Assembly: GCF_900100945.1 (NCBI RefSeq)
Contig: NZ_FNCG01000004.1
Span: forward strand, 186,001-250,000
Source: Mucilaginibacter gossypii
GTDB taxonomy: Bacteria > Bacteroidota > Bacteroidia > Sphingobacteriales > Sphingobacteriaceae
Direction: 5' to 3'
DNA length: 64,000 bases
Made by a program: the position numbers and the translations under genes. The notes below the pieces were generated by a model, which was not told where the DNA came from, searched no databases, and was given only the letters and a program-made list of their open reading frames with translations. Shown here one piece after another: positions 1 through 64,000 of this stretch; position 1 is the stretch's first letter; each line of letters opens with the position of its first letter.

Positions 1-70
1 CAAAGTAAGCTATTCTGCCGCCTTGTTCATGAACTGACAATTACAGGCAATTTTTACTGCCATTGGCATA

Positions 71-88
71 TTGGCACAGGCATTGATA
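71..88 (+). promoter_or_regulatory. possible sigma-54-like promoter of dnaK
   Basis: TGGCAC at 72-77 and TTGA at 83-86 are separated by five bases, the spacing of the sigma-54 -24/-12 consensus (TGGCAC, N5, TTGC). The usual -12 GC reads GA here, which weakens the match. It lies about 50 bases before the dnaK start. No TAnnTTTG element is obvious nearby. Tentative. Confidence 0.3.
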
Positions 89-137
89 AACAGCAATGGT
101 AAGTAAACAATAAATCAAAAAGAAAAAACAATCATAT

Positions 138-2039
138 ATGTCTAAAATAATTGGAATCGACTTAGGAACAACAAACTCCTGCGTTGCTGTAATGGAAGGT
201 AACGAGCCTGTTGTTATAGCTAACAGCGAGGGTAAACGTACTACGCCGTCTGTAGTAGCTTTTATTGATAATGGCGAACGTAAAGTTGGTGATCCTGCAA
301 AACGTCAGGCTATTACAAACCCTACAAAAACCATTTCGTCAATTAAACGCTTTATGGGTAACCAGTTTAACGAAGTTACAAGTGAAGCGGCACGTGTACC
401 TTATAAAGTAGTTAAAGGCGACAATAACACTCCTCGTGTTGAAATTGGCGACCGTAAATATACCCCGCAAGAAATTTCTGCAATGATCCTTCAGAAAATG
501 AAGAAAACTGCCGAAGATTTCTTAGGTACCGAAGTAACCGAAGCGGTTATTACCGTTCCTGCTTACTTTAACGACGCTCAGCGCCAGGCAACTAAAGAAG
601 CCGGTGAAATTGCTGGTTTAAAAGTACGCCGTATCATTAACGAACCTACTGCTGCTGCATTAGCTTACGGTTTTGATAAAGCTCATAAAGATATGAAGAT
701 TGTTGTGTTTGACTGCGGTGGCGGTACTCATGACGTATCTGTATTGGAATTGGGCGACGGTGTATTTGAAGTGAAAGCTACCGATGGTGATACTCACTTA
801 GGTGGTGACGACTTTGATCAGGTAATTATTGACTGGTTAGCCGACGAGTTTAAAAACGACGAAGGTTTAGACCTGCGTAAAGACCCAATGGCTTTACAAC
901 GTTTAAAAGAATCGGCTGAGAAAGCTAAAATTGAGTTATCAAGCTCTGCTCAAACTGAAGTTAACCTGCCATACATTACTGCAGTTGACGGTATGCCTAA
1001 GCACTTAGTTAAAACATTAACTCGTGCTAAATTTGAGCAATTAGCTGATAGCCTGATCAAACGTACTATTGAGCCTTGTAAATCAGCTTTGAAAAATGCC
1101 GGTTTAAGCACTTCTGATATCGACGAAGTGATTTTGGTAGGTGGTTCAACCCGTATCCCTGCTATCCAGGAAGCTGTACAAAAATTCTTTGGCAAAGCTC
1201 CTTCAAAAGGTGTTAACCCTGATGAAGTTGTTGCTATCGGTGCTGCTATCCAGGGTGGTGTATTAACCGGTGAGGTTAAGGATGTGTTATTGCTTGACGT
1301 TACCCCGCTTTCATTAGGTATCGAAACAATGGGTGGTGTAATGACTAAATTAATTGAGTCAAACACTACTATCCCTACTAAAAAATCTGAAACGTTCTCA
1401 ACCGCCAGCGACAGCCAGCCTTCAGTTGAGATCCACATATTACAAGGTGAGCGCCCAATGGCTGCGGGTAACCGTACTATAGGTCGTTTCCACCTGGATG
1501 GCATTCCGCCAGCACCTCGTGGCGTACCACAAATCGAAGTTACTTTCGATATTGATGCTAATGGTATCCTGCACGTATCTGCAAAAGATAAAGCTACAGG
1601 TAAAGAGCAAAAAATCCGTATCGAAGCTTCTTCAGGTTTAACTGATGCCGAGATCAAAAAGATGAAGGACGAAGCTGAGGCTAATGCTGATGCTGACAAA
1701 AAGGCAAAAGAAGAAGTTGAAAAACTGAATGCTGCCGATGCCCTGATCTTCTCGACTGAAAAACAACTGAAAGAGTACGGCGATAAGATCCCTGCTGATA
1801 AAAAAGCTCCTATCGAAGCTGGCTTAGCTAAATTGAAAGAAGCTTATTCAGCTAAAAACTTTGACGCTATCGAAGCTGCACAAACCGAGCTTAACACTGC
1901 CTGGACTGCTGCATCTGAAGATATGTACAAAGCTTCTGCCGAAGGTGCTCAAGGTCAGCCAGGTGCCGGTGATAACGGTGCAGGCGCGCAAGACAACTCT
2001 GACACCGTTACAGATGTTGATTTTGAAGAAGTGAAATAA
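138..2039 (+). CDS. dnaK: molecular chaperone DnaK (Hsp70)
   Basis: Cytoplasmic ATP-dependent chaperone that binds exposed hydrophobic segments and cycles with DnaJ and GrpE. The 633-residue length is normal. The N-terminus begins with the ATPase motif [14 protein letters not shown]. The phosphate-2 loop reads [10 protein letters not shown], with His where most DnaKs have Phe; I recall this as a common Bacteroidota variant. The linker [16 protein letters not shown] joins the ATPase to the substrate-binding domain, and the C-terminus ends in a Gly/Ala/Gln-rich tail with the conserved acidic end FEEVK. dnaJ and grpE are not in the window, so the gene appears monocistronic. It is followed by a rho-independent terminator. 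Confidence 0.99.
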
Positions 2040-2062
2040 TTAATTTTGTTTCGATAATAATT

Positions 2063-2099
2063 AAGTCCGGTTTGGTTAATTCCAGACCGGGCTTTTTTT
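2063..2099 (+). terminator. rho-independent terminator after dnaK
   Basis: CCGGT and ACCGG arms enclose a loop of about 15 bases and are followed by GGCTTTTTTT, 25-60 bases after the dnaK stop codon. Confidence 0.75.
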
Positions 2100-2471
2100 G
2101 TGGGGAGATATTGCCTGGTTGCAGAGTAGGAGGGACCTGCGGGGCCATAACTGATCATAATGTAAAGCAACGTAAGGCCCAGCTGCGCTACGTATTTATA
2201 GCCCCGTAAATACCTAAGAGCACTACACTAAAATCTGTAAACTTTTTTAGGACGAGACATAAAGAGCGGTTTTAACTCCGGAGATTCATCCTGTTGAAAT
2301 TTTAGATTGATTAATTTGTGCCTTAACCTAAATATGCAAAAGCTCCTGATGGGACGAACACCAAAGCAAATTGTTTAAAAAGACGCCATTAACCCTCAAC
2401 TAATCCATTAATAACTACTAAACTAATAGGGAAATGCTTAATTTCGCAACCTCATAAGCGTAAAACATAAA
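2100..2471. other. intergenic region dnaK-leuS
   Basis: No gene is supported here. The only clear structure is a hairpin at 2192-2213 with perfect arms GTATTTA and TAAATAC. The last 130 bases are AT-rich and probably hold the leuS promoter, but I could not assign -33/-7 elements with confidence. Confidence 0.4.
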
Positions 2472-5276
2472 ATGGACTACCAATTTAAAGAGATAGAGCA
2501 AAAGTGGCAGCAGTTTTGGGCACAAAACCAAACCTTCAAAGCCGAAGACAAAAGCAGTAAGCCCAAATATTATGTGCTGGATATGTTCCCTTATCCGTCT
2601 GGGGCCGGCCTGCACGTTGGGCACCCGCTGGGCTATATCGCTTCTGATATTTTTGCACGCTACAAACGCTTAAAAGGCTTTAACGTATTGCACCCTATGG
2701 GCTATGATAGCTTTGGTCTGCCGGCCGAGCAATACGCCATACAAACCGGGCAGCACCCTGCTATAACTACCGAAGATAATATTGCTACATATCGCCGCCA
2801 GTTGGACCAGATCGGCTTTTCGTTCGACTGGAGCCGCGAGGTGCGTACCAGCTCTCCCGATTATTATAAATGGACCCAATGGATCTTCATGCAGTTGTTT
2901 AACAGCTGGTATAATAAAGATGCCGACAAAGCCCAGTCAATTGATCAGCTGGTTGCACATTTTGAAACAAAAGGTTCTGCCGGTATTAATGCCGTTTGTG
3001 ATGATGAAATTTTAAGTTTTACTGCCGATGAGTGGAAAGCGTTCAGCAACCAGCAACAGCAGGACGAACTGTTAAAATACCGCCTTACCTACCTGCGCGA
3101 AAGTACCGTAAACTGGTGCCCTGCCCTTGGTACTGTATTGGCCAATGATGAGGTAAAAGACGGCTTTAGCGAGCGTGGCGGCTACCCCGTTGAACAAAAG
3201 AAAATGACCCAATGGAGCATGCGCATTACCGCATACGCCGAAAGGTTATTGCAAGGCCTTGATACTATCGACTGGCCAGAGCCTTTGAAAGAAATGCAAA
3301 GGAACTGGATTGGTAAAAGTACTGGTGCTTCAGTTAAATTCCCGATAGATAAATCAGGTCATAACGCTGCTCTGGGTACCGATTTTATCGAAGTGTTTAC
3401 CACAAGGGTTGATACTATTTTCGGTGTCACCTTCTTGGTAATTGCTCCTGAGCATGAATTAGTTTCTGCATTAACTACACCTGAGCAAAAGGCAGAAATT
3501 GAAGCTTACATTACTCAAACCAAAAAGAAATCGGAGCTTGACAGGATGGCTGATGCCAAGACTGTATCAGGCGCATTTACCGGTAGCTATGTGCTTAACC
3601 CGCTGAACGGGCAGCAAATTCCAATCTGGATTGCTGATTATGTTTTGGCCGGATACGGAACAGGCGCGGTTATGGCCGTACCATCAGGCGATCAGCGCGA
3701 TTACCTTTTCGCAAAGCATTTTAATTTGCCTGTAGTGCAGATTCTCGATATTCAAAACATTGAAACAGAAGCCGATCCAACCAAGGAAGGGACTTATATT
3801 AACTCTGATTTTATTAATGGCCTGGCTTACAAAGAAGCAACTGCCGCGGTGGTTGCCAAACTGGAAGAGATCAATGCCGGTAAAGCCAAAGTTAACTTCA
3901 GGATGCGCGATGCTATTTTCGGCCGCCAACGTTACTGGGGCGAGCCGGTGCCGGTTTACTTTAAAGAGGGTTTACCTCATTTAATTAATGAAAGCCACTT
4001 GCCATTACTATTGCCCGAAATTGATAAATATCTCCCTACCGAAACCGGCGAACCGCCGTTAGGACGTGCAGAGGATTGGAAATATGAAGGTGGTTTGCCT
4101 TACGAGCTAAGCACCATGCCGGGTTGGGCTGGCTCAAGCTGGTACTGGTACCGTTATATGGATGCCAAAAACGATAAGGAGTTCGCATCGCGCGAAGCTA
4201 TTGAATACTGGAAAGACGTTGATTTGTACATCGGCGGCAGTGAACATGCAACCGGTCACCTGTTGTACAGCCGTTTCTGGAACAAGTTTTTGAAAGACCT
4301 TGACCTTGTTGTTGAGGAAGAACCCTTCAAAAAATTGATCAACCAGGGCATGATCCAGGGCCGCAGTAATTTTGTTTACAGGCTGATTGACGAGGAAGGC
4401 CGCGGAACAAATACTTTGGTATCGCACGGTTTAATTAAACAATACAAAACCTCGCCATTACATGTGGATGTAAACATTGTTGAGAACGAGATCCTGAACA
4501 TCGAGAAATTCAAACAATGGCGACCAGAGTTTACTGACGCAGAATTTGTATTGGAAGGCGGCAAATACATCTGCGGTGTTGAAGTTGAAAAGATGTCGAA
4601 ATCCAAGTTCAATGTGGTGAACCCGGATGATATCATCAGCCGTTTCGGTGCCGATACCTTACGGATGTATGAGATGTTCTTAGGCCCGCTGGAGCAGAGC
4701 AAACCGTGGAATACCAATGGTATTGAGGGTGTTTTCAAATTCCTGCGTAAATTCTGGAGGTTATTCCATAATGATGCCTGGGAGTTTGGCGTAAACAATG
4801 CCGCTCCGTCAAAAGCTGAGTTGAAATCATTGCATAAGATCATAAAAAAGGTTGAAGAAGATATCGAGCGTTTCTCGTTCAATACTTCGGTATCCAGCTT
4901 CATGATCGCTGTTAATGAATTAACCGATTTGAAATGCAACAACCGTGCGATATTGCAGGATATGGTGATCATCCTGTCGCCTTATGCGCCGCACATTTGC
5001 GAGGAGCTTTGGTCGTTATTGGGTAATGCTGATGGTACTTTATCATATGCACCATTCCCTAAATTTAATGCCGAGTATTTGGTTGAAGATGAGTTTGCTT
5101 ACCCAATCTCAATCAACGGTAAAATGAAAATGAACCTAAGCATCTCGTTAAGCCTTGATGTTAAAGAAATAGAAGCCTTTGTTTTGGCTAATGCCGATGT
5201 ACAAAAATACCTGGATGGTAAAACCCCTAAAAAACTGATTGTAGTAAAAGGCAGGATTGTGAATATGGTGGTTTAA
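2472..5276 (+). CDS. leuS: leucyl-tRNA synthetase
   Basis: Class Ia aminoacyl-tRNA synthetase that charges tRNA-Leu in the cytoplasm. At 934 residues it is full length. The HIGH-type motif is HVGH at about residues 48-51 (after YPSGAGL), and the KMSKS loop is exact at residues 707-711. The CP1 editing domain is present, with the segment [12 protein letters not shown] that carries the threonine-rich editing site. The tRNA-binding anticodon domain follows the KMSKS loop. The start is the ATG opening [12 protein letters not shown], typical for this family. It appears monocistronic and is followed by a strong terminator. Confidence 0.99.
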
Positions 5277-5283
5277 ACCCTCT

Positions 5284-5300
5284 CCACCCCTTAAGGGGGT
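5284..5300. repeat. C-rich/G-rich intergenic repeat (CCCCTTAAGGGGG type)
   Basis: The core CCCCTTAAGGGGG forms a short dyad directly after leuS. Similar CCCCT-AAGGGGG words recur in this window at 24597, 24720, 33917 and 49385-49470, always in gene gaps. Confidence 0.5.
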
Positions 5301-5317
5301 ACTTTTAGAAATCCCAA

Positions 5318-5351
5318 CCCTGGTTTTGGAACGCAAGGCCAGGGCTTTTTT
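5318..5351 (+). terminator. terminator after leuS
   Basis: CCCTGG at 5318-5323 pairs with CCAGGG at 5339-5344 and is followed by CTTTTTT. It lies about 40 bases after the leuS stop. The rest of the leuS-usp gap (to 5595) shows no gene. Confidence 0.8.
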
Positions 5352-5595
5352 ATTGCCTGAAATAAAGATGTCAAATCCGAAACACTTCGAAAGGCGGAAA
5401 CGGGCGATGAAGGGGTAAGAAAAGTTATCCGCCTTGTATAGCCTCTCTATCGCCCCAACGTACAAACATCCCGTGCTCCATCGATGACATCCTGAAAATT
5501 CTAATCACATTCTAATTTCTTTCTTAAACCGTTTTAATGCCTGGTACCGACTATTGTATCAACAAACAGTAGTAAACACAAAAAAAGGTATCATC

Positions 5596-6087
5596 ATGAA
5601 AACATTAAACATTATCATCCCGTCTGATTTCACCTTATCATCATTAAACATTATACCTGTTTTAGCAGAGCGCTATCCGGATCAAAAGCTCAACATATCG
5701 TTCGTTCATTTCCTGCAATTGTCCGACTCTATATCCGATCTGTTATTATTATCCCGCAGGAGCAGGGAATACCAGCTCATCAGCGATGAATTTTACGCCG
5801 GTTGCACTATGCTGAAGAATGACTATGCAGACCAGATAGAAAACATCATCCCCGACTTTTTTTATGGCAACACAGTGGCTGTATTTAAAAACTATCTGGA
5901 AGAAAAAGAGGCAGGCCTGATTGCCATGCCCGAAAGTCACAACTATGCAAGGTTAACACCAAACAGTTTTGACCCTACCATACTGATGCAACGGAGCGGG
6001 TATAAAATAATTACCCTTAAAGCTAAAGTTAAACAGCCTTTAACCATCGTCAATGCCGAAGCAGAGCATGAGCTGCTGGAGGTTTAA
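5596..6087 (+). CDS. UspA-like universal stress family protein
   Basis: A 163-residue cytoplasmic protein opening MKTLNIIIPSDFTLSSLNII, the beta-alpha start of a universal-stress-protein fold (beta strand, then a DFT/DFS turn). The middle part and the late Ser-Gly-Tyr-Lys-Ile segment (RSGYKIITLKAK) fit a divergent Usp domain. The ATP-binding GxxGxxxxxxxxGS signature is not visible, so nucleotide binding is doubtful. I chose the ATG at 5596 over the upstream ATG at 5554 because the upstream residues look untranslated and the fold begins at MKTL. The bestrophin-like gene follows 31 bases later on the same strand, so the two are likely co-transcribed. Confidence 0.6.
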   Translation: MKTLNIIIPSDFTLSSLNIIPVLAERYPDQKLNISFVHFLQLSDSISDLLLLSRRSREYQLISDEFYAGCTMLKNDYADQIENIIPDFFYGNTVAVFKNYLEEKEAGLIAMPESHNYARLTPNSFDPTILMQRSGYKIITLKAKVKQPLTIVNAEAEHELLEV

Positions 6088-6118
6088 TATTTACTAAAAT
6101 CATTTAAAACAACTATCT

Positions 6119-7051
6119 ATGTTACTAAAAGAAAATATCCCGGTAAAATATGTGGTGGGCAAAATAAAGCATGAATTGTTACTGGTTGCCGTGTATGCTG
6201 TAGCTATAGCTTTATTCCATCGCTTTTTGCCTGAGTACCGCATTTCAATCCCAATTGCTGTGCCAGCCATATTGGCTACAATCATATCCTTGTTGCTGGC
6301 ATTTCGCTCAAACCAGGCCTACGATCGATGGTGGGAAGCCCGGAGCATTTGGGGAGCTATAGTGAACGATTCAAGATCGCTGGTTCGCGAGTTGATCACG
6401 TTTTTAGATGGCGATAACGCCGTATGTGAAGAAATAGAAGGTTTCAAAAAACGATTTGTTTACAGGCAGATAGCATGGTGCCATGGCTTAAGCCAATCAT
6501 TACGTAAGCAAGATCCCTATGCTAAAAACGCCCACCTGCTGGTTGACGAAGAGGTGAAATTCACTCATCGTTTTACAAACATGCCCAACAGCTTGTTAAA
6601 ACTGCACGGGCTTGACCTAAAACTGGCTTATAAAAATGGGTGGCTTAATGATTACCAGCAAGTGCAGATAGATGGCACGCTTAACCGCCTGTGCGATGCT
6701 ATGGGCAAATGCGAGCGGATCAAGAACACGGTATTCCCGGTTACATACAGCTTATACATCCATTTTTGCCTGTACCTGTTTATCATATTGCTGCCATTTG
6801 GCCTCATCGAATTCTTCGGCATGTTTGAAGTACCGCTGATCATAGCTATAGCAGCAGCATTTTTACTGGTAGAGAAAATGGCCATCCACCTGCAGGACCC
6901 ATTTGAGAACAAACCAACAGACACCCCAACAACTGCCATATCGCAAACTATTGAACGCGACTTAAAGCAGATGCTTAACGATAAACATGAGAGTGAAAAG
7001 GCGCCGGTGCAAACTGCCGCCGCTAAAGCAAACGTATATTATATACTGTAA
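6119..7051 (+). CDS. bestrophin-family (UPF0187) ion channel protein
   Basis: Inner-membrane protein of 310 residues. The bestrophin signature is clear: after the first two hydrophobic segments comes RSNQAYDRWWEARSIWGAIV (about residue 61), followed by SRSLVRELITF. A second hydrophobic pair lies at about residues 205-245, and the motif QDPFENKPTDTP at about 260-271 is typical of the bacterial family. Bacterial bestrophins are pentameric ion channels; KpBest conducts cations, while some in photosynthetic organisms carry anions. The substrate here cannot be told from sequence. It lies downstream of the Usp-like gene and is followed by a stable hairpin that also faces the convergent gene. Confidence 0.92.
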   Translation: MLLKENIPVKYVVGKIKHELLLVAVYAVAIALFHRFLPEYRISIPIAVPAILATIISLLLAFRSNQAYDRWWEARSIWGAIVNDSRSLVRELITFLDGDNAVCEEIEGFKKRFVYRQIAWCHGLSQSLRKQDPYAKNAHLLVDEEVKFTHRFTNMPNSLLKLHGLDLKLAYKNGWLNDYQQVQIDGTLNRLCDAMGKCERIKNTVFPVTYSLYIHFCLYLFIILLPFGLIEFFGMFEVPLIIAIAAAFLLVEKMAIHLQDPFENKPTDTPTTAISQTIERDLKQMLNDKHESEKAPVQTAAAKANVYYIL

Positions 7052-7058
7052 GCTTTAT

Positions 7059-7084
7059 ACCCCTGTGCGGGAAGGCACAGGGGT
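7059..7084. terminator. bidirectional terminator hairpin
   Basis: ACCCCTGTGC and GCACAGGGGT form a ten-base-pair stem with loop GGGAAG between two convergent genes. The T-run is short, so it may act mainly as a 3'-end stabilising structure. Confidence 0.6.
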
Positions 7085-7093
7085 TCACTTATT

Positions 7094-7297
7094 TTATTCC
7101 CTAAAGCCTAAACCTTTTTCTTTCATCTTCTCCTTCACTATCGGCACCGAACTTTTGCCTACACCGTGAAAATGCAAAAACTCTTTCTCGGTAAGTTTTG
7201 ATAATTCAAGCAATGACGTGATACCGGCATTAGCCAGCGCTCGCCGTGCAGGATTACCCAGTTTACCAAAAGGACTATTTGATTCTTCAGTCTTCAT
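7094..7297 (-). CDS. small helix-hairpin-helix protein, RNA polymerase alpha-CTD-like
   Basis: A 67-residue protein made almost entirely of one alpha-CTD-like fold: GNPARRALANAGITSLLELS, then KLTEKEFLHFHGVGKSSVP. The pattern LGxPARRALxxAGI followed by HGVG matches the helix-hairpin-helix of the RNA polymerase alpha C-terminal domain and related stand-alone proteins in Bacteroidota. It probably binds nucleic acid, but the partner is unknown. There is no signal peptide or membrane segment. It is convergent with the bestrophin gene and precedes a REP-rich region. Confidence 0.7.
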   Translation of the reverse strand: MKTEESNSPFGKLGNPARRALANAGITSLLELSKLTEKEFLHFHGVGKSSVPIVKEKMKEKGLGFRE

Positions 7298-7395
7298 AAT
7301 GAATGCTTTAATTGATGATCAAATTTAACATCAAACTACCTTTTGCGTGCGGGGCATTTGCGACTATTGAGGGGGTGGGATTCTTGAGCTTATTC

Positions 7396-7412
7396 CTTGC
7401 GCTCGTTTGCAA
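7396..7412 (+). repeat. truncated REP element (family 1)
   Basis: CTTGCGCTCGTTTGCAAC matches the first half of the REP described at 7486 and then diverges. It is a partial copy on the left edge of the RAYT locus. Confidence 0.6.
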
Positions 7413-7434
7413 CTTTATAAAACAGAGAAAACAT

Positions 7435-7463
7435 GTCATTGCGAGCGCAGCGCGGCAATCGCA
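7435..7463 (+). repeat. solo half of the TCATTGCGAG repeat
   Basis: ATGTCATTGCGAG followed by a GCGGCAATCGC segment resembles one arm of the inverted-repeat element at 45911-45999. The second arm is missing here. Confidence 0.45.
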
Positions 7464-7485
7464 GGGAAGCATAGCCGCACTCCTT

Positions 7486-7532
7486 GCGCTCGTTTGTAAC
7501 GAGCGCTTAATATGGTTTTGCGATTGTATCGC
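7486..7532 (+). repeat. REP element, family 1, upstream of RAYT
   Basis: Two hairpins in series. The first is GCGCTCGTT, TGT, AACGAGCGC (7486-7506). A spacer TTAATATGGTTTT follows, then GCGAT, TGT, ATCGC (7520-7532). The same layout recurs at 8271-8317 in the same orientation, at 8143-8193 inverted, and at 38246-38348. Confidence 0.85.
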
Positions 7533-7566
7533 ACGATCACTAATTTAGTCTAAACCATTATTCACA

Positions 7567-8139
7567 ATGTCAGATCAATACAGAGTAAGAAACCCAGAAG
7601 AAATACATTTCGTTACTTTTACTATTGTGGACTGGATTGATGTTTTTATCAGGCCATCCTACAAGCAATTTATTATCGATTCTCTTATTTACTGTCAAAA
7701 AAATAAAAGTTTAGAGATATACGCTTTCTGCCTGATGACAAACCACCTCCATCTATTGGTGTCGGCAAAGCATCCTGTAAGATTACCCGATATTATTCGG
7801 GATTTTAAAAAACATACCAACAAACAAATCATTAAACTAATAAAAGAAGAGAATGAAAGCCGGAGGGATTGGATGTTATATCGCTTTCAATATAATGCAA
7901 GGTTTGATGATCGAATACAAAATTATAAAGTTTGGCAGGATGGCTATCATTCAATTGAGTGCGACCGGGAAGACATACTTTTTCAGAAGTTGGATTATAT
8001 TCACGACAATCCTGTACGGGCAGAAATAGTAAGCTATCCTGAACATTACATATATAGTTCGGCAGTGAACTATGCAGGAGAGCAGGGTTTGTTAGAAGTA
8101 ACATTGTTGGAGAGAGGCTTTATGTCTATAAAATTTTAG
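7567..8139 (+). CDS. REP-associated tyrosine transposase (RAYT), IS200-like Y1/HUH fold
   Basis: A 190-residue single-strand DNA transposase of the TnpA-REP type, which cleaves and joins REP hairpins via a tyrosine nucleophile. The HUH metal motif is visible as NHLHLL at about residues 59-64, within FCLMTNHLHLLVSA. The family C-terminal signature is also present: LDYIHDNPVRAEIV, then YPEHYIYSSA. The short length and HLHLL motif fit the Y1_Tnp domain. The gene is bracketed by REP elements (7486-7532 before; 8143-8193 immediately after the stop, inverted; 8271-8317). This arrangement is the classic mark of a RAYT rather than an IS200 element. No frameshift is seen, so it is probably active or recently active. 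Confidence 0.92.
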   Translation: MSDQYRVRNPEEIHFVTFTIVDWIDVFIRPSYKQFIIDSLIYCQKNKSLEIYAFCLMTNHLHLLVSAKHPVRLPDIIRDFKKHTNKQIIKLIKEENESRRDWMLYRFQYNARFDDRIQNYKVWQDGYHSIECDREDILFQKLDYIHDNPVRAEIVSYPEHYIYSSAVNYAGEQGLLEVTLLERGFMSIKF

Positions 8140-8142
8140 TTT

Positions 8143-8193
8143 GCTTACGTTATAAACGTAAGCCCATATTAAGCGCTCGTTGCAAACGAGCGC
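8143..8193 (-). repeat. REP element, family 1, inverted, directly 3' of RAYT
   Basis: On the minus strand it reads hairpin GCGCTCGTT/AACGAGCGC (8173-8193), then spacer TTAATATGG, then a variant second hairpin of GCTTACGTT with AACGTAAGC (8143-8163). It begins four bases after the RAYT stop codon and is opposite in orientation to the upstream copy. Confidence 0.85.
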
Positions 8194-8227
8194 AAGAAGT
8201 AGCACAAGATGGTGTAGTAACAAAACA

Positions 8228-8260
8228 AAAAGAGCCACCTCTACGGTAGCTCTTTTATTT
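8228..8260. terminator. bidirectional terminator between RAYT and accA
   Basis: AAAGAGC and GCTCTTT arms around a short internal ACC/GGT pairing, with A-runs on the left and T-runs on the right. It can serve accA on the minus strand and the RAYT on the plus strand. Confidence 0.65.
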
Positions 8261-8270
8261 CTTGTTTCTT

Positions 8271-8317
8271 GCGCTCGTTTATAACGAGCGCTTAATATGG
8301 TTTAGCGATTGCATCGC
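8271..8317 (+). repeat. REP element, family 1
   Basis: GCGCTCGTT, TAT, AACGAGCGC (8271-8291), spacer TTAATATGGTTTA, then GCGAT, TGC, ATCGC (8305-8317). It ends eight bases before the accA stop codon. Together with 8143-8193 it makes an inverted pair (BIME-like). Confidence 0.85.
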
Positions 8318-8325
8318 GATACTTT

Positions 8326-9279
8326 CTATTCATTAACCACACCCATTGAGCAGAATTTATCAATACGCTCGGCCACAAGCTCATCAATATTGCGCTCTTT
8401 AAGGGTTTTCAAGTCTTTTAATAATTGTTTTTTCAGAATACCGGCCATAGCAACCGGGTCTTGATGGGCACCGCCAAGGGGTTCTTTGATCACCCCGTCA
8501 ATCAGCTTGTTCTTAAACATTTCTGTCGAGGTTAGTTTAAGTACTTCGGCAGCACGCTCTTTATTTTCCCAGGTTTTCCAGAGAATGGTTGAGCAGTTTT
8601 CGGGAGAGATCACTGAATACCATGAGTTGTCCAGCATCAGTACCCTATCGCCAATACCAATACCCAATGCGCCGCCCGATGCACCTTCGCCAATAATAAC
8701 ACAGATCACCGGCACTTTCAGCACTGCCATTTCGAGCAGGTTACGGGCAATGGCTTCACCTTGTCCGCGCTCTTCGGCCTCTAAACCCGGATAAGCTCCC
8801 GGAGTATCAATTAAAGTAACAACGGGCTTGTTGAATTTTTCGGCCATTTTCATTAGCCTTAAGGCTTTACGATAACCTTCCGGATTAGCCATACCGAAGT
8901 TACGGTACTGGCGCTCTTTAGTGTTACGGCCCTTTTGATGGCCGATAAACATTACTGTTTGGCCATTCAGCGTACCAAAACCACCAATTATTGCTTTATC
9001 ATCACCTACGGTACGGTCGCCATGCAGTTCAATAAAATCATCACACATCAGCTCAATGTACTGCAAGGTGTAAGGCCTTTCGGGATGACGCGAAATTTGT
9101 ACTTTTTGCCAGCCTGTGAGGTTGCTGTATATATCTTTTTTGGCTTCTTCCAGCTTTCCTTCCAGCTCGGCAACAGTTGCCGACATGTCGAGTTTGTTTT
9201 TTTCCTCAACCTGCTTTACCTTCTCTATTTGCTGCTGTAACTCAGCCAGTGGTTTTTCAAAATCAAACGTAATCTTCAT
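8326..9279 (-). CDS. accA: acetyl-CoA carboxylase carboxyltransferase subunit alpha
   Basis: Alpha subunit of the carboxyltransferase that moves the carboxyl group from carboxybiotin to acetyl-CoA, the first step of fatty acid synthesis. It works with AccD, which is not in this window. At 317 residues it is the usual length. The N-terminal coiled segment ([20 protein letters not shown]) and the conserved core are present: [70 protein letters not shown], and the glycine-rich loop [15 protein letters not shown]. The oxyanion-hole and CoA-binding residues are intact. It stands alone, with a repeat-rich 3' side. Confidence 0.98.
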
Positions 9280-9326
9280 ACACTTTATTTGGAGGCGCTA
9301 AATTAAGCAAATCAAACGGGATATTT

Positions 9327-9830
9327 TCAATTATGAGCAGTGAGTGTTTCCAACTTCGTGATTTGCTGAGGGGCCAATGCATTGCCGGTGCTTAAACAGG
9401 CCTGCAAAATGGCATTCCTGAGCTCTCCGTAATACAAACCCGAGCGGTTGGCGTAAAAGATAACGCTGCCATTATCCGTCCCTTTTCTCATCAGTTTATC
9501 AAGTGTGGTTTCGTTGGTAACTATAAAATTGCCCATTTCTACCCGTTTGCGGTGCAGTTCGGCAGCAATGGCCGTAATTTTGGTCAGCTGAACAGGGCTC
9601 AGGCTTAGTTCTTTTTTAAACTTCAGCGCTGCATCGGGCATGGGATAATGATTAAGCCGGGCAACCTGTTCAATATCGTCAAACAAATACTCACCGGTAA
9701 TCAGTTGGGTAAACTTTTTGTTGCTCAGGGTTTTTATGGGCGATTTTTTCAGCGTACTATCGGCTTGCTGGGCTTTGGCAGCAATGCTGAACATTAAGGT
9801 TATAAGGAGGGTGAGGATGGTTTTTAGCAT
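9327..9830 (-). CDS. secreted helical protein, Spy/CpxP-like
   Basis: A 167-residue protein with a clear signal peptide (MLKTILTLLITLMFSIAAKA, cleavage before QQADS). The mature part is helical and carries the pattern LSLSPVQLTKITAIAAELHR, like the LTxxQxxxI helices of periplasmic Spy/CpxP/zinc-resistance proteins. A second such helix (LAPQQITKLETL) lies at the C-terminus. Spy-type proteins act as periplasmic chaperones or envelope stress sensors; here that is inference from pattern only. It sits upstream of accA on the same strand with a 47-base gap and has no obvious functional link to it. Confidence 0.55.
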   Translation of the reverse strand: MLKTILTLLITLMFSIAAKAQQADSTLKKSPIKTLSNKKFTQLITGEYLFDDIEQVARLNHYPMPDAALKFKKELSLSPVQLTKITAIAAELHRKRVEMGNFIVTNETTLDKLMRKGTDNGSVIFYANRSGLYYGELRNAILQACLSTGNALAPQQITKLETLTAHN

Positions 9831-9865
9831 AAGGGGGATTCAGTATCTTATGTTTAAATAAAATA

Positions 9866-10006
9866 TTCATTGCCGTTGGTTTTAACCAACGGTAAAAGAG
9901 CTAAAAGTTCCTGGCTTTAGCCAAACTATGTAAGCGGATTTGGGCTGAAGCCCCTTTTCTGCTACCTATTACTATTACCCCGTTGGTTAAAACCAACGGC
10001 AATGAA
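9866..10006. repeat. 141-bp miniature element with 27-bp perfect terminal inverted repeats
   Basis: The left end (9866-9892) and right end (9980-10006) are exact reverse complements over 27 bases. Each end is itself a palindrome built on CCGTTGGTT and AACCAACGG. The interior contains two further small dyads, TGGCTTTAGCCA and GGGCTGAAGCCC. It has no coding potential. Non-autonomous, MITE- or BIME-like. Confidence 0.85.
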
Positions 10007-10050
10007 CTGTCTACCTGCAAACTGTATTTATCAAATTTAAAAATATTTTA

Positions 10051-10131
10051 TGTAGAGGCACATAATTAAGTCTCCAGTAAGATAAAACGCATTGAATGAG
10101 TGTACGGGAGACGCAATTATGCGTACCTACA
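10051..10131. repeat. 81-bp imperfect inverted repeat element
   Basis: TGTAGAGGCACATAATT at the left pairs imperfectly with AATTATGCGTACCTACA at the right, and GTCTCC with GGGAGAC further in. The centre is AT-rich (TAAGATAAAACGCATTG). It lies between the 141-bp element and the 3' end of the GH43 gene, so the whole 9831-10149 gap is repeat DNA. Confidence 0.7.
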
Positions 10132-10149
10132 TTAAAAGGAATATTAACA

Positions 10150-11904
10150 CTACTCTACCTTTACAACTTTTGTCCGCGCCGAAATTCCGTTTTCATTAAA
10201 CGCTTCTATTTGAAAATAGTATGGCAGGCTTTTATCCATCCCATTAAAATAGTATTCGTTACGGCCGTAAACAATCATGTTGTTGTACAATTTATCGGGT
10301 GCTATGCCGAAGTAAATGGTGTAGCCGGTGGCATTATCGTTTGGCTTCCATTTAAGCCAGGCATTGCGGCGTTCGCTGTCGCCACGCAGTATAATCAGGT
10401 TTTGAACGGTATCGGGTTTTGCACCTGCACCTTTACCAAACACCCTTAATCCAGATATTGCAAATTTGCCTGTAGGCATGTGCAGATTAACCATTTTTAT
10501 GTAACGCGCTTTGACAGGGTTTTTAAGCTCGATATAATCGTGCGGCACATCTTTACGGTTTTTGCTTTTGTCGATAAGGGGCTGCCATGTTTTGCCGTTA
10601 ACTGACGAATAAACGATATATTGGTGATACACACCTAATGATTTGCCCGTAAACATGGCATCCTGATCGGCATAGTTAATTTGGATGGCATTTACAGTGC
10701 TGATCCCGCCGAGATCAGTTTTAAGCCATTCGCCTTTATTGGCTGTTTTGGCGCTCCAATAAGTTTTAATGTCTTCATCAACAGCATTATTGGCAGTATA
10801 AGCGCCCAGGGTTGATGAAACCTCTACAGGTTTATTATAATTAAGGATCATCCAGCCGGTAAAATTACTTTTCAGATGGTCTTCGGGGCCGCTGGATAAA
10901 TAGTGCGGATAATCGCCATAAGCGGTATTGCTGTACAGTACGCCATCCTTATCAAACCCGGCAGGCCAGAAGCCAATGCGGCGTTCAAAGTTGTTTTTCA
11001 CCGAGATGCCCATCGTGCTGATATGCCAGTAATTGCCATATTTATCGGCCCAGGTAGCGCCATGCCCTGCACCTTTGGCAAAGCCTCCGGGCTTGTATGA
11101 AAAAGGGTTATGCTTTTGATAGGTGAAAGGCCCCAGCGGATGATCGCCCACAAAAACACCGTCGCCATAGCCACTTTGCTCGGTACCTGGTGCGCCAAAC
11201 TGCAAATAGTATTTGCCTTTATACTTGTTCATCCACGAGCCTTCTATAAATGGCAGCAGAAACACATTATCGTTATGCTCGCCAAAACGTTCCCAGCCAT
11301 GCTCTTCGGGATTAAGCTTAACCATTTCTTTTTTAGGTCCGATGGGTTCAAAGGTATGCCTCTCAATCTCCTGCCCGTAAAGCGGCAGTGTATTGCTGGA
11401 ACCATGGTAAATATAAACCCGGCCGTCATCGTCAGCAAACATACCCGGGTCCCAGGCGCCAACTTTAAAATAGTCTTTAGCGGCTTTCCAATCATCATGC
11501 GTTGGGTTGGTGCTCATCCACAGGGTAAAATCCTTATTATAGGTCGATCCGATCACCAGCAGGGTATCGCCCAAAACCAGCGTGGCAGGAGCACAAAGTT
11601 CGTCTCCCTTTACTTCGTTATATGGGCGAACAAATTTGCGGTAAACAAAATTCCAGTTCAGCATGTCATCGCTCCACCAGTATCCGAATTGGTTGGTGGA
11701 GAACAAATAATACTTACCTTTAAACAACGTCATGGTCGGGTCGGCTGTGGCGCGGTGTTTACCCCAGCTCGCAAATGTTTCGAAGGGGGTGTAACCATAA
11801 TCGAGGTTAAGCGGGTTACAGTAGGTAAGGCGTCTTTGTTGCGCATGGGCGCTCATTGCGCAGCAACATATCAGGATGAGCAGATAACGGGTAACTGTTT
11901 TCAT
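10150..11904 (-). CDS. glycoside hydrolase family 43 protein with discoidin (F5/8 type C) and fibronectin III domains
   Basis: Secreted 584-residue enzyme likely to remove arabinose, xylose or galactose residues from plant or microbial polysaccharides. The signal peptide is MKTVTRYLLILICCCAMSAHA. The five-blade GH43 domain spans about residues 30-330. Its three acidic catalytic positions are visible: TADPTM (base Asp, about 55), WDPGMFADDDGR (pKa-modulating Asp), and PFIEGSWM (acid Glu). GHGATWADKYGNYWH is another family motif. Residues about 355-490 form a discoidin-like carbohydrate-binding module (SSTLGAYTANNAVDEDIKTY to ARYIKMV), and residues about 495-584 look like a fibronectin III domain. 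It is divergent from the GH42 gene, sharing a 186-bp promoter region, so the two are probably co-regulated. Confidence 0.92.
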   Translation of the reverse strand: MKTVTRYLLILICCCAMSAHAQQRRLTYCNPLNLDYGYTPFETFASWGKHRATADPTMTLFKGKYYLFSTNQFGYWWSDDMLNWNFVYRKFVRPYNEVKGDELCAPATLVLGDTLLVIGSTYNKDFTLWMSTNPTHDDWKAAKDYFKVGAWDPGMFADDDGRVYIYHGSSNTLPLYGQEIERHTFEPIGPKKEMVKLNPEEHGWERFGEHNDNVFLLPFIEGSWMNKYKGKYYLQFGAPGTEQSGYGDGVFVGDHPLGPFTYQKHNPFSYKPGGFAKGAGHGATWADKYGNYWHISTMGISVKNNFERRIGFWPAGFDKDGVLYSNTAYGDYPHYLSSGPEDHLKSNFTGWMILNYNKPVEVSSTLGAYTANNAVDEDIKTYWSAKTANKGEWLKTDLGGISTVNAIQINYADQDAMFTGKSLGVYHQYIVYSSVNGKTWQPLIDKSKNRKDVPHDYIELKNPVKARYIKMVNLHMPTGKFAISGLRVFGKGAGAKPDTVQNLIILRGDSERRNAWLKWKPNDNATGYTIYFGIAPDKLYNNMIVYGRNEYYFNGMDKSLPYYFQIEAFNENGISARTKVVKVE

Positions 11905-12021
11905 AAGGAAATACTAACAGGTTATAATGGTATTACAAGGTGGGGCTAATATCAGTTTTTAAATGGCAATAAAAGTTTTGTGTACTACTACATCTGTTTC
12001 ACATCATAAAATATTTTGTTA

Positions 12022-12040
12022 TTGTGTGTTAAAAACACAA
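12022..12040. promoter_or_regulatory. possible operator between divergent glycosidase genes
   Basis: TTGTGTGTTAAAAACACAA is an imperfect dyad (TTGTGTgTT / AACACAA) in the 186-bp divergent promoter region, 51 bases before the GH42 start. It could bind a sugar-responsive repressor. No regulator gene is adjacent. Confidence 0.3.
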
Positions 12041-12090
12041 TTAATTCGTACTTTCATCAGCACAAGCCAGTTGTCCTAAATATCGCTTTT

Positions 12091-14175
12091 ATGAACAAGA
12101 AATTCCTGCTGCTCTTCGTGATGCAATTACTTTTTATTGCATCTGCTTTCGCGCAATATCCTAAAATGGATAAGCTGCTTTACGGCGTAGCTTATTATGA
12201 CGAGTACATGCCTTATGAAAGGCTGGATAAGGACGTGCAAATGATGAAAGCCTGCGGCATTAACGTGGTGCGCATTGCCGAATCGACCTGGAGCACGGAA
12301 GAACCACAGGATGGAGTTTTCGATTTTACTCATATTGACAGGGTATTGAACGCTATGCAAAAAGCGGGGATCCATGTTATTATAGGCACGCCCACCTATG
12401 CTGTGCCTACCTGGATGGTAAAAAAACATCCCGAGATATTGGCTATTACCCCATCGGGCCAAAACCAGTACGGGCCACGGCAAAACATGGATATCACTAA
12501 TAAAGATTACCGTTTTTATGCCGAGCGTGTGATCCGTAAAATAATGGAGCATGTGAAAGATAACAAGGCCGTAATCGGTTACCAGGTAGATAACGAAACC
12601 AAATCGTACGGTACGGCGGGGCCAAACGTGCAGGCCCTTTTTGTTAACTACATGAAGGCTAAATATAAAACACTTGATAACATCAACCACATTTTCGGGC
12701 TCGATTACTGGAGCAACCGGATCAACAACTGGGACGACTTTCCGTCGATGGTTAATACCATTAATGGTAGCCTTTCATCAGAGTTTGCCAAATTTCAGCG
12801 GCAGCTGGTTACTGATTATTTAGCATGGCAGGCAGCTATAGTGCGCGAATACAAACGTCCCGATCAGTTCATCACCCAAAACTTCGACCTGGAATGGCAC
12901 GGCTATTCATTCGGTATCCAACCCGATGTTGATCACTTTGCAGCAGCCAAAGCTTTAGACATTGCAGGTATCGACATTTATCACCCCAGCCAGGACAGGC
13001 TTACAGGTGTGGAGATCTCCTTTGGGGGCGATGTAGCCCGTTCCATGAAAGGCGGCAAAAACTACCTTACCATCGAAACAGAGGCGCAGGGCTTTCCGCA
13101 ATGGGTACCGTATCCGGGGCAGCTGAGGCTGCAGGCCTTTAGTCATTTAGCGTCGGGGGCAAATATGGTGAGCTACTGGCCATGGCACTCTATCCATAAC
13201 TCGGCCGAAACTTATTGGAAAGGTTTGCTGAGTCATGATTTTGAACCCAACCCGGTTTATGACGAGGCTAAAACCATCGGCAAAGATTTCGACAGGCTAA
13301 GCAGCAAGCTCATTAACCTGAAAAAGAAAAACGACGTAGCCATCCTGTTCAGCAACGAAGCCCTTACCGGCTTTAAAGCTTTTGGCTTTGGCTGGGGCGT
13401 GCGTACTGGCTATAATGATGTATTGCGCCAGTTTTACGATGGACTGTACCATATGAACGTAGGCTGTGATTTTGTTGACCCGACAAGTAAAAATATTGAA
13501 GATTATAAACTGCTGATAGTTCCCCTGCTATACGCGGCGCCGGATAGTTTGTTAAAGCGCTTAAACACTTATGTTAAAAACGGCGGGCACATCATTTATA
13601 CCTTCAAAAGCGGTTTCGCCGACGAAAATGTGAAAGTACGCACCACCCATCAGCCGGGAATTATTGAAGAAGCCTGCGGAATTTACTACAGCCAGTTTAC
13701 CGAACCCAGCAATGTATCATTAAAAGCCGATGACTGGAACCTGAAACCCGAAGATAAAAAGCTGAATACCTGGATGGAGCTCATTACCCCTACAACCGCT
13801 AAAGTATTAGCTTACTATGATCACCCGGTTTGGGGCAAGTACGCCGCCATTACCGAAAACACTTACGGCAAGGGCCTGGCAACATATATAGGCAGCTTAA
13901 CCACCAGCGCCGTTACCGACAAATTATTGGCCGATGCCGTAAAAAAAGTTGGCCTCTGGGGTGCCGATCAGCAGATAGCCTGGCCTGTTATCACCAAACA
14001 AGGTGTAAACCAGGGCGGCAAAACGGTTCATTATTATTTTAATTATTCGGCAAAAGAAACCAATCTGACTTATCCGTATAATAATGGCAAAGAGTTGTTA
14101 TCAGGCGATAATGTCAGTAAAAACAGCAATTTAAAACTGGAGCCATGGGCGGTTAAGATCATTGAGGTTAATTAA
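12091..14175 (+). CDS. glycoside hydrolase family 42 beta-galactosidase
   Basis: Secreted or periplasmic beta-galactosidase, 694 residues. The ATG at 12091 was chosen because it begins a good signal peptide (MNKKFLLLFVMQLLFIASAFA, then QYPKM); the upstream ATG at 12016 adds only untypical residues. The GH42 TIM barrel opens with LLYGVAYYDEYMPYERLDKD. The acid/base Glu is in the motif YQVDNETKSYG, and the nucleophile Glu is in LTIETEAQGFPQW. The trimerisation domain (about residues 400-610: DVAILFSNEALTGFK, NGGHIIYTFKSGFAD) and a small C-terminal beta domain follow. It probably acts on galactan-type oligosaccharides with the divergent GH43 enzyme. The signal peptide is a departure from the many cytoplasmic GH42 enzymes. 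Confidence 0.95.
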   Translation: MNKKFLLLFVMQLLFIASAFAQYPKMDKLLYGVAYYDEYMPYERLDKDVQMMKACGINVVRIAESTWSTEEPQDGVFDFTHIDRVLNAMQKAGIHVIIGTPTYAVPTWMVKKHPEILAITPSGQNQYGPRQNMDITNKDYRFYAERVIRKIMEHVKDNKAVIGYQVDNETKSYGTAGPNVQALFVNYMKAKYKTLDNINHIFGLDYWSNRINNWDDFPSMVNTINGSLSSEFAKFQRQLVTDYLAWQAAIVREYKRPDQFITQNFDLEWHGYSFGIQPDVDHFAAAKALDIAGIDIYHPSQDRLTGVEISFGGDVARSMKGGKNYLTIETEAQGFPQWVPYPGQLRLQAFSHLASGANMVSYWPWHSIHNSAETYWKGLLSHDFEPNPVYDEAKTIGKDFDRLSSKLINLKKKNDVAILFSNEALTGFKAFGFGWGVRTGYNDVLRQFYDGLYHMNVGCDFVDPTSKNIEDYKLLIVPLLYAAPDSLLKRLNTYVKNGGHIIYTFKSGFADENVKVRTTHQPGIIEEACGIYYSQFTEPSNVSLKADDWNLKPEDKKLNTWMELITPTTAKVLAYYDHPVWGKYAAITENTYGKGLATYIGSLTTSAVTDKLLADAVKKVGLWGADQQIAWPVITKQGVNQGGKTVHYYFNYSAKETNLTYPYNNGKELLSGDNVSKNSNLKLEPWAVKIIEVN

Positions 14176-14543
14176 TTATGATTGGTCTTCTTGGTTCTCC
14201 GTAGAAGGATGAGCGCTATAAGACCGATAAAGCTGAATACCCCAAGGATCCAATACCCGCTTATCTGCGATGGGTTTACCGCTTTCTGATCGGTGCTTTG
14301 TTTTACACCGGCATCGCCGCTGGGCACGCTGGCTTTATCACTGTCCTGCAAAGTACCTGTTCCGGTACCGGATACTGTAGCCGCGCCCGGTGCACCCTGG
14401 CTCGACCCGTTCCCGGCGCCCGCCCCATTGGCCTTGGTAGTTGATGATGAAGTATCTTTGGATGATTGTGCCGGCAAAGGCGCTGTAGCGCCCAATGTTA
14501 ATCCCAGTAACATGATGGCCAGTTTTATTTTAAAAGCTTTCAT
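14172..14543 (-). CDS. small secreted/membrane-anchored Ser/Gly/Ala-rich protein
   Basis: A 123-residue protein of unknown function. It has an N-terminal signal segment (MKAFKIKLAIMLLGLTLGAT), then a low-complexity Ser/Thr/Gly/Ala-rich stretch of about 70 residues. A C-terminal transmembrane helix (YWILGVFSFIGLIALILL) is followed by the basic tail RRTKKTNHN. This signal, linker, helix, basic-tail pattern predicts a short membrane-anchored extracytoplasmic protein. Its stop overlaps the GH42 stop by four bases on the opposite strand. No family recognised. Confidence 0.65.
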   Translation of the reverse strand: MKAFKIKLAIMLLGLTLGATAPLPAQSSKDTSSSTTKANGAGAGNGSSQGAPGAATVSGTGTGTLQDSDKASVPSGDAGVKQSTDQKAVNPSQISGYWILGVFSFIGLIALILLRRTKKTNHN

Positions 14544-14747
14544 GGTGTTTAGTTTTGATAAAGGTTGATTAAAACAATAGCTGTGCCAGTGATGGATTAA
14601 TGCTAATAAAATACAATGTTGAAATAAATGATAAACAAACGGTTGAGAGCTGGCGGGAAAAAGAAATCTCCTACACCATGCTTAATTCGCTTTGCAAAGC
14701 ATATAAAACACACAATATCCTCACGGGTTCGTTCGTGGCAAAACGTA

Positions 14748-16115
14748 TTATTGGGTATTATAAACCGGCAGCATTACCCTGATCTCGGTACCTTCGCCCT
14801 CTTTAGAAACGATACCGATATTGCCCTTATGCAGCCTTACAATGTTTAGTGCAAGAGGGAGGCCTACGCCGTGCCCCTCATATTTGCCGGTATTTGAAGC
14901 GCGGAAGAATGGCTCAAATATATGTTGGACATCACTTTCCGGAATACCTATCCCCTGGTCCTTTACACTAAAAATGACGCTGTGATTTTCGGCATATACT
15001 TTAAGAATTACCGGCTTGTTTTCGGAATATTTACAGGCGTTAAGGCCAATATTACTTATGGCCAGTTGGAGCAGGTTGATGTTGCCCTGTGTAACCAGGC
15101 TATCCACATCATCGGGTAGTGATGAAAAATCAATGCTGAGGTTATTTGTCGGGATAATATGATCAACAGCTTCTTTAACCATAAACGCCAGCTCATCGGC
15201 TCTAATTTGTTCCCAGTTTTGTTTTTTACCGTCGAACCCGCTTTGTGCCAGTCCCAATAAACTGGTAATAATATCCTGCAGGCTTTGTGTGCCGGTTAGG
15301 ATCTCTTTGAGGTTTTTATGCAGATCGGCCCCCGGTTGATCCAGATTTTTGAGGGAAAGTTCGGCTTCGCCTTTAATGATGGCCAGGGGGGTGCGTAACT
15401 CGTGCGACGCGTTGCTGATAAAATTGTTCTGGGTTTCAAAGGCTGTTTCCAGCCTGTCGAGCATGTTGTTGAAAGTTTGGGTAAGCTCGGCTATTTCGTC
15501 TTTCCCGTTGTAATCCTCCAAACGCAAATGCAGGTTGCTGGCGGTAATGGTATTTACCTTTTTTATGATGCTGCGTACCGGCTTAAAGGTATGGTATGAA
15601 AACCGGCGACCAATAATATACACAATCAATATCGAGATCAGGAAACTGACTATCAGCACCTGCTCAAGATCATTAAGTTCACTAAGGCCCGATGGATTGG
15701 TTGCCGAAACCACAATGATAGCATCCCCCTCGGGAAAGTGGAAGATATTGCCGGCGTAAAATACATTATCGGCTTTAAATCTTGATTTTCCGTTGGCGAT
15801 GATGTTATTTATTAGTTGGCGCGGAACGCCTTTCACCGTTTTGCCTTTTGTGTAAATATCAGGTTTAATGATGTATTGCTTTTCGGCTATGAGGCGTTCC
15901 AGATAGCGCTGGCGTATTTCCCGGTACACGCCAAGGCTGTCGCGATCATTCAGGTGATGGATTTGGGAGGAGATGTTTACACGGGTCTCAAGCCGTTTAT
16001 AAAAATCATCGAAGGTAAACTGGTGTACAAAATAGAAAATAGCGCTACTGAATATCAATATTACCGACACTGTTAGCACCAGGAACAGTAGCGCTACTTT
16101 TTTCTGGATGCTCAT
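14748..16115 (-). CDS. sensor histidine kinase (HAMP, EnvZ/BaeS-like)
   Basis: Inner-membrane kinase of 455 residues. Transmembrane helix 1 is at about residues 8-32 and helix 2 at 150-170, enclosing an extracytoplasmic sensor domain of about 115 residues with no recognised ligand fold. A HAMP linker follows (about 166-220). The dimerisation domain has the phosphoacceptor His238 in SNASHELRTPLAIIKGEAEL. The ATPase boxes are ISNIGLNACKYSEN (N box), VKDQGIGIPESD (G1), FFRASNTGKYEGHGVGLPLA (F/G2). All catalytic motifs are intact. Its start codon directly follows the TAA of the response regulator, so the two are translationally coupled. The signal sensed is unknown. Confidence 0.95.
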   Translation of the reverse strand: MSIQKKVALLFLVLTVSVILIFSSAIFYFVHQFTFDDFYKRLETRVNISSQIHHLNDRDSLGVYREIRQRYLERLIAEKQYIIKPDIYTKGKTVKGVPRQLINNIIANGKSRFKADNVFYAGNIFHFPEGDAIIVVSATNPSGLSELNDLEQVLIVSFLISILIVYIIGRRFSYHTFKPVRSIIKKVNTITASNLHLRLEDYNGKDEIAELTQTFNNMLDRLETAFETQNNFISNASHELRTPLAIIKGEAELSLKNLDQPGADLHKNLKEILTGTQSLQDIITSLLGLAQSGFDGKKQNWEQIRADELAFMVKEAVDHIIPTNNLSIDFSSLPDDVDSLVTQGNINLLQLAISNIGLNACKYSENKPVILKVYAENHSVIFSVKDQGIGIPESDVQHIFEPFFRASNTGKYEGHGVGLPLALNIVRLHKGNIGIVSKEGEGTEIRVMLPVYNTQ

Positions 16116-16799
16116 TTAAGCCGCGTTATTTTTTAAAATATAACCCATGCCAATAACTGTATGGATCAATTTGTTGTTAAAATCTTTATCCACCTTTTTG
16201 CGCAGGTAGTTAATGTATACATCAACCACGTTGGTGCCCATATTAAAATCAATGTTCCAAACGTGCTCTAATATCTCAATGCGACTGAGCATGTGGTTTT
16301 TATTTTTAGCCAGAAACTCCAGCAGGCGATATTCTGTAGCTGTCAGGTCGATGGTTTTATCACCGCGTTTAACTGATTTTTCGTCGCCGTTAATTACGAG
16401 GTCGGCAATTTGGATTAGGTTTGGTGGCTGTACAAGATTGGTATTGCGGCGGGCCAGGGTGCGGATGCGGGCATTGAGTTCGGCAAGGCTAAAGGGTTTA
16501 ACCATGTAATCATCAGCACCGCTGTCGAGACCTACAACTACGTTTTCGGTAGTACCGAGTGCGGTAAGCATTAATATGGCGGCATTCTGGTTGGCCTGCC
16601 GTAAGCGGCGACAAACCTCAATGCCATTAATACCGGGTAGCATGATGTCAAGAATGATCAATTGAAAATCCATTTTCATAGCCATATCCAACCCGGTTGT
16701 ACCATCAAGGGCAACGCTTATTTCGTGGCCTTCGGCGGTAAGGTCGCGCTGGATAATGGATACCAGTTTGGGTTCATCTTCTATGAGCAGGATCTTCAT
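16116..16799 (-). CDS. OmpR-family response regulator
   Basis: A 227-residue DNA-binding regulator. The receiver domain has the acidic pocket E7/D8, the phosphoacceptor Asp51 in LIILDIMLPGINGIEV, a Thr in LMLTALGTT, and the conserved Lys in ADDYMVKPFSLAEL. The C-terminal winged helix (about residues 130-225) shows the OmpR pattern LTATEYRLLEFLAKN and HVWNIDFNMGTNVVDVYINY. It is paired with the downstream kinase gene with no gap. The targets are not visible in this window; the adjacent lipoprotein pair on the other strand is a candidate only by position. Confidence 0.96.
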   Translation of the reverse strand: MKILLIEDEPKLVSIIQRDLTAEGHEISVALDGTTGLDMAMKMDFQLIILDIMLPGINGIEVCRRLRQANQNAAILMLTALGTTENVVVGLDSGADDYMVKPFSLAELNARIRTLARRNTNLVQPPNLIQIADLVINGDEKSVKRGDKTIDLTATEYRLLEFLAKNKNHMLSRIEILEHVWNIDFNMGTNVVDVYINYLRKKVDKDFNNKLIHTVIGMGYILKNNAA

Positions 16800-16833
16800 T
16801 GTGGCAAATATATATTACGCTTAGTATAAACAA

Positions 16834-16909
16834 TAAATAACCATGATGTTTTAGTTAAACTCCACAGGAATATCATTAAATTAAAGCGATATTAATTGTA
16901 AGCCCGGTT
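16834..16909 (+). repeat. leader of lipoprotein gene 1, duplicated before gene 2
   Basis: The segment from TAAATAACCATGATG to the start codon is nearly the same as 18071-18147, including TTAGTTAAACTCCACAG, TTAAATTAAAGCGATATT and AATTGTAAGCCCGGTT. The duplication therefore carried the promoter and 5' leader, not only the coding part. Confidence 0.85.
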
Positions 16910-18028
16910 ATGCCTATACCTTTCAACATCATTAGTAAAATAATCTGTTTTGCGCTTGTTTTTGGCTTGTTAGGATGTCATAATACAACTAAACCGGTAA
17001 ACAAGCGTCCTTTAAAAAAGGCCATCAAAGCAAAAGAAAAAAGCCATAAAGAAATTCAATATACCGAAGGGCAACTTATTGCTTTTTTTGATAGTGTTGG
17101 TAAGTTGCCGGCACAGCCGTTTGCTGATAAGGTAGCCTTTTATGCCGATTCTATTTTCAAAACGTTTACAAAACCTATGAACCGGCAGCTTTCTACGGCT
17201 GATTTTAAATCGTTGAAGCAAGCCATAACAGCCAAGAGAATAAGGGTAAATGCAGCGAAAAGAATATTCGGGGAATTTACAGTGGATAGTAATTGCAATT
17301 CAAACGGCTTATTTGATTCGGTTAAGCGAGGTTACGTTTATCTACAAGCCTATCATTTTATTCGTAATAAAAATAAGTTTGATGAGTTTGCAGTTGGCGT
17401 GGCGGATCGGGGGCACTGCGAGGGGGCTATGATTTATTATTTTAGAGGAAATAAGATCATAGCGAAACAAGATGGTTATTCGCGATTTGAAAGCGAACCG
17501 GAATATTTTACCAATGTAGATGGTGAAAATATTGTTTACAGGCAATATCAGTTTGCCGAAGGATCAGGCGTTGGATGGTTTAATTATTTTTTCTATAAAT
17601 ACGATGGTGATAAATTAATCCCGGTGTTAAATGAACTTGCCAATGGAAATGCCCAGGGGAGTTGGATAGGGCGTGTTATATGGTTAAATGCTACAGTGAA
17701 GCGAACAAATCCGTTAACGATAAAAATGGTCTATTATAATCAATTTGTTAATAAAGATAAAATAGAATTTGGACCTAACGTTATCAACGATTCAACCATG
17801 GTTAGCTATAGGTGGGATGAAAAATCAAAAACACTTATCGGGCAATACCAAAAATCTAAAATTAGTAAAGCACAGATTTTATCATATTATCTGGAGGATA
17901 ATGATCTATTGTTTATTAATGTTTTTAACAGACCACTGAAGGTTGCTTTAAATAACAAAGAAAACAGGTCGTTAATATTGAGTTATCTCCGGAACGTGAA
18001 AGTTTATCAGGACACTGTTGGCAGGTAG
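16910..18028 (+). CDS. lipoprotein of unknown function, tandem paralogue 1
   Basis: A 372-residue predicted lipoprotein. The signal peptide ends in the lipobox LLGC (Cys23), then a short Lys-rich linker (KRPLKKAIKAKEKSHKE). The mature domain has no family I recognise. Conserved with its neighbour are QLIAFFDSVGKLPAQPFADK, KNKFDEFAVGV, GNKIIAKQDGYSRF, YFFYKYDGDKLIPVLNE, NPLTIKMVYYNQF and YRWDEKSKTLIGQYQKSK. A Cys-containing stretch (DSNCNSNG, DRGHCEG) may form a disulfide in the periplasm. It is probably anchored to the inner or outer membrane. It arose by tandem duplication with the next gene, both exactly 372 residues long. Confidence 0.75.
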   Translation: MPIPFNIISKIICFALVFGLLGCHNTTKPVNKRPLKKAIKAKEKSHKEIQYTEGQLIAFFDSVGKLPAQPFADKVAFYADSIFKTFTKPMNRQLSTADFKSLKQAITAKRIRVNAAKRIFGEFTVDSNCNSNGLFDSVKRGYVYLQAYHFIRNKNKFDEFAVGVADRGHCEGAMIYYFRGNKIIAKQDGYSRFESEPEYFTNVDGENIVYRQYQFAEGSGVGWFNYFFYKYDGDKLIPVLNELANGNAQGSWIGRVIWLNATVKRTNPLTIKMVYYNQFVNKDKIEFGPNVINDSTMVSYRWDEKSKTLIGQYQKSKISKAQILSYYLEDNDLLFINVFNRPLKVALNNKENRSLILSYLRNVKVYQDTVGR

Positions 18029-18041
18029 TTAATTTTTTTGT

Positions 18042-18057
18042 CACTGGTCGAAGTTTA
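18042..18057 (+). repeat. direct repeat ending lipoprotein duplication unit, copy 1
   Basis: ACTGGTCGAAGTTTAG is identical to 19268-19283. It marks the downstream edge of the duplicated unit after each lipoprotein gene. Confidence 0.8.
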
Positions 18058-18147
18058 GCGGCAGCCCTGATAAATAACCACGATGATTTTAGTTAAACTC
18101 CACAGAAATATCGTTAAATTAAAGCGATATTAATTGTAAGCCCGGTT

Positions 18148-19266
18148 ATGCCTAATCCTTCCAAAATCATCTGCAACGCAGCTTGCCTTATACTTATTTT
18201 AGGCGTATTGGGCTGCCATCATGAAAGCAAGCCAATAAATAAAAAGCGTCTTAAAAAAGCGGTTAAGCCAAAAGCAAAAGAATATGTAGAGATCAAATAT
18301 ACAGAACCACAACTTGTTGCTTTTTTTGACAGTGTGGGTAAGCTACCTGTGCAGCCACTTGCCTATAAAGCTGCTTTTGTTGCCGATTCTGTTTATAGAA
18401 ATCTAATAAAACCTGCAAATTGGAAATTGCAGCCAGCAGATTTTGCGTTATTAAAGCGCGCTACACGCATGGAAATGATAGAAGTACATGCTGCAAGAAA
18501 AATATTTGGCGAATTAAAAACTGATAGTACCTGCACAGCCAAGGGCTTGCTTGATTCTGTTAAAAAAGGGAATGTTTATTTGCAATACTATCCGTTTGAC
18601 CGGGATAAAAATAAGTTTGACGAGTTTGCAATTAGAATTGGCGATGTAAGACATTGTTCCGGCTCTGAGTTGTATTTTTTTAAAGGAGATAAAATTATTG
18701 CCAAACAAGATGGTTATGGCCGAGATGATGAAGATTTAGAATATTTTAAAAATACAGACGGCGAAGCTATCGTTTATCAATTATCTGAATTTGATAATGG
18801 TTCCGGTATTTGGTGGAACAATTACTTTTTTTATAAGTATGATGATGATAAACTAATTCCGGTATTAAACGAACCTGAAAGTTGTAATGCCCAGGCATTT
18901 TGGGAATTTCGGATTTTGTGGCTCGAATCCAAAATTCAGCAAACCAATCCGCTGACTATAAAAATGGTTTATCACCAACAGTTTTATAATGACAATAACG
19001 ATGTTTATTTTAATTATGGGCCAATATTTTTGAATGATTCAACCAGTATTGAATATAGATGGGACGAAAGCTCGAAAACGCTGCGCGGGCAATATCAGCA
19101 ATCTAAGCTAAACAAAGCCCAAATACTGTCATACTACCTTACTGATAACGACTATCTTTTCATTAATTCACATTATAAATTGTTAAAGGTTGTATTAGCG
19201 GATGAAAAACAAAGGCCGTGGTTATTGGATTATTTAAACAAAGTCAAAAATTATTATGATCACTAA
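18148..19266 (+). CDS. lipoprotein of unknown function, tandem paralogue 2
   Basis: A 372-residue predicted lipoprotein with lipobox VLGC (Cys23) after MPNPSKIICNAACLILILG. It is collinear with the upstream paralogue over the whole length: TEPQLVAFFDSVGKLPVQP, HAARKIFGELKTDSTCTAKG, KNKFDEFAIRIGD, YFFKGDKIIAKQDGYGRD, YFFYKYDDDKLIPVLNEPES, NPLTIKMVYHQQF and EYRWDESSKTLRGQYQQSK. The paired Cys positions are kept. The many substitutions with no indels suggest an old duplication under purifying selection. No catalytic motif is recognised. A hairpin at 19269-19304 follows the stop. Confidence 0.75.
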   Translation: MPNPSKIICNAACLILILGVLGCHHESKPINKKRLKKAVKPKAKEYVEIKYTEPQLVAFFDSVGKLPVQPLAYKAAFVADSVYRNLIKPANWKLQPADFALLKRATRMEMIEVHAARKIFGELKTDSTCTAKGLLDSVKKGNVYLQYYPFDRDKNKFDEFAIRIGDVRHCSGSELYFFKGDKIIAKQDGYGRDDEDLEYFKNTDGEAIVYQLSEFDNGSGIWWNNYFFYKYDDDKLIPVLNEPESCNAQAFWEFRILWLESKIQQTNPLTIKMVYHQQFYNDNNDVYFNYGPIFLNDSTSIEYRWDESSKTLRGQYQQSKLNKAQILSYYLTDNDYLFINSHYKLLKVVLADEKQRPWLLDYLNKVKNYYDH

Positions 19267-19268
19267 AA

Positions 19269-19304
19269 CTGGTCGAAGTTTAGAGACAGCGCAACTTCGA
19301 CCAG
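19269..19304. terminator. hairpin after lipoprotein gene 2
   Basis: CTGGTCGAAGTT at 19269-19280 pairs perfectly with AACTTCGACCAG at 19293-19304 over 12 bases. The 5' arm includes the direct repeat that also follows gene 1, where the 3' arm is absent. Confidence 0.6.
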
Positions 19305-19319
19305 CTATTTACCAAAACA

Positions 19320-19350
19320 AAAAATGCCCGCTCAACAGCGGGCATTTACA
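19320..19350. terminator. bidirectional terminator (lipoprotein 2 / DUF2723 gene)
   Basis: AAATGCCCGCT and AGCGGGCATTT form a strong stem with A- and T-rich flanks between convergent genes. Confidence 0.8.
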
Positions 19351-19366
19351 AATATCAAGGGCCAAC

Positions 19367-22300
19367 TTATTTCTTCCCCGTCACCCCAAATTTCTTTTCA
19401 AAGCCACTCAGCTGTGTGCTGAATTTATTGAATAGTTGCGGCTGCTTGTATTGCTTGCTAAACTCAACCAGGCCTCCTAAAATCTGCATTGAATATTGCA
19501 GGTCGCGGTTTTCGAGGTTGGTTTCACCTTTTTGGAATAGTGCGTAGCTGTAATCAAGCTGATTGCTTACATAGTCATCAACCAGGTTAGCCAGTTTGTT
19601 GCCTAACTGAATATCGTTTAAGCGGTAAGCGTTTTCTATCATATAATACTTACGTACCGCTATCTCTAATGAGTTAATAGTGGTTGGCATTACCTCGTCA
19701 TACTTCTTAAGCACTTTGCGAGCCGAATCAGGCTTGCCTGCTTTGGCCAAATCATCGGCCAGGGTTGAGTAAAGCCGGGTGATGAGCGGGTAAAACATGG
19801 TCATTGATTCGTGATCAAGATAGCTGGCGTTTTTCATGTTGCCCCATTTGTATTTGGTCATCATGTTTTCATACATCTTACCGGTGTTGCTGGCCTCAAG
19901 CGGCCCAACGGCTGTATCCGGTTTTAATGGCAGTAAACGGTAAGCGAAGCCTTCGTTATACATATATTTATCCAGGCCGATCATATTACTGTTAGGTACG
20001 GTAACCGAAAAATAAATCGGTCGCTTCCAGTTGTTATGGCTCAGGATATCCATCATTGCCAGTACGTCCTTGGTAACGTAACGACCGTTAAATGTCCAGT
20101 CCATTTCAGGCGCTATTTTATCCTTATCGGCTGCTGGTACGGAGCCTGTTTTAATAACCTCATCAGCGTTAACCGTTAGTTTGAATTTATTGGTTGGCAG
20201 ATAATTGGCAACATCGCCGTTATTATACTCAACCATGGCTTCCTTTTTATCGGAAGTCATAAAGTCAAAAACATCTTTTAATTCGGTAGCGCCCGGAATT
20301 TTCTGATCGCTAAAATAGATCACATCACGTACGCCTGGTTTAAATTTATCGTTTGTCATGCTGATCGGCAGTGGCTCCGACTCATTCATTTTGTTTTTCA
20401 TACCGCGGATGTACCAGTCGGTACCCAGCAAGCTCAGGTTCACGATACGCACATCGGGGCGTACATTTTCCACCTCCTGTATATACCAAAGCGGGTAAGT
20501 ATCATTATCGCCATAGGTAAACAAAATAGCATTTGGCGCACATGAGTTCAGGTAGTTATAAGCCATATCATGCGGGGTGAGCTTGGTTGAGCGGTCATGA
20601 TCGTCCCATTCCTGGTTGGCCATTAGTAAAGGTGCAGCAGCAAGGCAAACTACTGTAGAAATGATTGCACTCACTCTTGCATTAAGCTTTTTGCTCAGCA
20701 CATCGGCAATACCAATTACGCCAAGGCCTATCCATATTGCAAAAGCATAGAAAGAACCGGCATATGCATAGTCACGTTCGCGGGGCTGCAGCGGATCCTG
20801 GTTAAGGTAAAGCACGATGGCCAAACCGGTGCAAACAAACAGGATGGCAACAACACCGGCTTCGCGCTGATTGCGTGCAAAGTGAAACACCGCACCAAAT
20901 AGACCTATGATAAGTGGTAAAAAGAACAGGCGGTTATAGCTTTTGCTTTGGGTAACCGAATAGGGCAGGGGCTTATTAAAATTCCATCCGCTAATCCATT
21001 CGCCGTCGGCGCCTGAATTTAAGCTTTGACCATCGAGGTCATTGGCGCGGCCTGCAAAGTTCCACAGGAAATAGCGGGTATACATTTGGTTGATCTGCCA
21101 TTTGGCAAAAAAACTGATGTTTGAGCCAAAGGTTGGGTGTTCGCTTTCACCGAGACCAGTCCACTCACGGTAAAACTCCGGATGGCCGGGCTTATCGCTA
21201 AACATCCGCGGAAATATGGTATTACGGTCATAAACGGTATTCAATTTTTTACCGGCAACTTCGTATTTGGTTGCTCCGCGGCGGTAAATATTAGCGCCTT
21301 CGGTTTGAGCCGTAGCTTCCGAATCAAAAAACTGCCCGTATAATAACGGGGTATCGCCGTACTGATCGCGGTTAAGGTAGCTGTTTAAGGCAAAGGCATT
21401 TTCAGGGTCGCTATTATTCAGGTTAGGGTTAGCCTTTGCACGTACCACAATCATTACAAATGAGCTGTAGCCAAACAGGATAAACAGCAGGCAGATCAAA
21501 AAGCTGTTGAGCGCGAAGCGTTTTTCGCGGATCTTTACTACATACTCTAACAAGGCTAAAACTGCTCCGCTTACTATCAGGCCAATAATGCCACCGCTTA
21601 TGCCTAATATCAATACAAAGCATACGGCCGCTAAAATAATGGCAGGTTTAACAGGATTTATAGTATAGTAAATGCCTGCAACAATGGTAATAATGAGCAG
21701 TACAAAAAACACTACTGCCCCGCTGCCAAAACCCATGCCCAGGGTGTTTACAAAAAGCAGGTCGGAAAAAGCCGCGCCTTTTACGGTGTATTGTATCACT
21801 CCCCAAAGTACAAAGGCCAGGGCCACCACGCTTGCCAAAAAGGTAAGCAATGTTCCCTTTGTAGTAACATTTTTTACCCTGCGGAAATAGATCACCAAAC
21901 CGATAGCCGGGATCACCAGTAAGTTTAATAAGTGAATACCGATGGAAAGGCCCATTACATAGGCGATAAAAACTATCCATCTGTCGGCATGAGGCTCATC
22001 GGCGTGAGCGTCCCACTTTAATATCGCCCAAAATACTACAGCGGTACAAAGTGATGATTGTGCGTAAACTTCCGATTCAACCGCCGAAAACCAAAAGGTA
22101 TCCGACCATGCATAGGCTAATGCGCCTACAAGGCCCGAACCTATGATCAGGATGAGATTGGTAACATTAAGCTGTTCCTGTGTTTTAACCAACAGTTTTT
22201 TGGCAAGGGCGGTAATGGTCCAAAACAGGAACATGATGGTAGCGCCGCTGGCCAGGGCCGATGCCATATTGGCCCAATAAGCAACTTTGGTATTATCGCC

Positions 22301-22504
22301 CATGGATAGCAGGGTAAATACCTTGCCAATGATGGTAAACAGGGGCGCGCCGGGCTGGTGGGCTACCTGTAAGCGATAGATACAGGCTATAAATTCGCCG
22401 CAATCCCAAAAGCTTGATGATGGCTCAAGGGTTAAAATGTAAGTTACCGTGGCAATGATAAAGGCCACCCAGCCAAATATATTGTTGAGTTTTTTGTAAT
22501 TCAT
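19367..22504 (-). CDS. DUF2723 family membrane protein with C-terminal helical repeats
   Basis: A 1045-residue inner-membrane protein. The N-terminal DUF2723 signature is clear: LEPSSSFWDCGEFIACIYRL then VAHQPGAPLFTIIGKVF. About 12 hydrophobic helices run to residue ~620. A large extracytoplasmic part follows (YGDNDTYPLWYIQEVENVRP, VRIVNLSLLGTDWYI), and the last ~180 residues look like TPR helices. The layout, with an acidic residue in the first loop and many helices, resembles GT-C-fold glycosyltransferases such as protein O-mannosyltransferases, so a role in protein or envelope glycosylation is plausible but inferred. Bacteroidota often carry this long form. It stands alone and transcribes away from tRNA-Gln. 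Confidence 0.88.
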   Translation of the reverse strand: MNYKKLNNIFGWVAFIIATVTYILTLEPSSSFWDCGEFIACIYRLQVAHQPGAPLFTIIGKVFTLLSMGDNTKVAYWANMASALASGATIMFLFWTITALAKKLLVKTQEQLNVTNLILIIGSGLVGALAYAWSDTFWFSAVESEVYAQSSLCTAVVFWAILKWDAHADEPHADRWIVFIAYVMGLSIGIHLLNLLVIPAIGLVIYFRRVKNVTTKGTLLTFLASVVALAFVLWGVIQYTVKGAAFSDLLFVNTLGMGFGSGAVVFFVLLIITIVAGIYYTINPVKPAIILAAVCFVLILGISGGIIGLIVSGAVLALLEYVVKIREKRFALNSFLICLLFILFGYSSFVMIVVRAKANPNLNNSDPENAFALNSYLNRDQYGDTPLLYGQFFDSEATAQTEGANIYRRGATKYEVAGKKLNTVYDRNTIFPRMFSDKPGHPEFYREWTGLGESEHPTFGSNISFFAKWQINQMYTRYFLWNFAGRANDLDGQSLNSGADGEWISGWNFNKPLPYSVTQSKSYNRLFFLPLIIGLFGAVFHFARNQREAGVVAILFVCTGLAIVLYLNQDPLQPRERDYAYAGSFYAFAIWIGLGVIGIADVLSKKLNARVSAIISTVVCLAAAPLLMANQEWDDHDRSTKLTPHDMAYNYLNSCAPNAILFTYGDNDTYPLWYIQEVENVRPDVRIVNLSLLGTDWYIRGMKNKMNESEPLPISMTNDKFKPGVRDVIYFSDQKIPGATELKDVFDFMTSDKKEAMVEYNNGDVANYLPTNKFKLTVNADEVIKTGSVPAADKDKIAPEMDWTFNGRYVTKDVLAMMDILSHNNWKRPIYFSVTVPNSNMIGLDKYMYNEGFAYRLLPLKPDTAVGPLEASNTGKMYENMMTKYKWGNMKNASYLDHESMTMFYPLITRLYSTLADDLAKAGKPDSARKVLKKYDEVMPTTINSLEIAVRKYYMIENAYRLNDIQLGNKLANLVDDYVSNQLDYSYALFQKGETNLENRDLQYSMQILGGLVEFSKQYKQPQLFNKFSTQLSGFEKKFGVTGKK

Positions 22505-22650
22505 GTTCGGATGCTATCTAAAAAACAGGTTTAAAGCAGCCGAAAATAATAAAACTATTGGGATGTTGCCATTAAAAGAGGCGTTTTGAGGCGCATTTGT
22601 ATTTTATTTTACTGTGTTTGAGTTGATAATAAACTTTTTTAAAATTCTAT

Positions 22651-22680
22651 TTTGAGAATCAAATATTCGCGCTATATTTG
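22651..22680 (+). promoter_or_regulatory. Bacteroidota-type promoter of tRNA-Gln
   Basis: TTTG at 22651-22654, an 18-base spacer, then TATATTTG at 22673-22680. This is an exact match to the Bacteroidota -7 consensus TAnnTTTG with a -33 TTTG. It lies 37 bases before the tRNA. Confidence 0.8.
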
Positions 22681-22717
22681 CATTCCTTTTCGGGGAGTAA
22701 AACAAACCAAAGGAGAT

Positions 22718-22788
22718 TGCCTGATAGTATAATGGTAGTACGACGGTTTTTGGTACCGTTTGTCTAGGTTCGAATCCTGGTCGGGCAA
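22718..22788 (+). tRNA. tRNA-Gln (anticodon TTG)
   Basis: Full cloverleaf by eye. The acceptor TGCCTGA pairs with TCGGGCA, the D stem GTAT pairs with GTAC, and the anticodon stem ACGGT pairs with ACCGT around loop TTTTGGT. This gives anticodon TTG (reads CAA). The T stem CTAGG/CCTGG surrounds TTCGAAT. The discriminator base is A. CCA is not encoded. A consensus promoter lies just upstream. Confidence 0.95.
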
Positions 22789-22795
22789 CAATAAA

Positions 22796-22941
22796 ATTCG
22801 GATTTCGGATTTTCAATTTCGGATTTATTCTGATTGGAAAACTTGAAATCCGAATTGTGTTTTATGACGGTTGTATTTGTAAAAGATCAACGGTGGAAGA
22901 CAGGTAAATCCGAAATCGAACATCCCAAATCCAAAATCAAA
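22796..22941. repeat. phrase-like inverted repeat (AAATCCGAAAT words) between tRNA-Gln and prs
   Basis: The left side repeats TTCGGATTT three times (22796-22826). GAAATCCGAATT lies in the middle (22844-22855). The right side (22906-22941) repeats AAATCCGAAAT, CAAATCCAAAATC. The two sides are imperfect reverse complements. The right arm ends exactly at the prs start codon. No coding function; it would form a loose hairpin in the prs leader. Confidence 0.7.
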
Positions 22942-23886
22942 ATGCCCTTACAATTTAACCCGGTTAAATTATTTTCAGGATCAGGTTCGCAGGAGCTTGC
23001 GCATCTTATAGCTGATGCTTATGGTCGTGAGTTAGGTGAAGTTGTGATATCGCGTTTTAGCGATGGCGAATACCAGCCGCATTTTAACGAATCTGTAAGG
23101 GGATGTGATGTTTTCCTGATCCAGTCAACTCACCAGCCAACCGATAATTTAATGGAGTTACTCATGATGATTGATGCCGCCCGCCGTGCATCAGCCCACT
23201 ATGTAAACGCCGTTATACCTTACTTTGGTTTGGCCCGTCAGGACAGGAAAGATAAGCCCCGTGTTGCCATTGGTGCAAAGCTGGTAGCTAACCTGTTGGT
23301 TGCAGCCGGTATTAACCGCATCATGACCATGGATTTGCACGCAGCGCAGATCCAGGGATTTTTTGACGTGCCGGTTGATCACCTGGATGCTTCTATCATT
23401 TTTGTACCTTATATTAAAAGCCTTGGTTTAGGTCACCTTACTATTGCATCGCCTGATATGGGCGGTTCATACAGGGCTCGGAGCTTTGCCAAGTTCTTTA
23501 ATGCCGAAGTGGTAATTTGCGATAAACGACGTAAACGCGCTAACGAAATTGAAGCCATGACGCTGATAGGTGATGTTACCGATCAGGACATAGTACTGAT
23601 TGATGACATTTGCGATACCGCAGGTACGTTAGCGAAAGCAGCCGGATTGATCATGGAGCGTGGTGCACGCAGCGTACGCGCGGTTTGTACACATCCGGTA
23701 TTATCAGGTAAGGCTTATGAAACTATCGAAAACTCGGCATTAACCGAACTGATAGTTACAGATACAATCCCGCTTAAACAAAGCAGCCCTAAAATAAGGG
23801 TGCTTTCAACCGCCGAGCTGTTTGCAAAAGCGATAAGCAACGTAAACGAACACGGTTCGATAAGTACCTTGTTTAAGGTGGATTAG
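22942..23886 (+). CDS. prs: ribose-phosphate pyrophosphokinase
   Basis: Makes PRPP from ribose 5-phosphate and ATP for purine, pyrimidine, His, Trp and NAD synthesis; cytoplasmic. It has 314 residues from the ATG at 22942 (MPLQFNPVKLFSGSGSQELA). The upstream ATG at 22834 would translate the repeat region and is rejected. The motifs are intact: GEVVISRFSDGEYQPHFNES, PYFGLARQDRKDKPR (flexible loop), the metal/PRPP segment DLHAAQIQGFF, and the PRPP-binding motif VLIDDICDTAGTL. It precedes rplY and pth in the same direction, a conserved Bacteroidota order, though repeat DNA separates it from rplY. Confidence 0.98.
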   Translation: MPLQFNPVKLFSGSGSQELAHLIADAYGRELGEVVISRFSDGEYQPHFNESVRGCDVFLIQSTHQPTDNLMELLMMIDAARRASAHYVNAVIPYFGLARQDRKDKPRVAIGAKLVANLLVAAGINRIMTMDLHAAQIQGFFDVPVDHLDASIIFVPYIKSLGLGHLTIASPDMGGSYRARSFAKFFNAEVVICDKRRKRANEIEAMTLIGDVTDQDIVLIDDICDTAGTLAKAAGLIMERGARSVRAVCTHPVLSGKAYETIENSALTELIVTDTIPLKQSSPKIRVLSTAELFAKAISNVNEHGSISTLFKVD

Positions 23887-23985
23887 TTTTAAGTCCATAG
23901 TCAGTGGTCGATAGTCCATGGCTGTGGTTGATTGGTTAGAATAAAAATAAATCCATGGTCTATTGACTATCGACCATGGGCTACA
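23887..23985. repeat. phrase-like inverted repeat (GGTCGATAGTCCATGG family), copy A
   Basis: GGTCGATAGTCCATGG (23906-23921) on the left, and ATTGACTATCGACCATGG on the right with core GACTATCGACC at 23965-23975. The same 16-base left word occurs in the hemB-hemCD gap at 52055-52140. It lies between prs and rplY. Confidence 0.8.
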
Positions 23986-24008
23986 AATAAATAAACAAAT
24001 AAATAAAA

Positions 24009-24593
24009 ATGAAATCAATTGCTATTAGCGGTTCTCTAAGAGAGAACGTAGGGAAAAGAGACGCAAAAGAGCTGCGTTACAATGGCCAGGTGCCTGCAGT
24101 TCTTTATGGTGGTGCTACCCAGACCCACTTTTCTGTGTCCGCAGCTGATTTGAGAGCCGTAGTTTACACTCCGGTTGTTCATTTCATCGATCTGGAAATC
24201 GCCGGTGTTAAATCACAAGCTATCATCAAAGACATCCAGTTCCACCCACTAACTGAAAAAATCACTCACATTGACTTTTTATTGTTAGATGAGAAAAAAC
24301 CTATCACCATCGAGATCCCAGTTAAATTAACCGGTACTTCTCCAGGTGTTAAAGTAGGTGGTAAACTGGTTCAAAAATTAAGGAAACTGCGTATCAAAGC
24401 GCTTCCTAAAGATCATCTTGATGCTATTGAAGTAAGCATCGAATCTCTTGAAGTTGGTAAATCAGTAAAAGTATCTGATATTAAATTAGATAACTTAGTG
24501 ATCACCAACGCTAAAGAAGATACCATTGTTTCTGTAACTACCTCACGTGCATTACGTCAGGCAGAGCAGGAAGCAGCTCAAGGTAAAAAATAA
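24009..24593 (+). CDS. rplY: 50S ribosomal protein L25/general stress protein Ctc
   Basis: Binds 5S rRNA in the large ribosomal subunit. The 194-residue form is the long CTC type, with an N-terminal L25 domain (MKSIAISGSLRENVGKRDAK to about residue 90) and a C-terminal TL5-like beta domain (PITIEIPVKLTGTSPGVKVG). A short Gln/Glu/Ala tail ends in QGKK. LRYNGQVPAVLYGG is the family signature. It lies between prs and pth. A bidirectional terminator follows, so pth may have its own promoter. Confidence 0.97.
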   Translation: MKSIAISGSLRENVGKRDAKELRYNGQVPAVLYGGATQTHFSVSAADLRAVVYTPVVHFIDLEIAGVKSQAIIKDIQFHPLTEKITHIDFLLLDEKKPITIEIPVKLTGTSPGVKVGGKLVQKLRKLRIKALPKDHLDAIEVSIESLEVGKSVKVSDIKLDNLVITNAKEDTIVSVTTSRALRQAEQEAAQGKK

Positions 24594-24596
24594 GCC

Positions 24597-24618
24597 CCCT
24601 AACCCCCTGAAGGGGGAG
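24597..24618. repeat. C-rich/G-rich intergenic repeat
   Basis: CCCTAACCCCCTGAAGGGGG, a member of the same loose family as 5284 and 24720. It follows the rplY stop by a few bases. Confidence 0.55.
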
Positions 24619-24632
24619 CAGGACTTGAATTT

Positions 24633-24669
24633 AAAAACAGCGATAGAGTAATTTCTATCGCTGTTTTTG
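24633..24669. terminator. terminator after rplY
   Basis: AAAACAGCGATAGA and TCTATCGCTGTTTT form a 14-bp stem with loop GTAATT, followed by a T-run. Confidence 0.85.
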
Positions 24670-24719
24670 TTTGAGCAATAAATAATATCTTCGCATTAAA
24701 ATTTAAGCTAATCAAAAAT

Positions 24720-24743
24720 TCCCCCTTTAGGGGGCCAGGGGGC
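24720..24743. repeat. C-rich/G-rich repeat abutting the pth start codon
   Basis: CCCCCTTTAGGGGG followed by CCAGGGGGC runs straight into the ATG of pth. The purine-rich right side occupies the position of a ribosome binding site. Confidence 0.55.
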
Positions 24744-25304
24744 ATGAAATATTTAATTGTAGGTTTAGGGAATATTGGTCCGGAGTATGTAGATACCCGG
24801 CATAATATCGGTTTTATGGTGTTGGATGAACTGGCCAGGCAAGAGGGAGCGAGGTTTCAAAACTCGCGGCTTGCTTATTATACCGAGGTATCGTTCAAAA
24901 GCCGTACGCTTTGCCTCATTAAACCTACTACCTATATGAACCTGAGCGGAAAAGCCCTGAGCTACTGGATGAAAGACCTGAAAATTCCGGTGGGGAATGT
25001 TTTAGTTATCGTGGATGACCTTGCCTTGCCGCTGGGTACCTTACGCTTAAAACCCAAAGGCAGCGCCGCCGGGCATAACGGCCTTAAAAATATTGAAGAG
25101 GTGCTTGGCAACAATAACTACGCACGCCTGCGTTTTGGCATTGGTGATAATTACCCCAAAGGCCGGCAGGTTGATTTTGTGCTGAGCCCGTTTGATAAAG
25201 ACGAACAGCCCGAACTGCCTGCATTGATCGATCGTTCGATAGAAATGGTGAAGAGTTTTGCAACTATTGGAACCGAACTTACCATGACTCGTTATAATAA
25301 GTAA
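24744..25304 (+). CDS. pth: peptidyl-tRNA hydrolase
   Basis: Cleaves peptidyl-tRNA released by stalled ribosomes; cytoplasmic. It has 186 residues, the usual length. The motifs MKYLIVGLGNIGPEYVDTRH (catalytic His20), PTTYMNLSGKALSYW, VIVDDLALPLGTLRLKPKGS and AGHNGLKNI are all present, so the active-site Asn, His and Asp are intact. It follows rplY, the normal partner in many bacteria. The ATG at 24744 lies immediately after a G-rich repeat word, which may influence translation. Confidence 0.98.
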   Translation: MKYLIVGLGNIGPEYVDTRHNIGFMVLDELARQEGARFQNSRLAYYTEVSFKSRTLCLIKPTTYMNLSGKALSYWMKDLKIPVGNVLVIVDDLALPLGTLRLKPKGSAAGHNGLKNIEEVLGNNNYARLRFGIGDNYPKGRQVDFVLSPFDKDEQPELPALIDRSIEMVKSFATIGTELTMTRYNK

Positions 25305-25361
25305 CAACGTCGTTACAAACTAATATTTTAGTTAAAATTCCGTTCAAATCGTAATTCGCGT

Positions 25362-25390
25362 TGTAACGCGCGGGTGTGTACTTACGTCTT
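25362..25390 (+). promoter_or_regulatory. possible ECF-sigma promoter of barrel gene 1
   Basis: TGTAAC (AAC at 25365-25367), then a 17-base gap, then CGTCTT (25385-25390), 19 bases before the start codon. The same pattern precedes the second paralogue (27917-27944) and, on the minus strand, the ECF sigma gene (44634-44663). A small dyad CGCGTT-GT-AACGCG (25357-25370) overlaps the -35. Confidence 0.45.
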
Positions 25391-25408
25391 GTAAACCTAA
25401 ATAACCTT

Positions 25409-27847
25409 ATGAAACAAATCCTGCTAACGGTACTTTGCTGTTGCTTATCTATACTCTTATTCGCTCAAACAAAAACTTCCGTTGCTCCGGCAGTTCCTAA
25501 TATTATTGTAAAAGGCATCATCATTGATTCGGCTGTAAATAAACCCATGGGGTATGTTACCGTTGCGCTCCAGGATGCCGCAACCAAAGCCCCGGTAAAA
25601 AGTACGCTTGCTAAAGACGATGGCAGTTTTGAACTAAAAGCGCCAGAAGGTAAAACTTACCAGTTAGTTGCTGTTTTTATTGGTTACGCCACCAAAACTA
25701 TCCCGGTAAAACTTACAAATAATACATTTAATGCAGGCCGGATCCTGCTTTCGGCATCGAGCAAACAATTGAAAGAAGTTACCGTTACCGCCGTTAGGCC
25801 GGTAATGAAACAGGAGGTGGACCGCCTGAGTTATGATGTAACTGCCGACCCGGAAAGTAAGTCTATCACCGCGCTGGATATGATCCGTAAAGTACCTTTG
25901 TTATCTGTTGATGGCAACGACGCTATCAAGCTACGGGGTAATGATAATTACAAGATCCTGATAAATGGAAAAGAATCGGCCATGATGGCCAAGAACCCAT
26001 CGGACGTGTTGAAATCTATGCCCGCTGCCAATATTGAAAAGATAGAAGTAATCACTACGCCGCCCGCAAAATATGATGCCGAAGGCCTTGCGGGGATCAT
26101 CAATATCATCACCAAAAAAAATGCGGACCAGGGCTATAACGTAAGTATCAATACGGGCTATAACAATGTTTTTGGCGAACGTGCAAACGTAAACGTAACT
26201 GTTAAACAAGGTAAATTCGGTTTCGCGGGTTACGCAGGCTACAACCACAGGCCCGTGCAAACTTCATCGTTTGAAAATATTACCAATTTTTATCATCCTA
26301 AATCGTCCCTTAACCAAACCGGGACAAGGGGCAATGGGGCTAACAATGTGTACGCCAGCGGTGAGCTGAGCTATGAGGTAGATACCCTGAACCTCATTAC
26401 AGGTATGTATGATTTTTATAACGGTAAAGGTAAGCAGCAAAATAACCAGGTAACCAGTATTAGCGATAGTGTTGATGCTGTTACCCAGTTTTATCGCTTA
26501 TTTAATTCGGGTAATAGTACATTTCATGGTGCAGACGCAGGCCTGAACTATCAGTTGGGATTTAAAAATCATAAAGATCAGTTGCTAACGGTATCATATA
26601 AATACAACAATAACAACAATGATCAAAATAACAATGCAACATCGGGTGCCGATAAAATTGGCGTTCCGCCTCCGGCAGATTATAAGCAGTACAATAATTC
26701 CGGTTCAAAGCAGCACGCTTTTCAGTTAGATTATATTCAGCCGGCAAAAATACTGACACTTGAAGCAGGCGGTAAAGGTATTCTGAGAAACAATTACAGT
26801 AATTTCCATACGGATACACTAACGCAGCCAGGTGTTTATCAAACTAATGACAGTCAAACTAACGATTTTACTTACAAGCAGAACGTTTACAGCTTGTATA
26901 ACTCCTATTCGGTAAAGCTTGCCAAATGGGCCTTTAAGGGAGGCCTGCGTTTAGAACATACAACTGTTAATGCCGATTTTTCAACCACTAACAGCACCGT
27001 TCACCAGGATTATAACAATCTTATACCATCGGTATCTATCCAAAAAAGTTTAAAAAGCAGCAGCCTTACTTTAGGGTTCACCCAGCGCATCCAACGCCCG
27101 GGTATCTACCAGTTAAACCCATTTACTGATCGTACCAACCCGCAATATGTTAACATGGGTAACCCTAATTTGAAGGCCGCGGTTACCAATAACTTCGAGC
27201 TGGGGTATAGTAATTTTGCCAAAGGATCTATCAACCTGAGCACCAATTACTCGTTTGCCAATAATACAGTACAAAACCTGGCGCGGGTTGATTCGGCCGG
27301 GGTAACTACCAATACTTATGACAATGTGGGCTCTAACAAAAACTGGGGCTTTGATGCCAATATCAACTATCCTATCACCCCAAAACTAAATGTAAATGTC
27401 AATGCCGAACTTTTATTTGTTTGGCTTAAGGGCTACTATAACGGTTCGCTTTATAAAAACAGCGGTAACCAGGGACACATTTTTACTTATACCAGCTACA
27501 AATTTGACGGCGGCTATCGCGCCGGCTTAAACATTGGGTATGACAGCCGTTACGTATTGCTGCAGGGGAAGGATAATTATTATTTCTTCAGCTCTATCAG
27601 CGGTACTAAAACCATGTTTAAAGAAAAGGCCACGCTATCAGTAAACATTAATAATCCTTTCAAAAAATTCAACAAACTCGACTTCTACACCAAAACGCCC
27701 GACTTTGATACTTACACCGCTAACAACAACTTTTACCGCACCATTAACGTGAGCCTGAGCTACAAATTCGGCAGGCTTAACAGCAGCATAAAGAAAAATC
27801 AACGTGGTATTAACAATGATGACACCAGCAGCGGAAGCCGCAATTAA
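25409..27847 (+). CDS. TonB-dependent-receptor-like outer membrane beta-barrel protein, tandem paralogue 1
   Basis: An 812-residue outer-membrane protein; the ATG at 25409 starts a good signal peptide (MKQILLTVLCCCLSILLFAQ). Residues about 30-120 are a CarboxypepD_reg-like beta-sandwich (GIIIDSAVNKPMGYVTVALQ, KDDGSFELKAPEGKTYQLV). A plug-like domain follows (MIRKVPLLSVDGNDAIKLRG, NIEKIEVITTPPAKYDAEGL, AGIINIITKKN). The rest is a PF14905-type (OMP_b-brl_3) beta barrel rich in Asn and aromatic residues. The C-terminus extends past the barrel in a hydrophilic tail (IKKNQRGINNDDTSSG). A nutrient role is not implied; this subclass is often stress- or ECF-controlled, which is my inference. Paralogue 2 follows. 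Confidence 0.9.
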   Translation: MKQILLTVLCCCLSILLFAQTKTSVAPAVPNIIVKGIIIDSAVNKPMGYVTVALQDAATKAPVKSTLAKDDGSFELKAPEGKTYQLVAVFIGYATKTIPVKLTNNTFNAGRILLSASSKQLKEVTVTAVRPVMKQEVDRLSYDVTADPESKSITALDMIRKVPLLSVDGNDAIKLRGNDNYKILINGKESAMMAKNPSDVLKSMPAANIEKIEVITTPPAKYDAEGLAGIINIITKKNADQGYNVSINTGYNNVFGERANVNVTVKQGKFGFAGYAGYNHRPVQTSSFENITNFYHPKSSLNQTGTRGNGANNVYASGELSYEVDTLNLITGMYDFYNGKGKQQNNQVTSISDSVDAVTQFYRLFNSGNSTFHGADAGLNYQLGFKNHKDQLLTVSYKYNNNNNDQNNNATSGADKIGVPPPADYKQYNNSGSKQHAFQLDYIQPAKILTLEAGGKGILRNNYSNFHTDTLTQPGVYQTNDSQTNDFTYKQNVYSLYNSYSVKLAKWAFKGGLRLEHTTVNADFSTTNSTVHQDYNNLIPSVSIQKSLKSSSLTLGFTQRIQRPGIYQLNPFTDRTNPQYVNMGNPNLKAAVTNNFELGYSNFAKGSINLSTNYSFANNTVQNLARVDSAGVTTNTYDNVGSNKNWGFDANINYPITPKLNVNVNAELLFVWLKGYYNGSLYKNSGNQGHIFTYTSYKFDGGYRAGLNIGYDSRYVLLQGKDNYYFFSSISGTKTMFKEKATLSVNINNPFKKFNKLDFYTKTPDFDTYTANNNFYRTINVSLSYKFGRLNSSIKKNQRGINNDDTSSGSRN

Positions 27848-27916
27848 CAACTTTAGTAACTAACCCGTTACCTGGCAGTGGCAAACGTTAAAAAGTGTTA
27901 AACGCATATTTTTTGG

Positions 27917-27944
27917 TGTCACGCCCGGGTATCTTAAACGTCTT
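27917..27944 (+). promoter_or_regulatory. possible ECF-sigma promoter of barrel gene 2
   Basis: TGTCAC (CAC at 27920-27922), a 16-base gap, then CGTCTT at 27939-27944. The flanking sequence ACGC.CGGGT also matches the region upstream of the first paralogue, so the promoter appears to have been duplicated with the gene. Confidence 0.4.
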
Positions 27945-27962
27945 ATGACCAAAATCGCAATT

Positions 27963-30449
27963 ATGAAACAATTTCTACTAACAGTGCTATGCTGTTTTGT
28001 CACGGGCATGGCTATGGCCCAGGCTGCCGCACCGGTCTCTGTTCAAAATATAACCGTTAAAGGTACTGTCATCGATTCGGCAACCAACAAACCATTGGGG
28101 TATGGTACGGTGGCACTGCAGGATGCCGCTACCAAAACCCCGGTAAAAAGTACGCTTGCCAAAGATGACGGGAGCTTTGAACTGAAAGCCCCCGAAGGTA
28201 AAACCTATCAGTTAGTAGTAGCTTCTGTTGGATATGCAACCAAAGTACTCCCGGTGAAAATAACCGATAAAACGTTTGATGCGGGGCGGATCCTGGTAGC
28301 AGCATCAAGTAAACAGCTGAACGAGGTAACCATTACCGCTGTAAAGCCGGTAATGAAACAGGAGGTTGACCGCCTCAGTTATGATGTTACTGCCGATCCC
28401 GAAAGCAAAGCGGTATCTGCATTGGACATGATGCGTAAAGTGCCGCTTTTAGCTGTGGACGGCGATGATAACATCAAGTTAAAAGGCAGCGGTAAATATA
28501 AGATCCTGATCAACGGAAAAGAATCGGCGCTGATGGCCAAAAACCCATCTGACGTGTTAAAGGCGATGCCGGCCACCAACATCGAAAAGATTGAGGTGAT
28601 CACTACGCCGCCTGCAAAATACGATGCCGAGGGTTTGGCAGGTATAATTAACATCATCACTAAAAAGAACGCGGATCAGGGCTATAATGGCAGTGTCAAC
28701 ATGCGCTATAACAGTGTTTGGGGGCCGGGGTATAACCTGAACATGACAGCCAAGCAAGGTAAGTTCGGAGTTTCGGGTTATGCAGGTTTTGGTAACCAGA
28801 AGCGTAATACCAATACTTTTACTACTACCCAAACGCAGTTTGAGCCAAACTCAAAAATAGTAAGGTCAAACATATTACAGGATGGTACCAACTCATTTGG
28901 CGGTAAGTATCGCTATGCCAACGCCGAAATGAGCTACGAGATAGATACCCTGAACCTGCTCACTGGCTCATTTGAAGTTTTCCATGGCGAGTTTGATCAG
29001 GATGGTACGCAGCGTTCGGCACAAACCAATGAGGCCGGTGCACTTACACAAGGTTACAATCTATCGAGCAATGGTTATAATCATGACCAGGGACTTGATG
29101 CATCTATCAACTACCAGTTAGGTTTTAAAGGGCACAAAGATGAACTGCTTACCTTATCGTACAAATACAGCTATGGTCCAAGCAAAAACTTTACTGATAA
29201 CCAATTTTCGGACAGGGTTAACTATTATAATTCCTTACAGCCAGATTTTAGACAGTATAATAACGCAGGTAACCGCGAGCATACCTTCCAGTTAGATTAT
29301 GCTTATCCGTTAAAAAAAATCAGCATTGAGGCTGGTGGTAAAGTGATCCTGCGTAATAACTTTAGTGATTACAGGCGCGAGGACAAAGACTCAACCAGTT
29401 CGGTATATAATGTAAACACAGGGCAAACCGGTGAATTTGATTACCATCAGGATGTTTATAGTGCTTATAACTCATACCAGTTAAAGTTTGATAAATGGAC
29501 AGGTAAGGCTGGTTTACGTTTGGAGCATACCCAGGTAAATGCCGTGTTTACAGGTACGCCGCTTGATAAAAGCTATAATAACTTTATTCCATCGGTATCT
29601 GTTCAGCGCTCTATGAAAAGCAGCAGCATCAGTTTGGGCTTTACCCAGCGCATTCAAAGGCCGGGTATTTACCAGTTAAATCCATTTATTGATAAATCGA
29701 ACCCTAAATTCATCAGCACCGGTAATCCCGATCTGAAGCCGGAGTTGAACAATACTTTTGAGTTGAACTATAGTAATTTCTCAAAAGGATCAATCAATGT
29801 TGGTTTGAGCTATGCGTTCTCCAACAATGCTATCCAAAACGTAACCAGCCTGATTCAAAACAACATGGGCGATCATATTGATACCGTTACGTTTACTACG
29901 TACCAAAATTTAGGCAGCAACCGATCACTTGGCTTAAACTTGAATACCAATTACTCAATCACTAAAAAGTTTACGGTTAATATCAACGGGCAAATTTCGC
30001 ACGTGTGGTTAAAGGGAACTTATAACGGCCAGTTTTATAAAAATGACGGTTACACCGGCAACGCTTTTGCCAATATTGGCTACAAATTTGATGGCGGCTA
30101 TCGCATTGGCCTCGATGCCGGTTTCTTTAGCGGGGATGTTACCTTACAAGGCAAGTCAAGCAATTTTATTTTTAACTCCTACGTACTATCTAAAGAGTTC
30201 CTGAACAAAAAGCTGACCATATCGGCAGTAGCCAACAACCCGTACAGTAAATACCGTACATTCAGATCGACCACACATACAGTTGATTTCGACCAGGAAT
30301 CATTGTACCATAACCGCTACAGGAATTTTGCTGTGAGGTTAAACTTTAAGTTTGGTAAACTGAATGGCGATATCAAAAAGAACCAGCGTGGCATTAATAA
30401 CGATGATACCAAAGGCGGGGGCAAAAGCAATGGCGGCGGCAATGGTTAA
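27963..30449 (+). CDS. TonB-dependent-receptor-like outer membrane beta-barrel protein, tandem paralogue 2
   Basis: An 828-residue outer-membrane protein with signal peptide MKQFLLTVLCCFVTGMAMA (start at 27963; the ATG at 27945 is six codons upstream and overlaps the putative -10). The domains match paralogue 1: CarboxypepD_reg-like (GTVIDSATNKPLGYGTVALQ), plug-like (MMRKVPLLAVDGDDNIKLKG, NIEKIEVITTPPAKYDAEGL) and PF14905-type barrel (FTQRIQRPGIYQLNPFIDKS). The tail is IKKNQRGINNDDTKGGG plus a Gly/Asn run. The first 230 residues are nearly the same as paralogue 1, while the outer parts of the barrel differ, as expected if surface loops bind different ligands. A separate ECF-like promoter lies upstream. 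Confidence 0.9.
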   Translation: MKQFLLTVLCCFVTGMAMAQAAAPVSVQNITVKGTVIDSATNKPLGYGTVALQDAATKTPVKSTLAKDDGSFELKAPEGKTYQLVVASVGYATKVLPVKITDKTFDAGRILVAASSKQLNEVTITAVKPVMKQEVDRLSYDVTADPESKAVSALDMMRKVPLLAVDGDDNIKLKGSGKYKILINGKESALMAKNPSDVLKAMPATNIEKIEVITTPPAKYDAEGLAGIINIITKKNADQGYNGSVNMRYNSVWGPGYNLNMTAKQGKFGVSGYAGFGNQKRNTNTFTTTQTQFEPNSKIVRSNILQDGTNSFGGKYRYANAEMSYEIDTLNLLTGSFEVFHGEFDQDGTQRSAQTNEAGALTQGYNLSSNGYNHDQGLDASINYQLGFKGHKDELLTLSYKYSYGPSKNFTDNQFSDRVNYYNSLQPDFRQYNNAGNREHTFQLDYAYPLKKISIEAGGKVILRNNFSDYRREDKDSTSSVYNVNTGQTGEFDYHQDVYSAYNSYQLKFDKWTGKAGLRLEHTQVNAVFTGTPLDKSYNNFIPSVSVQRSMKSSSISLGFTQRIQRPGIYQLNPFIDKSNPKFISTGNPDLKPELNNTFELNYSNFSKGSINVGLSYAFSNNAIQNVTSLIQNNMGDHIDTVTFTTYQNLGSNRSLGLNLNTNYSITKKFTVNINGQISHVWLKGTYNGQFYKNDGYTGNAFANIGYKFDGGYRIGLDAGFFSGDVTLQGKSSNFIFNSYVLSKEFLNKKLTISAVANNPYSKYRTFRSTTHTVDFDQESLYHNRYRNFAVRLNFKFGKLNGDIKKNQRGINNDDTKGGGKSNGGGNG

Positions 30450-30581
30450 TTGCTAATAGATATTTGTTAGGAGAGGCGCGTAATGGCGCCTCTTTTTGTT
30501 TTTTATCGCCATATCATAAAACAACAGGCGAGTTGAAATAGTCCCTGCTCATGATATATCGAAATCCGTAAATTTACCCCC

Positions 30582-30932
30582 ATGAAAGTTTACGGAATAA
30601 CCAATTGCAATACAGTAAAAAAAGCCCTCGACTGGCTTAAAGAAAATAAGGTAGCTTACGATTTCCAGGATTTCAAAAAGTTGGGTGTAAGCGCCGAAAA
30701 ATTGCAGGAATGGGATACCAAAGCAGGTTACGAAAAGTTTTTGAACAAACAAGGCCTCACATGGAAACAACTTGAGCCTGCTGTTAAGGAAAGCATCAAA
30801 ACCAACGCCGACGCGCTGCAATTATTACAGCAAAAAACCAGTATGATCAAACGCCCGGTAATTGAGGATAATGGTTTCCTTTTCTTCGGTTTTGATGAGA
30901 AGGTTTATGCAGATCATTTTTTGGGGAAGTAA
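30582..30932 (+). CDS. Spx/ArsC-family thioredoxin-fold protein
   Basis: A 116-residue cytoplasmic protein of the ArsC/Spx/YffB family. It opens MKVYGITNCNTVKKALDWLK, with a single Cys in the position of the active-site CxxC/CX5 loop (NCNTVKKA). The rest matches the family: WDTKAGYEKFLNKQGLTWKQ and the late cis-Pro motif KRPVIEDNGFLFFGFDE. Arsenate reductases need more Cys/Arg residues than are seen here, so arsenate reduction is unlikely; Spx-like regulation or a glutathione-linked reductase role (as proposed for YffB) is more plausible. It stands alone after the barrel genes. Confidence 0.8.
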   Translation: MKVYGITNCNTVKKALDWLKENKVAYDFQDFKKLGVSAEKLQEWDTKAGYEKFLNKQGLTWKQLEPAVKESIKTNADALQLLQQKTSMIKRPVIEDNGFLFFGFDEKVYADHFLGK

Positions 30933-30955
30933 GGATTTGGTGAACCGTATTTCGT

Positions 30956-31029
30956 GCCGTTGTTAGATAAACAACGGCGCGGAAATAATTATGTCATTGC
31001 CCGCCGTTGTTGGTGTTGTCACCAACAAC
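30956..31029 (+). repeat. REP-like double hairpin, family 2, upstream of second RAYT
   Basis: Hairpin one is GCCGTTGTT, AGATA, AACAACGGC (30956-30978). Hairpin two is GTTGTTGGTG, TTGT, CACCAACAAC (31006-31029). The two are built on the shared word GTTGTT. Copies of hairpin two flank the far side of the RAYT at 31689-31712 (inverted) and 31748-31770. Confidence 0.85.
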
Positions 31030-31157
31030 TCTACGCCGCGTATTATCTTATGCTGTGATCGTTACGCATAAAATGATTTTTTAGTTCCTAATGATTAAAT
31101 ATTATTGGCAATAGCATCAATAAATAAAGTGAGCCGATTTTATTTATTTTAGCATAT

Positions 31158-31685
31158 ATGGCTGAAATTAACTTTGACTATCATCCACAATTTTTCACAG
31201 CAACAATTTTAGAATGGAAGCCATTGCTAACAGAAGATATTTATAAAGATATAATTATAAAAAGTCTGTTGTTTCTAAAAAACGAAGGAAGTATAGTTGT
31301 TTATGGGTTCGTGATAATGCCTAATCACATTCATTTGATATGGCAGATACAAGACGGACATACACGGGATTTGGTTCAAATGCGTTTCTTGAAATTTACG
31401 GCGCAGCAGATGAAATTCAGCTTATTGGATAGTAATGATGATAGATTATCCCTACTTATGGTTAATGCCAAGGATCGGAAATATCAATTTTGGGAGCGAA
31501 ATTCCTTAAGTATTGATTTGTGGACCCCGGACGTTTTTATGCAAAAGTTGGACTATATCCACAATAATCCATTGCAGGAAAAATGGAAATTGGTTCAATA
31601 TCCGGAAGATTATAAATATTCATCTGCCAGGTTTTATGAAACGGGGATAGACGAGTTCGGTTTAATTACACATCATGCAGGGTGA
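31158..31685 (+). CDS. second REP-associated tyrosine transposase (RAYT), Y1/HUH fold
   Basis: A 175-residue Y1_Tnp protein with HUH motif NHIHLIW (in GFVIMPNHIHLIWQIQDG, about residues 50-67) and the C-terminal signature QKLDYIHNNPLQEKWKLVQY and YPEDYKYSSA. Sequence similarity to the first RAYT is confined to these motifs; the middle region (TRDLVQMRFLKFTAQQMKFS) matches a different subgroup. Its flanking palindromes (GTTGTTGGTG type) are also unrelated to those of the first RAYT, so each transposase pairs with its own hairpin. The frame is intact. Base use is more AT-rich than in the neighbours, consistent with a mobile origin. Confidence 0.92.
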   Translation: MAEINFDYHPQFFTATILEWKPLLTEDIYKDIIIKSLLFLKNEGSIVVYGFVIMPNHIHLIWQIQDGHTRDLVQMRFLKFTAQQMKFSLLDSNDDRLSLLMVNAKDRKYQFWERNSLSIDLWTPDVFMQKLDYIHNNPLQEKWKLVQYPEDYKYSSARFYETGIDEFGLITHHAG

Positions 31686-31688
31686 ATA

Positions 31689-31712
31689 GTTGTTGGTGAC
31701 AACACCAACAAC
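31689..31712 (-). repeat. REP-like hairpin, family 2, inverted, 3' of second RAYT
   Basis: GTTGTTGGTG, ACAA, CACCAACAAC; the loop is the reverse complement of the upstream copy's TTGT, so it is inverted. The word TTAGATA beside the upstream copy also recurs beside this one in reverse. It starts four bases after the RAYT stop. Confidence 0.85.
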
Positions 31713-31747
31713 GGCGTGGTATCTAACGCGTCCCTAATTTTTTAGCA

Positions 31748-31770
31748 ATTGTTGGTGTTGTCACCAACAA
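31748..31770 (+). repeat. REP-like hairpin, family 2, third copy
   Basis: TTGTTGGTG, TTGT, CACCAACAA in the same orientation as the upstream copy. With 31689-31712 it forms an inverted pair. Confidence 0.8.
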
Positions 31771-31850
31771 TAACCAATTCACCTGATAAGCAGCCTTTAA
31801 GCACGAAATCAATTCCTTAATTAAATCGGTAACAATCGTTTTACCAATCT

Positions 31851-31880
31851 TTTGCATCTCCCTAATTTGTAGTATACTTG
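31851..31880 (+). promoter_or_regulatory. Bacteroidota-type promoter of the M1 peptidase gene
   Basis: TTTG at 31851-31854, an 18-base spacer, and TATACTTG at 31873-31880 (one mismatch to TAnnTTTG). Same spacing as the tRNA-Gln promoter. It lies 29 bases before the start codon. Confidence 0.65.
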
Positions 31881-31908
31881 TTCCTTTACGCAATTTATTT
31901 GACTGAAC

Positions 31909-33903
31909 ATGAAACTAAAACTGATGGCAGGTTGCAGCCTTGCCTTTATGTTGGCCGCAAGCGTGAGTTACGCCCAGCAGCCAGCGCCTACCACCACAAC
32001 ACCCCCCGCCGGTTCTGTTTACGATTATCACGAAACTTTTGGTCCCGGTTTTTATACTAAAAATGGTACCGAGTTCCGCGCAGCGAGTGGCGAGCCAGGA
32101 TATAAATACTGGCAAAACCGTGCAGACTACCAGCTGGCTGCCAAACTGAATGATCAAACCAACGAAATTACCGGCTCGGAAGTTTTAACGTATACCAATA
32201 ACAGTCCGCAAACATTGGGCTTTATGTGGATGCAGTTGGATCAGAATCTGTTTAAGCTCGATTCAAGAGGTACAGCCATCGTTCCCCCGGCAGGTAGCCG
32301 TAACTGGGGCCGCGGCGAGGCGTTTGATGCCGGTTATAAAATTAAATCGGTAAAAGTTGCTGGTTTGAAAGGCGAATATGTCGACGTTAAATTCCTGATC
32401 ACCGATACCAGGATGCAGGTTTTCCTTCCAAAAGAAATTGCCGCGAACGGCGGACAGGCTAAACTGAAAATTGAATACTCATTTGTGTCGCCAAATTATG
32501 GGTCGGACCGTATGGGCTACCTGCAAACCAAAAATGGTAAAGTTTATACTATTGCACAATGGTACCCGCGCGTATGTGTGTATGACGACGTAATGGGCTG
32601 GAACACCCTGCCGTATAGCGGCCCGGGTGAGTTTTACCTGGAATACGGTGATTTTGACCTGAACATCACTGCACCTGCCAACCATATTGTTGTAGCATCC
32701 GGCGAATTATTAAACCCGCAGGAAGTATATACCCCTGAGCAATTGAAACGCTGGGCAGCTGCCGAAAAAAGCGAAAGCACTGTCATCATCCGCTCGGCTG
32801 CTGAAGTTACCGATCCAAAATCGCGCCCTGCCGGTAAAACCCAGTTAACCTGGCACTTTAAAATCAAGAATGCCCGTGATGCTTCATGGGCTTCATCTGC
32901 AGCATTTATTATCGATGCTGCCAAAATGGACCTGCCAAGCGGTAAAAAATCAACTGCTATATCTGCCTACCCGGTTGAAAGCGACGGCAACGATGCCTGG
33001 GGCCGTTCAACAGAGTACGTTAAAAAATCTATTGAGTATAACTCATCAAAATGGTTCGAGTTCCCTTATCCTGCTGCTACTGCGGTTGCAGGTATAGTGG
33101 GTGGTATGGAATATCCAGGCATTGTTTTCTGCGGAGCGAAAGCTAAAAAGGCAAGTCTTTGGGGTGTAAACGATCATGAATTTGGTCATACCTGGTTCCC
33201 GATGATCGTAGGCTCAAACGAGCGCATGTACGGCTGGATGGACGAGGGTTTTAATACGTTCATCAATACGCTTTCTACCGCTAACTTTAACAATGGCGAG
33301 TACAAAAACACAAGGGTGCCGGATATGCATACTATCGGTGCTTTCTTTACCAGGCCCGATCTTGAGCCTGTTATGAGCCAGCCGGCTAACTTAAAAGAGA
33401 GAAACACTGGTACCCTGCTTTACTCAAAGCCAAGCGCCGGTTTAGTATTGCTGCGCGAGCAGATCTTAGGCCCGGAGCGTTTTGATTTCGCCTTTAAAAC
33501 CTACATTAACCGCTGGGCATTTAAACACCCAACTCCCGACGACTTTTTCCGCACGATGGAAAATGCAAGCGGCGAAAACCTGCAATGGTTTTGGAGAGGC
33601 TGGTTCCTGAACGACTGGCGTTTGGATGTTGCTGTAAGCGATGTAAAATATGTTGATAACGATCCAACCAAAGGCTCGCTGATCACTTTAGATAACCTGG
33701 GTAAAATGGCAATGCCGGTTATCCTGGAAGTTAAAACCAAAGGTGGTAAAGTTGACCGCGTAAAACTGCCGGTTGAAATTTGGGAGCGTTATGCGTCATG
33801 GACATTTAAATATCCATCAACCGAAGAAATTGAATCGGTTACTTACGATCCTGATAAAGTATTACCGGATTACAATCCTGAAAATAACGTTTGGAAAAAA
33901 TAG
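31909..33903 (+). CDS. M1 family zinc metallopeptidase (aminopeptidase-like)
   Basis: Exported 664-residue peptidase with signal peptide [22 protein letters not shown]. The zinc site is intact: HEFGH at residues 423-427 and the third ligand Glu446 in [12 protein letters not shown], the 18-residue spacing of gluzincins. The substrate-binding GMEYPG motif (GxMEN-like) precedes it. The N-terminal beta domain (about 60-270) and a C-terminal beta part are present, but the long helical C-terminal domain of classical aminopeptidase N is absent, as in short Bacteroidota M1 proteins. The product probably trims peptides in the periplasm. It appears monocistronic, with a consensus promoter before it and a strong terminator after it. 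Confidence 0.95.
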
Positions 33904-33937
33904 CCTCTCTGGATCTCCCCCCTAAAAGGGGAAACAA

Positions 33938-33975
33938 AAAAACCGGCGATGAGCGTTAGTTCATCGCCGGTTTTC
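33938..33975. terminator. terminator after M1 peptidase
   Basis: AAAACCGGCGATGA and TCATCGCCGGTTTT form a 14-bp stem with a short loop and T-rich 3' side. A C-rich repeat word (CCCCCCTAAAAGGGG) lies just before it at 33917-33931. Confidence 0.88.
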
Positions 33976-34045
33976 GTTTGATTATCTTTAATTCCAGACT
34001 TTACGAAACCTTATAGAAGCTTAAAGGCTGCAATACAAAACTTGT

Positions 34046-35314
34046 TTATTGCAATGATATCTTCAGGATTTTATTATTCCTTGTATCGGCTATAAAAATA
34101 TTGCCGCTTTTATCAACTACATGGCCTTCGGCATCAGCCAAGCCGCCGGCCACTAAGTTAGTAACGTTATCCTTGTTAACTTTTATCAACGAGGAGTTTG
34201 CGCTAACGTATAAATTACCCGCGGCGTCTAAACTTATCGCGTCAATACCGTCAAAAGTGGTGTTACGTACACCGGTTATTGCAACCGTTGTAACTACAGC
34301 AGCGGGAGTTATTTTCCGGATGCGTTGATTTAACAGGTCGGCAACAAAAACATTCCCGTTTTTATCTGTAGCCACACTTACCGGCAAATTGAAACTTGCC
34401 GCTGTTCCAGTACCATCTGTTAGTGCTGATATCGAGTTTCCGGCAAAAGTGCTTACCATACCGGTATTATCAATTTTCCTGATCACATTATTTTGCGGGT
34501 CGGCAACATAAAAATTGCCCAAGCCGTCTATACTGATCCCTGTGGGGTTTTTAAAAGCAGCCAATGTAAGCGAGCCATTTGTAAGGCCATAAGCACCGCT
34601 GCCGGCAAAAGTACTTACCGAGGCTGTAGGAGTAATTTTTCGTATTACGTGGTTTAATTCATCGGCAACATAAATGTTCCCGGCATTATCTATGGTTAAT
34701 GCATCCGGGTGATTAAAGCAAGCTATTGCACCAATGCCGTTTACCAGCCCCGCAGTACCGCTTCCTGCAAAAGTGCTTACCGTTCCGGTGGTGCTTATTT
34801 TCCTGATCTTATTGTTTTTTGAATCGGCAACATATAAATTGCCATCATTGTCAATCACTATGCCAATTGGTCCATTAAAACTTGCCAAGGCACCATCTGC
34901 ATCATTTGCTCCCGCTGTACCGCTGCCTGCAATTGTAGTTGTTACCGGTGTTAACAAATAGGTAAAAGAGGGGCCTACGATGGTTTTGCCATTTACAGTA
35001 ACTTTTATAATTCCGCTTCCTGCTCCTACAGGTACAGTTGCGGTAAGTTTAGTTGCTGTCGCCGTTTTTACAATACCCTCTTTATCGTTAAAAAACACCT
35101 TGTCATCAGTTAAGGTTGTGCTGAAGCCGGTACCCGTAATTTCGACAAGGGTATTAAACGGGCCTTCATTTACATTGATGGAACTTACTGTTAACGCAGG
35201 GGGATCTGTTTTAGGGGGGGTGGGATCTCCGCCGCTTTTAGAACACGAAGCCAAAATACATGTACTAAATAGAAAAGCAATTGAGAGAATTAATTTAGGG
35301 TTCAGGTGTAGCAT
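34046..35314 (-). CDS. NHL-repeat lipoprotein with IPT/TIG domain
   Basis: A 422-residue surface or periplasmic lipoprotein. The ATG at 35314 was chosen because it starts a lipoprotein signal (MLHLNPKLILSIAFLFSTCILASC, lipobox LASC). The upstream ATG at 35365 adds 17 residues that break this. After a Pro/Lys linker comes an IPT/TIG beta-sandwich (VSSINVNEGPFNTLVEITGT, about residues 40-125). Five or six NHL blades follow, each with the pattern DNxGNLYVADxxNNxIRKI and TVSTFAGSGTAG. NHL propellers bind proteins or ligands; no enzymatic motif is seen. The function is unknown. It is convergent with the M1 peptidase. Confidence 0.9.
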   Translation of the reverse strand: MLHLNPKLILSIAFLFSTCILASCSKSGGDPTPPKTDPPALTVSSINVNEGPFNTLVEITGTGFSTTLTDDKVFFNDKEGIVKTATATKLTATVPVGAGSGIIKVTVNGKTIVGPSFTYLLTPVTTTIAGSGTAGANDADGALASFNGPIGIVIDNDGNLYVADSKNNKIRKISTTGTVSTFAGSGTAGLVNGIGAIACFNHPDALTIDNAGNIYVADELNHVIRKITPTASVSTFAGSGAYGLTNGSLTLAAFKNPTGISIDGLGNFYVADPQNNVIRKIDNTGMVSTFAGNSISALTDGTGTAASFNLPVSVATDKNGNVFVADLLNQRIRKITPAAVVTTVAITGVRNTTFDGIDAISLDAAGNLYVSANSSLIKVNKDNVTNLVAGGLADAEGHVVDKSGNIFIADTRNNKILKISLQ

Positions 35315-35430
35315 TTTTATTAATTTGACACAAAAATAACTAATAATTGCCAGCTTATGCAACAATGAAGTTCAACTGACAAACAATTGAATACTACACC
35401 GTTATTTTACAATATCAAACACAAACTATC

Positions 35431-36273
35431 ATGAAAAATAAAGTATGGTTGATAACTGGTTGCTCAACCGGTTTTGGCAGGGAATTGGCAAAGCTTGTTT
35501 TGCAATTAGGTTATAGAGCCGGTGTTGCAGCGCGCAATACAGATGACATAAAAGATATCGTTGACGGTTATCCTGAAACAGCAATAGCTCTGAAGCTTGA
35601 TGTCACAAAAGCGGATGATATCAAAGCGGGTGTTGATACTATAACACAAAAATTCGGCACTGTTGACGTATTGGTTAACAATGCAGGCATCGGCTATTTT
35701 GGCGCTATCGAGGAGAGTGAAGAGGAGGAAGTAAGGCGTATGTTCGAGATTAACTTCTTCGGTCTTGCCAACATGACCAAAGCTGTTTTGCCAATTATGC
35801 GTGCGCAGAAAAGCGGCCATGTGGTTAATATCGCCTCTATAGGCGGATTAGTGGCTTTTCCCGCAGTAGGTTTCTATAATGCAACCAAATTTGCTGTCGA
35901 CGGTTATTCCGAAGCGCTATCTAAAGAAACCAAACATCTTGGTATTAAAGTTACGGTGATTGCACCGAGTGGTTTCCGTACCGACTGGGCCGGCCGTTCG
36001 GCTAATAACAGTAAGATCGTTATTGACGACTATAAAGAAACAGCAGGTACAAACAAAAATAATATCCGCGGCTACAGCGGCAAGCAGCCGGGAGATCCGG
36101 AACGTGCTGCCAAAGCTATTGTTGACGCTGTAGAAGCAGAAAACCCGCCCTTGCGTTTATTATTAGGTAAAGCAGCATTGAAAGGGGCGCGCAATAAGCT
36201 GCAGGAGTTACAAAAGGATTTTGATACCTGGGAGGCGACTACCGTAGGCGCCGATTTTCCGGAGGGGGAGTAA
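35431..36273 (+). CDS. short-chain dehydrogenase/reductase
   Basis: A 280-residue NAD(P)-dependent oxidoreductase with a classical SDR fold. The cofactor loop is ITGCSTGFGRELAKL (TGxxxGxG), then NNAGIGYFGAIEES, the catalytic Ser in NIASIGGL, and YNATKFAVDG holding the catalytic Tyr and Lys. AARN after the second beta strand suggests NADPH preference. The substrate is unknown. The C-terminal part (ERAAKAIVDAVEAENPPLRL) is typical of the family often annotated as oxidoreductase/SDR in Bacteroidota. It is separated from the next gene by a 107-bp inverted-repeat element. Confidence 0.93.
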   Translation: MKNKVWLITGCSTGFGRELAKLVLQLGYRAGVAARNTDDIKDIVDGYPETAIALKLDVTKADDIKAGVDTITQKFGTVDVLVNNAGIGYFGAIEESEEEEVRRMFEINFFGLANMTKAVLPIMRAQKSGHVVNIASIGGLVAFPAVGFYNATKFAVDGYSEALSKETKHLGIKVTVIAPSGFRTDWAGRSANNSKIVIDDYKETAGTNKNNIRGYSGKQPGDPERAAKAIVDAVEAENPPLRLLLGKAALKGARNKLQELQKDFDTWEATTVGADFPEGE

Positions 36274-36288
36274 TCGCAGTCAAAGGAA

Positions 36289-36395
36289 ATGTCATTTCGA
36301 CGAGGTACGAGGAGAAATCCTGTACACCTGTTATGGCGGACATGCAAGTTCGCTAAACCGGCGTATAAGATTTCTCCCTGTAGTCGAAATGACAT
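36289..36395. repeat. 107-bp inverted-repeat element (ATGTCATTTCGAC ends)
   Basis: The left end begins ATGTCATTTCGAC and continues to GGAGAAATC. The right end is GATTTCTCC followed by GTCGAAATGACAT. The outer 13 bases and the inner nine bases are exact reverse complements. It lies in the gap after the SDR gene. No coding potential. Confidence 0.8.
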
Positions 36396-36452
36396 CACTA
36401 TTTAAAAATCTTCTTCGTTTTCGTAAATTGCATCCACAATAAACGGAAGCCT

Positions 36453-36770
36453 ATGGGACAGATTGTAATTGTTGCCTATAAACCCAAACCGGGCAAACAG
36501 GAGGCATTGAAGCAACTCTTGAAAACACATGTACCCCGCCTCAAACAGGAGGGGCTGGTAACCGACCGTGAATCAATCATCATGGAAGCTGCCGATGGCA
36601 CCATCATTGAAGTTTTTGAATGGCTGAGTGCGGAGGCTATTGCAAATGCCCATCATAATAAAGCAGTGCAGCAAATGTGGGGAGAATATGCTGAAGTTTG
36701 TGATTACGTTCCACTAAATACGTTGAAGGAAGCCGGTGATTTGTTTGCCGGTTTTGTGCCTGTTAATTAA
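36453..36770 (+). CDS. ABM-fold (antibiotic biosynthesis monooxygenase-like) protein
   Basis: A 105-residue cytoplasmic protein with a ferredoxin-like ABM/dimeric alpha-beta barrel pattern: IVIVAYKPKPGKQEALKQLL, then IIEVFEWLSAEAIANAHHNK and VQQMWGEYAEVCDYVPL. Members include heme-degrading and quinone-forming monooxygenases and many with no known activity. The conserved Asn/Trp/His set of heme-degrading IsdG is not visible, so that role is not supported. The helicase gene starts 12 bases downstream, so the two may be co-transcribed, with no obvious shared role. Confidence 0.65.
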   Translation: MGQIVIVAYKPKPGKQEALKQLLKTHVPRLKQEGLVTDRESIIMEAADGTIIEVFEWLSAEAIANAHHNKAVQQMWGEYAEVCDYVPLNTLKEAGDLFAGFVPVN

Positions 36771-36782
36771 AGAATAGTCTCT

Positions 36783-38192
36783 GTGCCGGTTACTTTAAAT
36801 ACAGATCAAAAAGCTGCTTTCAAGGCAATTCAGAAGTTTCTTGACCATCCTGCAGCAGATGTTTTTGTACTGAAGGGTTACGCAGGTACCGGTAAAACCT
36901 TTTTGATGCAGCACATTGCTCAATGGCTTAAAGAAAAGGAAAGGAAGTTTTGTATGCTGGCAGCTACGGGAAGGGCGGCTACTGTTTTAAGAGGCAAAAC
37001 GGGGTTCTCCGCTTCAACAGTTCATGGCGAGTTATATAATTTTGATAAGATAGACGGTCTTGACGAGGAAACATTGGCCGAAAGCTCAGCATCGGGCATG
37101 GCCGGACAAATGACCATGCAGTTTACAACCCGTTCTGCAGACGCCGAAACCACCATTTATATTGTTGATGAAGCTTCGATGCTTTCGGGCACGCTTACCG
37201 AGGGCAATGGCTTTGCCGTTTTTGGTTCGGGGATCCTGCTTTATGATTTTTTTCAGGTGGCTAATAAAAGCAAGATTATTTTTGTGGGCGATCCCTGCCA
37301 GTTGCCACCCGTAGGGCAAAGCTTTAGTCCGGCGCTTGATACCGACTGGCTGGCCAAACAGCAACGTTTCCCGGTATCGGTTAAGCTCTCAAAAATAGAG
37401 CGCAATAAAGATGATAATGATATTTTGGTTTTGGCGGCGGCTATCCGCACCATGAGCGAAAGCCGGGAGCGCATCAAATTTCCGAAGATTCCGGCATCAA
37501 ACCTTAATAACGTAAAGCTTCACGCTACAGATGATATAATGTTTAACCTTTATGCAGCTAATTATAAGGCCGCAGGCCCCAATAGTTGTTTGGCCATAGC
37601 ACGCAGTAATAAAAAAGTTCAAATGATAAACCGGGACATGCGCCGCGAACTTTTTGGTTCGGGATACGTGCCCCTGCAGGTGGGCGATGTGCTGCTGGTA
37701 ACACAAAATAATTATTCGGTACCGCTCACCAACGGCGATTTTGTAATTGTGAATGAACTTGAAGAAACCGAACAAAAGCTCGGGCTGAAATTTCAAAAAG
37801 TGTTGGTTACCGCGCTGGCTTCGGGGAAGGAGTTTAAGATGCTGATTTCTTTAGATACGCTTGAAAGTTTAAAGGGAAATCTCACTAACGATCAATCCAA
37901 AGCGCTCATTATCGATTTTAATGACCAGATGAAGGCAAAAGGCTTCCATCAAAAAAGTGAACAGTATAGGGAGGCGATGCGCGAAGACCCTTATCTCAAC
38001 TGTCTTAAAGTTTCGTACGGTTATGCTGTAACCTGTCATAAAGCCCAAGGAGGCGAGTGGAACAATGTTTACCTGTTTTTGGATAAGAGCATGTATGGTT
38101 CGCCATACTACGAACTTTGCAAATGGTGGTACACCGCCGTTACCCGCGCAAAAGATGAATTGAATTTGGTAAATGATTGGTGGGTTGCGTAG
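36783..38192 (+). CDS. RecD/Dda-like superfamily 1 DNA helicase
   Basis: A 469-residue ATP-dependent helicase. Walker A is GYAGTGKT at residues 32-39, Walker B is YIVDEASML, and motif III is FVGDPCQLPPVGQSF. The late UvrD_C_2-type motif VSYGYAVTCHKAQGGEWNNV and WWYTAVTRAKDEL (motifs V and VI) complete the SF1B set. There is no RecB or RecC-like domain, so it resembles phage Dda or stand-alone RecD2-type helicases of Bacteroidota. It probably acts in repair or at replication forks. The start is GTG at 36783 (MPVTLNTDQKAAF), 12 bases after the ABM gene. It ends before a REP pair. Confidence 0.93.
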   Translation: MPVTLNTDQKAAFKAIQKFLDHPAADVFVLKGYAGTGKTFLMQHIAQWLKEKERKFCMLAATGRAATVLRGKTGFSASTVHGELYNFDKIDGLDEETLAESSASGMAGQMTMQFTTRSADAETTIYIVDEASMLSGTLTEGNGFAVFGSGILLYDFFQVANKSKIIFVGDPCQLPPVGQSFSPALDTDWLAKQQRFPVSVKLSKIERNKDDNDILVLAAAIRTMSESRERIKFPKIPASNLNNVKLHATDDIMFNLYAANYKAAGPNSCLAIARSNKKVQMINRDMRRELFGSGYVPLQVGDVLLVTQNNYSVPLTNGDFVIVNELEETEQKLGLKFQKVLVTALASGKEFKMLISLDTLESLKGNLTNDQSKALIIDFNDQMKAKGFHQKSEQYREAMREDPYLNCLKVSYGYAVTCHKAQGGEWNNVYLFLDKSMYGSPYYELCKWWYTAVTRAKDELNLVNDWWVA

Positions 38193-38245
38193 GAATAGCT
38201 GTTAAAAAGGAATAAGAAAAAGCATGGGATTGGTGCGATTTAATC

Positions 38246-38348
38246 TTGCGCTCGTTTGCAACGAACGCTTAATGTGGCTTGGCGATTGCATCGCCTTTGC
38301 GTTATAAACGCAAACCCAGGTTACGCACTCGTTACAAACGAGCGCGAG
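38246..38348. repeat. orphan inverted pair of family 1 REPs (BIME)
   Basis: The plus-strand REP is GCGCTCGTT, GC, AACGAACGC, then TTAATGTGGCTT, then GGCGAT, TGC, ATCGCC (38248-38295). A minus-strand REP follows: on the minus strand GCGCTCGTT, TGT, AACGAGTGC, then TAACCTGGGTTT, then a GCGTTTATAACGC hairpin. They lie between the convergent helicase and LytTR genes, 30 kb from the RAYT whose flanks carry the same element. Confidence 0.88.
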
Positions 38349-38384
38349 CTGAAAAAAGCGAACATTTGTAACCTTCTAAGGTTT

Positions 38385-39122
38385 TTATCCCCCCATCTGC
38401 AACCGCTCATTCTTCAACTTCTTCTGCACATCCTGTTTATAATTACGGCCGATAGGTAACTCATGCCCGGCTACATCCATGCTGTAGGCATAGAAAGAAT
38501 CTATTTTGTTCAACGAAACTATAAACGACCGGTGGATCCGTACAAACCTGCTCTCGGGCAGCATTTCTTCAAGCAGGCTGATCTTTTGCCGGGTAATGTG
38601 CACATGGTTATTTACAGCTACTACCTTAACATAGTCGCGCAGGCTTTCTATCCATAAAATATCATTGATGTTAACCTTGATGGTTTTACGGTCTACTTTT
38701 AAATAGATGAAGGTATGCGTATCACTTACAGGTTCTTCATGGGCAATCATAGGTTTGCCTTTGTGCTCGTTAAGCTGATAGATCTTATCAACAGCCCGCA
38801 AAAAGCGCTCAAAAGAAATTGGCTTTAACAGGTAGTCAACCGCATTGAGCTCAAAACCATCAAGGGCGTATTCGCTGTAGGCGGTGGTGAAAATTACTTT
38901 AGGCGGGTTCTTGAGGCTTTTCAGCAGGTCGGTACCTTTTATTCCCGGCATCTGAATATCCAGGAACATCAAATCGATAGGTTTTTGTTGCAAGAGGCGA
39001 AATGCTTCAATACCATCATTGCAGGTAGTGGTGACCTCCATCTCGCTGAAGCGCGCAAGATAGTTTTTCAATACCTCAATGGCATGCGGCTCATCGTCTA
39101 CTATAAGTGTGCGGATTTTCAT
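38385..39122 (-). CDS. LytTR-family response regulator
   Basis: A 245-residue DNA-binding regulator. The receiver domain has acidic residues D9/D10, the phosphoacceptor Asp55 in DLMFLDIQMPGIKGTDLL, a Thr-Thr in VIFTTAYSEYALDGF, and Lys in AVDYLLKPISFERFL. The C-terminal LytTR domain (about residues 140-240) shows FIYLKVDRKTIKVNINDIL, WIESLRDYVKVV and RIHRSFIVSLNKIDSFY. It overlaps the kinase gene by four bases (ATGA), so the two are translationally coupled. In Bacteroidota such pairs often regulate genes elsewhere. The target is unknown. Confidence 0.96.
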   Translation of the reverse strand: MKIRTLIVDDEPHAIEVLKNYLARFSEMEVTTTCNDGIEAFRLLQQKPIDLMFLDIQMPGIKGTDLLKSLKNPPKVIFTTAYSEYALDGFELNAVDYLLKPISFERFLRAVDKIYQLNEHKGKPMIAHEEPVSDTHTFIYLKVDRKTIKVNINDILWIESLRDYVKVVAVNNHVHITRQKISLLEEMLPESRFVRIHRSFIVSLNKIDSFYAYSMDVAGHELPIGRNYKQDVQKKLKNERLQMGG

Positions 39123-40234
39123 GCGGTGACCATTTGTTGTACAGCAGCGTGTTTTATGATTTTCAGGTCGAGGTCAAGCGCCACAAAAAAAGTATCTTCT
39201 TCGTTCACGATCTTCAGCCGTGAGGTATGAGGATACAGCAGGTTGAGCCTTTTGGTCACGTTCTTTAGCCCGATATGTCCCGGCGTATGGGCTTCTTCAA
39301 CAGAGCGTTCGGGTTTGCCGTTGGCTACTTTTAACTTGAAGTGGTTTAGTGTAACACTAATATCAATATTGATCCAGGTAGCGCCCACCTGCTCGCTGGT
39401 GCCATGTTTAAAGGCATTTTCGATAAAAGGTAAAATGAGCAGCGGGGCTATAGTTTTATCTTTCAAATTACCGGTAATGGTAAAGTTAATGTCGATGCGG
39501 TCTTCATAGCGAAGTTTTTCGAGCTTTACATATTGCTGCATCATAAATACTTCCTTCTCCAAAAGCACTTCGTTATCTGAGCATTCATAAAGCATATAGC
39601 GCAGCAGGTCCGACAGGCCAATAATAGCCTGCGGCGATTTTGGCGAGTTGTTGAGGCTTAATGAATAAAGGTTATTAAGGGTATTAAATAAAAAATGCGG
39701 ATGTACCTGGGCTTTCAACGCGTTGAGTTCGGCTTCTAATGCTGCCTGCTTGCGCTCATACCACATTTTAAAAAGTTTAATAGCAAGTACAAACCCAGTA
39801 AACAGGTTAGTCCCTTTAAATGAATTTACCAGGCTTTGCCCATCTGTTAACTGCTCAAAAAACGGACTTTGGGTGGAGGCAATATAACCGGCATCTGTTA
39901 CGTGCATCACCCTGATCAGGTAGGGCGCAACAAAAAGGATTCCGATGGTACGGCTGATAAACATACATGCAAAAACAAGCGGTACCAGCATCATGAAAAA
40001 CATCACATATCGCTTTTCAAAAACGTATTTGGGCACCAGCCAGTAGGCAATGGCATAGTAATACGCAATTTGTATGGGCATGTACAAAAGGTTATTGCGT
40101 AAGGATACCCAAAAATTGGTCTGGAACGAATAAAGCGTCGTGATAAAAAACGATACAAATACCCAAAATATCACGTGCTGCCAAAAGCGCGGCAGCTTTA
40201 TATTATTGAGCAGGAGATCGAAACCGGTATTCAT
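39119..40234 (-). CDS. LytS/YehU-type sensor histidine kinase (PF06580)
   Basis: A 371-residue inner-membrane kinase. Four hydrophobic helices lie in the first 155 residues with no recognised sensor domain. A short coiled coil (RKQAALEAELNALKAQ) leads into the His_kinase motif VHPHFLFNTLNNLYSL with His180. The ATPase part has PFIENAFKHG (N box) and HIGLKNVTKRLNLLYP (G box). It forms an operon with the LytTR regulator. Confidence 0.95.
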   Translation of the reverse strand: MNTGFDLLLNNIKLPRFWQHVIFWVFVSFFITTLYSFQTNFWVSLRNNLLYMPIQIAYYYAIAYWLVPKYVFEKRYVMFFMMLVPLVFACMFISRTIGILFVAPYLIRVMHVTDAGYIASTQSPFFEQLTDGQSLVNSFKGTNLFTGFVLAIKLFKMWYERKQAALEAELNALKAQVHPHFLFNTLNNLYSLSLNNSPKSPQAIIGLSDLLRYMLYECSDNEVLLEKEVFMMQQYVKLEKLRYEDRIDINFTITGNLKDKTIAPLLILPFIENAFKHGTSEQVGATWINIDISVTLNHFKLKVANGKPERSVEEAHTPGHIGLKNVTKRLNLLYPHTSRLKIVNEEDTFFVALDLDLKIIKHAAVQQMVTA

Positions 40235-40470
40235 ATAGCTAATTTACTGTAAAACAGTTTAATTGGGCGGCTTTTAGGATAAAAGTGCGACAAACTGCAA
40301 TCATTTGATGACGAACTACCTGGAGTAAGGCTGCTTCGGTGCATTTTTCAGGTCGGATCTTTATTTGTCGTATTAAAATGCGGTTAATCGTAACTGGCGG
40401 GTTGTGTGCCTACGCTATTTTCATGCCATTTTATGGGTCCTTAATTTTAGTTTATATTAAAAATAACACC

Positions 40471-40782
40471 ATGAAAAAGTTAATTATCACAGTTTGTATC
40501 CTGGCATTTGCAGCAGCTGCGGTGCAGGCTCAAAATAAAATAACAAACGTACGCGGTTTTTGGGTAGTTGAACACAATATTAATTTGCCCCGCGTGCAAA
40601 CCATTAAGTTTTATAACGATAACAATAAGCTGATATACGAAGAAACAGTTTATAGTAAGCTCAACATTAAAAAGAAAAAGACCCGCCTGGCGCTTGACCA
40701 GGTCCTTGACAGGTTGAACGAGCGCACCGCCTATGTTGAAAGTAAAAACCTGGTAATGCTGAGCCTTGATTTAAGGCATTAA
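40471..40782 (+). CDS. small secreted protein of unknown function
   Basis: A 103-residue protein from the ATG at 40471, which begins a clean signal peptide (MKKLIITVCILAFAAAAVQA, then QNKITN). The mature part is about 80 residues and contains VRGFWVVEHNINLPRVQTIK and a Lys-rich segment (KLNIKKKKTRLALDQVLDRL). The FxVVE and YNDxNxLIYEE pattern suggests one small beta domain with a C-terminal helix. No family recognised. It is divergent from the LytS kinase gene, and a terminator follows. Confidence 0.65.
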   Translation: MKKLIITVCILAFAAAAVQAQNKITNVRGFWVVEHNINLPRVQTIKFYNDNNKLIYEETVYSKLNIKKKKTRLALDQVLDRLNERTAYVESKNLVMLSLDLRH

Positions 40783-40807
40783 GACCTTTTTTAAATATAC
40801 GTTTAAA

Positions 40808-40849
40808 AAACCGGTAGCCAGCGCGAGGTATGGCTCCGGTTTATTTTTT
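40808..40849 (+). terminator. terminator after small secreted protein
   Basis: ACCGG and CCGGT arms with an inner CCA/TGG pairing, preceded by AAAAA and followed by TTATTTTTT. Confidence 0.75.
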
Positions 40850-40895
40850 GAATCCTTTTTTCTTAAATCTAACCGTCTTGTGTCTTCAGTTCCCC

Positions 40896-41081
40896 GTCAG
40901 CAGGTAAGCTTCGGGCGAAACCGGGCAGAACAATGCCGGCCTGTGCTGCTGTAGGGGCATAGCAAGTTTTTGCAGAAACGGGGACAACGAGCGAGCGAAG
41001 CAGGGCAAAATAATTGCAGCCCGTGGTTATGCCCGGTTTGCAGGGCAAAGGCCTTGAGCGCAAAGAAGCCTATCTGCTGAC
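40896..41081. repeat. 186-bp inverted-repeat element with structured interior
   Basis: The left end GTCAGCAGGTAAGCTTC and right end GAAGCCTATCTGCTGAC are imperfect reverse complements. The interior is more GC-rich than its surroundings and holds GGGCAGAAC, GGGGCATAGC and CCCGGTTTGCAGGGC words. A hairpin at 41092-41115 (GTTCTTTTT/AAAAAGAAC) follows directly. The element could be a non-autonomous mobile element or a structured RNA. It fills most of the 40783-41200 gap; I see no gene in it. Confidence 0.6.
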
Positions 41082-41091
41082 TTGATTTTTG

Positions 41092-41115
41092 GTTCTTTTT
41101 ATCAAGAAAAAGAAC
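41092..41115. terminator. T-rich hairpin beside the ABC ATPase gene
   Basis: GTTCTTTTT, ATCAAG, AAAAAGAAC. The stem is perfect but AT-rich. It probably belongs to the repeat element at 40896-41081. Confidence 0.45.
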
Positions 41116-41200
41116 AAAGCCAACCCGCGGCGAATGAGCGGGCCGATATCAGTTAACTACAACTAAATATCTTGCTTGCCTTGTAAGCCTAATCGTAGGA

Positions 41201-42199
41201 TTAATACTCCAAATACTTCTCTACCCTTACCGCTACCAAATCTCCCTCGGCATACTTTCCGGTTTCCTCGCTCAAAACCCGTAGGGTAATATCTTCATGC
41301 CTAATGATCAGATCCTCATAAAAACCTTTAAACAACACCTGCTTAACAACCCAGCTTTTGGTTGCCGCTATCAATTTAATTTTGATTTGCTCAGGATAAA
41401 CAACCGCATATTCTTTGGTTATGTCAATGCCGCAAAAACGGGCTTCATGAGCGGTTAGTACGTTGCAATTGGTGAGCAATTGGGCCGTATAAAGAGATTT
41501 GGGATGTTTGTATAGAGCCTTGGGATTGCCATGCTCAACAATTTCTCCTTTGTTTATAACAATGAGCTCATCTGCCATCGATAGTACTTCGGCCGGGTCA
41601 TGGGATACCATGATCACAGTTAATCCAATTTCTTTAACTATCTGCCTGATATCATGCTGTAAACCTTCTCTGAATGAAGTGTCAACCTGGTTAAAAGGCT
41701 CATCGAGCAGTAGTACCTGAGGATGGGTAATGATGGCCCTTGCAATGGCTACGCGTTGCTTTTCGCCGCCGCTCAGGTCGGCCACCCGCTTATCGGCCAT
41801 GGCAAACATGTTGAGCTGTTTAAGCACCCTTTCAGTTTTCTCCTGTTTGGCTTTGAGATCTGTTGCCGGCAGCATAGCAGCCACGTTATCCCAAACTTTG
41901 GCAAACAGGTTAAGATCATCGGTATGCTGGGTTACCATTTTCATGGCATCATGACCGGGGATCAGCTTTTCTTCAGGGCCCCAAATGCGTTCACCTTTAA
42001 AGTAAACGGTGCCTTCATCGGGTGAGAGCAATCCATATAACAAGCGTAGTAAAGTGCTTTTACCGCTGCCACTTTCGCCAATAATGGCGGTGATTTTGCC
42101 CGGCTCAATAATGAGCCCGGTTTTTTTTACACCGGCCTGCTGTTTTCCCGGGTATATTTTACTTATGGCAACTGCCTGCAAAAAAGGAATCTCTGACAT
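41201..42199 (-). CDS. ABC transporter ATP-binding protein with TOBE-like C-terminus
   Basis: A 332-residue cytoplasmic ATPase. I chose the ATG at 42199 (MSEIPFLQAVAISKIY); the alternative at 42208 is TTG. Walker A is GESGSGKST at residues 41-49, the signature is LSGGEKQRVAIARAI, Walker B is VLLLDEPFNQVD, and the switch His is in VIMVSHDPAEV. Residues about 255-332 resemble the TOBE domain of MalK/PotA-type importers for sugars, polyamines or oxyanions. No permease or binding protein is adjacent, so the transporter partner is encoded elsewhere and the substrate is unknown. Confidence 0.9.
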   Translation of the reverse strand: MSEIPFLQAVAISKIYPGKQQAGVKKTGLIIEPGKITAIIGESGSGKSTLLRLLYGLLSPDEGTVYFKGERIWGPEEKLIPGHDAMKMVTQHTDDLNLFAKVWDNVAAMLPATDLKAKQEKTERVLKQLNMFAMADKRVADLSGGEKQRVAIARAIITHPQVLLLDEPFNQVDTSFREGLQHDIRQIVKEIGLTVIMVSHDPAEVLSMADELIVINKGEIVEHGNPKALYKHPKSLYTAQLLTNCNVLTAHEARFCGIDITKEYAVVYPEQIKIKLIAATKSWVVKQVLFKGFYEDLIIRHEDITLRVLSEETGKYAEGDLVAVRVEKYLEY

Positions 42200-42228
42200 C
42201 AGGGGCAAAGATAAACCGTTGATGGTTA

Positions 42229-42411
42229 TGATTACGTTGATTACGTTGATTTCTTTTCTGGGATTACATTGATTGCTTTTATGATTACACCTATTTTATT
42301 GATTACACCGATCGTTTTCGAGATGGGAGCTTGCTGAAGATTATCAAATCATTTTAATCATTCACAACCAAAAATAATCAGCGAAATCAACGCAATCACC
42401 TTAAATCAGCG
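42229..42411. repeat. phrase-like repeat (GATTACnnTGATT words)
   Basis: The left side has direct repeats of ATTACGTTGATT, ATTACATTGATT, ATTACACCTATT and ATTACACCGATC (42230-42313). The right side (42349-42411) has the opposite-strand words AATCATTTTAATCATTC, AATCAGCGAAATCAACG and CAATCACCTTAAATCAGC. It could fold as a long imperfect hairpin. It separates the ABC ATPase gene from the barrel gene. Confidence 0.7.
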
Positions 42412-42412
42412 G

Positions 42413-43243
42413 TCAGAAGCCAAAAGTCAATCCAAACGAGAAGTTTCTCAAGCCTTTTTGATCCGGGCTGTTTTCAAACATATCGTTGAAGTAATACTTG
42501 GCATAAAGACCCATGATGCCGTATCCCATGCGTACAAACACGCCTTTGCGCAGTTTGGCAAAATGATAGTCGTCGTTAAATTTTTGCTTGCCATTTTCCT
42601 CACTGATTTGTTTTACGCGGCCGTTAAGCAAGATGCCAATCTCCGGACCGGCAACTAACCTGAAATAATTCCCCCGGTCATCTTCATGGCTGCGGTAATA
42701 GAACGATAGCGGTATGCGAAGGTAGGTTGATGAAAAACGGTTTTTGCTGAAGTGGATACTGTCCTGAACGTAGGTGAGCACCGGCGCGTTACGCTGTATG
42801 GTGATATCATTACGTAAGCGGATATGGGTCCAGTCGAAACCGCCGGATACATAGATTTTGAAAGCACTGTTAAAGCGATAACCAAATTGCAGTACGTCAA
42901 AGCCAAAGTTGCTTGTTTTCCACTGGCGGTAGCTTAAAAATTTGTTTTTGTCGGATAAAGTAAAGCTCCCGTTGTCAATCAGCGTAGCAAAACCAAGGTC
43001 GATCCTCGAAAAGGTTACCCCGAATGAAAAGCCCGGCGCTTTGTGTGCGTGATAGGTGGTATCAGGCTCATCATTATTAATGTTAACCTGGGTTACGTCA
43101 TCGCCAAAGCCAAGTTTTACTTTAACATGCTTTTTATGTGTAGTGGTATCGGTGGTGTTTTGTGCAGAATCGGCAGGTGTGCTTTGAGCAAAACCAAAGC
43201 TTGCGGCAAGGCATATTGTGATGGTAAAAATAAGGCGTTTCAT
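42413..43243 (-). CDS. outer membrane beta-barrel protein, sigma-operon associated
   Basis: A 276-residue outer-membrane protein with signal peptide MKRLIFTITICLAASFGFAQ. A Thr/Lys-rich linker is followed by alternating beta strands ending in the outer-membrane terminal pattern LRNFSFGLTFGF. It resembles the porin-family/OMP_b-brl type. It is third in an operon with the ECF sigma factor and the putative anti-sigma factor, with a 32-base gap. Role unknown; a membrane reporter or target of the sigma system is plausible. The 3' end meets the repeat at 42229-42411. Confidence 0.8.
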   Translation of the reverse strand: MKRLIFTITICLAASFGFAQSTPADSAQNTTDTTTHKKHVKVKLGFGDDVTQVNINNDEPDTTYHAHKAPGFSFGVTFSRIDLGFATLIDNGSFTLSDKNKFLSYRQWKTSNFGFDVLQFGYRFNSAFKIYVSGGFDWTHIRLRNDITIQRNAPVLTYVQDSIHFSKNRFSSTYLRIPLSFYYRSHEDDRGNYFRLVAGPEIGILLNGRVKQISEENGKQKFNDDYHFAKLRKGVFVRMGYGIMGLYAKYYFNDMFENSPDQKGLRNFSFGLTFGF

Positions 43244-43275
43244 ATGTTGTGGTATGTCTATAGTTCGCTAAGATA

Positions 43276-44070
43276 TTATTTGTCTTTCTCTTTTTTTACT
43301 TTAATAAAGCCCAGGTTCAGGCCTGTAATAGTGGCATCGTCTTCATCGGTATTACTGAATTCAATTACTTTGTCTTTACGTTTATCAACAGCGGCTATCA
43401 CAACGTTAAAAACATCGCCAAGGCTGCGGATGCGGTGCCTTTTTACAGATTTTGCTGTAGCAGGAACGGCATGCGGCGGTACCTGGGCTATCAATATCGG
43501 CTGTGTGTTGTCGCTGGCAATGATGGTTGATTTCGGGCTGATCCTGGCTGCTGTATCCGGGGCTGCGGCGTTAACAACAGGATAATCTGCGGCAGGGGCA
43601 TTTGCTAATAATGGTTCATCTGTATGGGCGGTTACAGGTGAGGGGATAGGATTTACCGGCTGTGATACAGATGGTGTCAAATTGCTTTTTATTTTGGTTT
43701 TATTAAGTTGCGCTATAGTATTAACAGGTGCTATAACCGGATTTGCGGGTACTTTGTTTTGCGCCGGGGTTGGAGGTACCACAGGCTCAACTGTAACTGC
43801 AACGGATTGTTTTACCGGTTGATGGGTTTTAACTATTTCTGTTGGATGGTCATTATGTTTAACTCTTTGTTTAGGGATAAACAGGATACCTGCGGTGATC
43901 ACTAATATAACACCTGCTGCTGCGCTTAGCAAAGGCAATAATATTCCTTTACGCCTGCCGGCGTTTAATTCGGCGTTGATGCCCTGCCATACATGGGCCG
44001 ACGGTTGTATTTCCAGGTCATCAAGCTTTTGTTGAAACAGCCTGTCCAGTTCCTTATCCTGCATATCCAT
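43276..44070 (-). CDS. membrane protein in anti-sigma factor position
   Basis: A 264-residue single-pass inner-membrane protein. The N-terminal cytoplasmic part (MDMQDKELDRLFQQKLDDLEIQPSAHVWQGINAELNAGRR) is short and helical. One helix (GILLPLLSAAAGVILVITAGILFI, about 41-64) is followed by a long Pro/Val/Thr-rich extracytoplasmic region and a Lys-rich C-terminus. The size, topology and position directly after an ECF sigma gene (17-bp overlap) fit an anti-sigma factor. No zinc-binding HxxxCxxC motif is present, so the zinc-type class is excluded and binding to sigma is inferred from context. Confidence 0.65.
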   Translation of the reverse strand: MDMQDKELDRLFQQKLDDLEIQPSAHVWQGINAELNAGRRKGILLPLLSAAAGVILVITAGILFIPKQRVKHNDHPTEIVKTHQPVKQSVAVTVEPVVPPTPAQNKVPANPVIAPVNTIAQLNKTKIKSNLTPSVSQPVNPIPSPVTAHTDEPLLANAPAADYPVVNAAAPDTAARISPKSTIIASDNTQPILIAQVPPHAVPATAKSVKRHRIRSLGDVFNVVIAAVDKRKDKVIEFSNTDEDDATITGLNLGFIKVKKEKDK

Positions 44071-44626
44071 AACTTTTGCCCTCTATTTTAGCAATTTGTT
44101 CTTTCAATATTGTACGAGCCCTTGACAGCTGTGATTTAGAGGCACCCTCGGTAATGCCTACAATCTCCGCTATCTCTTTGTGCGAATAGCCTTCCAGCGC
44201 GTAAAGGTTAAATACTATCCGGTATCCTGGTGCCAGCTGCTGTATCATGCCCATCAGCACCTTTGCATCCAGGTTGGCCGCTGCTATTGGATTAACCGAT
44301 GGCTCATGCCCTGCCTCGTCAATATCAATTATCTGCATCATTTTATGATGTTTGCGATAGTATTCAATTGAACTGTGAACCATGATGCGCCTAACCCAGC
44401 CCTCAAATGAACCATCGCCCCGGTAATCATCCATTTTGTGGAAAACCCTTATAAAGCCATTCTGCAACATATCTTCGGCCTCCATGCGGTCGGTGGCATA
44501 GCGCATACACACCCCCAGCATTTTTGAGGCAAACTGTTTGTAAAGCAGTTCCTGCGCCTTCCGCTCGCCGGCCCGGCAGCGGTCTATCAGTTGGTGAATG
44601 GTATATTTAGGTTCCAAAAACATCAT
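44054..44626 (-). CDS. ECF-family RNA polymerase sigma factor
   Basis: A 190-residue sigma-70 family factor. Region 2 (about residues 20-95) includes DRMEAEDMLQNGFIRVFHKM and GSFEGWVRRIMVHSSIEYYR. Region 4 (about 120-185) includes APGYRIVFNLYALEGYSHKE, IAEIVGITEGASKSQLSRAR. Regions 1 and 3 are absent, as expected for ECF factors. The product probably directs transcription of envelope genes. The putative anti-sigma gene overlaps its 3' end. A candidate self-promoter lies 8-37 bases upstream. The start may be either of the two Met codons at 44626 and 44623. Confidence 0.95.
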   Translation of the reverse strand: MMFLEPKYTIHQLIDRCRAGERKAQELLYKQFASKMLGVCMRYATDRMEAEDMLQNGFIRVFHKMDDYRGDGSFEGWVRRIMVHSSIEYYRKHHKMMQIIDIDEAGHEPSVNPIAAANLDAKVLMGMIQQLAPGYRIVFNLYALEGYSHKEIAEIVGITEGASKSQLSRARTILKEQIAKIEGKSYGYAG

Positions 44627-44633
44627 TTATAAG

Positions 44634-44663
44634 TAAGATGGAAGAGTGATGCAAATGGTTGCA
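44634..44663 (-). promoter_or_regulatory. possible autoregulated ECF promoter
   Basis: On the minus strand, TGCAACC (44657-44663), a 17-base gap between AAC and CATC, then CATCTTA (44634-44640). This matches the TGTAAC-N17-CGTCTT pattern before barrel paralogue 1 at 25362, suggesting a shared sigma factor, possibly this one. Confidence 0.45.
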
Positions 44664-44778
44664 TGGTGATGGAAATATTTTGGTAATTAGTTTTAACGCA
44701 AGAATGAGGTATAAAGAGAATGTAAGAATAGATATTTTATTTGATGGTTTTTGTGTATATTTATTAAAATTTATGTGT

Positions 44779-44958
44779 ATGAGAACGAATGTAGATATTA
44801 ATGATGAGCTAATCGCTAAAGCTCAGAAATTGGGTAATATAAAAACAAAGAAAGCAGTAATTGAAGAAGCTTTGAAGTTATATGTTACAATTGAAAATCA
44901 AAAGAAGCTTGCTGAATTATGGGGGAAGGTTGAACTCGATGATAAGGCTTTTGAATAA
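44779..44958 (+). CDS. vapB: VapB-type antitoxin
   Basis: A 59-residue antitoxin (start ATG at 44779, MRTNVDINDELIAKAQKLGN). The ribbon-helix-helix-like N-terminus (TNVDINDELIAKAQ, TKKAVIEEALKLYV) fits the DUF2191/VapB class that binds its own promoter. The acidic C-terminus (WGKVELDDKAFE) is the likely toxin-neutralising part. The upstream ATG at 44659 is rejected, as the residues before MRTN are unlike any family. Its TAA overlaps the toxin ATG by one base. Confidence 0.88.
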   Translation: MRTNVDINDELIAKAQKLGNIKTKKAVIEEALKLYVTIENQKKLAELWGKVELDDKAFE

Positions 44959-45362
44959 TGGATATTATTTTGGTAGATACATCCGTATGGGTCAATTTTT
45001 TCAAAGGAATTGAAACAGATTCAAGTAAATTTTTAAGGAATAATTTGGCAAATATGGTAGTGGCAACTTGTCCTACAATAATGCAAGAGATTTTACAAGG
45101 TGTAGTCTCAGAAGCCGAAGTAAAGAAGATTAAATCTTATTTTGATAGTATGACTAAACTAAAAGGAGATCCTTATGTAGCCGCTACTGAAGCCGCAAGC
45201 TTATACCGTGATTTAAGAAAAAGAGGCATTACTGTACGTAAACCAAACGATTGTCTCATTGCTGTTTACGCTATAAAAAATAAAGTAATCCTTTTAAATG
45301 ACGATAGGGATTTTTATTTCATCGCAGCACATTCATCTTTAAAAGTAATGAACTTCACTTAA
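44958..45362 (+). CDS. vapC: VapC-type PIN-domain toxin
   Basis: A 134-residue ribonuclease toxin. The PIN acidic residues are visible: VDTSVWVNFFKG (first Asp), the Glu in TIMQEILQG, and the third and fourth acids in KPNDCLIAVYAI and LLNDDRDF. Target RNA is unknown; VapC enzymes of other bacteria cut initiator tRNA or the sarcin-ricin loop. The pair is AT-rich compared with the hem genes beside it and is inserted between the sigma operon and hemJ, so lateral gain is plausible. Confidence 0.9.
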   Translation: MDIILVDTSVWVNFFKGIETDSSKFLRNNLANMVVATCPTIMQEILQGVVSEAEVKKIKSYFDSMTKLKGDPYVAATEAASLYRDLRKRGITVRKPNDCLIAVYAIKNKVILLNDDRDFYFIAAHSSLKVMNFT

Positions 45363-45365
45363 GAG

Positions 45366-45899
45366 TTACTTCTTCTCCCTATATCTTTTATAAATCTTAA
45401 CCGCTATCATCAGTATTACAGCCAACGATACCAGGCCAACAACACCAAAGATCCAATTCAAAGCGCTCTTAAGCACCACAAGGAAAACAATGGCGAACAG
45501 AAAAATGGTAGCAACTTCATTCCACAAGCGGAGCTGAATGGATGTCCATTTGAATACGCCGTTACGCATCTGTTTTATTTTATTTTGGCAGATGAAATGA
45601 TAGATCACTAAAGCCACAACAAAGGTCAGTTTGATATGCATCCATCCAAATTGAAGCCAAATTGGCTTGAGGATAAGCATCGTTGTGCCAGCTGCTATAG
45701 TAAGGTACATTGAGGGGATAGTTATGATATTCCATAACTTGCGTTCAATGATTTCGAATTGTTTAGACAATATAGTACGATCCGGCTCGGGCTTATCCTG
45801 GGCTTCGGTATGATAAATAAATAAACGTACGCTATAAAATAACCCCGCCATCCAGCAGACCACAAAAATGATATGTATAGCTTTTATGTAATCGTACAT
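45366..45899 (-). CDS. hemJ: protoporphyrinogen IX oxidase HemJ (UPF0093)
   Basis: A 177-residue inner-membrane enzyme that oxidises protoporphyrinogen IX to protoporphyrin IX. The family pattern is clear: AIHIIFVVCWMAGLFYSVRL with the conserved His near the N-terminus, LWNIITIPSMYLTIAAG, and the later HIKLTFVVALVIYHF with conserved Lys and His. It has four or five transmembrane helices and a basic end (IYKRYREKK). It ends the hem cluster. A 89-bp inverted repeat separates it from hemE. It uses neither FAD (HemY) nor the HemG fold. Confidence 0.92.
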   Translation of the reverse strand: MYDYIKAIHIIFVVCWMAGLFYSVRLFIYHTEAQDKPEPDRTILSKQFEIIERKLWNIITIPSMYLTIAAGTTMLILKPIWLQFGWMHIKLTFVVALVIYHFICQNKIKQMRNGVFKWTSIQLRLWNEVATIFLFAIVFLVVLKSALNWIFGVVGLVSLAVILMIAVKIYKRYREKK

Positions 45900-45910
45900 G
45901 TCAATTAATA

Positions 45911-45999
45911 CATGTCATTGCGAGGAACGAAGCAATCGCGAACTTTACAGAGCGACTTGCATAGTTCGGGATTGCCACGTTATCGCTCGCAATGACATG
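45911..45999. repeat. 89-bp inverted-repeat element (CATGTCATTGCGAG ends)
   Basis: CATGTCATTGCGAG (45911-45924) is matched by CTCGCAATGACATG (45986-45999) over 14 bases exactly. GCAATC and GATTGC pair further in. It fills the gap between hemJ and hemE. A half copy lies at 7435-7463. No coding potential. Confidence 0.85.
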
Positions 46000-46011
46000 T
46001 TGGCTTTATTC

Positions 46012-47037
46012 TTAATTTCTGTATTCTTTTATCACTTCTACCGCGTACTTCACGTTGTCAAACGGGATATCAGGCATAATGCCGTGACCCAGGTTAAAAA
46101 TGAAGCCGTTTTCGCCTTTCATTCGGTCGAACAGGCGGTAGATGCGTTCTTTAATTACTTTTTTATCGGCATAAAGGATATGCGGATCAAGGTTACCCTG
46201 TACCGCAATACCTGCCGGTAAACGTTTTTTGATATCTAACAGATCGACATTCCAATCGATAGAAATTACATCTGGCTTAGCCTCTGCCATTAGCGGTGCA
46301 AAAACCGAGCTGCCTTTACAGAAAGAAATCACCGGGATATCTTTACGGTTTAGTTTGCTGATGATCTCCGCAATATAACGGTGACTAAATTCTTTATAAT
46401 CATCCCATGCCAAAGCTTGCGCCCAACTGTCAAAGATCTGTACAGCATTTACGCCCGCAGCAATCTGCATGTTCAGATAATCTGCTGTGACAGTGGCAAT
46501 TTTTGATAACAGTTGATGGGCCATTTCGGGCTCATTGTGCAGCATCAGTTTGGTGCGTTTAAAATCTTTTGAAGATCCGCCTTCAACAAGGTAGCTCATT
46601 ACGGTAAATGGCGCACCGGCAAAACCGATAAGCGGAATACGGCCGCCAAGGCGCTGTTGAATCACCTTAATAGCATCTGCAACATATTGCAGCTTATCAA
46701 TAACATCAGTTTGCAGGTTATCGATATCGGCTTGTGTACGTACAGGGTTGGCAAACAGCGGACCAACACCTGCGTTGAAACTTAGGTCGCCGCCCATGGC
46801 TTCACCCGTTACCAGGATATCTGAAAACAAAATCGCACCGTCAATTCCTAACAGATCAACCGGTAGCATGGTAACATCGGCGGCTATCTCCGGTGTTTTG
46901 CACATTTCAAGGAACGAGTATTTGTTTTTAATGTCCCAATACTCTTTCATAAAGCGGCCTGCCTGCCTCATCATCCAAACTGGTGGGCGTTCTGTTTGCT
47001 CCGAAAATGCCGCTTTTATTAATAACGAATCTCTCAT
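46012..47037 (-). CDS. hemE: uroporphyrinogen decarboxylase
   Basis: Removes four carboxyl groups from uroporphyrinogen III to give coproporphyrinogen III; cytoplasmic. It has 341 residues, normal length. The N-terminal signature PPVWMMRQAGRFMKEY carries the conserved Arg residues, and VQIFDSWAQAL and the late NLGHGIMPDIPFDNV are family motifs. It follows the TPR gene in the heme operon, after a 215-base repeat region. The 3' side is a different repeat element. Confidence 0.98.
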   Translation of the reverse strand: MRDSLLIKAAFSEQTERPPVWMMRQAGRFMKEYWDIKNKYSFLEMCKTPEIAADVTMLPVDLLGIDGAILFSDILVTGEAMGGDLSFNAGVGPLFANPVRTQADIDNLQTDVIDKLQYVADAIKVIQQRLGGRIPLIGFAGAPFTVMSYLVEGGSSKDFKRTKLMLHNEPEMAHQLLSKIATVTADYLNMQIAAGVNAVQIFDSWAQALAWDDYKEFSHRYIAEIISKLNRKDIPVISFCKGSSVFAPLMAEAKPDVISIDWNVDLLDIKKRLPAGIAVQGNLDPHILYADKKVIKERIYRLFDRMKGENGFIFNLGHGIMPDIPFDNVKYAVEVIKEYRN

Positions 47038-47042
47038 ATTTT

Positions 47043-47270
47043 ATGTTAGAAGCAAGAAATCAAGAGTCAAGATGCAAGAAACCAAGAGTCAAGATGCAAG
47101 AAAAAAAGAATCAAGAAGAGAACCGTTCTCTTTTTTTCTTATCTTCTCGCCTGATAGCTCTTTTCGTTTTGCCTCCTTACTCTTTCCTCTTTCCTCCCGT
47201 CTCTTTATCTTATTTCTTGTATCTCGACTCTTATAGTCTTGATTCTTGTTCCTTACTGTCTTGATTCTTT
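47043..47270. repeat. phrase-like purine/pyrimidine inverted repeat in heme operon
   Basis: Purine-rich left arm with two copies of CAAGAGTCAAGATGCAAG (47061 and 47083, 22-base period) and AAGAATCAAGAAG. The apex is the perfect dyad AGAGAACCGTTCTCT at about 47117-47131. A longer pyrimidine-rich right arm ends in TCTTGATTCTTG and GTCTTGATTCTT. The right arm continues into the 3' end of the next gene (TPR protein), whose last codons it encodes. Confidence 0.8.
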
Positions 47271-47783
47271 CTGAAGCTCCTGCTGAAGGCGGCTTATCAC
47301 TTCCCTCATTTTGGCTGTTACTTTTTCTTTATACTGCTCGGTTAACTGCAGGTAAGCTTTCGCTTTTTCAAAATTACCACGCCTGATGCTGATATTGGCT
47401 ACACTAACCAAAGCGGCTACGTGGTCATTAACCGAACGCAAAGGGTATTGTGCCGCTATTTCATAGTGCATTTCTGCCCCTTCAAAATCCTGCCTTTGCA
47501 GGCATAAACCGCCGTATATAAACTCATAATACCCCCTGCGGTTTTTGCTGAGCCATTCGGGTTTCATGATCTCGTTTAATGAAGCCGCGGTTTTATCATA
47601 ATCCTTTACATGAAAATGTTTGGATGCTACAACCAACGTACCCTGTCTGAAATAATCCCAGATAAGTAGGATAATCATCATAGCTGCAACTGCCGCAAGC
47701 TCATAAATATGAAAATATACCAATATACCTAACGACAGCAGAAATATAAACGCAATAAATATACGTGTCCTGTTACTGAACAT
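47253..47783 (-). CDS. TPR-containing inner-membrane protein in heme operon
   Basis: A 176-residue protein with two N-terminal membrane helices (IFIAFIFLLSLGILVYFHIY and LAAVAAMMIILLIWDYF). About 110 cytoplasmic residues of TPR-like helices follow (YEFIYGGLCLQRQDFEGAEM, VANISIRRGNFEKAKAYLQL). It probably scaffolds a protein interaction at the membrane; the partner is unknown, with the co-transcribed kinase a candidate. The start ATG overlaps the TAA of the response regulator by one base. The last codons (KESRQ) derive from a purine-rich repeat phrase, so the C-terminus may have been reshaped by repeat insertion. Confidence 0.75.
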   Translation of the reverse strand: MFSNRTRIFIAFIFLLSLGILVYFHIYELAAVAAMMIILLIWDYFRQGTLVVASKHFHVKDYDKTAASLNEIMKPEWLSKNRRGYYEFIYGGLCLQRQDFEGAEMHYEIAAQYPLRSVNDHVAALVSVANISIRRGNFEKAKAYLQLTEQYKEKVTAKMREVISRLQQELQKESRQ

Positions 47784-48496
47784 TAATGCTGGTTATCGGT
47801 AAATTTATACCCAACGCCACGAATGGAATGGAAATAAACCGGGTTTTTAGGATCTGGTTCAAAGTACTTACGGAAGGTTAGGATAAAATTGTCGATAGTA
47901 CGGGTTGACGGATAAACGTCATAATTCCAAACGGTTTCCAGGATCTGCTCGCGCGATACGGCGTCATTACGACGCTCAATCAACAATTTAAGCAGCATGG
48001 TTTCCTTTTTGGTAAGGGCGGTAATGGAGCCATCTTCGTTAACCAGCTCAAATGAGTTAAAATGGATGGTTTTATCACCTATTTTATAGCTGTTAAACTC
48101 TTTCAGGTCTTCACCTTTCAGGCTGCGTTTCACCAGGTTGTTCACCCTTAAAATAAGCTCCTCGAGGTTAAACGGTTTGGTAAGATAATCATCAGCGCCT
48201 TTTTTTAAGCCCGAGATCTTGTCCTCATTGGTGTTTTTAGCCGTAAGGAACATGATAGGTACTTCTGTATTTTCAAGCCTGATGGTTTCGGCAACAACAA
48301 AGCCGTCAATTTCGGGCATCATTACGTCCAATATCACCAGGTTAAAGCGTTCCTCTTTAAATAGCTGTAAAGCTTTTTTGCCGTTTTTGGCCGGAGAAAC
48401 CTTGTAACCTTCCAGCTCAAGGTTAAGCTTAATTGCTTCTAACAAATGCTCTTCGTCTTCGGCCAATAAAATTCTTTTTTTGTTTGGCATATTCAT
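47783..48496 (-). CDS. OmpR-family response regulator in heme operon
   Basis: A 237-residue regulator. The receiver domain has E13/D14, phosphoacceptor Asp57 in LVILDVMMPEIDGFVV, a Thr in MFLTAKNTNED, and Lys in ADDYLTKPFNLEEL. The winged helix (about residues 130-235) has ALTKKETMLLKLLIERR and ETVWNYDVYPSTRTIDNFIL. The start may be the Met at 48490 (MPNKKRILLAED) or two codons earlier. The kinase gene ends nine bases upstream, and the TPR gene overlaps by one base. These sit inside the hem cluster, so heme or redox state is an obvious candidate signal, but nothing in the sequence proves it. Confidence 0.96.
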   Translation of the reverse strand: MNMPNKKRILLAEDEEHLLEAIKLNLELEGYKVSPAKNGKKALQLFKEERFNLVILDVMMPEIDGFVVAETIRLENTEVPIMFLTAKNTNEDKISGLKKGADDYLTKPFNLEELILRVNNLVKRSLKGEDLKEFNSYKIGDKTIHFNSFELVNEDGSITALTKKETMLLKLLIERRNDAVSREQILETVWNYDVYPSTRTIDNFILTFRKYFEPDPKNPVYFHSIRGVGYKFTDNQH

Positions 48497-48505
48497 GTCT
48501 TAAAT

Positions 48506-49381
48506 TTAGGTTAGTCCAAATGTAACTTCAAAAATACTACCAGCAGGGCGGTTATCTTTAACCCTGATGCTGGCCTGGTGTTTATCCAACACCTCCTTAA
48601 CAATATAAAGACCCAGTCCGGTGCCTTTGGTGTTACGGGTTTCTTCACTGCCTACGCGGTAAAAACGGTCAAAAATGCGGGTTTTCTCCTCGTCGGCTAT
48701 GCCGATACCATGATCAGATACCTGCAAGTAAACTTTATCATCTTTCGAAAACAGCTTTACCCCAACGGATGAGCAGGGGCTCGAATATTTTACAGCGTTT
48801 TCTATCAAATTGGTTACTACTGATGTAAGGGCAAATTTATCGCCCACAATCTCCACCTTAGGCTCAATCTCGGCCTCTATGATCTGCTGGTTGCAATCGC
48901 ATTTGGAGATCTGCAGGCGGTTAACAATGCTATCAACCAAAACCGAAAGGTTAAAGCTGGCCTTAGGGAAACTGTATGAGCGGTTTTCGATCTTAGATGC
49001 AAGCAGCATATTCTCAACCATGTCATCCAAACGCTCAACATCGTTCAATGATTTTTCAATAAAATCAAGCAGTTGTTCTTTGGTTAGATGGCGTTTCTGG
49101 ATAGTTTGCAGCAGGATTTTAATAGATGCCAGCGGTGACTTCAGCTCATGCGTAACCGAAAGCAGGAAGTTCTTTTTCTGCTCCTGTAACCTCCGTTCTT
49201 TATTGAAAGAACGGTGCAGGTTAATGGCGCCAATTAAAAATACGGCCACAAACATGGCCCCTTCGCCCAGGATCATACCGGTACGGCGCGGTTGCAGCGT
49301 AACCAGCATATAGCCCCACCATACCAGTTCGGCAACGGCGTAGGTGATGAGCGCGTAAAAAATAACAAATGACTTTTTCAT
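48506..49381 (-). CDS. sensor histidine kinase in heme operon
   Basis: A 291-residue kinase with two N-terminal membrane helices (FVIFYALITYAVAELVWWGY and GEGAMFVAVFLIGAINL) and almost no loop between them. It has no extracytoplasmic sensor domain, so it may sense within the membrane or via a partner. The phosphoacceptor His78 is in LLSVTHELKSPLASIKILLQ. The ATPase has LIENAVKYSSP, VSDHGIGIADEE and RNTKGTGLGLYIVKEV. It precedes the response regulator by nine bases. C-rich repeat DNA separates it from hemL. Confidence 0.95.
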   Translation of the reverse strand: MKKSFVIFYALITYAVAELVWWGYMLVTLQPRRTGMILGEGAMFVAVFLIGAINLHRSFNKERRLQEQKKNFLLSVTHELKSPLASIKILLQTIQKRHLTKEQLLDFIEKSLNDVERLDDMVENMLLASKIENRSYSFPKASFNLSVLVDSIVNRLQISKCDCNQQIIEAEIEPKVEIVGDKFALTSVVTNLIENAVKYSSPCSSVGVKLFSKDDKVYLQVSDHGIGIADEEKTRIFDRFYRVGSEETRNTKGTGLGLYIVKEVLDKHQASIRVKDNRPAGSIFEVTFGLT

Positions 49382-49384
49382 ATC

Positions 49385-49468
49385 AACCTCCTCTAAATCT
49401 CCTCCAAAGGAGGAGACTTCAAGACTTTATTTTTTTTAGTCCTCCCCTTTGGGGAGGGTTGGGTGGGG
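49385..49468. repeat. CCTCC/GGAGG repeat between HK and hemL
   Basis: CTCCTCCAAAGGAGGAG (a near perfect dyad at about 49398-49414) and, 25 bases further on, CCTCCCCTTTGGGGAGG (49441-49457), then GGGTGGGG. This is the same loose family as 5284, 24597, 24720 and 33917. It ends immediately before the hemL stop codon at 49469. Confidence 0.7.
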
Positions 49469-50836
49469 TTATTTACCGTTAAATACTAAATCCAAACTAT
49501 CAAATATAGCACGTTTTGTTTTCTCCAGGTCTGTTTTGGTATGGGCTGATGATATAAAGCCAACCTCATACCCCGACGGGCCTAAATAAATGCCCCTGTT
49601 CAACAATTCGCGGTGGAACTTTTTGAATTTTTCCATGCTTGATACATCAATATCTTCGGCTTTACGAATATACTCTTTATCTGTAAAAGCAAACCAAAAT
49701 ATGGAGCCAATGCCAAACACCTTAAACTTGTAATTGCGGGCGGTAGCAAAACGCTGAATGGCTTCTACGAACTCTTCTGTTTTATTGTTAAGGTCGCGGT
49801 AAAAGCCTGTGCGCAGCAGTTCACTTAATTGGGCAATACCGGCACCCATGGCAACCGGGTTGCCTGATAAGGTACCCGCCTGGTAAACCGAACCCTCTGG
49901 CGAGATATTGCTCATAATAGCTGCCGACGAACCATAAGCGCCAACCGGCATACCGCCACCGATAATTTTACCGTAAGTGATGATATCTGGTTTGATTTGG
50001 TAATAACCGGCAGCGCCTTCAAAGCCAACGCGGAAACCGGAGATCACCTCATCAAATATCAGCATGGTGCCGTTTTGCGTACAGATGTCGCGCAGGTATT
50101 GCAGGTATTCTTTTTCCTGCAACAGCAAACCGTTATTTGCCGGCACCGGCTCAATGATTACAGCGGCAATCTGGCCTTTAAATTCTTCAAAAGCTTTAGC
50201 TAATGCTTCTTTATCATTAAGTGCTACAACGATAGTTTCGTCGGCAACAGATTTAGGTACACCGGCTGATGAAGTTTCGCCGAAGGTAACCAGGCCCGAA
50301 CCGGCTTTCACCAGTAAAGCATCGGCATGGCCATGATAGCAGCCTTCAAATTTCAGGATCTTATCGCGTTTGGTATATCCCCTGGCCAACCTGATTGCCG
50401 ACATTACAGCCTCAGTACCAGAGCTTACAAAACGGATCTTTTCAATAAACTTATTGTTTTTCAGGATCAGCTCGGCTAGCTCATTCTCTAATGCGGTAGG
50501 GGCGCCGAAGCTCATGCCGTTTTGCATTACCTCGATAACTTTTTCCCTTACTTTTGCATTGTTGTGGCCAAGGATCAGTGGCCCCCATGAGCAGCAGTAA
50601 TCGATAAATTCGTTACCGTCGGCATCCCAGATATGACTCCCATCACCTTTTTGAATAAACAGCGGCGTGCCATAAACAGATTTGAAAGCCCTTACCGGTG
50701 AGTTAACCCCACCCGGGAAATACGTTTGCGCCTTAGCATACAACTCGGCCGATTTTTCACGACTGATATCGGGCTTGCCCGTAGTATTTACCGGTTCATC
50801 CTCTGCAGAAAACATCTTTTTTATTGAATCGAACAT
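49469..50836 (-). CDS. hemL: glutamate-1-semialdehyde 2,1-aminomutase
   Basis: Converts glutamate-1-semialdehyde to 5-aminolevulinate; PLP enzyme, cytoplasmic. The ATG at 50836 (MFDSIKKMFSAEDEP) gives 455 residues; the earlier ATG at 50863 lies in repeat-derived sequence (GCTTAAAGCTG words) and is rejected. The extra 20 residues before the fold start (SAELYAKAQTYFPGGVNSPV) are an extension over the usual 430. PLP is held by Lys290 in ITYGKIIGGGMPVGAYG. DEVISGFRVG and YHGHADALLVKAGSG are family motifs. This shows the C5 (glutamyl-tRNA) route; hemA is not in the window. Confidence 0.98.
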   Translation of the reverse strand: MFDSIKKMFSAEDEPVNTTGKPDISREKSAELYAKAQTYFPGGVNSPVRAFKSVYGTPLFIQKGDGSHIWDADGNEFIDYCCSWGPLILGHNNAKVREKVIEVMQNGMSFGAPTALENELAELILKNNKFIEKIRFVSSGTEAVMSAIRLARGYTKRDKILKFEGCYHGHADALLVKAGSGLVTFGETSSAGVPKSVADETIVVALNDKEALAKAFEEFKGQIAAVIIEPVPANNGLLLQEKEYLQYLRDICTQNGTMLIFDEVISGFRVGFEGAAGYYQIKPDIITYGKIIGGGMPVGAYGSSAAIMSNISPEGSVYQAGTLSGNPVAMGAGIAQLSELLRTGFYRDLNNKTEEFVEAIQRFATARNYKFKVFGIGSIFWFAFTDKEYIRKAEDIDVSSMEKFKKFHRELLNRGIYLGPSGYEVGFISSAHTKTDLEKTKRAIFDSLDLVFNGK

Positions 50837-50844
50837 TGTTATGA

Positions 50845-51075
50845 GCTTAAAGCTGAAAGCCAAAGGCTTAAAGCTGTTTTATCAAATTATTGAAGGCCTG
50901 AGCCTTTTACTTGGCATCTACCCAAGTCGTAATTATAATTGATGTCATGCTGAACTTGTTTCAGCACCACATCCGCTAAGCAATCATGCTAAGCAAATCG
51001 AAATAAATTCGGCATGACGGCGGTGATACTGCTTGGCTTCTAACCTTTCGCCTTTAACCTTTTTCCTTTCGCCTC
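50845..51075. repeat. composite repeat block between hemL and hemB
   Basis: GCTTAAAGCTG occurs at 50845-50855 and 50866-50876 with AAAGCC between them. An inverted-repeat element follows at 50943-51019 (TGTCATGCTGAACTTGTTTC left, matched imperfectly by TTCGGCATGACGG right). A pyrimidine-rich stretch of ACCTTTCGCCTTT and TCCTTTCGCCTCT words (51041-51075) ends at the hemB stop codon. No gene is present. Confidence 0.7.
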
Positions 51076-51078
51076 TAC

Positions 51079-52050
51079 CTACAACCACTTATTCTCCAAA
51101 ACCTCTTTGGCATGGTAGGTTAAAATAGCAGTTGCACCGGCACGGCGGATACTGGTAAGTACCTCGGTAATGGCACGCTGCTCGTTTAGCCAGCCGCGTT
51201 GTATAGCAGCTTTGATCATGGCATATTCGCCGCTTACGTTGTAGGCTGCAACAGGCAATTCGGTATTATCTTTTATCAGTTTAATAACGTCAAGGTAGGG
51301 TAGGGCCGGTTTTACCATTAAAAAGTCAGCACCTTCCAGTTCATCCAGTTCAGCCTCTATCAAAGCTTCGCGTTGATTGGCCGGGTTCATCTGGTAGGTT
51401 TTTTTATCACCAAACTTTGGTGCCGAATTCAAGGCATCTCTGAACGGGCCATAAAAAGCGCTGGCGTATTTAGCCGAGTACGACATGATAGACACATTGG
51501 TAAAACCATTATCGTCCAATACATTGCGGATGTAACCCACGCGACCGTCCATCATATCCGAAGGGGCAATGATATCGGCGCCTGACTGTGCATGAGCCAA
51601 AGCCATTTTGCCTAAAATGTCAAGCGTTTCGTCGTTCAGGATCTCGCCGTTTTCCACAATGCCGTCGTGGCCGTCGCTACTGTATGGATCCATAGCAACG
51701 TCGGTAATTACACAGGCTTCAGGGAAGTTTTTCTTTACCTCGCGGATAGCACGCAGATACAAACTCTTGTCGCGGTAGCTTTCCGTAGCAAATTTGTCCT
51801 TCAACTCCTCGGCAATATTAGGGAACAGGTCGAAAGAGTTTAAGCCCAGTTTAAGGCAGCTTTCAATTTCGCGCAGCAGGTTATCGATAGAATAGCGGAA
51901 AATGCCCGGCATTGATGCCACTTCGCTTTTCTGGTTTACGCCATCAATAATAAACAGCGGGAAAATCAGGTTAGCAGCGCTAACATGCGTTTCCTGCACC
52001 ATCTGGCGGATCACTTCATTTTTGCGGTTCCTTCTTGGTCGTTGTAACAT
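51079..52050 (-). CDS. hemB: delta-aminolevulinic acid dehydratase (porphobilinogen synthase)
   Basis: Joins two 5-aminolevulinate molecules to give porphobilinogen. It has 323 residues, usual length. The two Schiff-base lysines are Lys194 (SYSAKYASAFYGPF) and Lys247 (DFLMVKPALPYLD). The metal site reads TDVAMDPYSSDGHDG (residues 117-130), with Asp in place of the Cys residues of the zinc enzymes, so this is the magnesium/potassium-dependent class. Its 5' leader is a GGTCGATAGTCCATGG inverted repeat at 52055-52140. Confidence 0.98.
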   Translation of the reverse strand: MLQRPRRNRKNEVIRQMVQETHVSAANLIFPLFIIDGVNQKSEVASMPGIFRYSIDNLLREIESCLKLGLNSFDLFPNIAEELKDKFATESYRDKSLYLRAIREVKKNFPEACVITDVAMDPYSSDGHDGIVENGEILNDETLDILGKMALAHAQSGADIIAPSDMMDGRVGYIRNVLDDNGFTNVSIMSYSAKYASAFYGPFRDALNSAPKFGDKKTYQMNPANQREALIEAELDELEGADFLMVKPALPYLDVIKLIKDNTELPVAAYNVSGEYAMIKAAIQRGWLNEQRAITEVLTSIRRAGATAILTYHAKEVLENKWL

Positions 52051-52054
52051 AACT

Positions 52055-52140
52055 TTGGTCCATAGACCATGGTCGATAGTCCATGGTCAAAATAATATGC
52101 TTTTAAAGTCTATGGACTATCGACCATCGACCATGGACTT
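52055..52140. repeat. phrase-like inverted repeat (GGTCGATAGTCCATGG family), copy B
   Basis: Left part CCATAGACCATGGTCGATAG continuing to TCCATGGTC (to 52088); right part AAAGTCTATGGACTATCGAC continuing to CATGGACTT (52105-52140). They share the exact 16-base core ATGGTCGATAGTCCAT in opposite orientations. It fills the whole gap between hemB and hemCD. Same family as 23887-23985. Confidence 0.85.
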
Positions 52141-52143
52141 CAA

Positions 52144-53718
52144 TTAAAGTCCAAACACTGCCTCTGCCAGCCCAACTTCGTCGGGCGAGTAGGGGAGCGT
52201 GTATTTTACACCCATTTCGTCAAATTTTTTGCCGGTTGATTTGCCTATGGCCACTACCTTTTGGTAAGGGTCGAGCAAATTATCGGCAAAGTAGGCTTCC
52301 ACGTTCGATGGACTGGTAAACACCATCACATCTGCACCGCTGGCTTCCACATCTTCTTCCAGTACGGTTTCATATACGGGCAGGTCGATGATCTTGGTAT
52401 CGGCAGATAAGCCTTGCTGAATACTCCTCATCGGGCTTTCGGCTCCGGGGAATAGCACAATCTTACCGTTAGCCAGCTTGGCAAATTCTTCAGCTACTTC
52501 GGCAGTATCGGTACCTTCGCCAACATAGTCGGTAAAGTGACCTTTGCGGCGCAGCATTTCTTCGCTGCCGCTGCCCATTACCCCAAATTTTACCTTTTTA
52601 GGGAATTGTGGGTTTAACTGGAAAAAGTATTCAACAGCGTTTTTGCTGGAGAAGAATACCCAGTCAATATTTTTTAATATGTATGAGTCAAAGCGGGTGA
52701 TTACCGGCACCGTACGGATGAGCGAACGGTCTTCTATTGCAATGCCATGTTTTTCAAGCGCTTTGCGGAAATAGCTTTGTTCGCCAAGCTCGCGCGAAAT
52801 GAATACACTTGATGGATGCTTACGTTCTTTTGCAAATTTGGCTACTACCTTCTCAGCCAAACCTTCGGTAGTTGGCGCTTCTAAAAACAACCTGTCCGGA
52901 AATTCATCGCCTTCGTTGGCTTTAGAAGTAAACACCTGGAAAAGACCATCTTCTTTGCGGCAGTAACAGCCTAAAGGCAAGTGGCAACCACCGCCAAATA
53001 ATTTCAATACGGTACGTTCAACAGCCAGCTCTTCGGCTACATCAGTATGGTGTAATGCCTGTAGTGCATTAAACAGCTCATGATCGGTTTCACGGATCTG
53101 GATAGCCAAAGCGCCTTGAGCAGGAGCCGGGATCAGTTCAACCGGGGTGATCTCTTCTACATGAAACTCGCTCAGGTCGAGGCCTAAACGGGTAACGCCG
53201 GCTTTAGCCAGCATAATGGCATCATATTTTTCATCGCGCAGCTTACCAATACGGGTGGGCACGTTACCGCGAAGTTCTTCAATTTCAAGATCGGGGCGGT
53301 GGGCCAGCAATTGCGCTTTGCGGCGGTTTGACGAAGTGCCCACAATAGCACCGTATTTAACAGACAATTTTTGATGCACATCGACACAATCTTTCAGGAT
53401 CAACAACAGTTCAGCCGGGTCTTCCCGTTCTGAAACTGCAGCGATGATGAGTCCCGGAGGATTTTCAGTAGGCAGGTCCTTATGTGAGTGGACCGCGATA
53501 TCAATAGTGCCGGCTATTAACTCTTCTTCTAATTCTTTGGTAAAAAAGCCTTTACCCTCCAACTTGTCAAAGCTGAGGTTCAGGATGCGGTCGCCCTGGG
53601 TTTTAATGATCTTTAACTCGGCGGTGATATTAATGGCAGCAAGGCTGTCTTTAACGAAATTGGCCTGCCATAAAGCCAATTCACTGCCACGGGTTCCTAT
53701 AATCAGTTTTCTGTCCAA
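52144..53718 (-). CDS. hemCD: fused hydroxymethylbilane synthase / uroporphyrinogen-III synthase
   Basis: A bifunctional protein. Residues 1-300 are HemC: LIIGTRGSELALWQANF, VHSHKDLPT, TSSNRRKAQL, RGNVPTRIGKL, and GGGCHLPLGCY with the cofactor-binding Cys (residue 253 if the start is 53742). From about residue 311 the protein is HemD: VFISRELGEQSYFRKALEKH, DWVFFSSKNAVEYFF, FPGAESPMRSIQQGL, and VMVFTSPSNVEAYF. Fusion would channel the unstable hydroxymethylbilane to ring closure. There is no ATG; candidate starts are TTG at 53742 and TTG at 53718 (MDRKLIIGTRG), the latter fitting the family N-terminus better. It heads the operon. Confidence 0.95.
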   Translation of the reverse strand: MDRKLIIGTRGSELALWQANFVKDSLAAINITAELKIIKTQGDRILNLSFDKLEGKGFFTKELEEELIAGTIDIAVHSHKDLPTENPPGLIIAAVSEREDPAELLLILKDCVDVHQKLSVKYGAIVGTSSNRRKAQLLAHRPDLEIEELRGNVPTRIGKLRDEKYDAIMLAKAGVTRLGLDLSEFHVEEITPVELIPAPAQGALAIQIRETDHELFNALQALHHTDVAEELAVERTVLKLFGGGCHLPLGCYCRKEDGLFQVFTSKANEGDEFPDRLFLEAPTTEGLAEKVVAKFAKERKHPSSVFISRELGEQSYFRKALEKHGIAIEDRSLIRTVPVITRFDSYILKNIDWVFFSSKNAVEYFFQLNPQFPKKVKFGVMGSGSEEMLRRKGHFTDYVGEGTDTAEVAEEFAKLANGKIVLFPGAESPMRSIQQGLSADTKIIDLPVYETVLEEDVEASGADVMVFTSPSNVEAYFADNLLDPYQKVVAIGKSTGKKFDEMGVKYTLPYSPDEVGLAEAVFGL

Positions 53719-53742
53719 AAGAATGAATGTTTGCGGCTGCAA

Positions 53743-54558
53743 ATTTAATTTTTTATGCCGATGATAAGGTACAACAACTTAATGAATTATTGTTAATTGC
53801 AACAAAATGACTGTAATGTGTGGGTTTTGATGGCTGAACAAATTTGCCTTGCATATCTCATACTTAGCATATTTACCACAAGGCACAGCCTTGCGGCCGC
53901 GGATGTAACTTTGTAACAAAGCGGGTGTCCCAATTTTTTGATTCCCCAAAAAAAAATGAAAAAAGTCCGCCGTCTATTTTCTTTAAAAATAGCCATGTTC
54001 CATTTTTTAAGAGTGAAACGATGAAACGGGTTAATGGCATTATTGATTGATAGTCAGTAGTTTAGGTTTTTATATAGAACATTGATAACTTGCTGATAAT
54101 CAGTGTTTAAAATTTTAAGGCGTGTTTGTTTGGTGTTTCATGGCTGCTGAATATAGGAGCTGATTTTTGAATTGATTTTTATCGTTTTTTTGGGAGTTTT
54201 TTAAACCGGTGCGAATGTTTGAATTGGATGGTGACAAAGCCCTGCCACCATTTGTTAGGCAGGGATGCTTAGCTTTATACCTTCCTATCTGAATATCACG
54301 AAGCGTAGCTTCGTCAGCCGATTCATCTTGATCAGGAAAGGAATTGCAAATAAAATTTAAACGCGATCCGTCTGCTTCCGCACAATTACTGTCCGTAAAC
54401 GGACAATGTTTACGTTTTTAAATAATATTACTATTTGATATACAGTTAATTATGTTGATGGTATAATTTTGGTAAAATAGCCGGAGTATCGGTAAGGATG
54501 ACTTTTACCTATGCTAAAAACCGGTTCTGATTATCATTAACACTAAACTTAAACACTT
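53743..54558. other. 816-bp intergenic region between hemCD and permease gene 1
   Basis: No gene is supported. The hemCD promoter must lie near the left end, on the minus strand. The rest is AT-rich with scattered hairpins: CCTGCC with GGCAGG (54241-54262), ACGAAGC with GCTTCGT (54298-54314), and the dyad TGTCCGTAAACGGACA (54390-54405). The last 140 bases probably hold the permease promoter. A 67-residue ORF on the minus strand (53793-53996) has no recognisable features. Confidence 0.4.
54390..54405. promoter_or_regulatory. palindrome TGTCCGTAAACGGACA upstream of permease 1
   Basis: A perfect 7-2-7 dyad (TGTCCGT, AA, ACGGACA), about 150 bases before the permease start. A 16-base CGGAC/GTCCG dyad of opposite polarity lies before the second permease (58051-58066). 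It is a possible regulator binding site. Confidence 0.4.
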
Positions 54559-57063
54559 ATGCTAAAGATCAACCTCGTACTCGCTTTAAGGAATATTTTT
54601 CGCAACAAGCTTTACACAGCTATTAATATTATTGGGCTCGGTACAGCAAGCGCTTTTTGCATCCTGGTTTATCTGCATTTAAAAAACGAACAATCATTTG
54701 ATAAATTTCATAACGATGCGGATCAGTTGTACCGGGTTGAAGAAACTGGTTTAAATCAGCCGGTAGCAGAAGATAAGAAAAGCAAAGGTTTTTTTTCGAT
54801 GTTAACAAAGAAAGAAGACGAGGAAAATACCATAGTTACCCCTCCAATTTTAGGGCCCGATCTGAAACGAAATTTTCCCGAAGTGGAAAGCGCCGTGAGG
54901 TTTGATGGTTATTACAAACCAGTTATTAAAGTAGGCAATCAGAATTTTCAAGAGGACGGGAATACACTTACTTTTGTAGATGCCGATTTTTTCAAGGTTT
55001 TTAATTTTCCCTTGTTGCAAGGCAATCCGGAAACTGTGCTATCGGGCCATAACGAGGCTGTGATCAGCGAACGTTTGGCAAAAAAATATTTCGGTAATGC
55101 CGATCCTGTTGGCAAAACAGTAATGGTCCCCGGCGAATCGAACCCGGTGCCGGTAAGCATTGTGGGCTTAATGAAAAATTTTCCGGCTAACTCAAGCATG
55201 CAGTTTGATATGGTGATGCCTATCACATCAATGGCAGGCTATAAAGACAAAATGGGTGCAGGCCTTAACTCATATAACGAAATATTGGTTATCAAATTAA
55301 AAAAAGGAACTGATGCAGGCCGCTTTCAACATAAGCTGGATGAGTTTTCGAAAAAATACTTTAATCCCCAAACCGAAGCATCAAAAGCCCCGGCTAATAA
55401 AGTTTCTGATACCTATATCCGTTTAAGGCCCTTGGCCGATGCGCATTACAATATTAGCGGGGCTTGGGATCATTACACTAACTTGAAAAATATTTACCAG
55501 TTAAGCAGCCTCGCTGTGCTCATTTTGGTAATAGCCTGCTTTAATTATGTGCTGTTAACGCTAACCAACGCAGTTTCCCGCTCGCAGGATGTGGGTGTAC
55601 GCAAAACGATAGGCGCAGGCCGTTTGCAAATTATATTTCAGTATTATACACAAACACAGGTGCTTGCATTTATATCTGTAGCAGTTGGCTTTTTGTTGGC
55701 CATTATCATAATGCCATTCTTTAACCATTTAACAGGGGCTACTATGTCATTCAGTAGTTTTAGGGTTATTGATATGTTGGTGTTGATAACGGTTTTGACT
55801 TTGGTACTCGGTTTCCTGGCGGGTATTTACCCGGCTTACGCCATGTCTGGGTTAAAGCCACTAAATATTATGCGCGGGTTTTCGGCTTATCGGATAAGCC
55901 CCGTACTATCAAAAAGCCTTATTGTGGTACAGTTTGGTGTTTGTGTGTTGCTGGTAATATCATCGCTCATTATCAATAAGCAAATGCATTTTGTTAGCCA
56001 AACCGAAATGGGTTTTGATAAGGACCAGGTGGTAGTGGTAGAAAATCCCTATTGGGGAGGTGATAAACAAATTTCTGCCGCATTACAACGCGAACTTTAT
56101 CATTGGGCAGATACGCAGCCCTTTATAGCGGGTATTACAAGTACGTCATTTTCATTTGGCGGGGTTAGTAGAAATACACATACCATTAATGGTGAAAAAG
56201 TACCAATTGATTACCTGGATGCTGATTTTGAATATTTTAAATTTAACAAGATACCGATTTTACTTGGCCGCGACTTTTCGCGGGATATTGCGACAGACAG
56301 CGCCTCGTTCCAGTTAACGGATGATCAGAAAAAACCTCAGGGTACTAAATTAAGACATAATACCATCGTTAATCAAACCCTGTACAAATTGCTCGGTAAA
56401 CCGGCCCTTAACGTGTATAACCCAACTATTGGCGGGATAATTATCGGTGTTTGTAAAGACTACCATAACCGAGACCTTACTCAGGCAATACAACCAGGCT
56501 ATCACACCGTAAATCGTGACCATATCGGTTATTTCTGGTTCAGGATCAAAGCCCACCAGAGCATTCCGCCGGCTATGGAAAAACTGAAAGCCGAATGGAA
56601 TATACTAACCAACAACCTGCCTTTAAATTACAGTTTTATGGATGAACAGATTGCCAGAAGCTACAACGCTTATTTACAATGGATGACCACAATCACCACA
56701 TCATGCATCATAGCCATATTATTGGCCTGCCTTGGTTTATTCGGCTTGTCGGGACTTACTACTATTAACCGTACCAAAGAGATAGGCATCCGTAAAGTGC
56801 TGGGCGCGTCGGTAAGCAGTCTGTTTTTGCAGCTTAACCGCAGTACCATGTACCTTGCCGCCGCCGCATTTGTAATAGCAACCCCGTTGGCCTGGTACCT
56901 GTCTAACAGCTGGCTGCAAAATTTCGCATATCGCATTAAGCCCGATTGGCTGCTGTTTGTTACCGGGGCAGTAATATCAGTTATTACAGCGCTTGCATCG
57001 GTAAGCTATCACACATTGAAAGCTGCCAGGGCAAATCCTGCGGATAGTTTGAGAAGTGAATAA
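54559..57063 (+). CDS. MacB/FtsX-type ABC transporter permease 1
   Basis: An 834-residue inner-membrane protein of the MacB_PCD/FtsX type. Helix 1 is at about residues 20-42 after MLKINLVLALRNIFRNKLYT. A large periplasmic domain (about 45-290: VEETGLNQPVAEDKK, ADPVGKTVMVPG) precedes helices 2-4 (about 315-425), then a second helix with another periplasmic stretch, and three C-terminal helices (about 720-820) with the motif RTKEIGIRKVLGASVSSLFL. This motif repeats in the middle (SQDVGVRKTIGAGRLQII), as in duplicated FtsX domains. No ATPase gene is adjacent. Such permeases may drive mechanotransmission or drug/peptide export; the substrate is unknown. Confidence 0.93.
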   Translation: MLKINLVLALRNIFRNKLYTAINIIGLGTASAFCILVYLHLKNEQSFDKFHNDADQLYRVEETGLNQPVAEDKKSKGFFSMLTKKEDEENTIVTPPILGPDLKRNFPEVESAVRFDGYYKPVIKVGNQNFQEDGNTLTFVDADFFKVFNFPLLQGNPETVLSGHNEAVISERLAKKYFGNADPVGKTVMVPGESNPVPVSIVGLMKNFPANSSMQFDMVMPITSMAGYKDKMGAGLNSYNEILVIKLKKGTDAGRFQHKLDEFSKKYFNPQTEASKAPANKVSDTYIRLRPLADAHYNISGAWDHYTNLKNIYQLSSLAVLILVIACFNYVLLTLTNAVSRSQDVGVRKTIGAGRLQIIFQYYTQTQVLAFISVAVGFLLAIIIMPFFNHLTGATMSFSSFRVIDMLVLITVLTLVLGFLAGIYPAYAMSGLKPLNIMRGFSAYRISPVLSKSLIVVQFGVCVLLVISSLIINKQMHFVSQTEMGFDKDQVVVVENPYWGGDKQISAALQRELYHWADTQPFIAGITSTSFSFGGVSRNTHTINGEKVPIDYLDADFEYFKFNKIPILLGRDFSRDIATDSASFQLTDDQKKPQGTKLRHNTIVNQTLYKLLGKPALNVYNPTIGGIIIGVCKDYHNRDLTQAIQPGYHTVNRDHIGYFWFRIKAHQSIPPAMEKLKAEWNILTNNLPLNYSFMDEQIARSYNAYLQWMTTITTSCIIAILLACLGLFGLSGLTTINRTKEIGIRKVLGASVSSLFLQLNRSTMYLAAAAFVIATPLAWYLSNSWLQNFAYRIKPDWLLFVTGAVISVITALASVSYHTLKAARANPADSLRSE

Positions 57064-57076
57064 TAACCTCAGCAAT

Positions 57077-57120
57077 ATGGCGTATGGGATAAGTATATTG
57101 AAAAGCAAAACGCCATTTTT
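57077..57120. terminator. terminator between permease 1 and SDR gene
   Basis: ATGGCGT and ACGCCAT arms around a 26-base loop, followed by TTTTTGTT. Serves the plus strand and possibly the convergent SDR gene. Confidence 0.55.
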
Positions 57121-57170
57121 GTTAACATCTGGCTGTTTTTTTACCAAATTAAAACAAGTCACTAAACAGA

Positions 57171-57893
57171 TTACCAACCTGCTTCTCCAACATCTTTAAA
57201 AAATTTTGCGGTGACGCGTGGTTGGGATTGTGTTGCCAGCTTCACTATAGGTAGGGCGCCTTGTTCGGCAGTTTTTGCCCCCTGAAATTGATTAAGATCG
57301 GTAGCTGTATATCCCGGTGTAACACTATTAACACTAATGCCGGTATCATAAAGCTCATTTGCCAGCATTACCGTAAAAGCGTTTAAGGCTGTTTTTGACG
57401 AACCGTAAGCATGGTACTTAGCCCGGTTAGAATTTCTATCCGCAGCGGTGTGCACAACGAGGGAGCCGGTTTCACTGGAAACATTGATGATAGCCCCCTG
57501 GCCCGATTTTTTCAGTAGCGGCAGAAACTCCTGTGTGGTTTGGACTGCACCAAAAAAATTGGTGTCGAATATCCTGCGTAGGTTTTCGATAGAAACTGCA
57601 GCGAGGTTTTGAGGCTGGTCGCCGGCTATTCCTGCATTATTTATTAAAATATCTAACGAACCAATTTTAACCTCCAATTCCGCTCTCGCCTCACGTACGC
57701 TTTTGATATCGGCCACATCTATTACTATGGTTTCTATATTGTTTAAACCCAGCTCTTTCAATTGCCTGAATGCTTCAAGCCCCTTTTCTTGATCCCTGCT
57801 GCCTAAATAAACATAATAATTTAGTTGTGACAGTTGCCTGGCGGTTTCAAAGCCGATCCCCTTATTTGCCCCGGTGATTAATACTGTTTTCAT
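57171..57893 (-). CDS. short-chain dehydrogenase/reductase, NADP type
   Basis: A 240-residue SDR. I chose the ATG at 57893 (MKTVLITGANKGIGFE) because the preceding 18 residues are not fold-like. The cofactor loop is TGANKGIG, followed by the DVADIKSV acidic turn, NNAGIAG, the catalytic Ser in NVSSETGSL, and AYGSSKTALNAF with Tyr and Lys. The sequence resembles carbonyl reductase-type SDRs (GANKGIG and LGSRD motifs) of Bacteroidota. Substrate unknown. It is convergent with permease 1. Confidence 0.92.
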   Translation of the reverse strand: MKTVLITGANKGIGFETARQLSQLNYYVYLGSRDQEKGLEAFRQLKELGLNNIETIVIDVADIKSVREARAELEVKIGSLDILINNAGIAGDQPQNLAAVSIENLRRIFDTNFFGAVQTTQEFLPLLKKSGQGAIINVSSETGSLVVHTAADRNSNRAKYHAYGSSKTALNAFTVMLANELYDTGISVNSVTPGYTATDLNQFQGAKTAEQGALPIVKLATQSQPRVTAKFFKDVGEAGW

Positions 57894-58050
57894 AGTGATG
57901 ATTTTTGATTGTGTTTTCAGTAATTTTAGCTGAAGATATAAAGGCAAAAAAATATAATTGATTTATAAACCGCAATGCACAATCAATTGCAGTTATTGGA
58001 TTATTCGTGGGTTGGCAGAATACCGGCGTTGGAAATCCTTCCAATAAAAC

Positions 58051-58066
58051 CGGACACAACCGTCCG
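58051..58066. promoter_or_regulatory. CGGAC/GTCCG dyad upstream of AraC-FtsX fusion gene
   Basis: CGGAC, ACAACC, GTCCG about 95 bases before the TTG start. A related dyad with opposite polarity lies at 54390. Weak evidence for a regulator site. Confidence 0.3.
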
Positions 58067-58159
58067 TTTTTATTACGGTAGCTTTGTGTGTAAAATATTA
58101 TTTGAATTGTATATCAATGAGTTATGAAGTTGGAATAACCTTTGAAACAATAATATAAC

Positions 58160-61100
58160 TTGACCGCGTATAGTTTCCATATCACCCTATATGACCTGGC
58201 GTTTTTGGCTGCGATATTTATCGGCCTCACGTTTAGCCTGTTGCTATGGTTTACCAAAAGCATTAACCTCTCTGCAAATCGTTTTCTGGCCCTTGCTATG
58301 CTAACCATTGTTTTATGGATGGCCTGGGTGTCGGGAAAAAGCGTTGAATTGAGCGCTTATTTTCCACATTGGAACCGGCTGCCGCTTCAATTTTCGCTGG
58401 CACTGGGCCCGTTCATTTATTTTTATGTGCTTAAGATAACCCGGCCGGGATATAAATTACATAGTACAGATTTGCTGCACTTTATCCCCTTGTTATTGCA
58501 ACAGGGCATTTTTATATTGAAGATTGGGCAAAGCGTCGGCAACATCACGGCAACTTATCACACATCGGTCTTTCGGCAAACGGGCCTGGTACTGAATATG
58601 GCGACATTCATTTCGGTACTTGCCTATTTGTATATTTCATTTGGGTTGATTGAAAGCTATTACCAACAGTTGAAATTCAATCACGTAAATGACCGCTACC
58701 GCAACCAAATGCGCTGGCTGGTCCGGTTAATCAAAGCCTTTGGTTTTTTATGGTTATTATGGCTGCCATATGCCGTTGCAGATTTTTTTTATTTCCACCA
58801 ACGGTTAGGAATCCAAGCGTACTATCCCTTGTATTTGCTGTTAGCGGGAATGATGATTTGGATAGCGGCGACGGTTCATTCAAAACCAGGAACTTCAGTT
58901 ATTGTGCAAGCCTCCCCGGTTTTGAAGGCACCGGTTTCAGCGGAGCTCAGGCAAAAAGGAACCTGGCTAAGGAAGGCTATGGAGGCCAACCGGTATTACC
59001 ACGATGCCGAACTGAATTTGACCTCGCTTGCCGAAAAATTGGGCCTCACCGTTCATGAGCTATCCCGGATCATCAATGTGGCACTCAAGAAAAACTTTAA
59101 CGATTTTATCAATGAATATCGCGTTGCGGAAGTAATCCGGAAAATGCGGGATCCTACTTTTGCCCATATAACCCTGCTTGGTATAGCACTGGAGTCGGGG
59201 TTTAATTCAAAATCTTCTTTTAACCGCATTTTTAAACAGATGACCGGCAAAAGTCCGGCGGAATATAAAAGTGAGCCCCAAAAAGAGTTCCCAAGTTATA
59301 ACTTAAGACGACACACCCAGTTTGCAGGGGTAATTTCGAAGCATGAAACCACAATTATGTGGCCTTCCCGGAAATTAAACCGCAGCTATATGTTCAAAAA
59401 TTATTTTAAGATCGCGTGGCGTAATATCACCCGTCACAAAAGTTACTCGGCCATTAATGTAGCCGGGCTGGCGGTGGGCATTGCGGCCTGCCTGCTGATA
59501 TTTGTAGTTGTTCAATATGAGTTGAGCTTTGATACCTATCAACCCGGTTATAAAAGCACTTATCGCATCGTTACCAAAAAAGACAGGGAAGGCAATATCA
59601 GGTATAGTGCCGGGATCTCAACACCCGCTGTAGATGCTTTTCGTCTTTATTTCCCACAGGCTACCATTGCAGGTATCAACGCCATTTATGGCAGCCAGAT
59701 CGTAGCCCCGGCGGCTAACGGGAACGCCGCCGGCGATAAAAAGTTTGTTGAGAACACCGGCATCATGTTTGCCGAACCTCAGCTTTTCGATATTTTTTCA
59801 GCAACCTGGCTTGCCGGCAGCGCGTTGGCTTTAAAAGATCCTAACATGGTGGTGATTGATAAAAGCAGCGCCGTAAAATATTTTGGTAACTGGCAAACGG
59901 CAGCAGGAAAAACACTTAGGATGGATAACCTGCTGACGCTAAAAGTAGCGGGTGTGATAAAGGATGTTCCCCCAAATACCGACCTGCCGCTCAAAGTGTT
60001 GATTTCGTACATCACCTGGAAGAAGAACCCCAAAAGCTACCATTACGCATATACCTGGGATGAAACCAGCAGCGACTGCCAGGTGTATATAAAATTTCCT
60101 GCAAATGTATTGCAAAGCAGCATCGAAAGTCAAATGCTCAGTTTTTCCGAAAAACAATTTAATAGTGATAGTAAACGCGCTGCCAGGAAAAGATATGCTG
60201 TAGCGCAACCCTTATCGGCAATCCATTTTGACACCAGTTTTGGCGGCACGCTGGGCGATCATGTAACCGGCAAGTCCACGCTGCGTACCTTGTCGCTTAT
60301 CGCGGTGCTGATCATCGTTATGGCATCCATCAATTTCATTAACCTTTCAACCGCGCAATCCGTTGGCCGCTCCAAAGAGGTAGGCATCCGCAAAGTGCTG
60401 GGCAGCAGCCGCGGGCAATTGGTAGGCCTGGTAATGTGCGAAACGGCCATTATCGTACTAATTTCGGCCGGCCTTGCAATTTGCATAGCCGAAATTGCTT
60501 TACCATTACTCAAACATATCGCCAGCGTTCCGGATACCATTGGTTTGTTCAATCCCGGCATATTACTTTGCCTGGCCTGTGTAATAGTTGCAGTGATACT
60601 GCTTTCAGGAGTATATCCGGCAATTATCGTATCGGGATTTAAACCTGTTGAGGCGCTGAAAAATAAGATTAATTCGGCGGCTGTCGGTGGTATATCGCTC
60701 CGCCGTGTGCTGGTAGTTACCCAGTTTACCATTTCACAGTTGCTGATTATCGGAACAGCTATCGCCGTTAAACAAATGGATTTTGTAAACAATGCCGACC
60801 TCGGGTTTAATAAAGAAGCCGTATTGGCCATACCATGCCCTGCCGATAGCATCGGTTTATCACGAATGAACAGCTTTAAACAGCAGGTGCTTACCTTGCA
60901 GGGTGTAAAGGCAGCCAGTTTTTCGGCTGACGCGCCATCGTCATCGCATAATAATTCAAGCAATTTCTACTTCAATCATTCAGATAAAGATCCTGGCTTT
61001 GATATTTTCATGAAAGTGGCCGACGCGGATTACTTTAAAACTTTTGGCCTCAGGTTTATAGCAGGCAAAAGCTATGAACCCAGCGATACCGCACGAGAAC

Positions 61101-61819
61101 TGGTGGTTAATGAAACTTTTATACACAAATTGGGTATTAAACGTGCAAATGATGCTTTAGGCAAAACCCTTACCTTTGATAGTTACGGAAACCTGCCCAT
61201 AGCAGGTGTTGTTGCCGACTTTAAAACAAACTCCATGCGCGAGGAAGTTAAACCGCTGGTGATGTTCCCCTCAAAACAATCGGAACAGCAAATAGCGGTA
61301 AAAATTGAAAGCCGGAGACTTGCAAAAACGGTAGCATTGGTGCAAAGTGCCTGGGAAAAGAAATATCCAGAATATGCCTACACCGGCTTTTTTGTTGACG
61401 ATAGCATTGCCAAATTTTACGAACAGGAAAACCAGCTTGAACTGATCTATAAAGTATTCGCGCTCATCGCTATTTTTATCTCCTGCCTTGGTTTGTACGG
61501 CCTGGTATCGTTTATGGCGGTACAGCGCACAAGAGAGGTAGGGATCCGAAAGATTTTAGGCGCATCAGTAAGCAGCATTGTGTACCTGTTTTCGAAGGAA
61601 TTTTTAGCTCTTATCGTGGTGGCATTTATGATTGGCGCGCCCCTTGCCTGGTACCTGATGAACGGATGGCTGCAAACTTTCACCTATCGTATTTCGCCGG
61701 GCTTATGGGTTTTTGTGGCAGCCATTACAACTTCGTTATTGATAGGCTGGTTCACGGTAGGTTACAAAGCGTTAAAAGCCGCGCTGGCGAACCCTGTAAA
61801 AAGTTTGAGGACAGAATAA
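58160..61819 (+). CDS. fusion: seven-helix membrane domain + AraC-type HTH + MacB/FtsX permease
   Basis: A single 1219-residue frame. Residues 1-250 hold seven membrane helices (LYDLAFLAAIFIGLTFSLLL is the first; YYPLYLLLAGMMIWIAATVH the last). Residues about 275-370 are an AraC-type HTH pair: LTSLAEKLGLTVHELSRIIN and ALESGFNSKSSFNRIFKQMT followed by GKSPAEYK. Residues 371-410 are an unstructured linker. From Met411 (MFKNYFKIAWRNITRHKSYS) the protein is a full-length FtsX/MacB permease with helices, a periplasmic domain and RSKEVGIRKVLGSSRGQLVG and RTREVGIRKILGASVSSIVY motifs. Topology agrees: seven helices put the HTH in the cytoplasm, where the permease N-terminus also starts. The start is TTG. 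It could also be read as two genes merged by loss of a stop. Confidence 0.88.
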   Translation: MTAYSFHITLYDLAFLAAIFIGLTFSLLLWFTKSINLSANRFLALAMLTIVLWMAWVSGKSVELSAYFPHWNRLPLQFSLALGPFIYFYVLKITRPGYKLHSTDLLHFIPLLLQQGIFILKIGQSVGNITATYHTSVFRQTGLVLNMATFISVLAYLYISFGLIESYYQQLKFNHVNDRYRNQMRWLVRLIKAFGFLWLLWLPYAVADFFYFHQRLGIQAYYPLYLLLAGMMIWIAATVHSKPGTSVIVQASPVLKAPVSAELRQKGTWLRKAMEANRYYHDAELNLTSLAEKLGLTVHELSRIINVALKKNFNDFINEYRVAEVIRKMRDPTFAHITLLGIALESGFNSKSSFNRIFKQMTGKSPAEYKSEPQKEFPSYNLRRHTQFAGVISKHETTIMWPSRKLNRSYMFKNYFKIAWRNITRHKSYSAINVAGLAVGIAACLLIFVVVQYELSFDTYQPGYKSTYRIVTKKDREGNIRYSAGISTPAVDAFRLYFPQATIAGINAIYGSQIVAPAANGNAAGDKKFVENTGIMFAEPQLFDIFSATWLAGSALALKDPNMVVIDKSSAVKYFGNWQTAAGKTLRMDNLLTLKVAGVIKDVPPNTDLPLKVLISYITWKKNPKSYHYAYTWDETSSDCQVYIKFPANVLQSSIESQMLSFSEKQFNSDSKRAARKRYAVAQPLSAIHFDTSFGGTLGDHVTGKSTLRTLSLIAVLIIVMASINFINLSTAQSVGRSKEVGIRKVLGSSRGQLVGLVMCETAIIVLISAGLAICIAEIALPLLKHIASVPDTIGLFNPGILLCLACVIVAVILLSGVYPAIIVSGFKPVEALKNKINSAAVGGISLRRVLVVTQFTISQLLIIGTAIAVKQMDFVNNADLGFNKEAVLAIPCPADSIGLSRMNSFKQQVLTLQGVKAASFSADAPSSSHNNSSNFYFNHSDKDPGFDIFMKVADADYFKTFGLRFIAGKSYEPSDTARELVVNETFIHKLGIKRANDALGKTLTFDSYGNLPIAGVVADFKTNSMREEVKPLVMFPSKQSEQQIAVKIESRRLAKTVALVQSAWEKKYPEYAYTGFFVDDSIAKFYEQENQLELIYKVFALIAIFISCLGLYGLVSFMAVQRTREVGIRKILGASVSSIVYLFSKEFLALIVVAFMIGAPLAWYLMNGWLQTFTYRISPGLWVFVAAITTSLLIGWFTVGYKALKAALANPVKSLRTE

Positions 61820-61848
61820 TCAGGAAGATTATTGTGAGACTACCTTCT

Positions 61849-61964
61849 CATCAGGGTCTCTTGTAGAGGACCCTGATGTTTCCACTATCAGCCTTGATCA
61901 TCTTACGAGAAAAGGCGTACCTGCTTGGCGAAGACATCAGGGTCCTCTACAAGAGACCCTGATG
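61849..61964. repeat. 116-bp miniature element with 30-bp perfect terminal inverted repeats
   Basis: The ends 61849-61878 and 61935-61964 are exact reverse complements over 30 bases. Each end is an imperfect palindrome between CATCAGGGTC and GACCCTGATG, with a TCTTGTAGAG loop region. The interior is 56 bases with no coding sense. It lies just after the fusion gene. The remaining gap to 62244 is AT-rich with no gene. Confidence 0.85.
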
Positions 61965-62244
61965 GAACGTAAAACTTGAGGACAGAATGATTCGGTAAGG
62001 CTTAATCAAATTAAAAAGCTGCTCCTCTATAAGCAAGGCAGCCTTTTATTTGATGGGCTCTATCGCAGGGTAGTAATGCCAGGCAGAAACGCACACCCGT
62101 TGTAACGTTTCCGAACGGCATTATAAATAAAATAACATTAATGTACTGTTTGTCAGTGTCTTAAATATGTGGCATGGGTTTTAGGCACTACCAGCGTATC
62201 AAATAGTTTATTTAAGTTTAACAACGTCTACAATCAGCATACCT

Positions 62245-64000
62245 ATGTTCAAAACATATTTTAAACTGGCTTACCGAAATATAATAAAAGATAAAGCCTA
62301 TTCCATAATCAATATATCAGGTTTAGCGATAGGCCTTGGTTCAAGTATCCTGATTTTGCTTTGGGTGCAAAATGAATTGAGCTATGATAAGTTCCATAAA
62401 AATGCCGGGCAGATCTATCGAATCGACAGCGATTTTGGTGATTCTAAAACCGCGGCAAGTTCGGCCGGGATGCCTTTTGGATTAAAATCGGAGATCCCTG
62501 CGGTTAAAAATGTAGCCCGTTTATATCCCGGTTTTCCATCTGTTTTATTCGAAATAAGTAACCGGAAATTTCAGGAAGAACATGTGTTTTATGCCGATCC
62601 CAATTTTATGGACATGTTTTCATATCCATTAATAAAAGGCGACCGCGCTACTGCTTTAAATCAGGCAAATGGTGTTTTAATAACAGAAGATATCGCCACA
62701 AAATACTTCGGAAAAGAAAACCCGATTGGCAAGGTAATACGAAAAGATAACAAAGAAAACCTGGTAGTAACAGGGGTTATGGCCAATATTCCGGCTAACT
62801 CCGATCTGCAATTTGATATCCTGCTTCCGATGGCTTTAATAGCACAAACCAATAACGATCTGAAGAATAATATCTGGGATAATTTTAATTTTTTTGGTTA
62901 CGTACAGTTCGATAAAAGTTTTGACCCTTCCGCTGCTAACGTTGCCAAATTGGAAACGCAAATCGGGCAGATTTTTCACAAACATAGCCCGGATACCAAG
63001 GCAACGTTCAAATTACAGCCTTTAACCAAAATACACCTTGATCCCGAAAGATTAGGAGATTCGCCGGGGCATGGGAATGCGCAGTATGTAAGCATCTTTT
63101 TTGCGATCGCCATATTGATATTGATTGTGGCCTGCATCAATTTCATGAACCTGGCTACCGCACGTTCGGCACGCAGGGCCAAAGAAATAGGCTTACGTAA
63201 GGTAGCGGGTGCTGTTCGCGGGCAATTGGTCCTTCAGTTTTTAAGCGAGTCGGTATTTATCTCCTTTCTTTCCCTTTTACTCGCGCTTGTTATTGTTCGG
63301 ATGTTTTTACCAGTGTTTAATGATCTGGCTAACAGGAAACTTGTTATTGATCTGTCGGATGCCAGGCTTTGGTTAAGTCTTACCGGTATTGCTTTAATAA
63401 CTGGTCTTATCTCGGGAAGTTATCCTGCCTTATTTCTCTCTGGTTTTAACCCGGTTAAAGTGCTTAAGGGTAACGTGAAATCAATGGGAGGCAATTTGCT
63501 GTTCCGTAATGCTTTAGTTGTAGTTCAGTTTATGGTTTCCATTGTATTGTTAGTGGGTACGGTGGTGATCTATAATCAGCTTAAATTTATCAGGGACAGG
63601 AATCCCGGTTTCGAGAAAGCCAATCTTTTATACGTGCCAATGACGGGCGAGATCTGGCATAAGCAGGAGGCTTTGAAAAACATGTTAAGGCAAACGTCGC
63701 TTACGAGCGATTTTACAACGATTACAGATTTGCCAACTGAACTTGGCGGCTGGACACTTAATGTGCAGTGGAGCGGTAAGGACCCACGTTCGCAATTGTC
63801 TATCCCTGTAATGGCCGCCGATGAAGATTTTACGCACACGTTCAGAATGAAGTTAGCCGCCGGCCGAAGCTTTTCGGCAGGTTTTAAAACCGACTCGAAT
63901 AATTACATGATCAACGAAAAAATGGCCAGCGTAATGGGCCTTACCGCCAGTACTGCAGTAGGCAAACCATTAGCGGTTTGGGGTAACAAGGGTACTATTG
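62245..64000 (+). CDS. MacB/FtsX-type ABC transporter permease 3 (3' end beyond window)
   Basis: A partial gene; the first 585 codons are present and the frame is open to the window end. It starts MFKTYFKLAYRNIIKDKAYS, the standard opening of this family. A helix follows (IINISGLAIGLGSSILILLW), then a periplasmic MacB_PCD domain (about residues 50-280), and three helices from about residue 285 with ARRAKEIGLRKVAGAVRGQLV. GNLLFRNALVVVQFMVSIVL marks the second half of the duplicated FtsX layout. It lies 425 bases after the AraC-FtsX fusion gene and is probably transcribed separately. No ATPase partner is seen before the window end. Confidence 0.92.
   Translation, partial: MFKTYFKLAYRNIIKDKAYSIINISGLAIGLGSSILILLWVQNELSYDKFHKNAGQIYRIDSDFGDSKTAASSAGMPFGLKSEIPAVKNVARLYPGFPSVLFEISNRKFQEEHVFYADPNFMDMFSYPLIKGDRATALNQANGVLITEDIATKYFGKENPIGKVIRKDNKENLVVTGVMANIPANSDLQFDILLPMALIAQTNNDLKNNIWDNFNFFGYVQFDKSFDPSAANVAKLETQIGQIFHKHSPDTKATFKLQPLTKIHLDPERLGDSPGHGNAQYVSIFFAIAILILIVACINFMNLATARSARRAKEIGLRKVAGAVRGQLVLQFLSESVFISFLSLLLALVIVRMFLPVFNDLANRKLVIDLSDARLWLSLTGIALITGLISGSYPALFLSGFNPVKVLKGNVKSMGGNLLFRNALVVVQFMVSIVLLVGTVVIYNQLKFIRDRNPGFEKANLLYVPMTGEIWHKQEALKNMLRQTSLTSDFTTITDLPTELGGWTLNVQWSGKDPRSQLSIPVMAADEDFTHTFRMKLAAGRSFSAGFKTDSNNYMINEKMASVMGLTASTAVGKPLAVWGNKGTI

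Follow-up and report, generated by a model that had tools for sequence, protein, structure and literature searches.

Within the window, by which we mean the whole 64,000-nucleotide stretch of DNA analysed here, one gene joins a receptor-like membrane part and an AraC-type DNA-binding domain to a MacB/FtsX permease, and this front part looks like a cassette that is exchanged among permease lineages. In sequence comparisons, the front cassette (promoter block, TTG start, seven-helix (7TM) part, helix-turn-helix (HTH) pair and 38-residue linker) forms a single family, and its tree conflicts with the permease tree; the break lies at or beside Met411, the permease's own start codon. The front part thus seems to have been re-mounted, its own promoter included, on different permeases. 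Overall, we lean towards a membrane one-component regulator joined in frame to a type VII ABC (MacB/FtsX) permease, with cassette exchange, a sigma54-type promoter, envelope sensing and a Met411 product. The front-part exchange and the sigma54-like block are new relative to an earlier sequence-only reading of this DNA.

The fused frame, its linker and Met411

Positions 58160-61819 (+) form a single open frame of 1219 codons running from TTG to TAA, and the same DNA is also found as G000:C41:244160-247816. The sequence-only reading had described an uninterrupted frame that takes in seven helices, a pair of AraC-type HTHs and the whole of a MacB/FtsX permease; the open frame, the Pfam domains and the structure model all agree with this. 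The start codon is TTG (58160..58162, +), taken as the start codon nearest to the aligned position; among 81 fused genes the start is TTG in 71, ATG in six (one off position), GTG in three and absent in one. The seven-helix part (residues 10-241; 58187..58882, +; structure model m58f239181633) consists of seven long helices in the model of residues 1-411, with the HTH helices after them, an arrangement that would fit a cytoplasmic HTH. Compared with GPCR/rhodopsin-like folds, the 7TM part reaches a VIA Z of ~15 at an rmsd of ~4, yet Foldseek gives such chains E-values of 0.059 or worse. The AraC-type HTH pair (residues 281-372; 59000..59275, +) matches HTH_18 at residues 290-370 (54.3 bits vs a Pfam cut-off of 33.6), which places it with the AraC/XylS tandem HTH domains. 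Many of its residues are invariant across 22 aligned relatives and its pN/pS, pooled over 13 pairs, is 0.16 (0.28 for the 7TM part), which argues that the fused layout is not due to chance.

The permease (residues 411-1219 plus stop; 59390..61819, +) has a type VII fold and, by Pfam, two stretches each of MacB_PCD (the better one at 430-657) and FtsX (the better one at 713-826), which together assign it to the MacB/FtsX permeases; its best Foldseek match is YbbAP (9ge6, E 2.5e-17). As the sequence-only reading had noted, the two other permeases of the window (54559-57063, and 62245 onwards, complete in locus L150) lack the front part.

Between HTH and permease lies the linker (residues 373-410; 59276..59389, +), said earlier to have no fold; as a protein it is indeed predicted to be disordered, with pLDDT below 50 in both structure models. 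Its length is 38 residues in 69/81 fused genes, and synonymous-codon constraint peaks there, at 0.85 bits per codon vs 0.54 for the best of 1093 windows elsewhere in the gene, which suggests that the linker embeds a DNA element. A palindrome spans codons 377-384 (59288..59311, +), claimed on its paired fraction (0.64, against 0.48 for the next best centre and at most 0.59 in shuffles). Compensation is a hint: double-change cells number 62 at the palindrome centre, vs a maximum of 42 in 300 shuffles and at most 32 with slid partners, but counts of 62 and 66 also occur at other linker centres, and for the six inner pairs of the palindrome the count only equals the best shuffles. RNAalifold found no consensus structure in 69 linkers. 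A linker pN/pS of 0.69 was rejected as a sign of protein-level selection, as the linker combines a low pS (0.25 vs 0.38-0.47) with the front part's highest pN. As a possible internal promoter element, the Bacteroidetes-type -7 box (TANNTTTG) matches exactly in 7/81 linkers, and TANNTTCG occurs in 48/81.

Met411 (59390..59392, +) is the only methionine column without exception, being ATG in 81/81 fused relatives. The 20 nucleotides ahead of it have an A fraction of 0.46, compared with 0.39 at 34 bare permease starts and 0.24 at 1974 other in-frame ATGs. A second start at Met411, raised by the sequence-only reading, gains support from this invariant ATG and from the DNA-level constraint on the linker, and perhaps a second product is made there; the linker element and the A-rich context would then allow the permease to be produced alone.

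We rate as doubtful the possibility that two products are the main output, with a front frame that gives mostly regulator, a permease translated mainly on its own from Met411 and a fused chain that is a by-product. The invariant ATG, its A-rich context, the synonymous constraint and palindrome of the linker, and a natural split within the linker (L081) all speak for it. Yet the linker length is kept, and the other two plus-strand frames of the linker are open in 0/69 and 1/69 genes (although the fused frames were preselected). Two genes in a simple arrangement would have no need of a linker that stays open. In addition, a Shine-Dalgarno-like motif is absent at Met411 in all 81 genes, and the invariance of this codon may just reflect the old start codon of each permease, carried along. 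Rather than always carrying a stop between the parts, which would have spoken for separate genes, relatives show only this one linker split among 105 frames.

The upstream block and the search for an HTH target

Most cassettes carry a conserved upstream block resembling a sigma54 promoter. In the window, upstream elements include a palindrome like an upstream activating site, CGGAC-N6-GTCCG followed by TTTTTATTAC (58050..58078, +; family core GTYCGnT). The core sits 95-99 nt ahead of the start codon in 49/81 fused genes and 1/34 bare permeases. Next comes TATCAATGAGTTA (58112..58124, +), which resembles the IHF consensus (WATCAR-N4-TTR); such a site occurs in 24 of 65 genes anchored with a consensus derived from the very genes scored, whereas single-base shuffles give a mean of 0.9 and a maximum of 4. 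Closest to the start is a putative -24/-12 element, TTGGAATAACCTTTGA (58130..58145, +; family consensus TTGGAACAnnnATTGA). Its GG at 58132 and G at 58144 have the canonical sigma54 spacing of 12 nt, but the -12 position is mostly GA (TTGA, not the usual TTGC), with GC in some members. TTGGAA[CT] lies 28-32 nt ahead of the start in 56/81 fused genes, and before none of the 34 bare permeases or 10 stand-alone relatives; a sigma54-like pattern was absent before 28 bare permeases of the same genome (0/28), where shuffles expect 1.04.

These motifs point to expression of the fused gene from a sigma54-type promoter, in which case the gene would need an enhancer-binding protein to switch on. The genome encodes one RpoN and 16 strong enhancer-binding proteins. 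One of these, on contig C28, was considered as the activator and dropped; it adjoins a kdpA gene. The exact upstream core was also rejected as a regulon marker, with three matches in the genome of which only one precedes a fused gene, the other two lying inside reading frames (31158-31685 of the window and 1292-1546 of L172). The linker palindrome fared no better, showing no excess over control (strict form, 4 sites in 4/41 genomes vs 9 sites in 8/41 for the reversed pattern). Genome matches of the upstream core and of the linker palindrome revealed no DNA target for the HTH.

A tentative reading, to which we give a rather low probability, is that of a mobile promoter-plus-receptor cassette, whose linker DNA would be both operator and internal start, the HTH binding its own linker or promoter and the permease also being made alone. 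Exchange at the permease's ATG would put any FtsX-type permease under a new receptor, and binding of the HTH to its own linker palindrome or promoter would let permease state feed back on permease dose. Conversely, the empty target search could mean that the HTH has lost DNA binding, the front part merely anchoring or regulating the permease, but this is improbable given the low pN/pS and invariant residues of the HTH and an HTH_18 match that exceeds the Pfam cut-off.

Proposed exchange and distribution of the front part

Returning to the regulator on an exchanged cassette, the identity of the front part (N) shows almost no correlation with that of the permease (rho 0.08, 3240 pairs; Mantel test, rho 0.09, p 0.036), climbing somewhat in pairs with permease identity of at least 65%. 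In 35 pairs with alike permeases and unlike N parts, identity is 58% at residues 398-410, 92% at 411-418 and 91% at 419-426, vs 39%, 73% and 45% in 1852 background pairs. The permease tree requires 19 changes of the fused label, no fewer than 15 of which the starred branches force, whereas the N tree requires two. L136 pairs with L133 in the N tree but with L129 in the permease tree, each with support of 100. In four of the seven sets, all chosen post hoc from the trees, AU tests rejected a common tree: three N clades were rejected on permease data (p 2e-6, 4e-4 and 1e-57) and one permease clade on N data (p 7e-5). There was no rejection in the other three sets: the group of five that includes the window gene gave 0.16, a second set 0.07, and a third, run twice, 0.68 and 0.41. 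The upstream block tracks N (rho 0.41, Mantel p 0.002) and does not track the permease (rho 0.06, p 0.094). We read the tree conflict and the identity break, which falls on or beside Met411, as cassette exchange.

The long three-part protein belongs to soil Bacteroidota of the Mucilaginibacter group. The genome itself encodes 37 MacB/FtsX-type permeases, six fused and 31 bare, with no stand-alone 7TM-AraC relative among its matches. The front part is present in 22/41 genomes of the genus. In total, 95 fused frames were found across 79 named loci (94 genes, one being counted twice), and frames of at least 1100 codons occur in at least 33/301 genomes of the family, with fused members also in Olivibacter, Hufsiella, Puia and other named genera. 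The orthologues sought with the same three-part layout were thus found in dozens of assemblies, and the six paralogues, the family count and the spread over several genera speak against the recent merger of two genes that had been suggested. Stand-alone 7TM-AraC regulators occur in Spirosoma, Arsenicibacter, Flavobacteriaceae and some genomes of the same genus.

A history in which the parts fused once in an ancestor and the front part was then lost many times, with no exchange, has a poor chance of being correct: of five stand-alone relatives, four lie outside almost all of the fused rows, and congruence is not rejected in three AU sets, but losses only would leave N and permease trees congruent, contrary to the four rejected sets, the switch of partners by L136 and the near-absent identity correlation. 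Assembly or annotation errors could also fuse frames, and some broken relatives (L071 and L135) could be cited for such an artefact, but the repetition of the layout in dozens of independent assemblies virtually discounts it.

Related systems and proposed function

The best NCBIfam match of the window protein is ADOP (TIGR03434), likewise a duplicated MacB_PCD-FtsX permease, but its 312 bits fall under the curated cut-off of 622.3 and the window protein has a 7TM-AraC front part. The fold is nearest to the type VII ABC permeases YbbAP and MacB, and BceABS is also among the fold matches. Bce modules (BceAB with BceS), as presented in the available text of PMC10314905, resemble the window protein in their way of working, a type VII permease being complexed with a signalling protein; here, a DNA-binding domain carried on the permease polypeptide itself is the output, with no histidine kinase or response regulator domain by Pfam. 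Hybrid two-component systems of Bacteroides also combine a membrane sensor and a DNA-binding domain in a single chain (PMC11253607, available part), and one such protein (12aw) is the best solved-structure match of the HTH. In the window protein, however, a permease follows the HTH and Pfam finds no kinase or receiver domain. Stand-alone 7TM-AraC regulators have the same front part as the fused genes but lack the permease and, in 10/10, the sigma54-type block; three of four tested precede a PF00144 beta-lactamase-fold gene. Bacteroidia COG0577 permeases are enriched for sigma54 promoters, according to the accessible portion of PMC12316311, which makes no mention of an AraC fusion. No description of the fusion was found in the literature searched on it or on orphan permeases, which included few subscription papers. 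No ABC ATPase was found in eight Pfam-scanned neighbours within 20 kb (a cut ORF at the L150 edge aside), and PADLOC returned no anti-phage defence match. A permease array on contig C27 is headed by one ATPase.

For the regulator-permease fusion, the most natural reading of the sequence is that envelope state would act directly on gene control, as first proposed. An enhancer-binding protein would turn on the gene at its sigma54-type promoter. Sensing, either of an envelope signal or of how the permease is working, would fall to the 7TM part and the periplasmic domains of the permease. The HTH tethered to them would bind in or close to permease genes, perhaps at the palindrome of its own linker or at its own promoter, and adjust the expression of these genes.

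Bacteroidota genomes can each hold dozens of MacB/FtsX-type permeases, as this one does, and for two Dyadobacter genomes PMC11573002 counts 28 and 33 'acidobacterial duplicated orphan permeases'. Permeases with a DNA-binding domain and a receptor-like module covalently attached offer a direct handle on what such permeases sense and control, and a coding linker that would double as a DNA element is open to test by simple genetics. If true, modular exchange near a defined codon, promoter included, would be an unusual way of rewiring membrane signalling, and cells may carry gene switches wired straight to envelope machines.

A three-part fused protein and its relatives

The gene at 58160-61819 (+) stays open for 1219 codons without interruption and, as the sequence-only reading had described, encodes seven helices, an AraC-type HTH pair and a permease in one frame. 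On this (+) strand frame, the helices lie between residues 10 and 241 of the structure model, HTH_18 matches residues 290-370 (54.3 bits), and domain matches place two MacB_PCD and two FtsX stretches in the permease, which starts at Met411 after a linker (373-410). The neighbouring permeases (54559-57063 and 62245 onwards) do lack this front part, as had been claimed, and we found no ABC ATPase among eight scanned neighbours. Heme-synthesis genes bracket the three-permease cluster (own-genome stretch L150 on G000:C41, 1079-3742 and 15021-16307), with hemB- and hemC/D-like genes at one end and a gene for glutamyl-tRNA reductase at the other. After the fused gene, 61840-61970 holds two REP-like palindromic repeats in opposite orientation, CATCAGGGTC...GACCCTGATG. 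The stretch 31158-31790 includes an ORF, without a Pfam match at 0.001, that contains a PNHIHLIW motif like that of REP-associated transposases; a long inverted repeat follows the ORF.

By checked domain layout, the 7.1 Mb genome encodes six three-part proteins and 31 bare permeases, one of them only 705 aa. The front part, whose best named match is in Mucilaginibacter gossypiicola (82%), was matched in 22 of 41 genus genomes (cut-off 1e-30), mostly within frames of ~1150-1250 codons. Wider draws give lower bounds, because only 4 or 6 candidates were scored per genome: 15 of 395 phylum genomes matched (1e-40), three of the 395, all Mucilaginibacter, with full-fused-length frames, and 87 of 301 family genomes matched, at least 33 of the 301, in five genus codes, having frames that reach 1100 codons. 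In 79 loci of named genomes, 105 frames matched: 95 fused (one gene counted twice in overlapping loci; 82 of at least 1100 aa), 3 cut by the stretch end and 7 without permease. Four of these seven are true stand-alone 7TM-AraC proteins (two Spirosoma, Arsenicibacter, Flavobacteriaceae); L135 is broken, L087 is broken near a contig end, and L081 is a natural split (10858-12093), in which the front part stops within the linker and a new permease frame begins at MFKNY. The window gene's nearest relative (M. gossypiicola, L071:5971-9651) is broken within the permease, not at the junction. With six copies in one genome and matches in over half of the genus genomes, the proposed recent merger of two genes is not borne out; we found no description of the three-part fusion in the literature searched for it. 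A PF00144 beta-lactamase-fold gene directly follows the stand-alone relatives at L124, L153 and L154, and its presence downstream of three of the four tested hints at envelope sensing by this family of receptors.

Front parts and permeases compared

Across 81 fused proteins, identity to the window protein spans 30-63% in the 7TM part and 87% to 28% in the permease; the four with permease identity of at least 74% have 7TM identities of 56-63%. Front-part and permease identity show a rank correlation of 0.08 (3240 pairs), median front-part identity being ~55% where permease pairs fall below 55% and 65-68% where they reach at least 65%. When permeases are alike and front parts unlike (35 pairs), identity is 58% at residues 398-410, 92% at 411-418 and 91% at 419-426, versus 39, 73 and 45% in 1852 background pairs; the residues just after Met411 are thus conserved in the background too, yet the identity step there is clear.

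On quick trees, whose deep branches are weak, the 'fused' label requires 19 changes among 115 permeases (starred branches force no fewer than 15 of them) and two among 86 front parts. In AU tests, on sets picked after the trees were seen, permease data rejected the front-part clades {L164, L138, L141, L149} (2e-6), {L126_2485, L126_5998} (4e-4) and {L133, L136} (1e-57), and front-part data rejected the permease clade {L129, L136} (7e-5); front-part data did not reject the window's five (0.16), {L079, L131} (0.68 and 0.41) or a five-row set (0.07). The clearest chimera is the fused relative L136, whose front part groups with L133 and permease with L129, each with support 100. Judged from these comparisons, the front part resembles a cassette that has been exchanged.

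The upstream block and the linker

The TTG start named earlier is the start codon nearest to the aligned position in 71 of 81 fused genes; a script that searched start codons only placed ATG nearest in six (one, L073_2318, off position), GTG in three and none in one. That start codons interchange at a single position speaks for this being the true start. GTYCGnT lies 95-99 nt before the start in 49 of the 81 and TTGGAA[CT] 28-32 nt before it in 56; anywhere in the 150 nt upstream of 34 bare permeases they occur once and never, respectively, and neither was found upstream of 10 stand-alone relatives. Of 80 genes, 65 anchor and yield the consensus TTGGAACAnnnATTGA, whose G-to-G spacing matches that of a sigma54 -24/-12 element; 24 of the 65 carry an IHF-like site (single-base shuffles: mean 0.9, maximum 4). 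In these 65 genes, the block tracks the front part (rho 0.41, Mantel p 0.002) and not the permease (rho 0.06, Mantel p 0.094), front part and permease giving rho 0.09 (p 0.036). A single RpoN is encoded in the genome, alongside 16 strong enhancer-binding proteins. We infer from consensus motifs that the block is sigma54-dependent. The sigma54 pattern was absent upstream of 28 bare own-genome permeases. A published Bacteroidia scan reports COG0577/FtsX-like permeases as enriched for sigma54 promoters (PMC12316311).

One of the 16 enhancer-binding proteins, NtrC-type and composed of a receiver, an AAA+ and a Fis-type HTH domain, divergently adjoins an array of 18 bare MacB/FtsX permeases (G000:C27:124206-174673; stretches L156-L158, L186), at the head of which lie an HlyD-type adaptor and an ABC ATPase of 225 aa. 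TGTTCG-N4/5-CGAACA-like boxes precede three of the 28 bare permeases (L167:6207; L150 before 4553; L157 before 10917; 0.25 expected from shuffles); they may be a binding site for an activator, akin to the one upstream of fused genes.

The linker, already read as lacking a fold, is disordered in structure predictions, yet 69 of 81 fused proteins keep it at 38 residues. Within the front part, no other stretch has a higher pN (0.17) or a lower pS (0.25), and synonymous-site constraint in the whole gene peaks in the linker (0.85 bits per codon vs 0.54, the best of 1093 windows elsewhere), as in 32 less related sequences (0.82 vs 0.40 elsewhere). A palindrome at codons 377-384 has a paired fraction of 0.64 (next best centre 0.48; shuffles at most 0.59); its 62 double-change cells exceed shuffles and slid partners, and, since other centres reach 62-66, compensatory change is only a hint. 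All 81 fused genes have ATG at codon 411, the sole Met column without exception, and the 20 nt preceding it are 46% A (bare permease starts 39%, other in-frame ATGs 24%); this invariance may stem from an old start codon carried by each permease. We take the linker to be a putative DNA or RNA element embedded in the gene, and it may also provide an internal start.

Likenesses and a proposed mechanism

The closest folds to the permease are YbbAP, MacB (also by sequence matches), BceAB and LolCDE, while for the HTH similar domains are found in YesN, AraT and a hybrid two-component protein. GPCRs can be superposed on the 7TM part (Z about 15, rmsd about 4), which shows helix arrangement only, given Foldseek E-values of 0.059 or worse for such chains. 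BceAB with BceS is our working analogy for the fused protein (PMC10314905); YbbAP is described in PMC12646458.

Altogether, the fused proteins form a family that is real, old and multi-copy, shows signs of modular exchange and has two unexpected DNA-level features. In these proteins, the 7TM part and the permease would sense, and the tethered HTH would be the output, acting on nearby permease genes.
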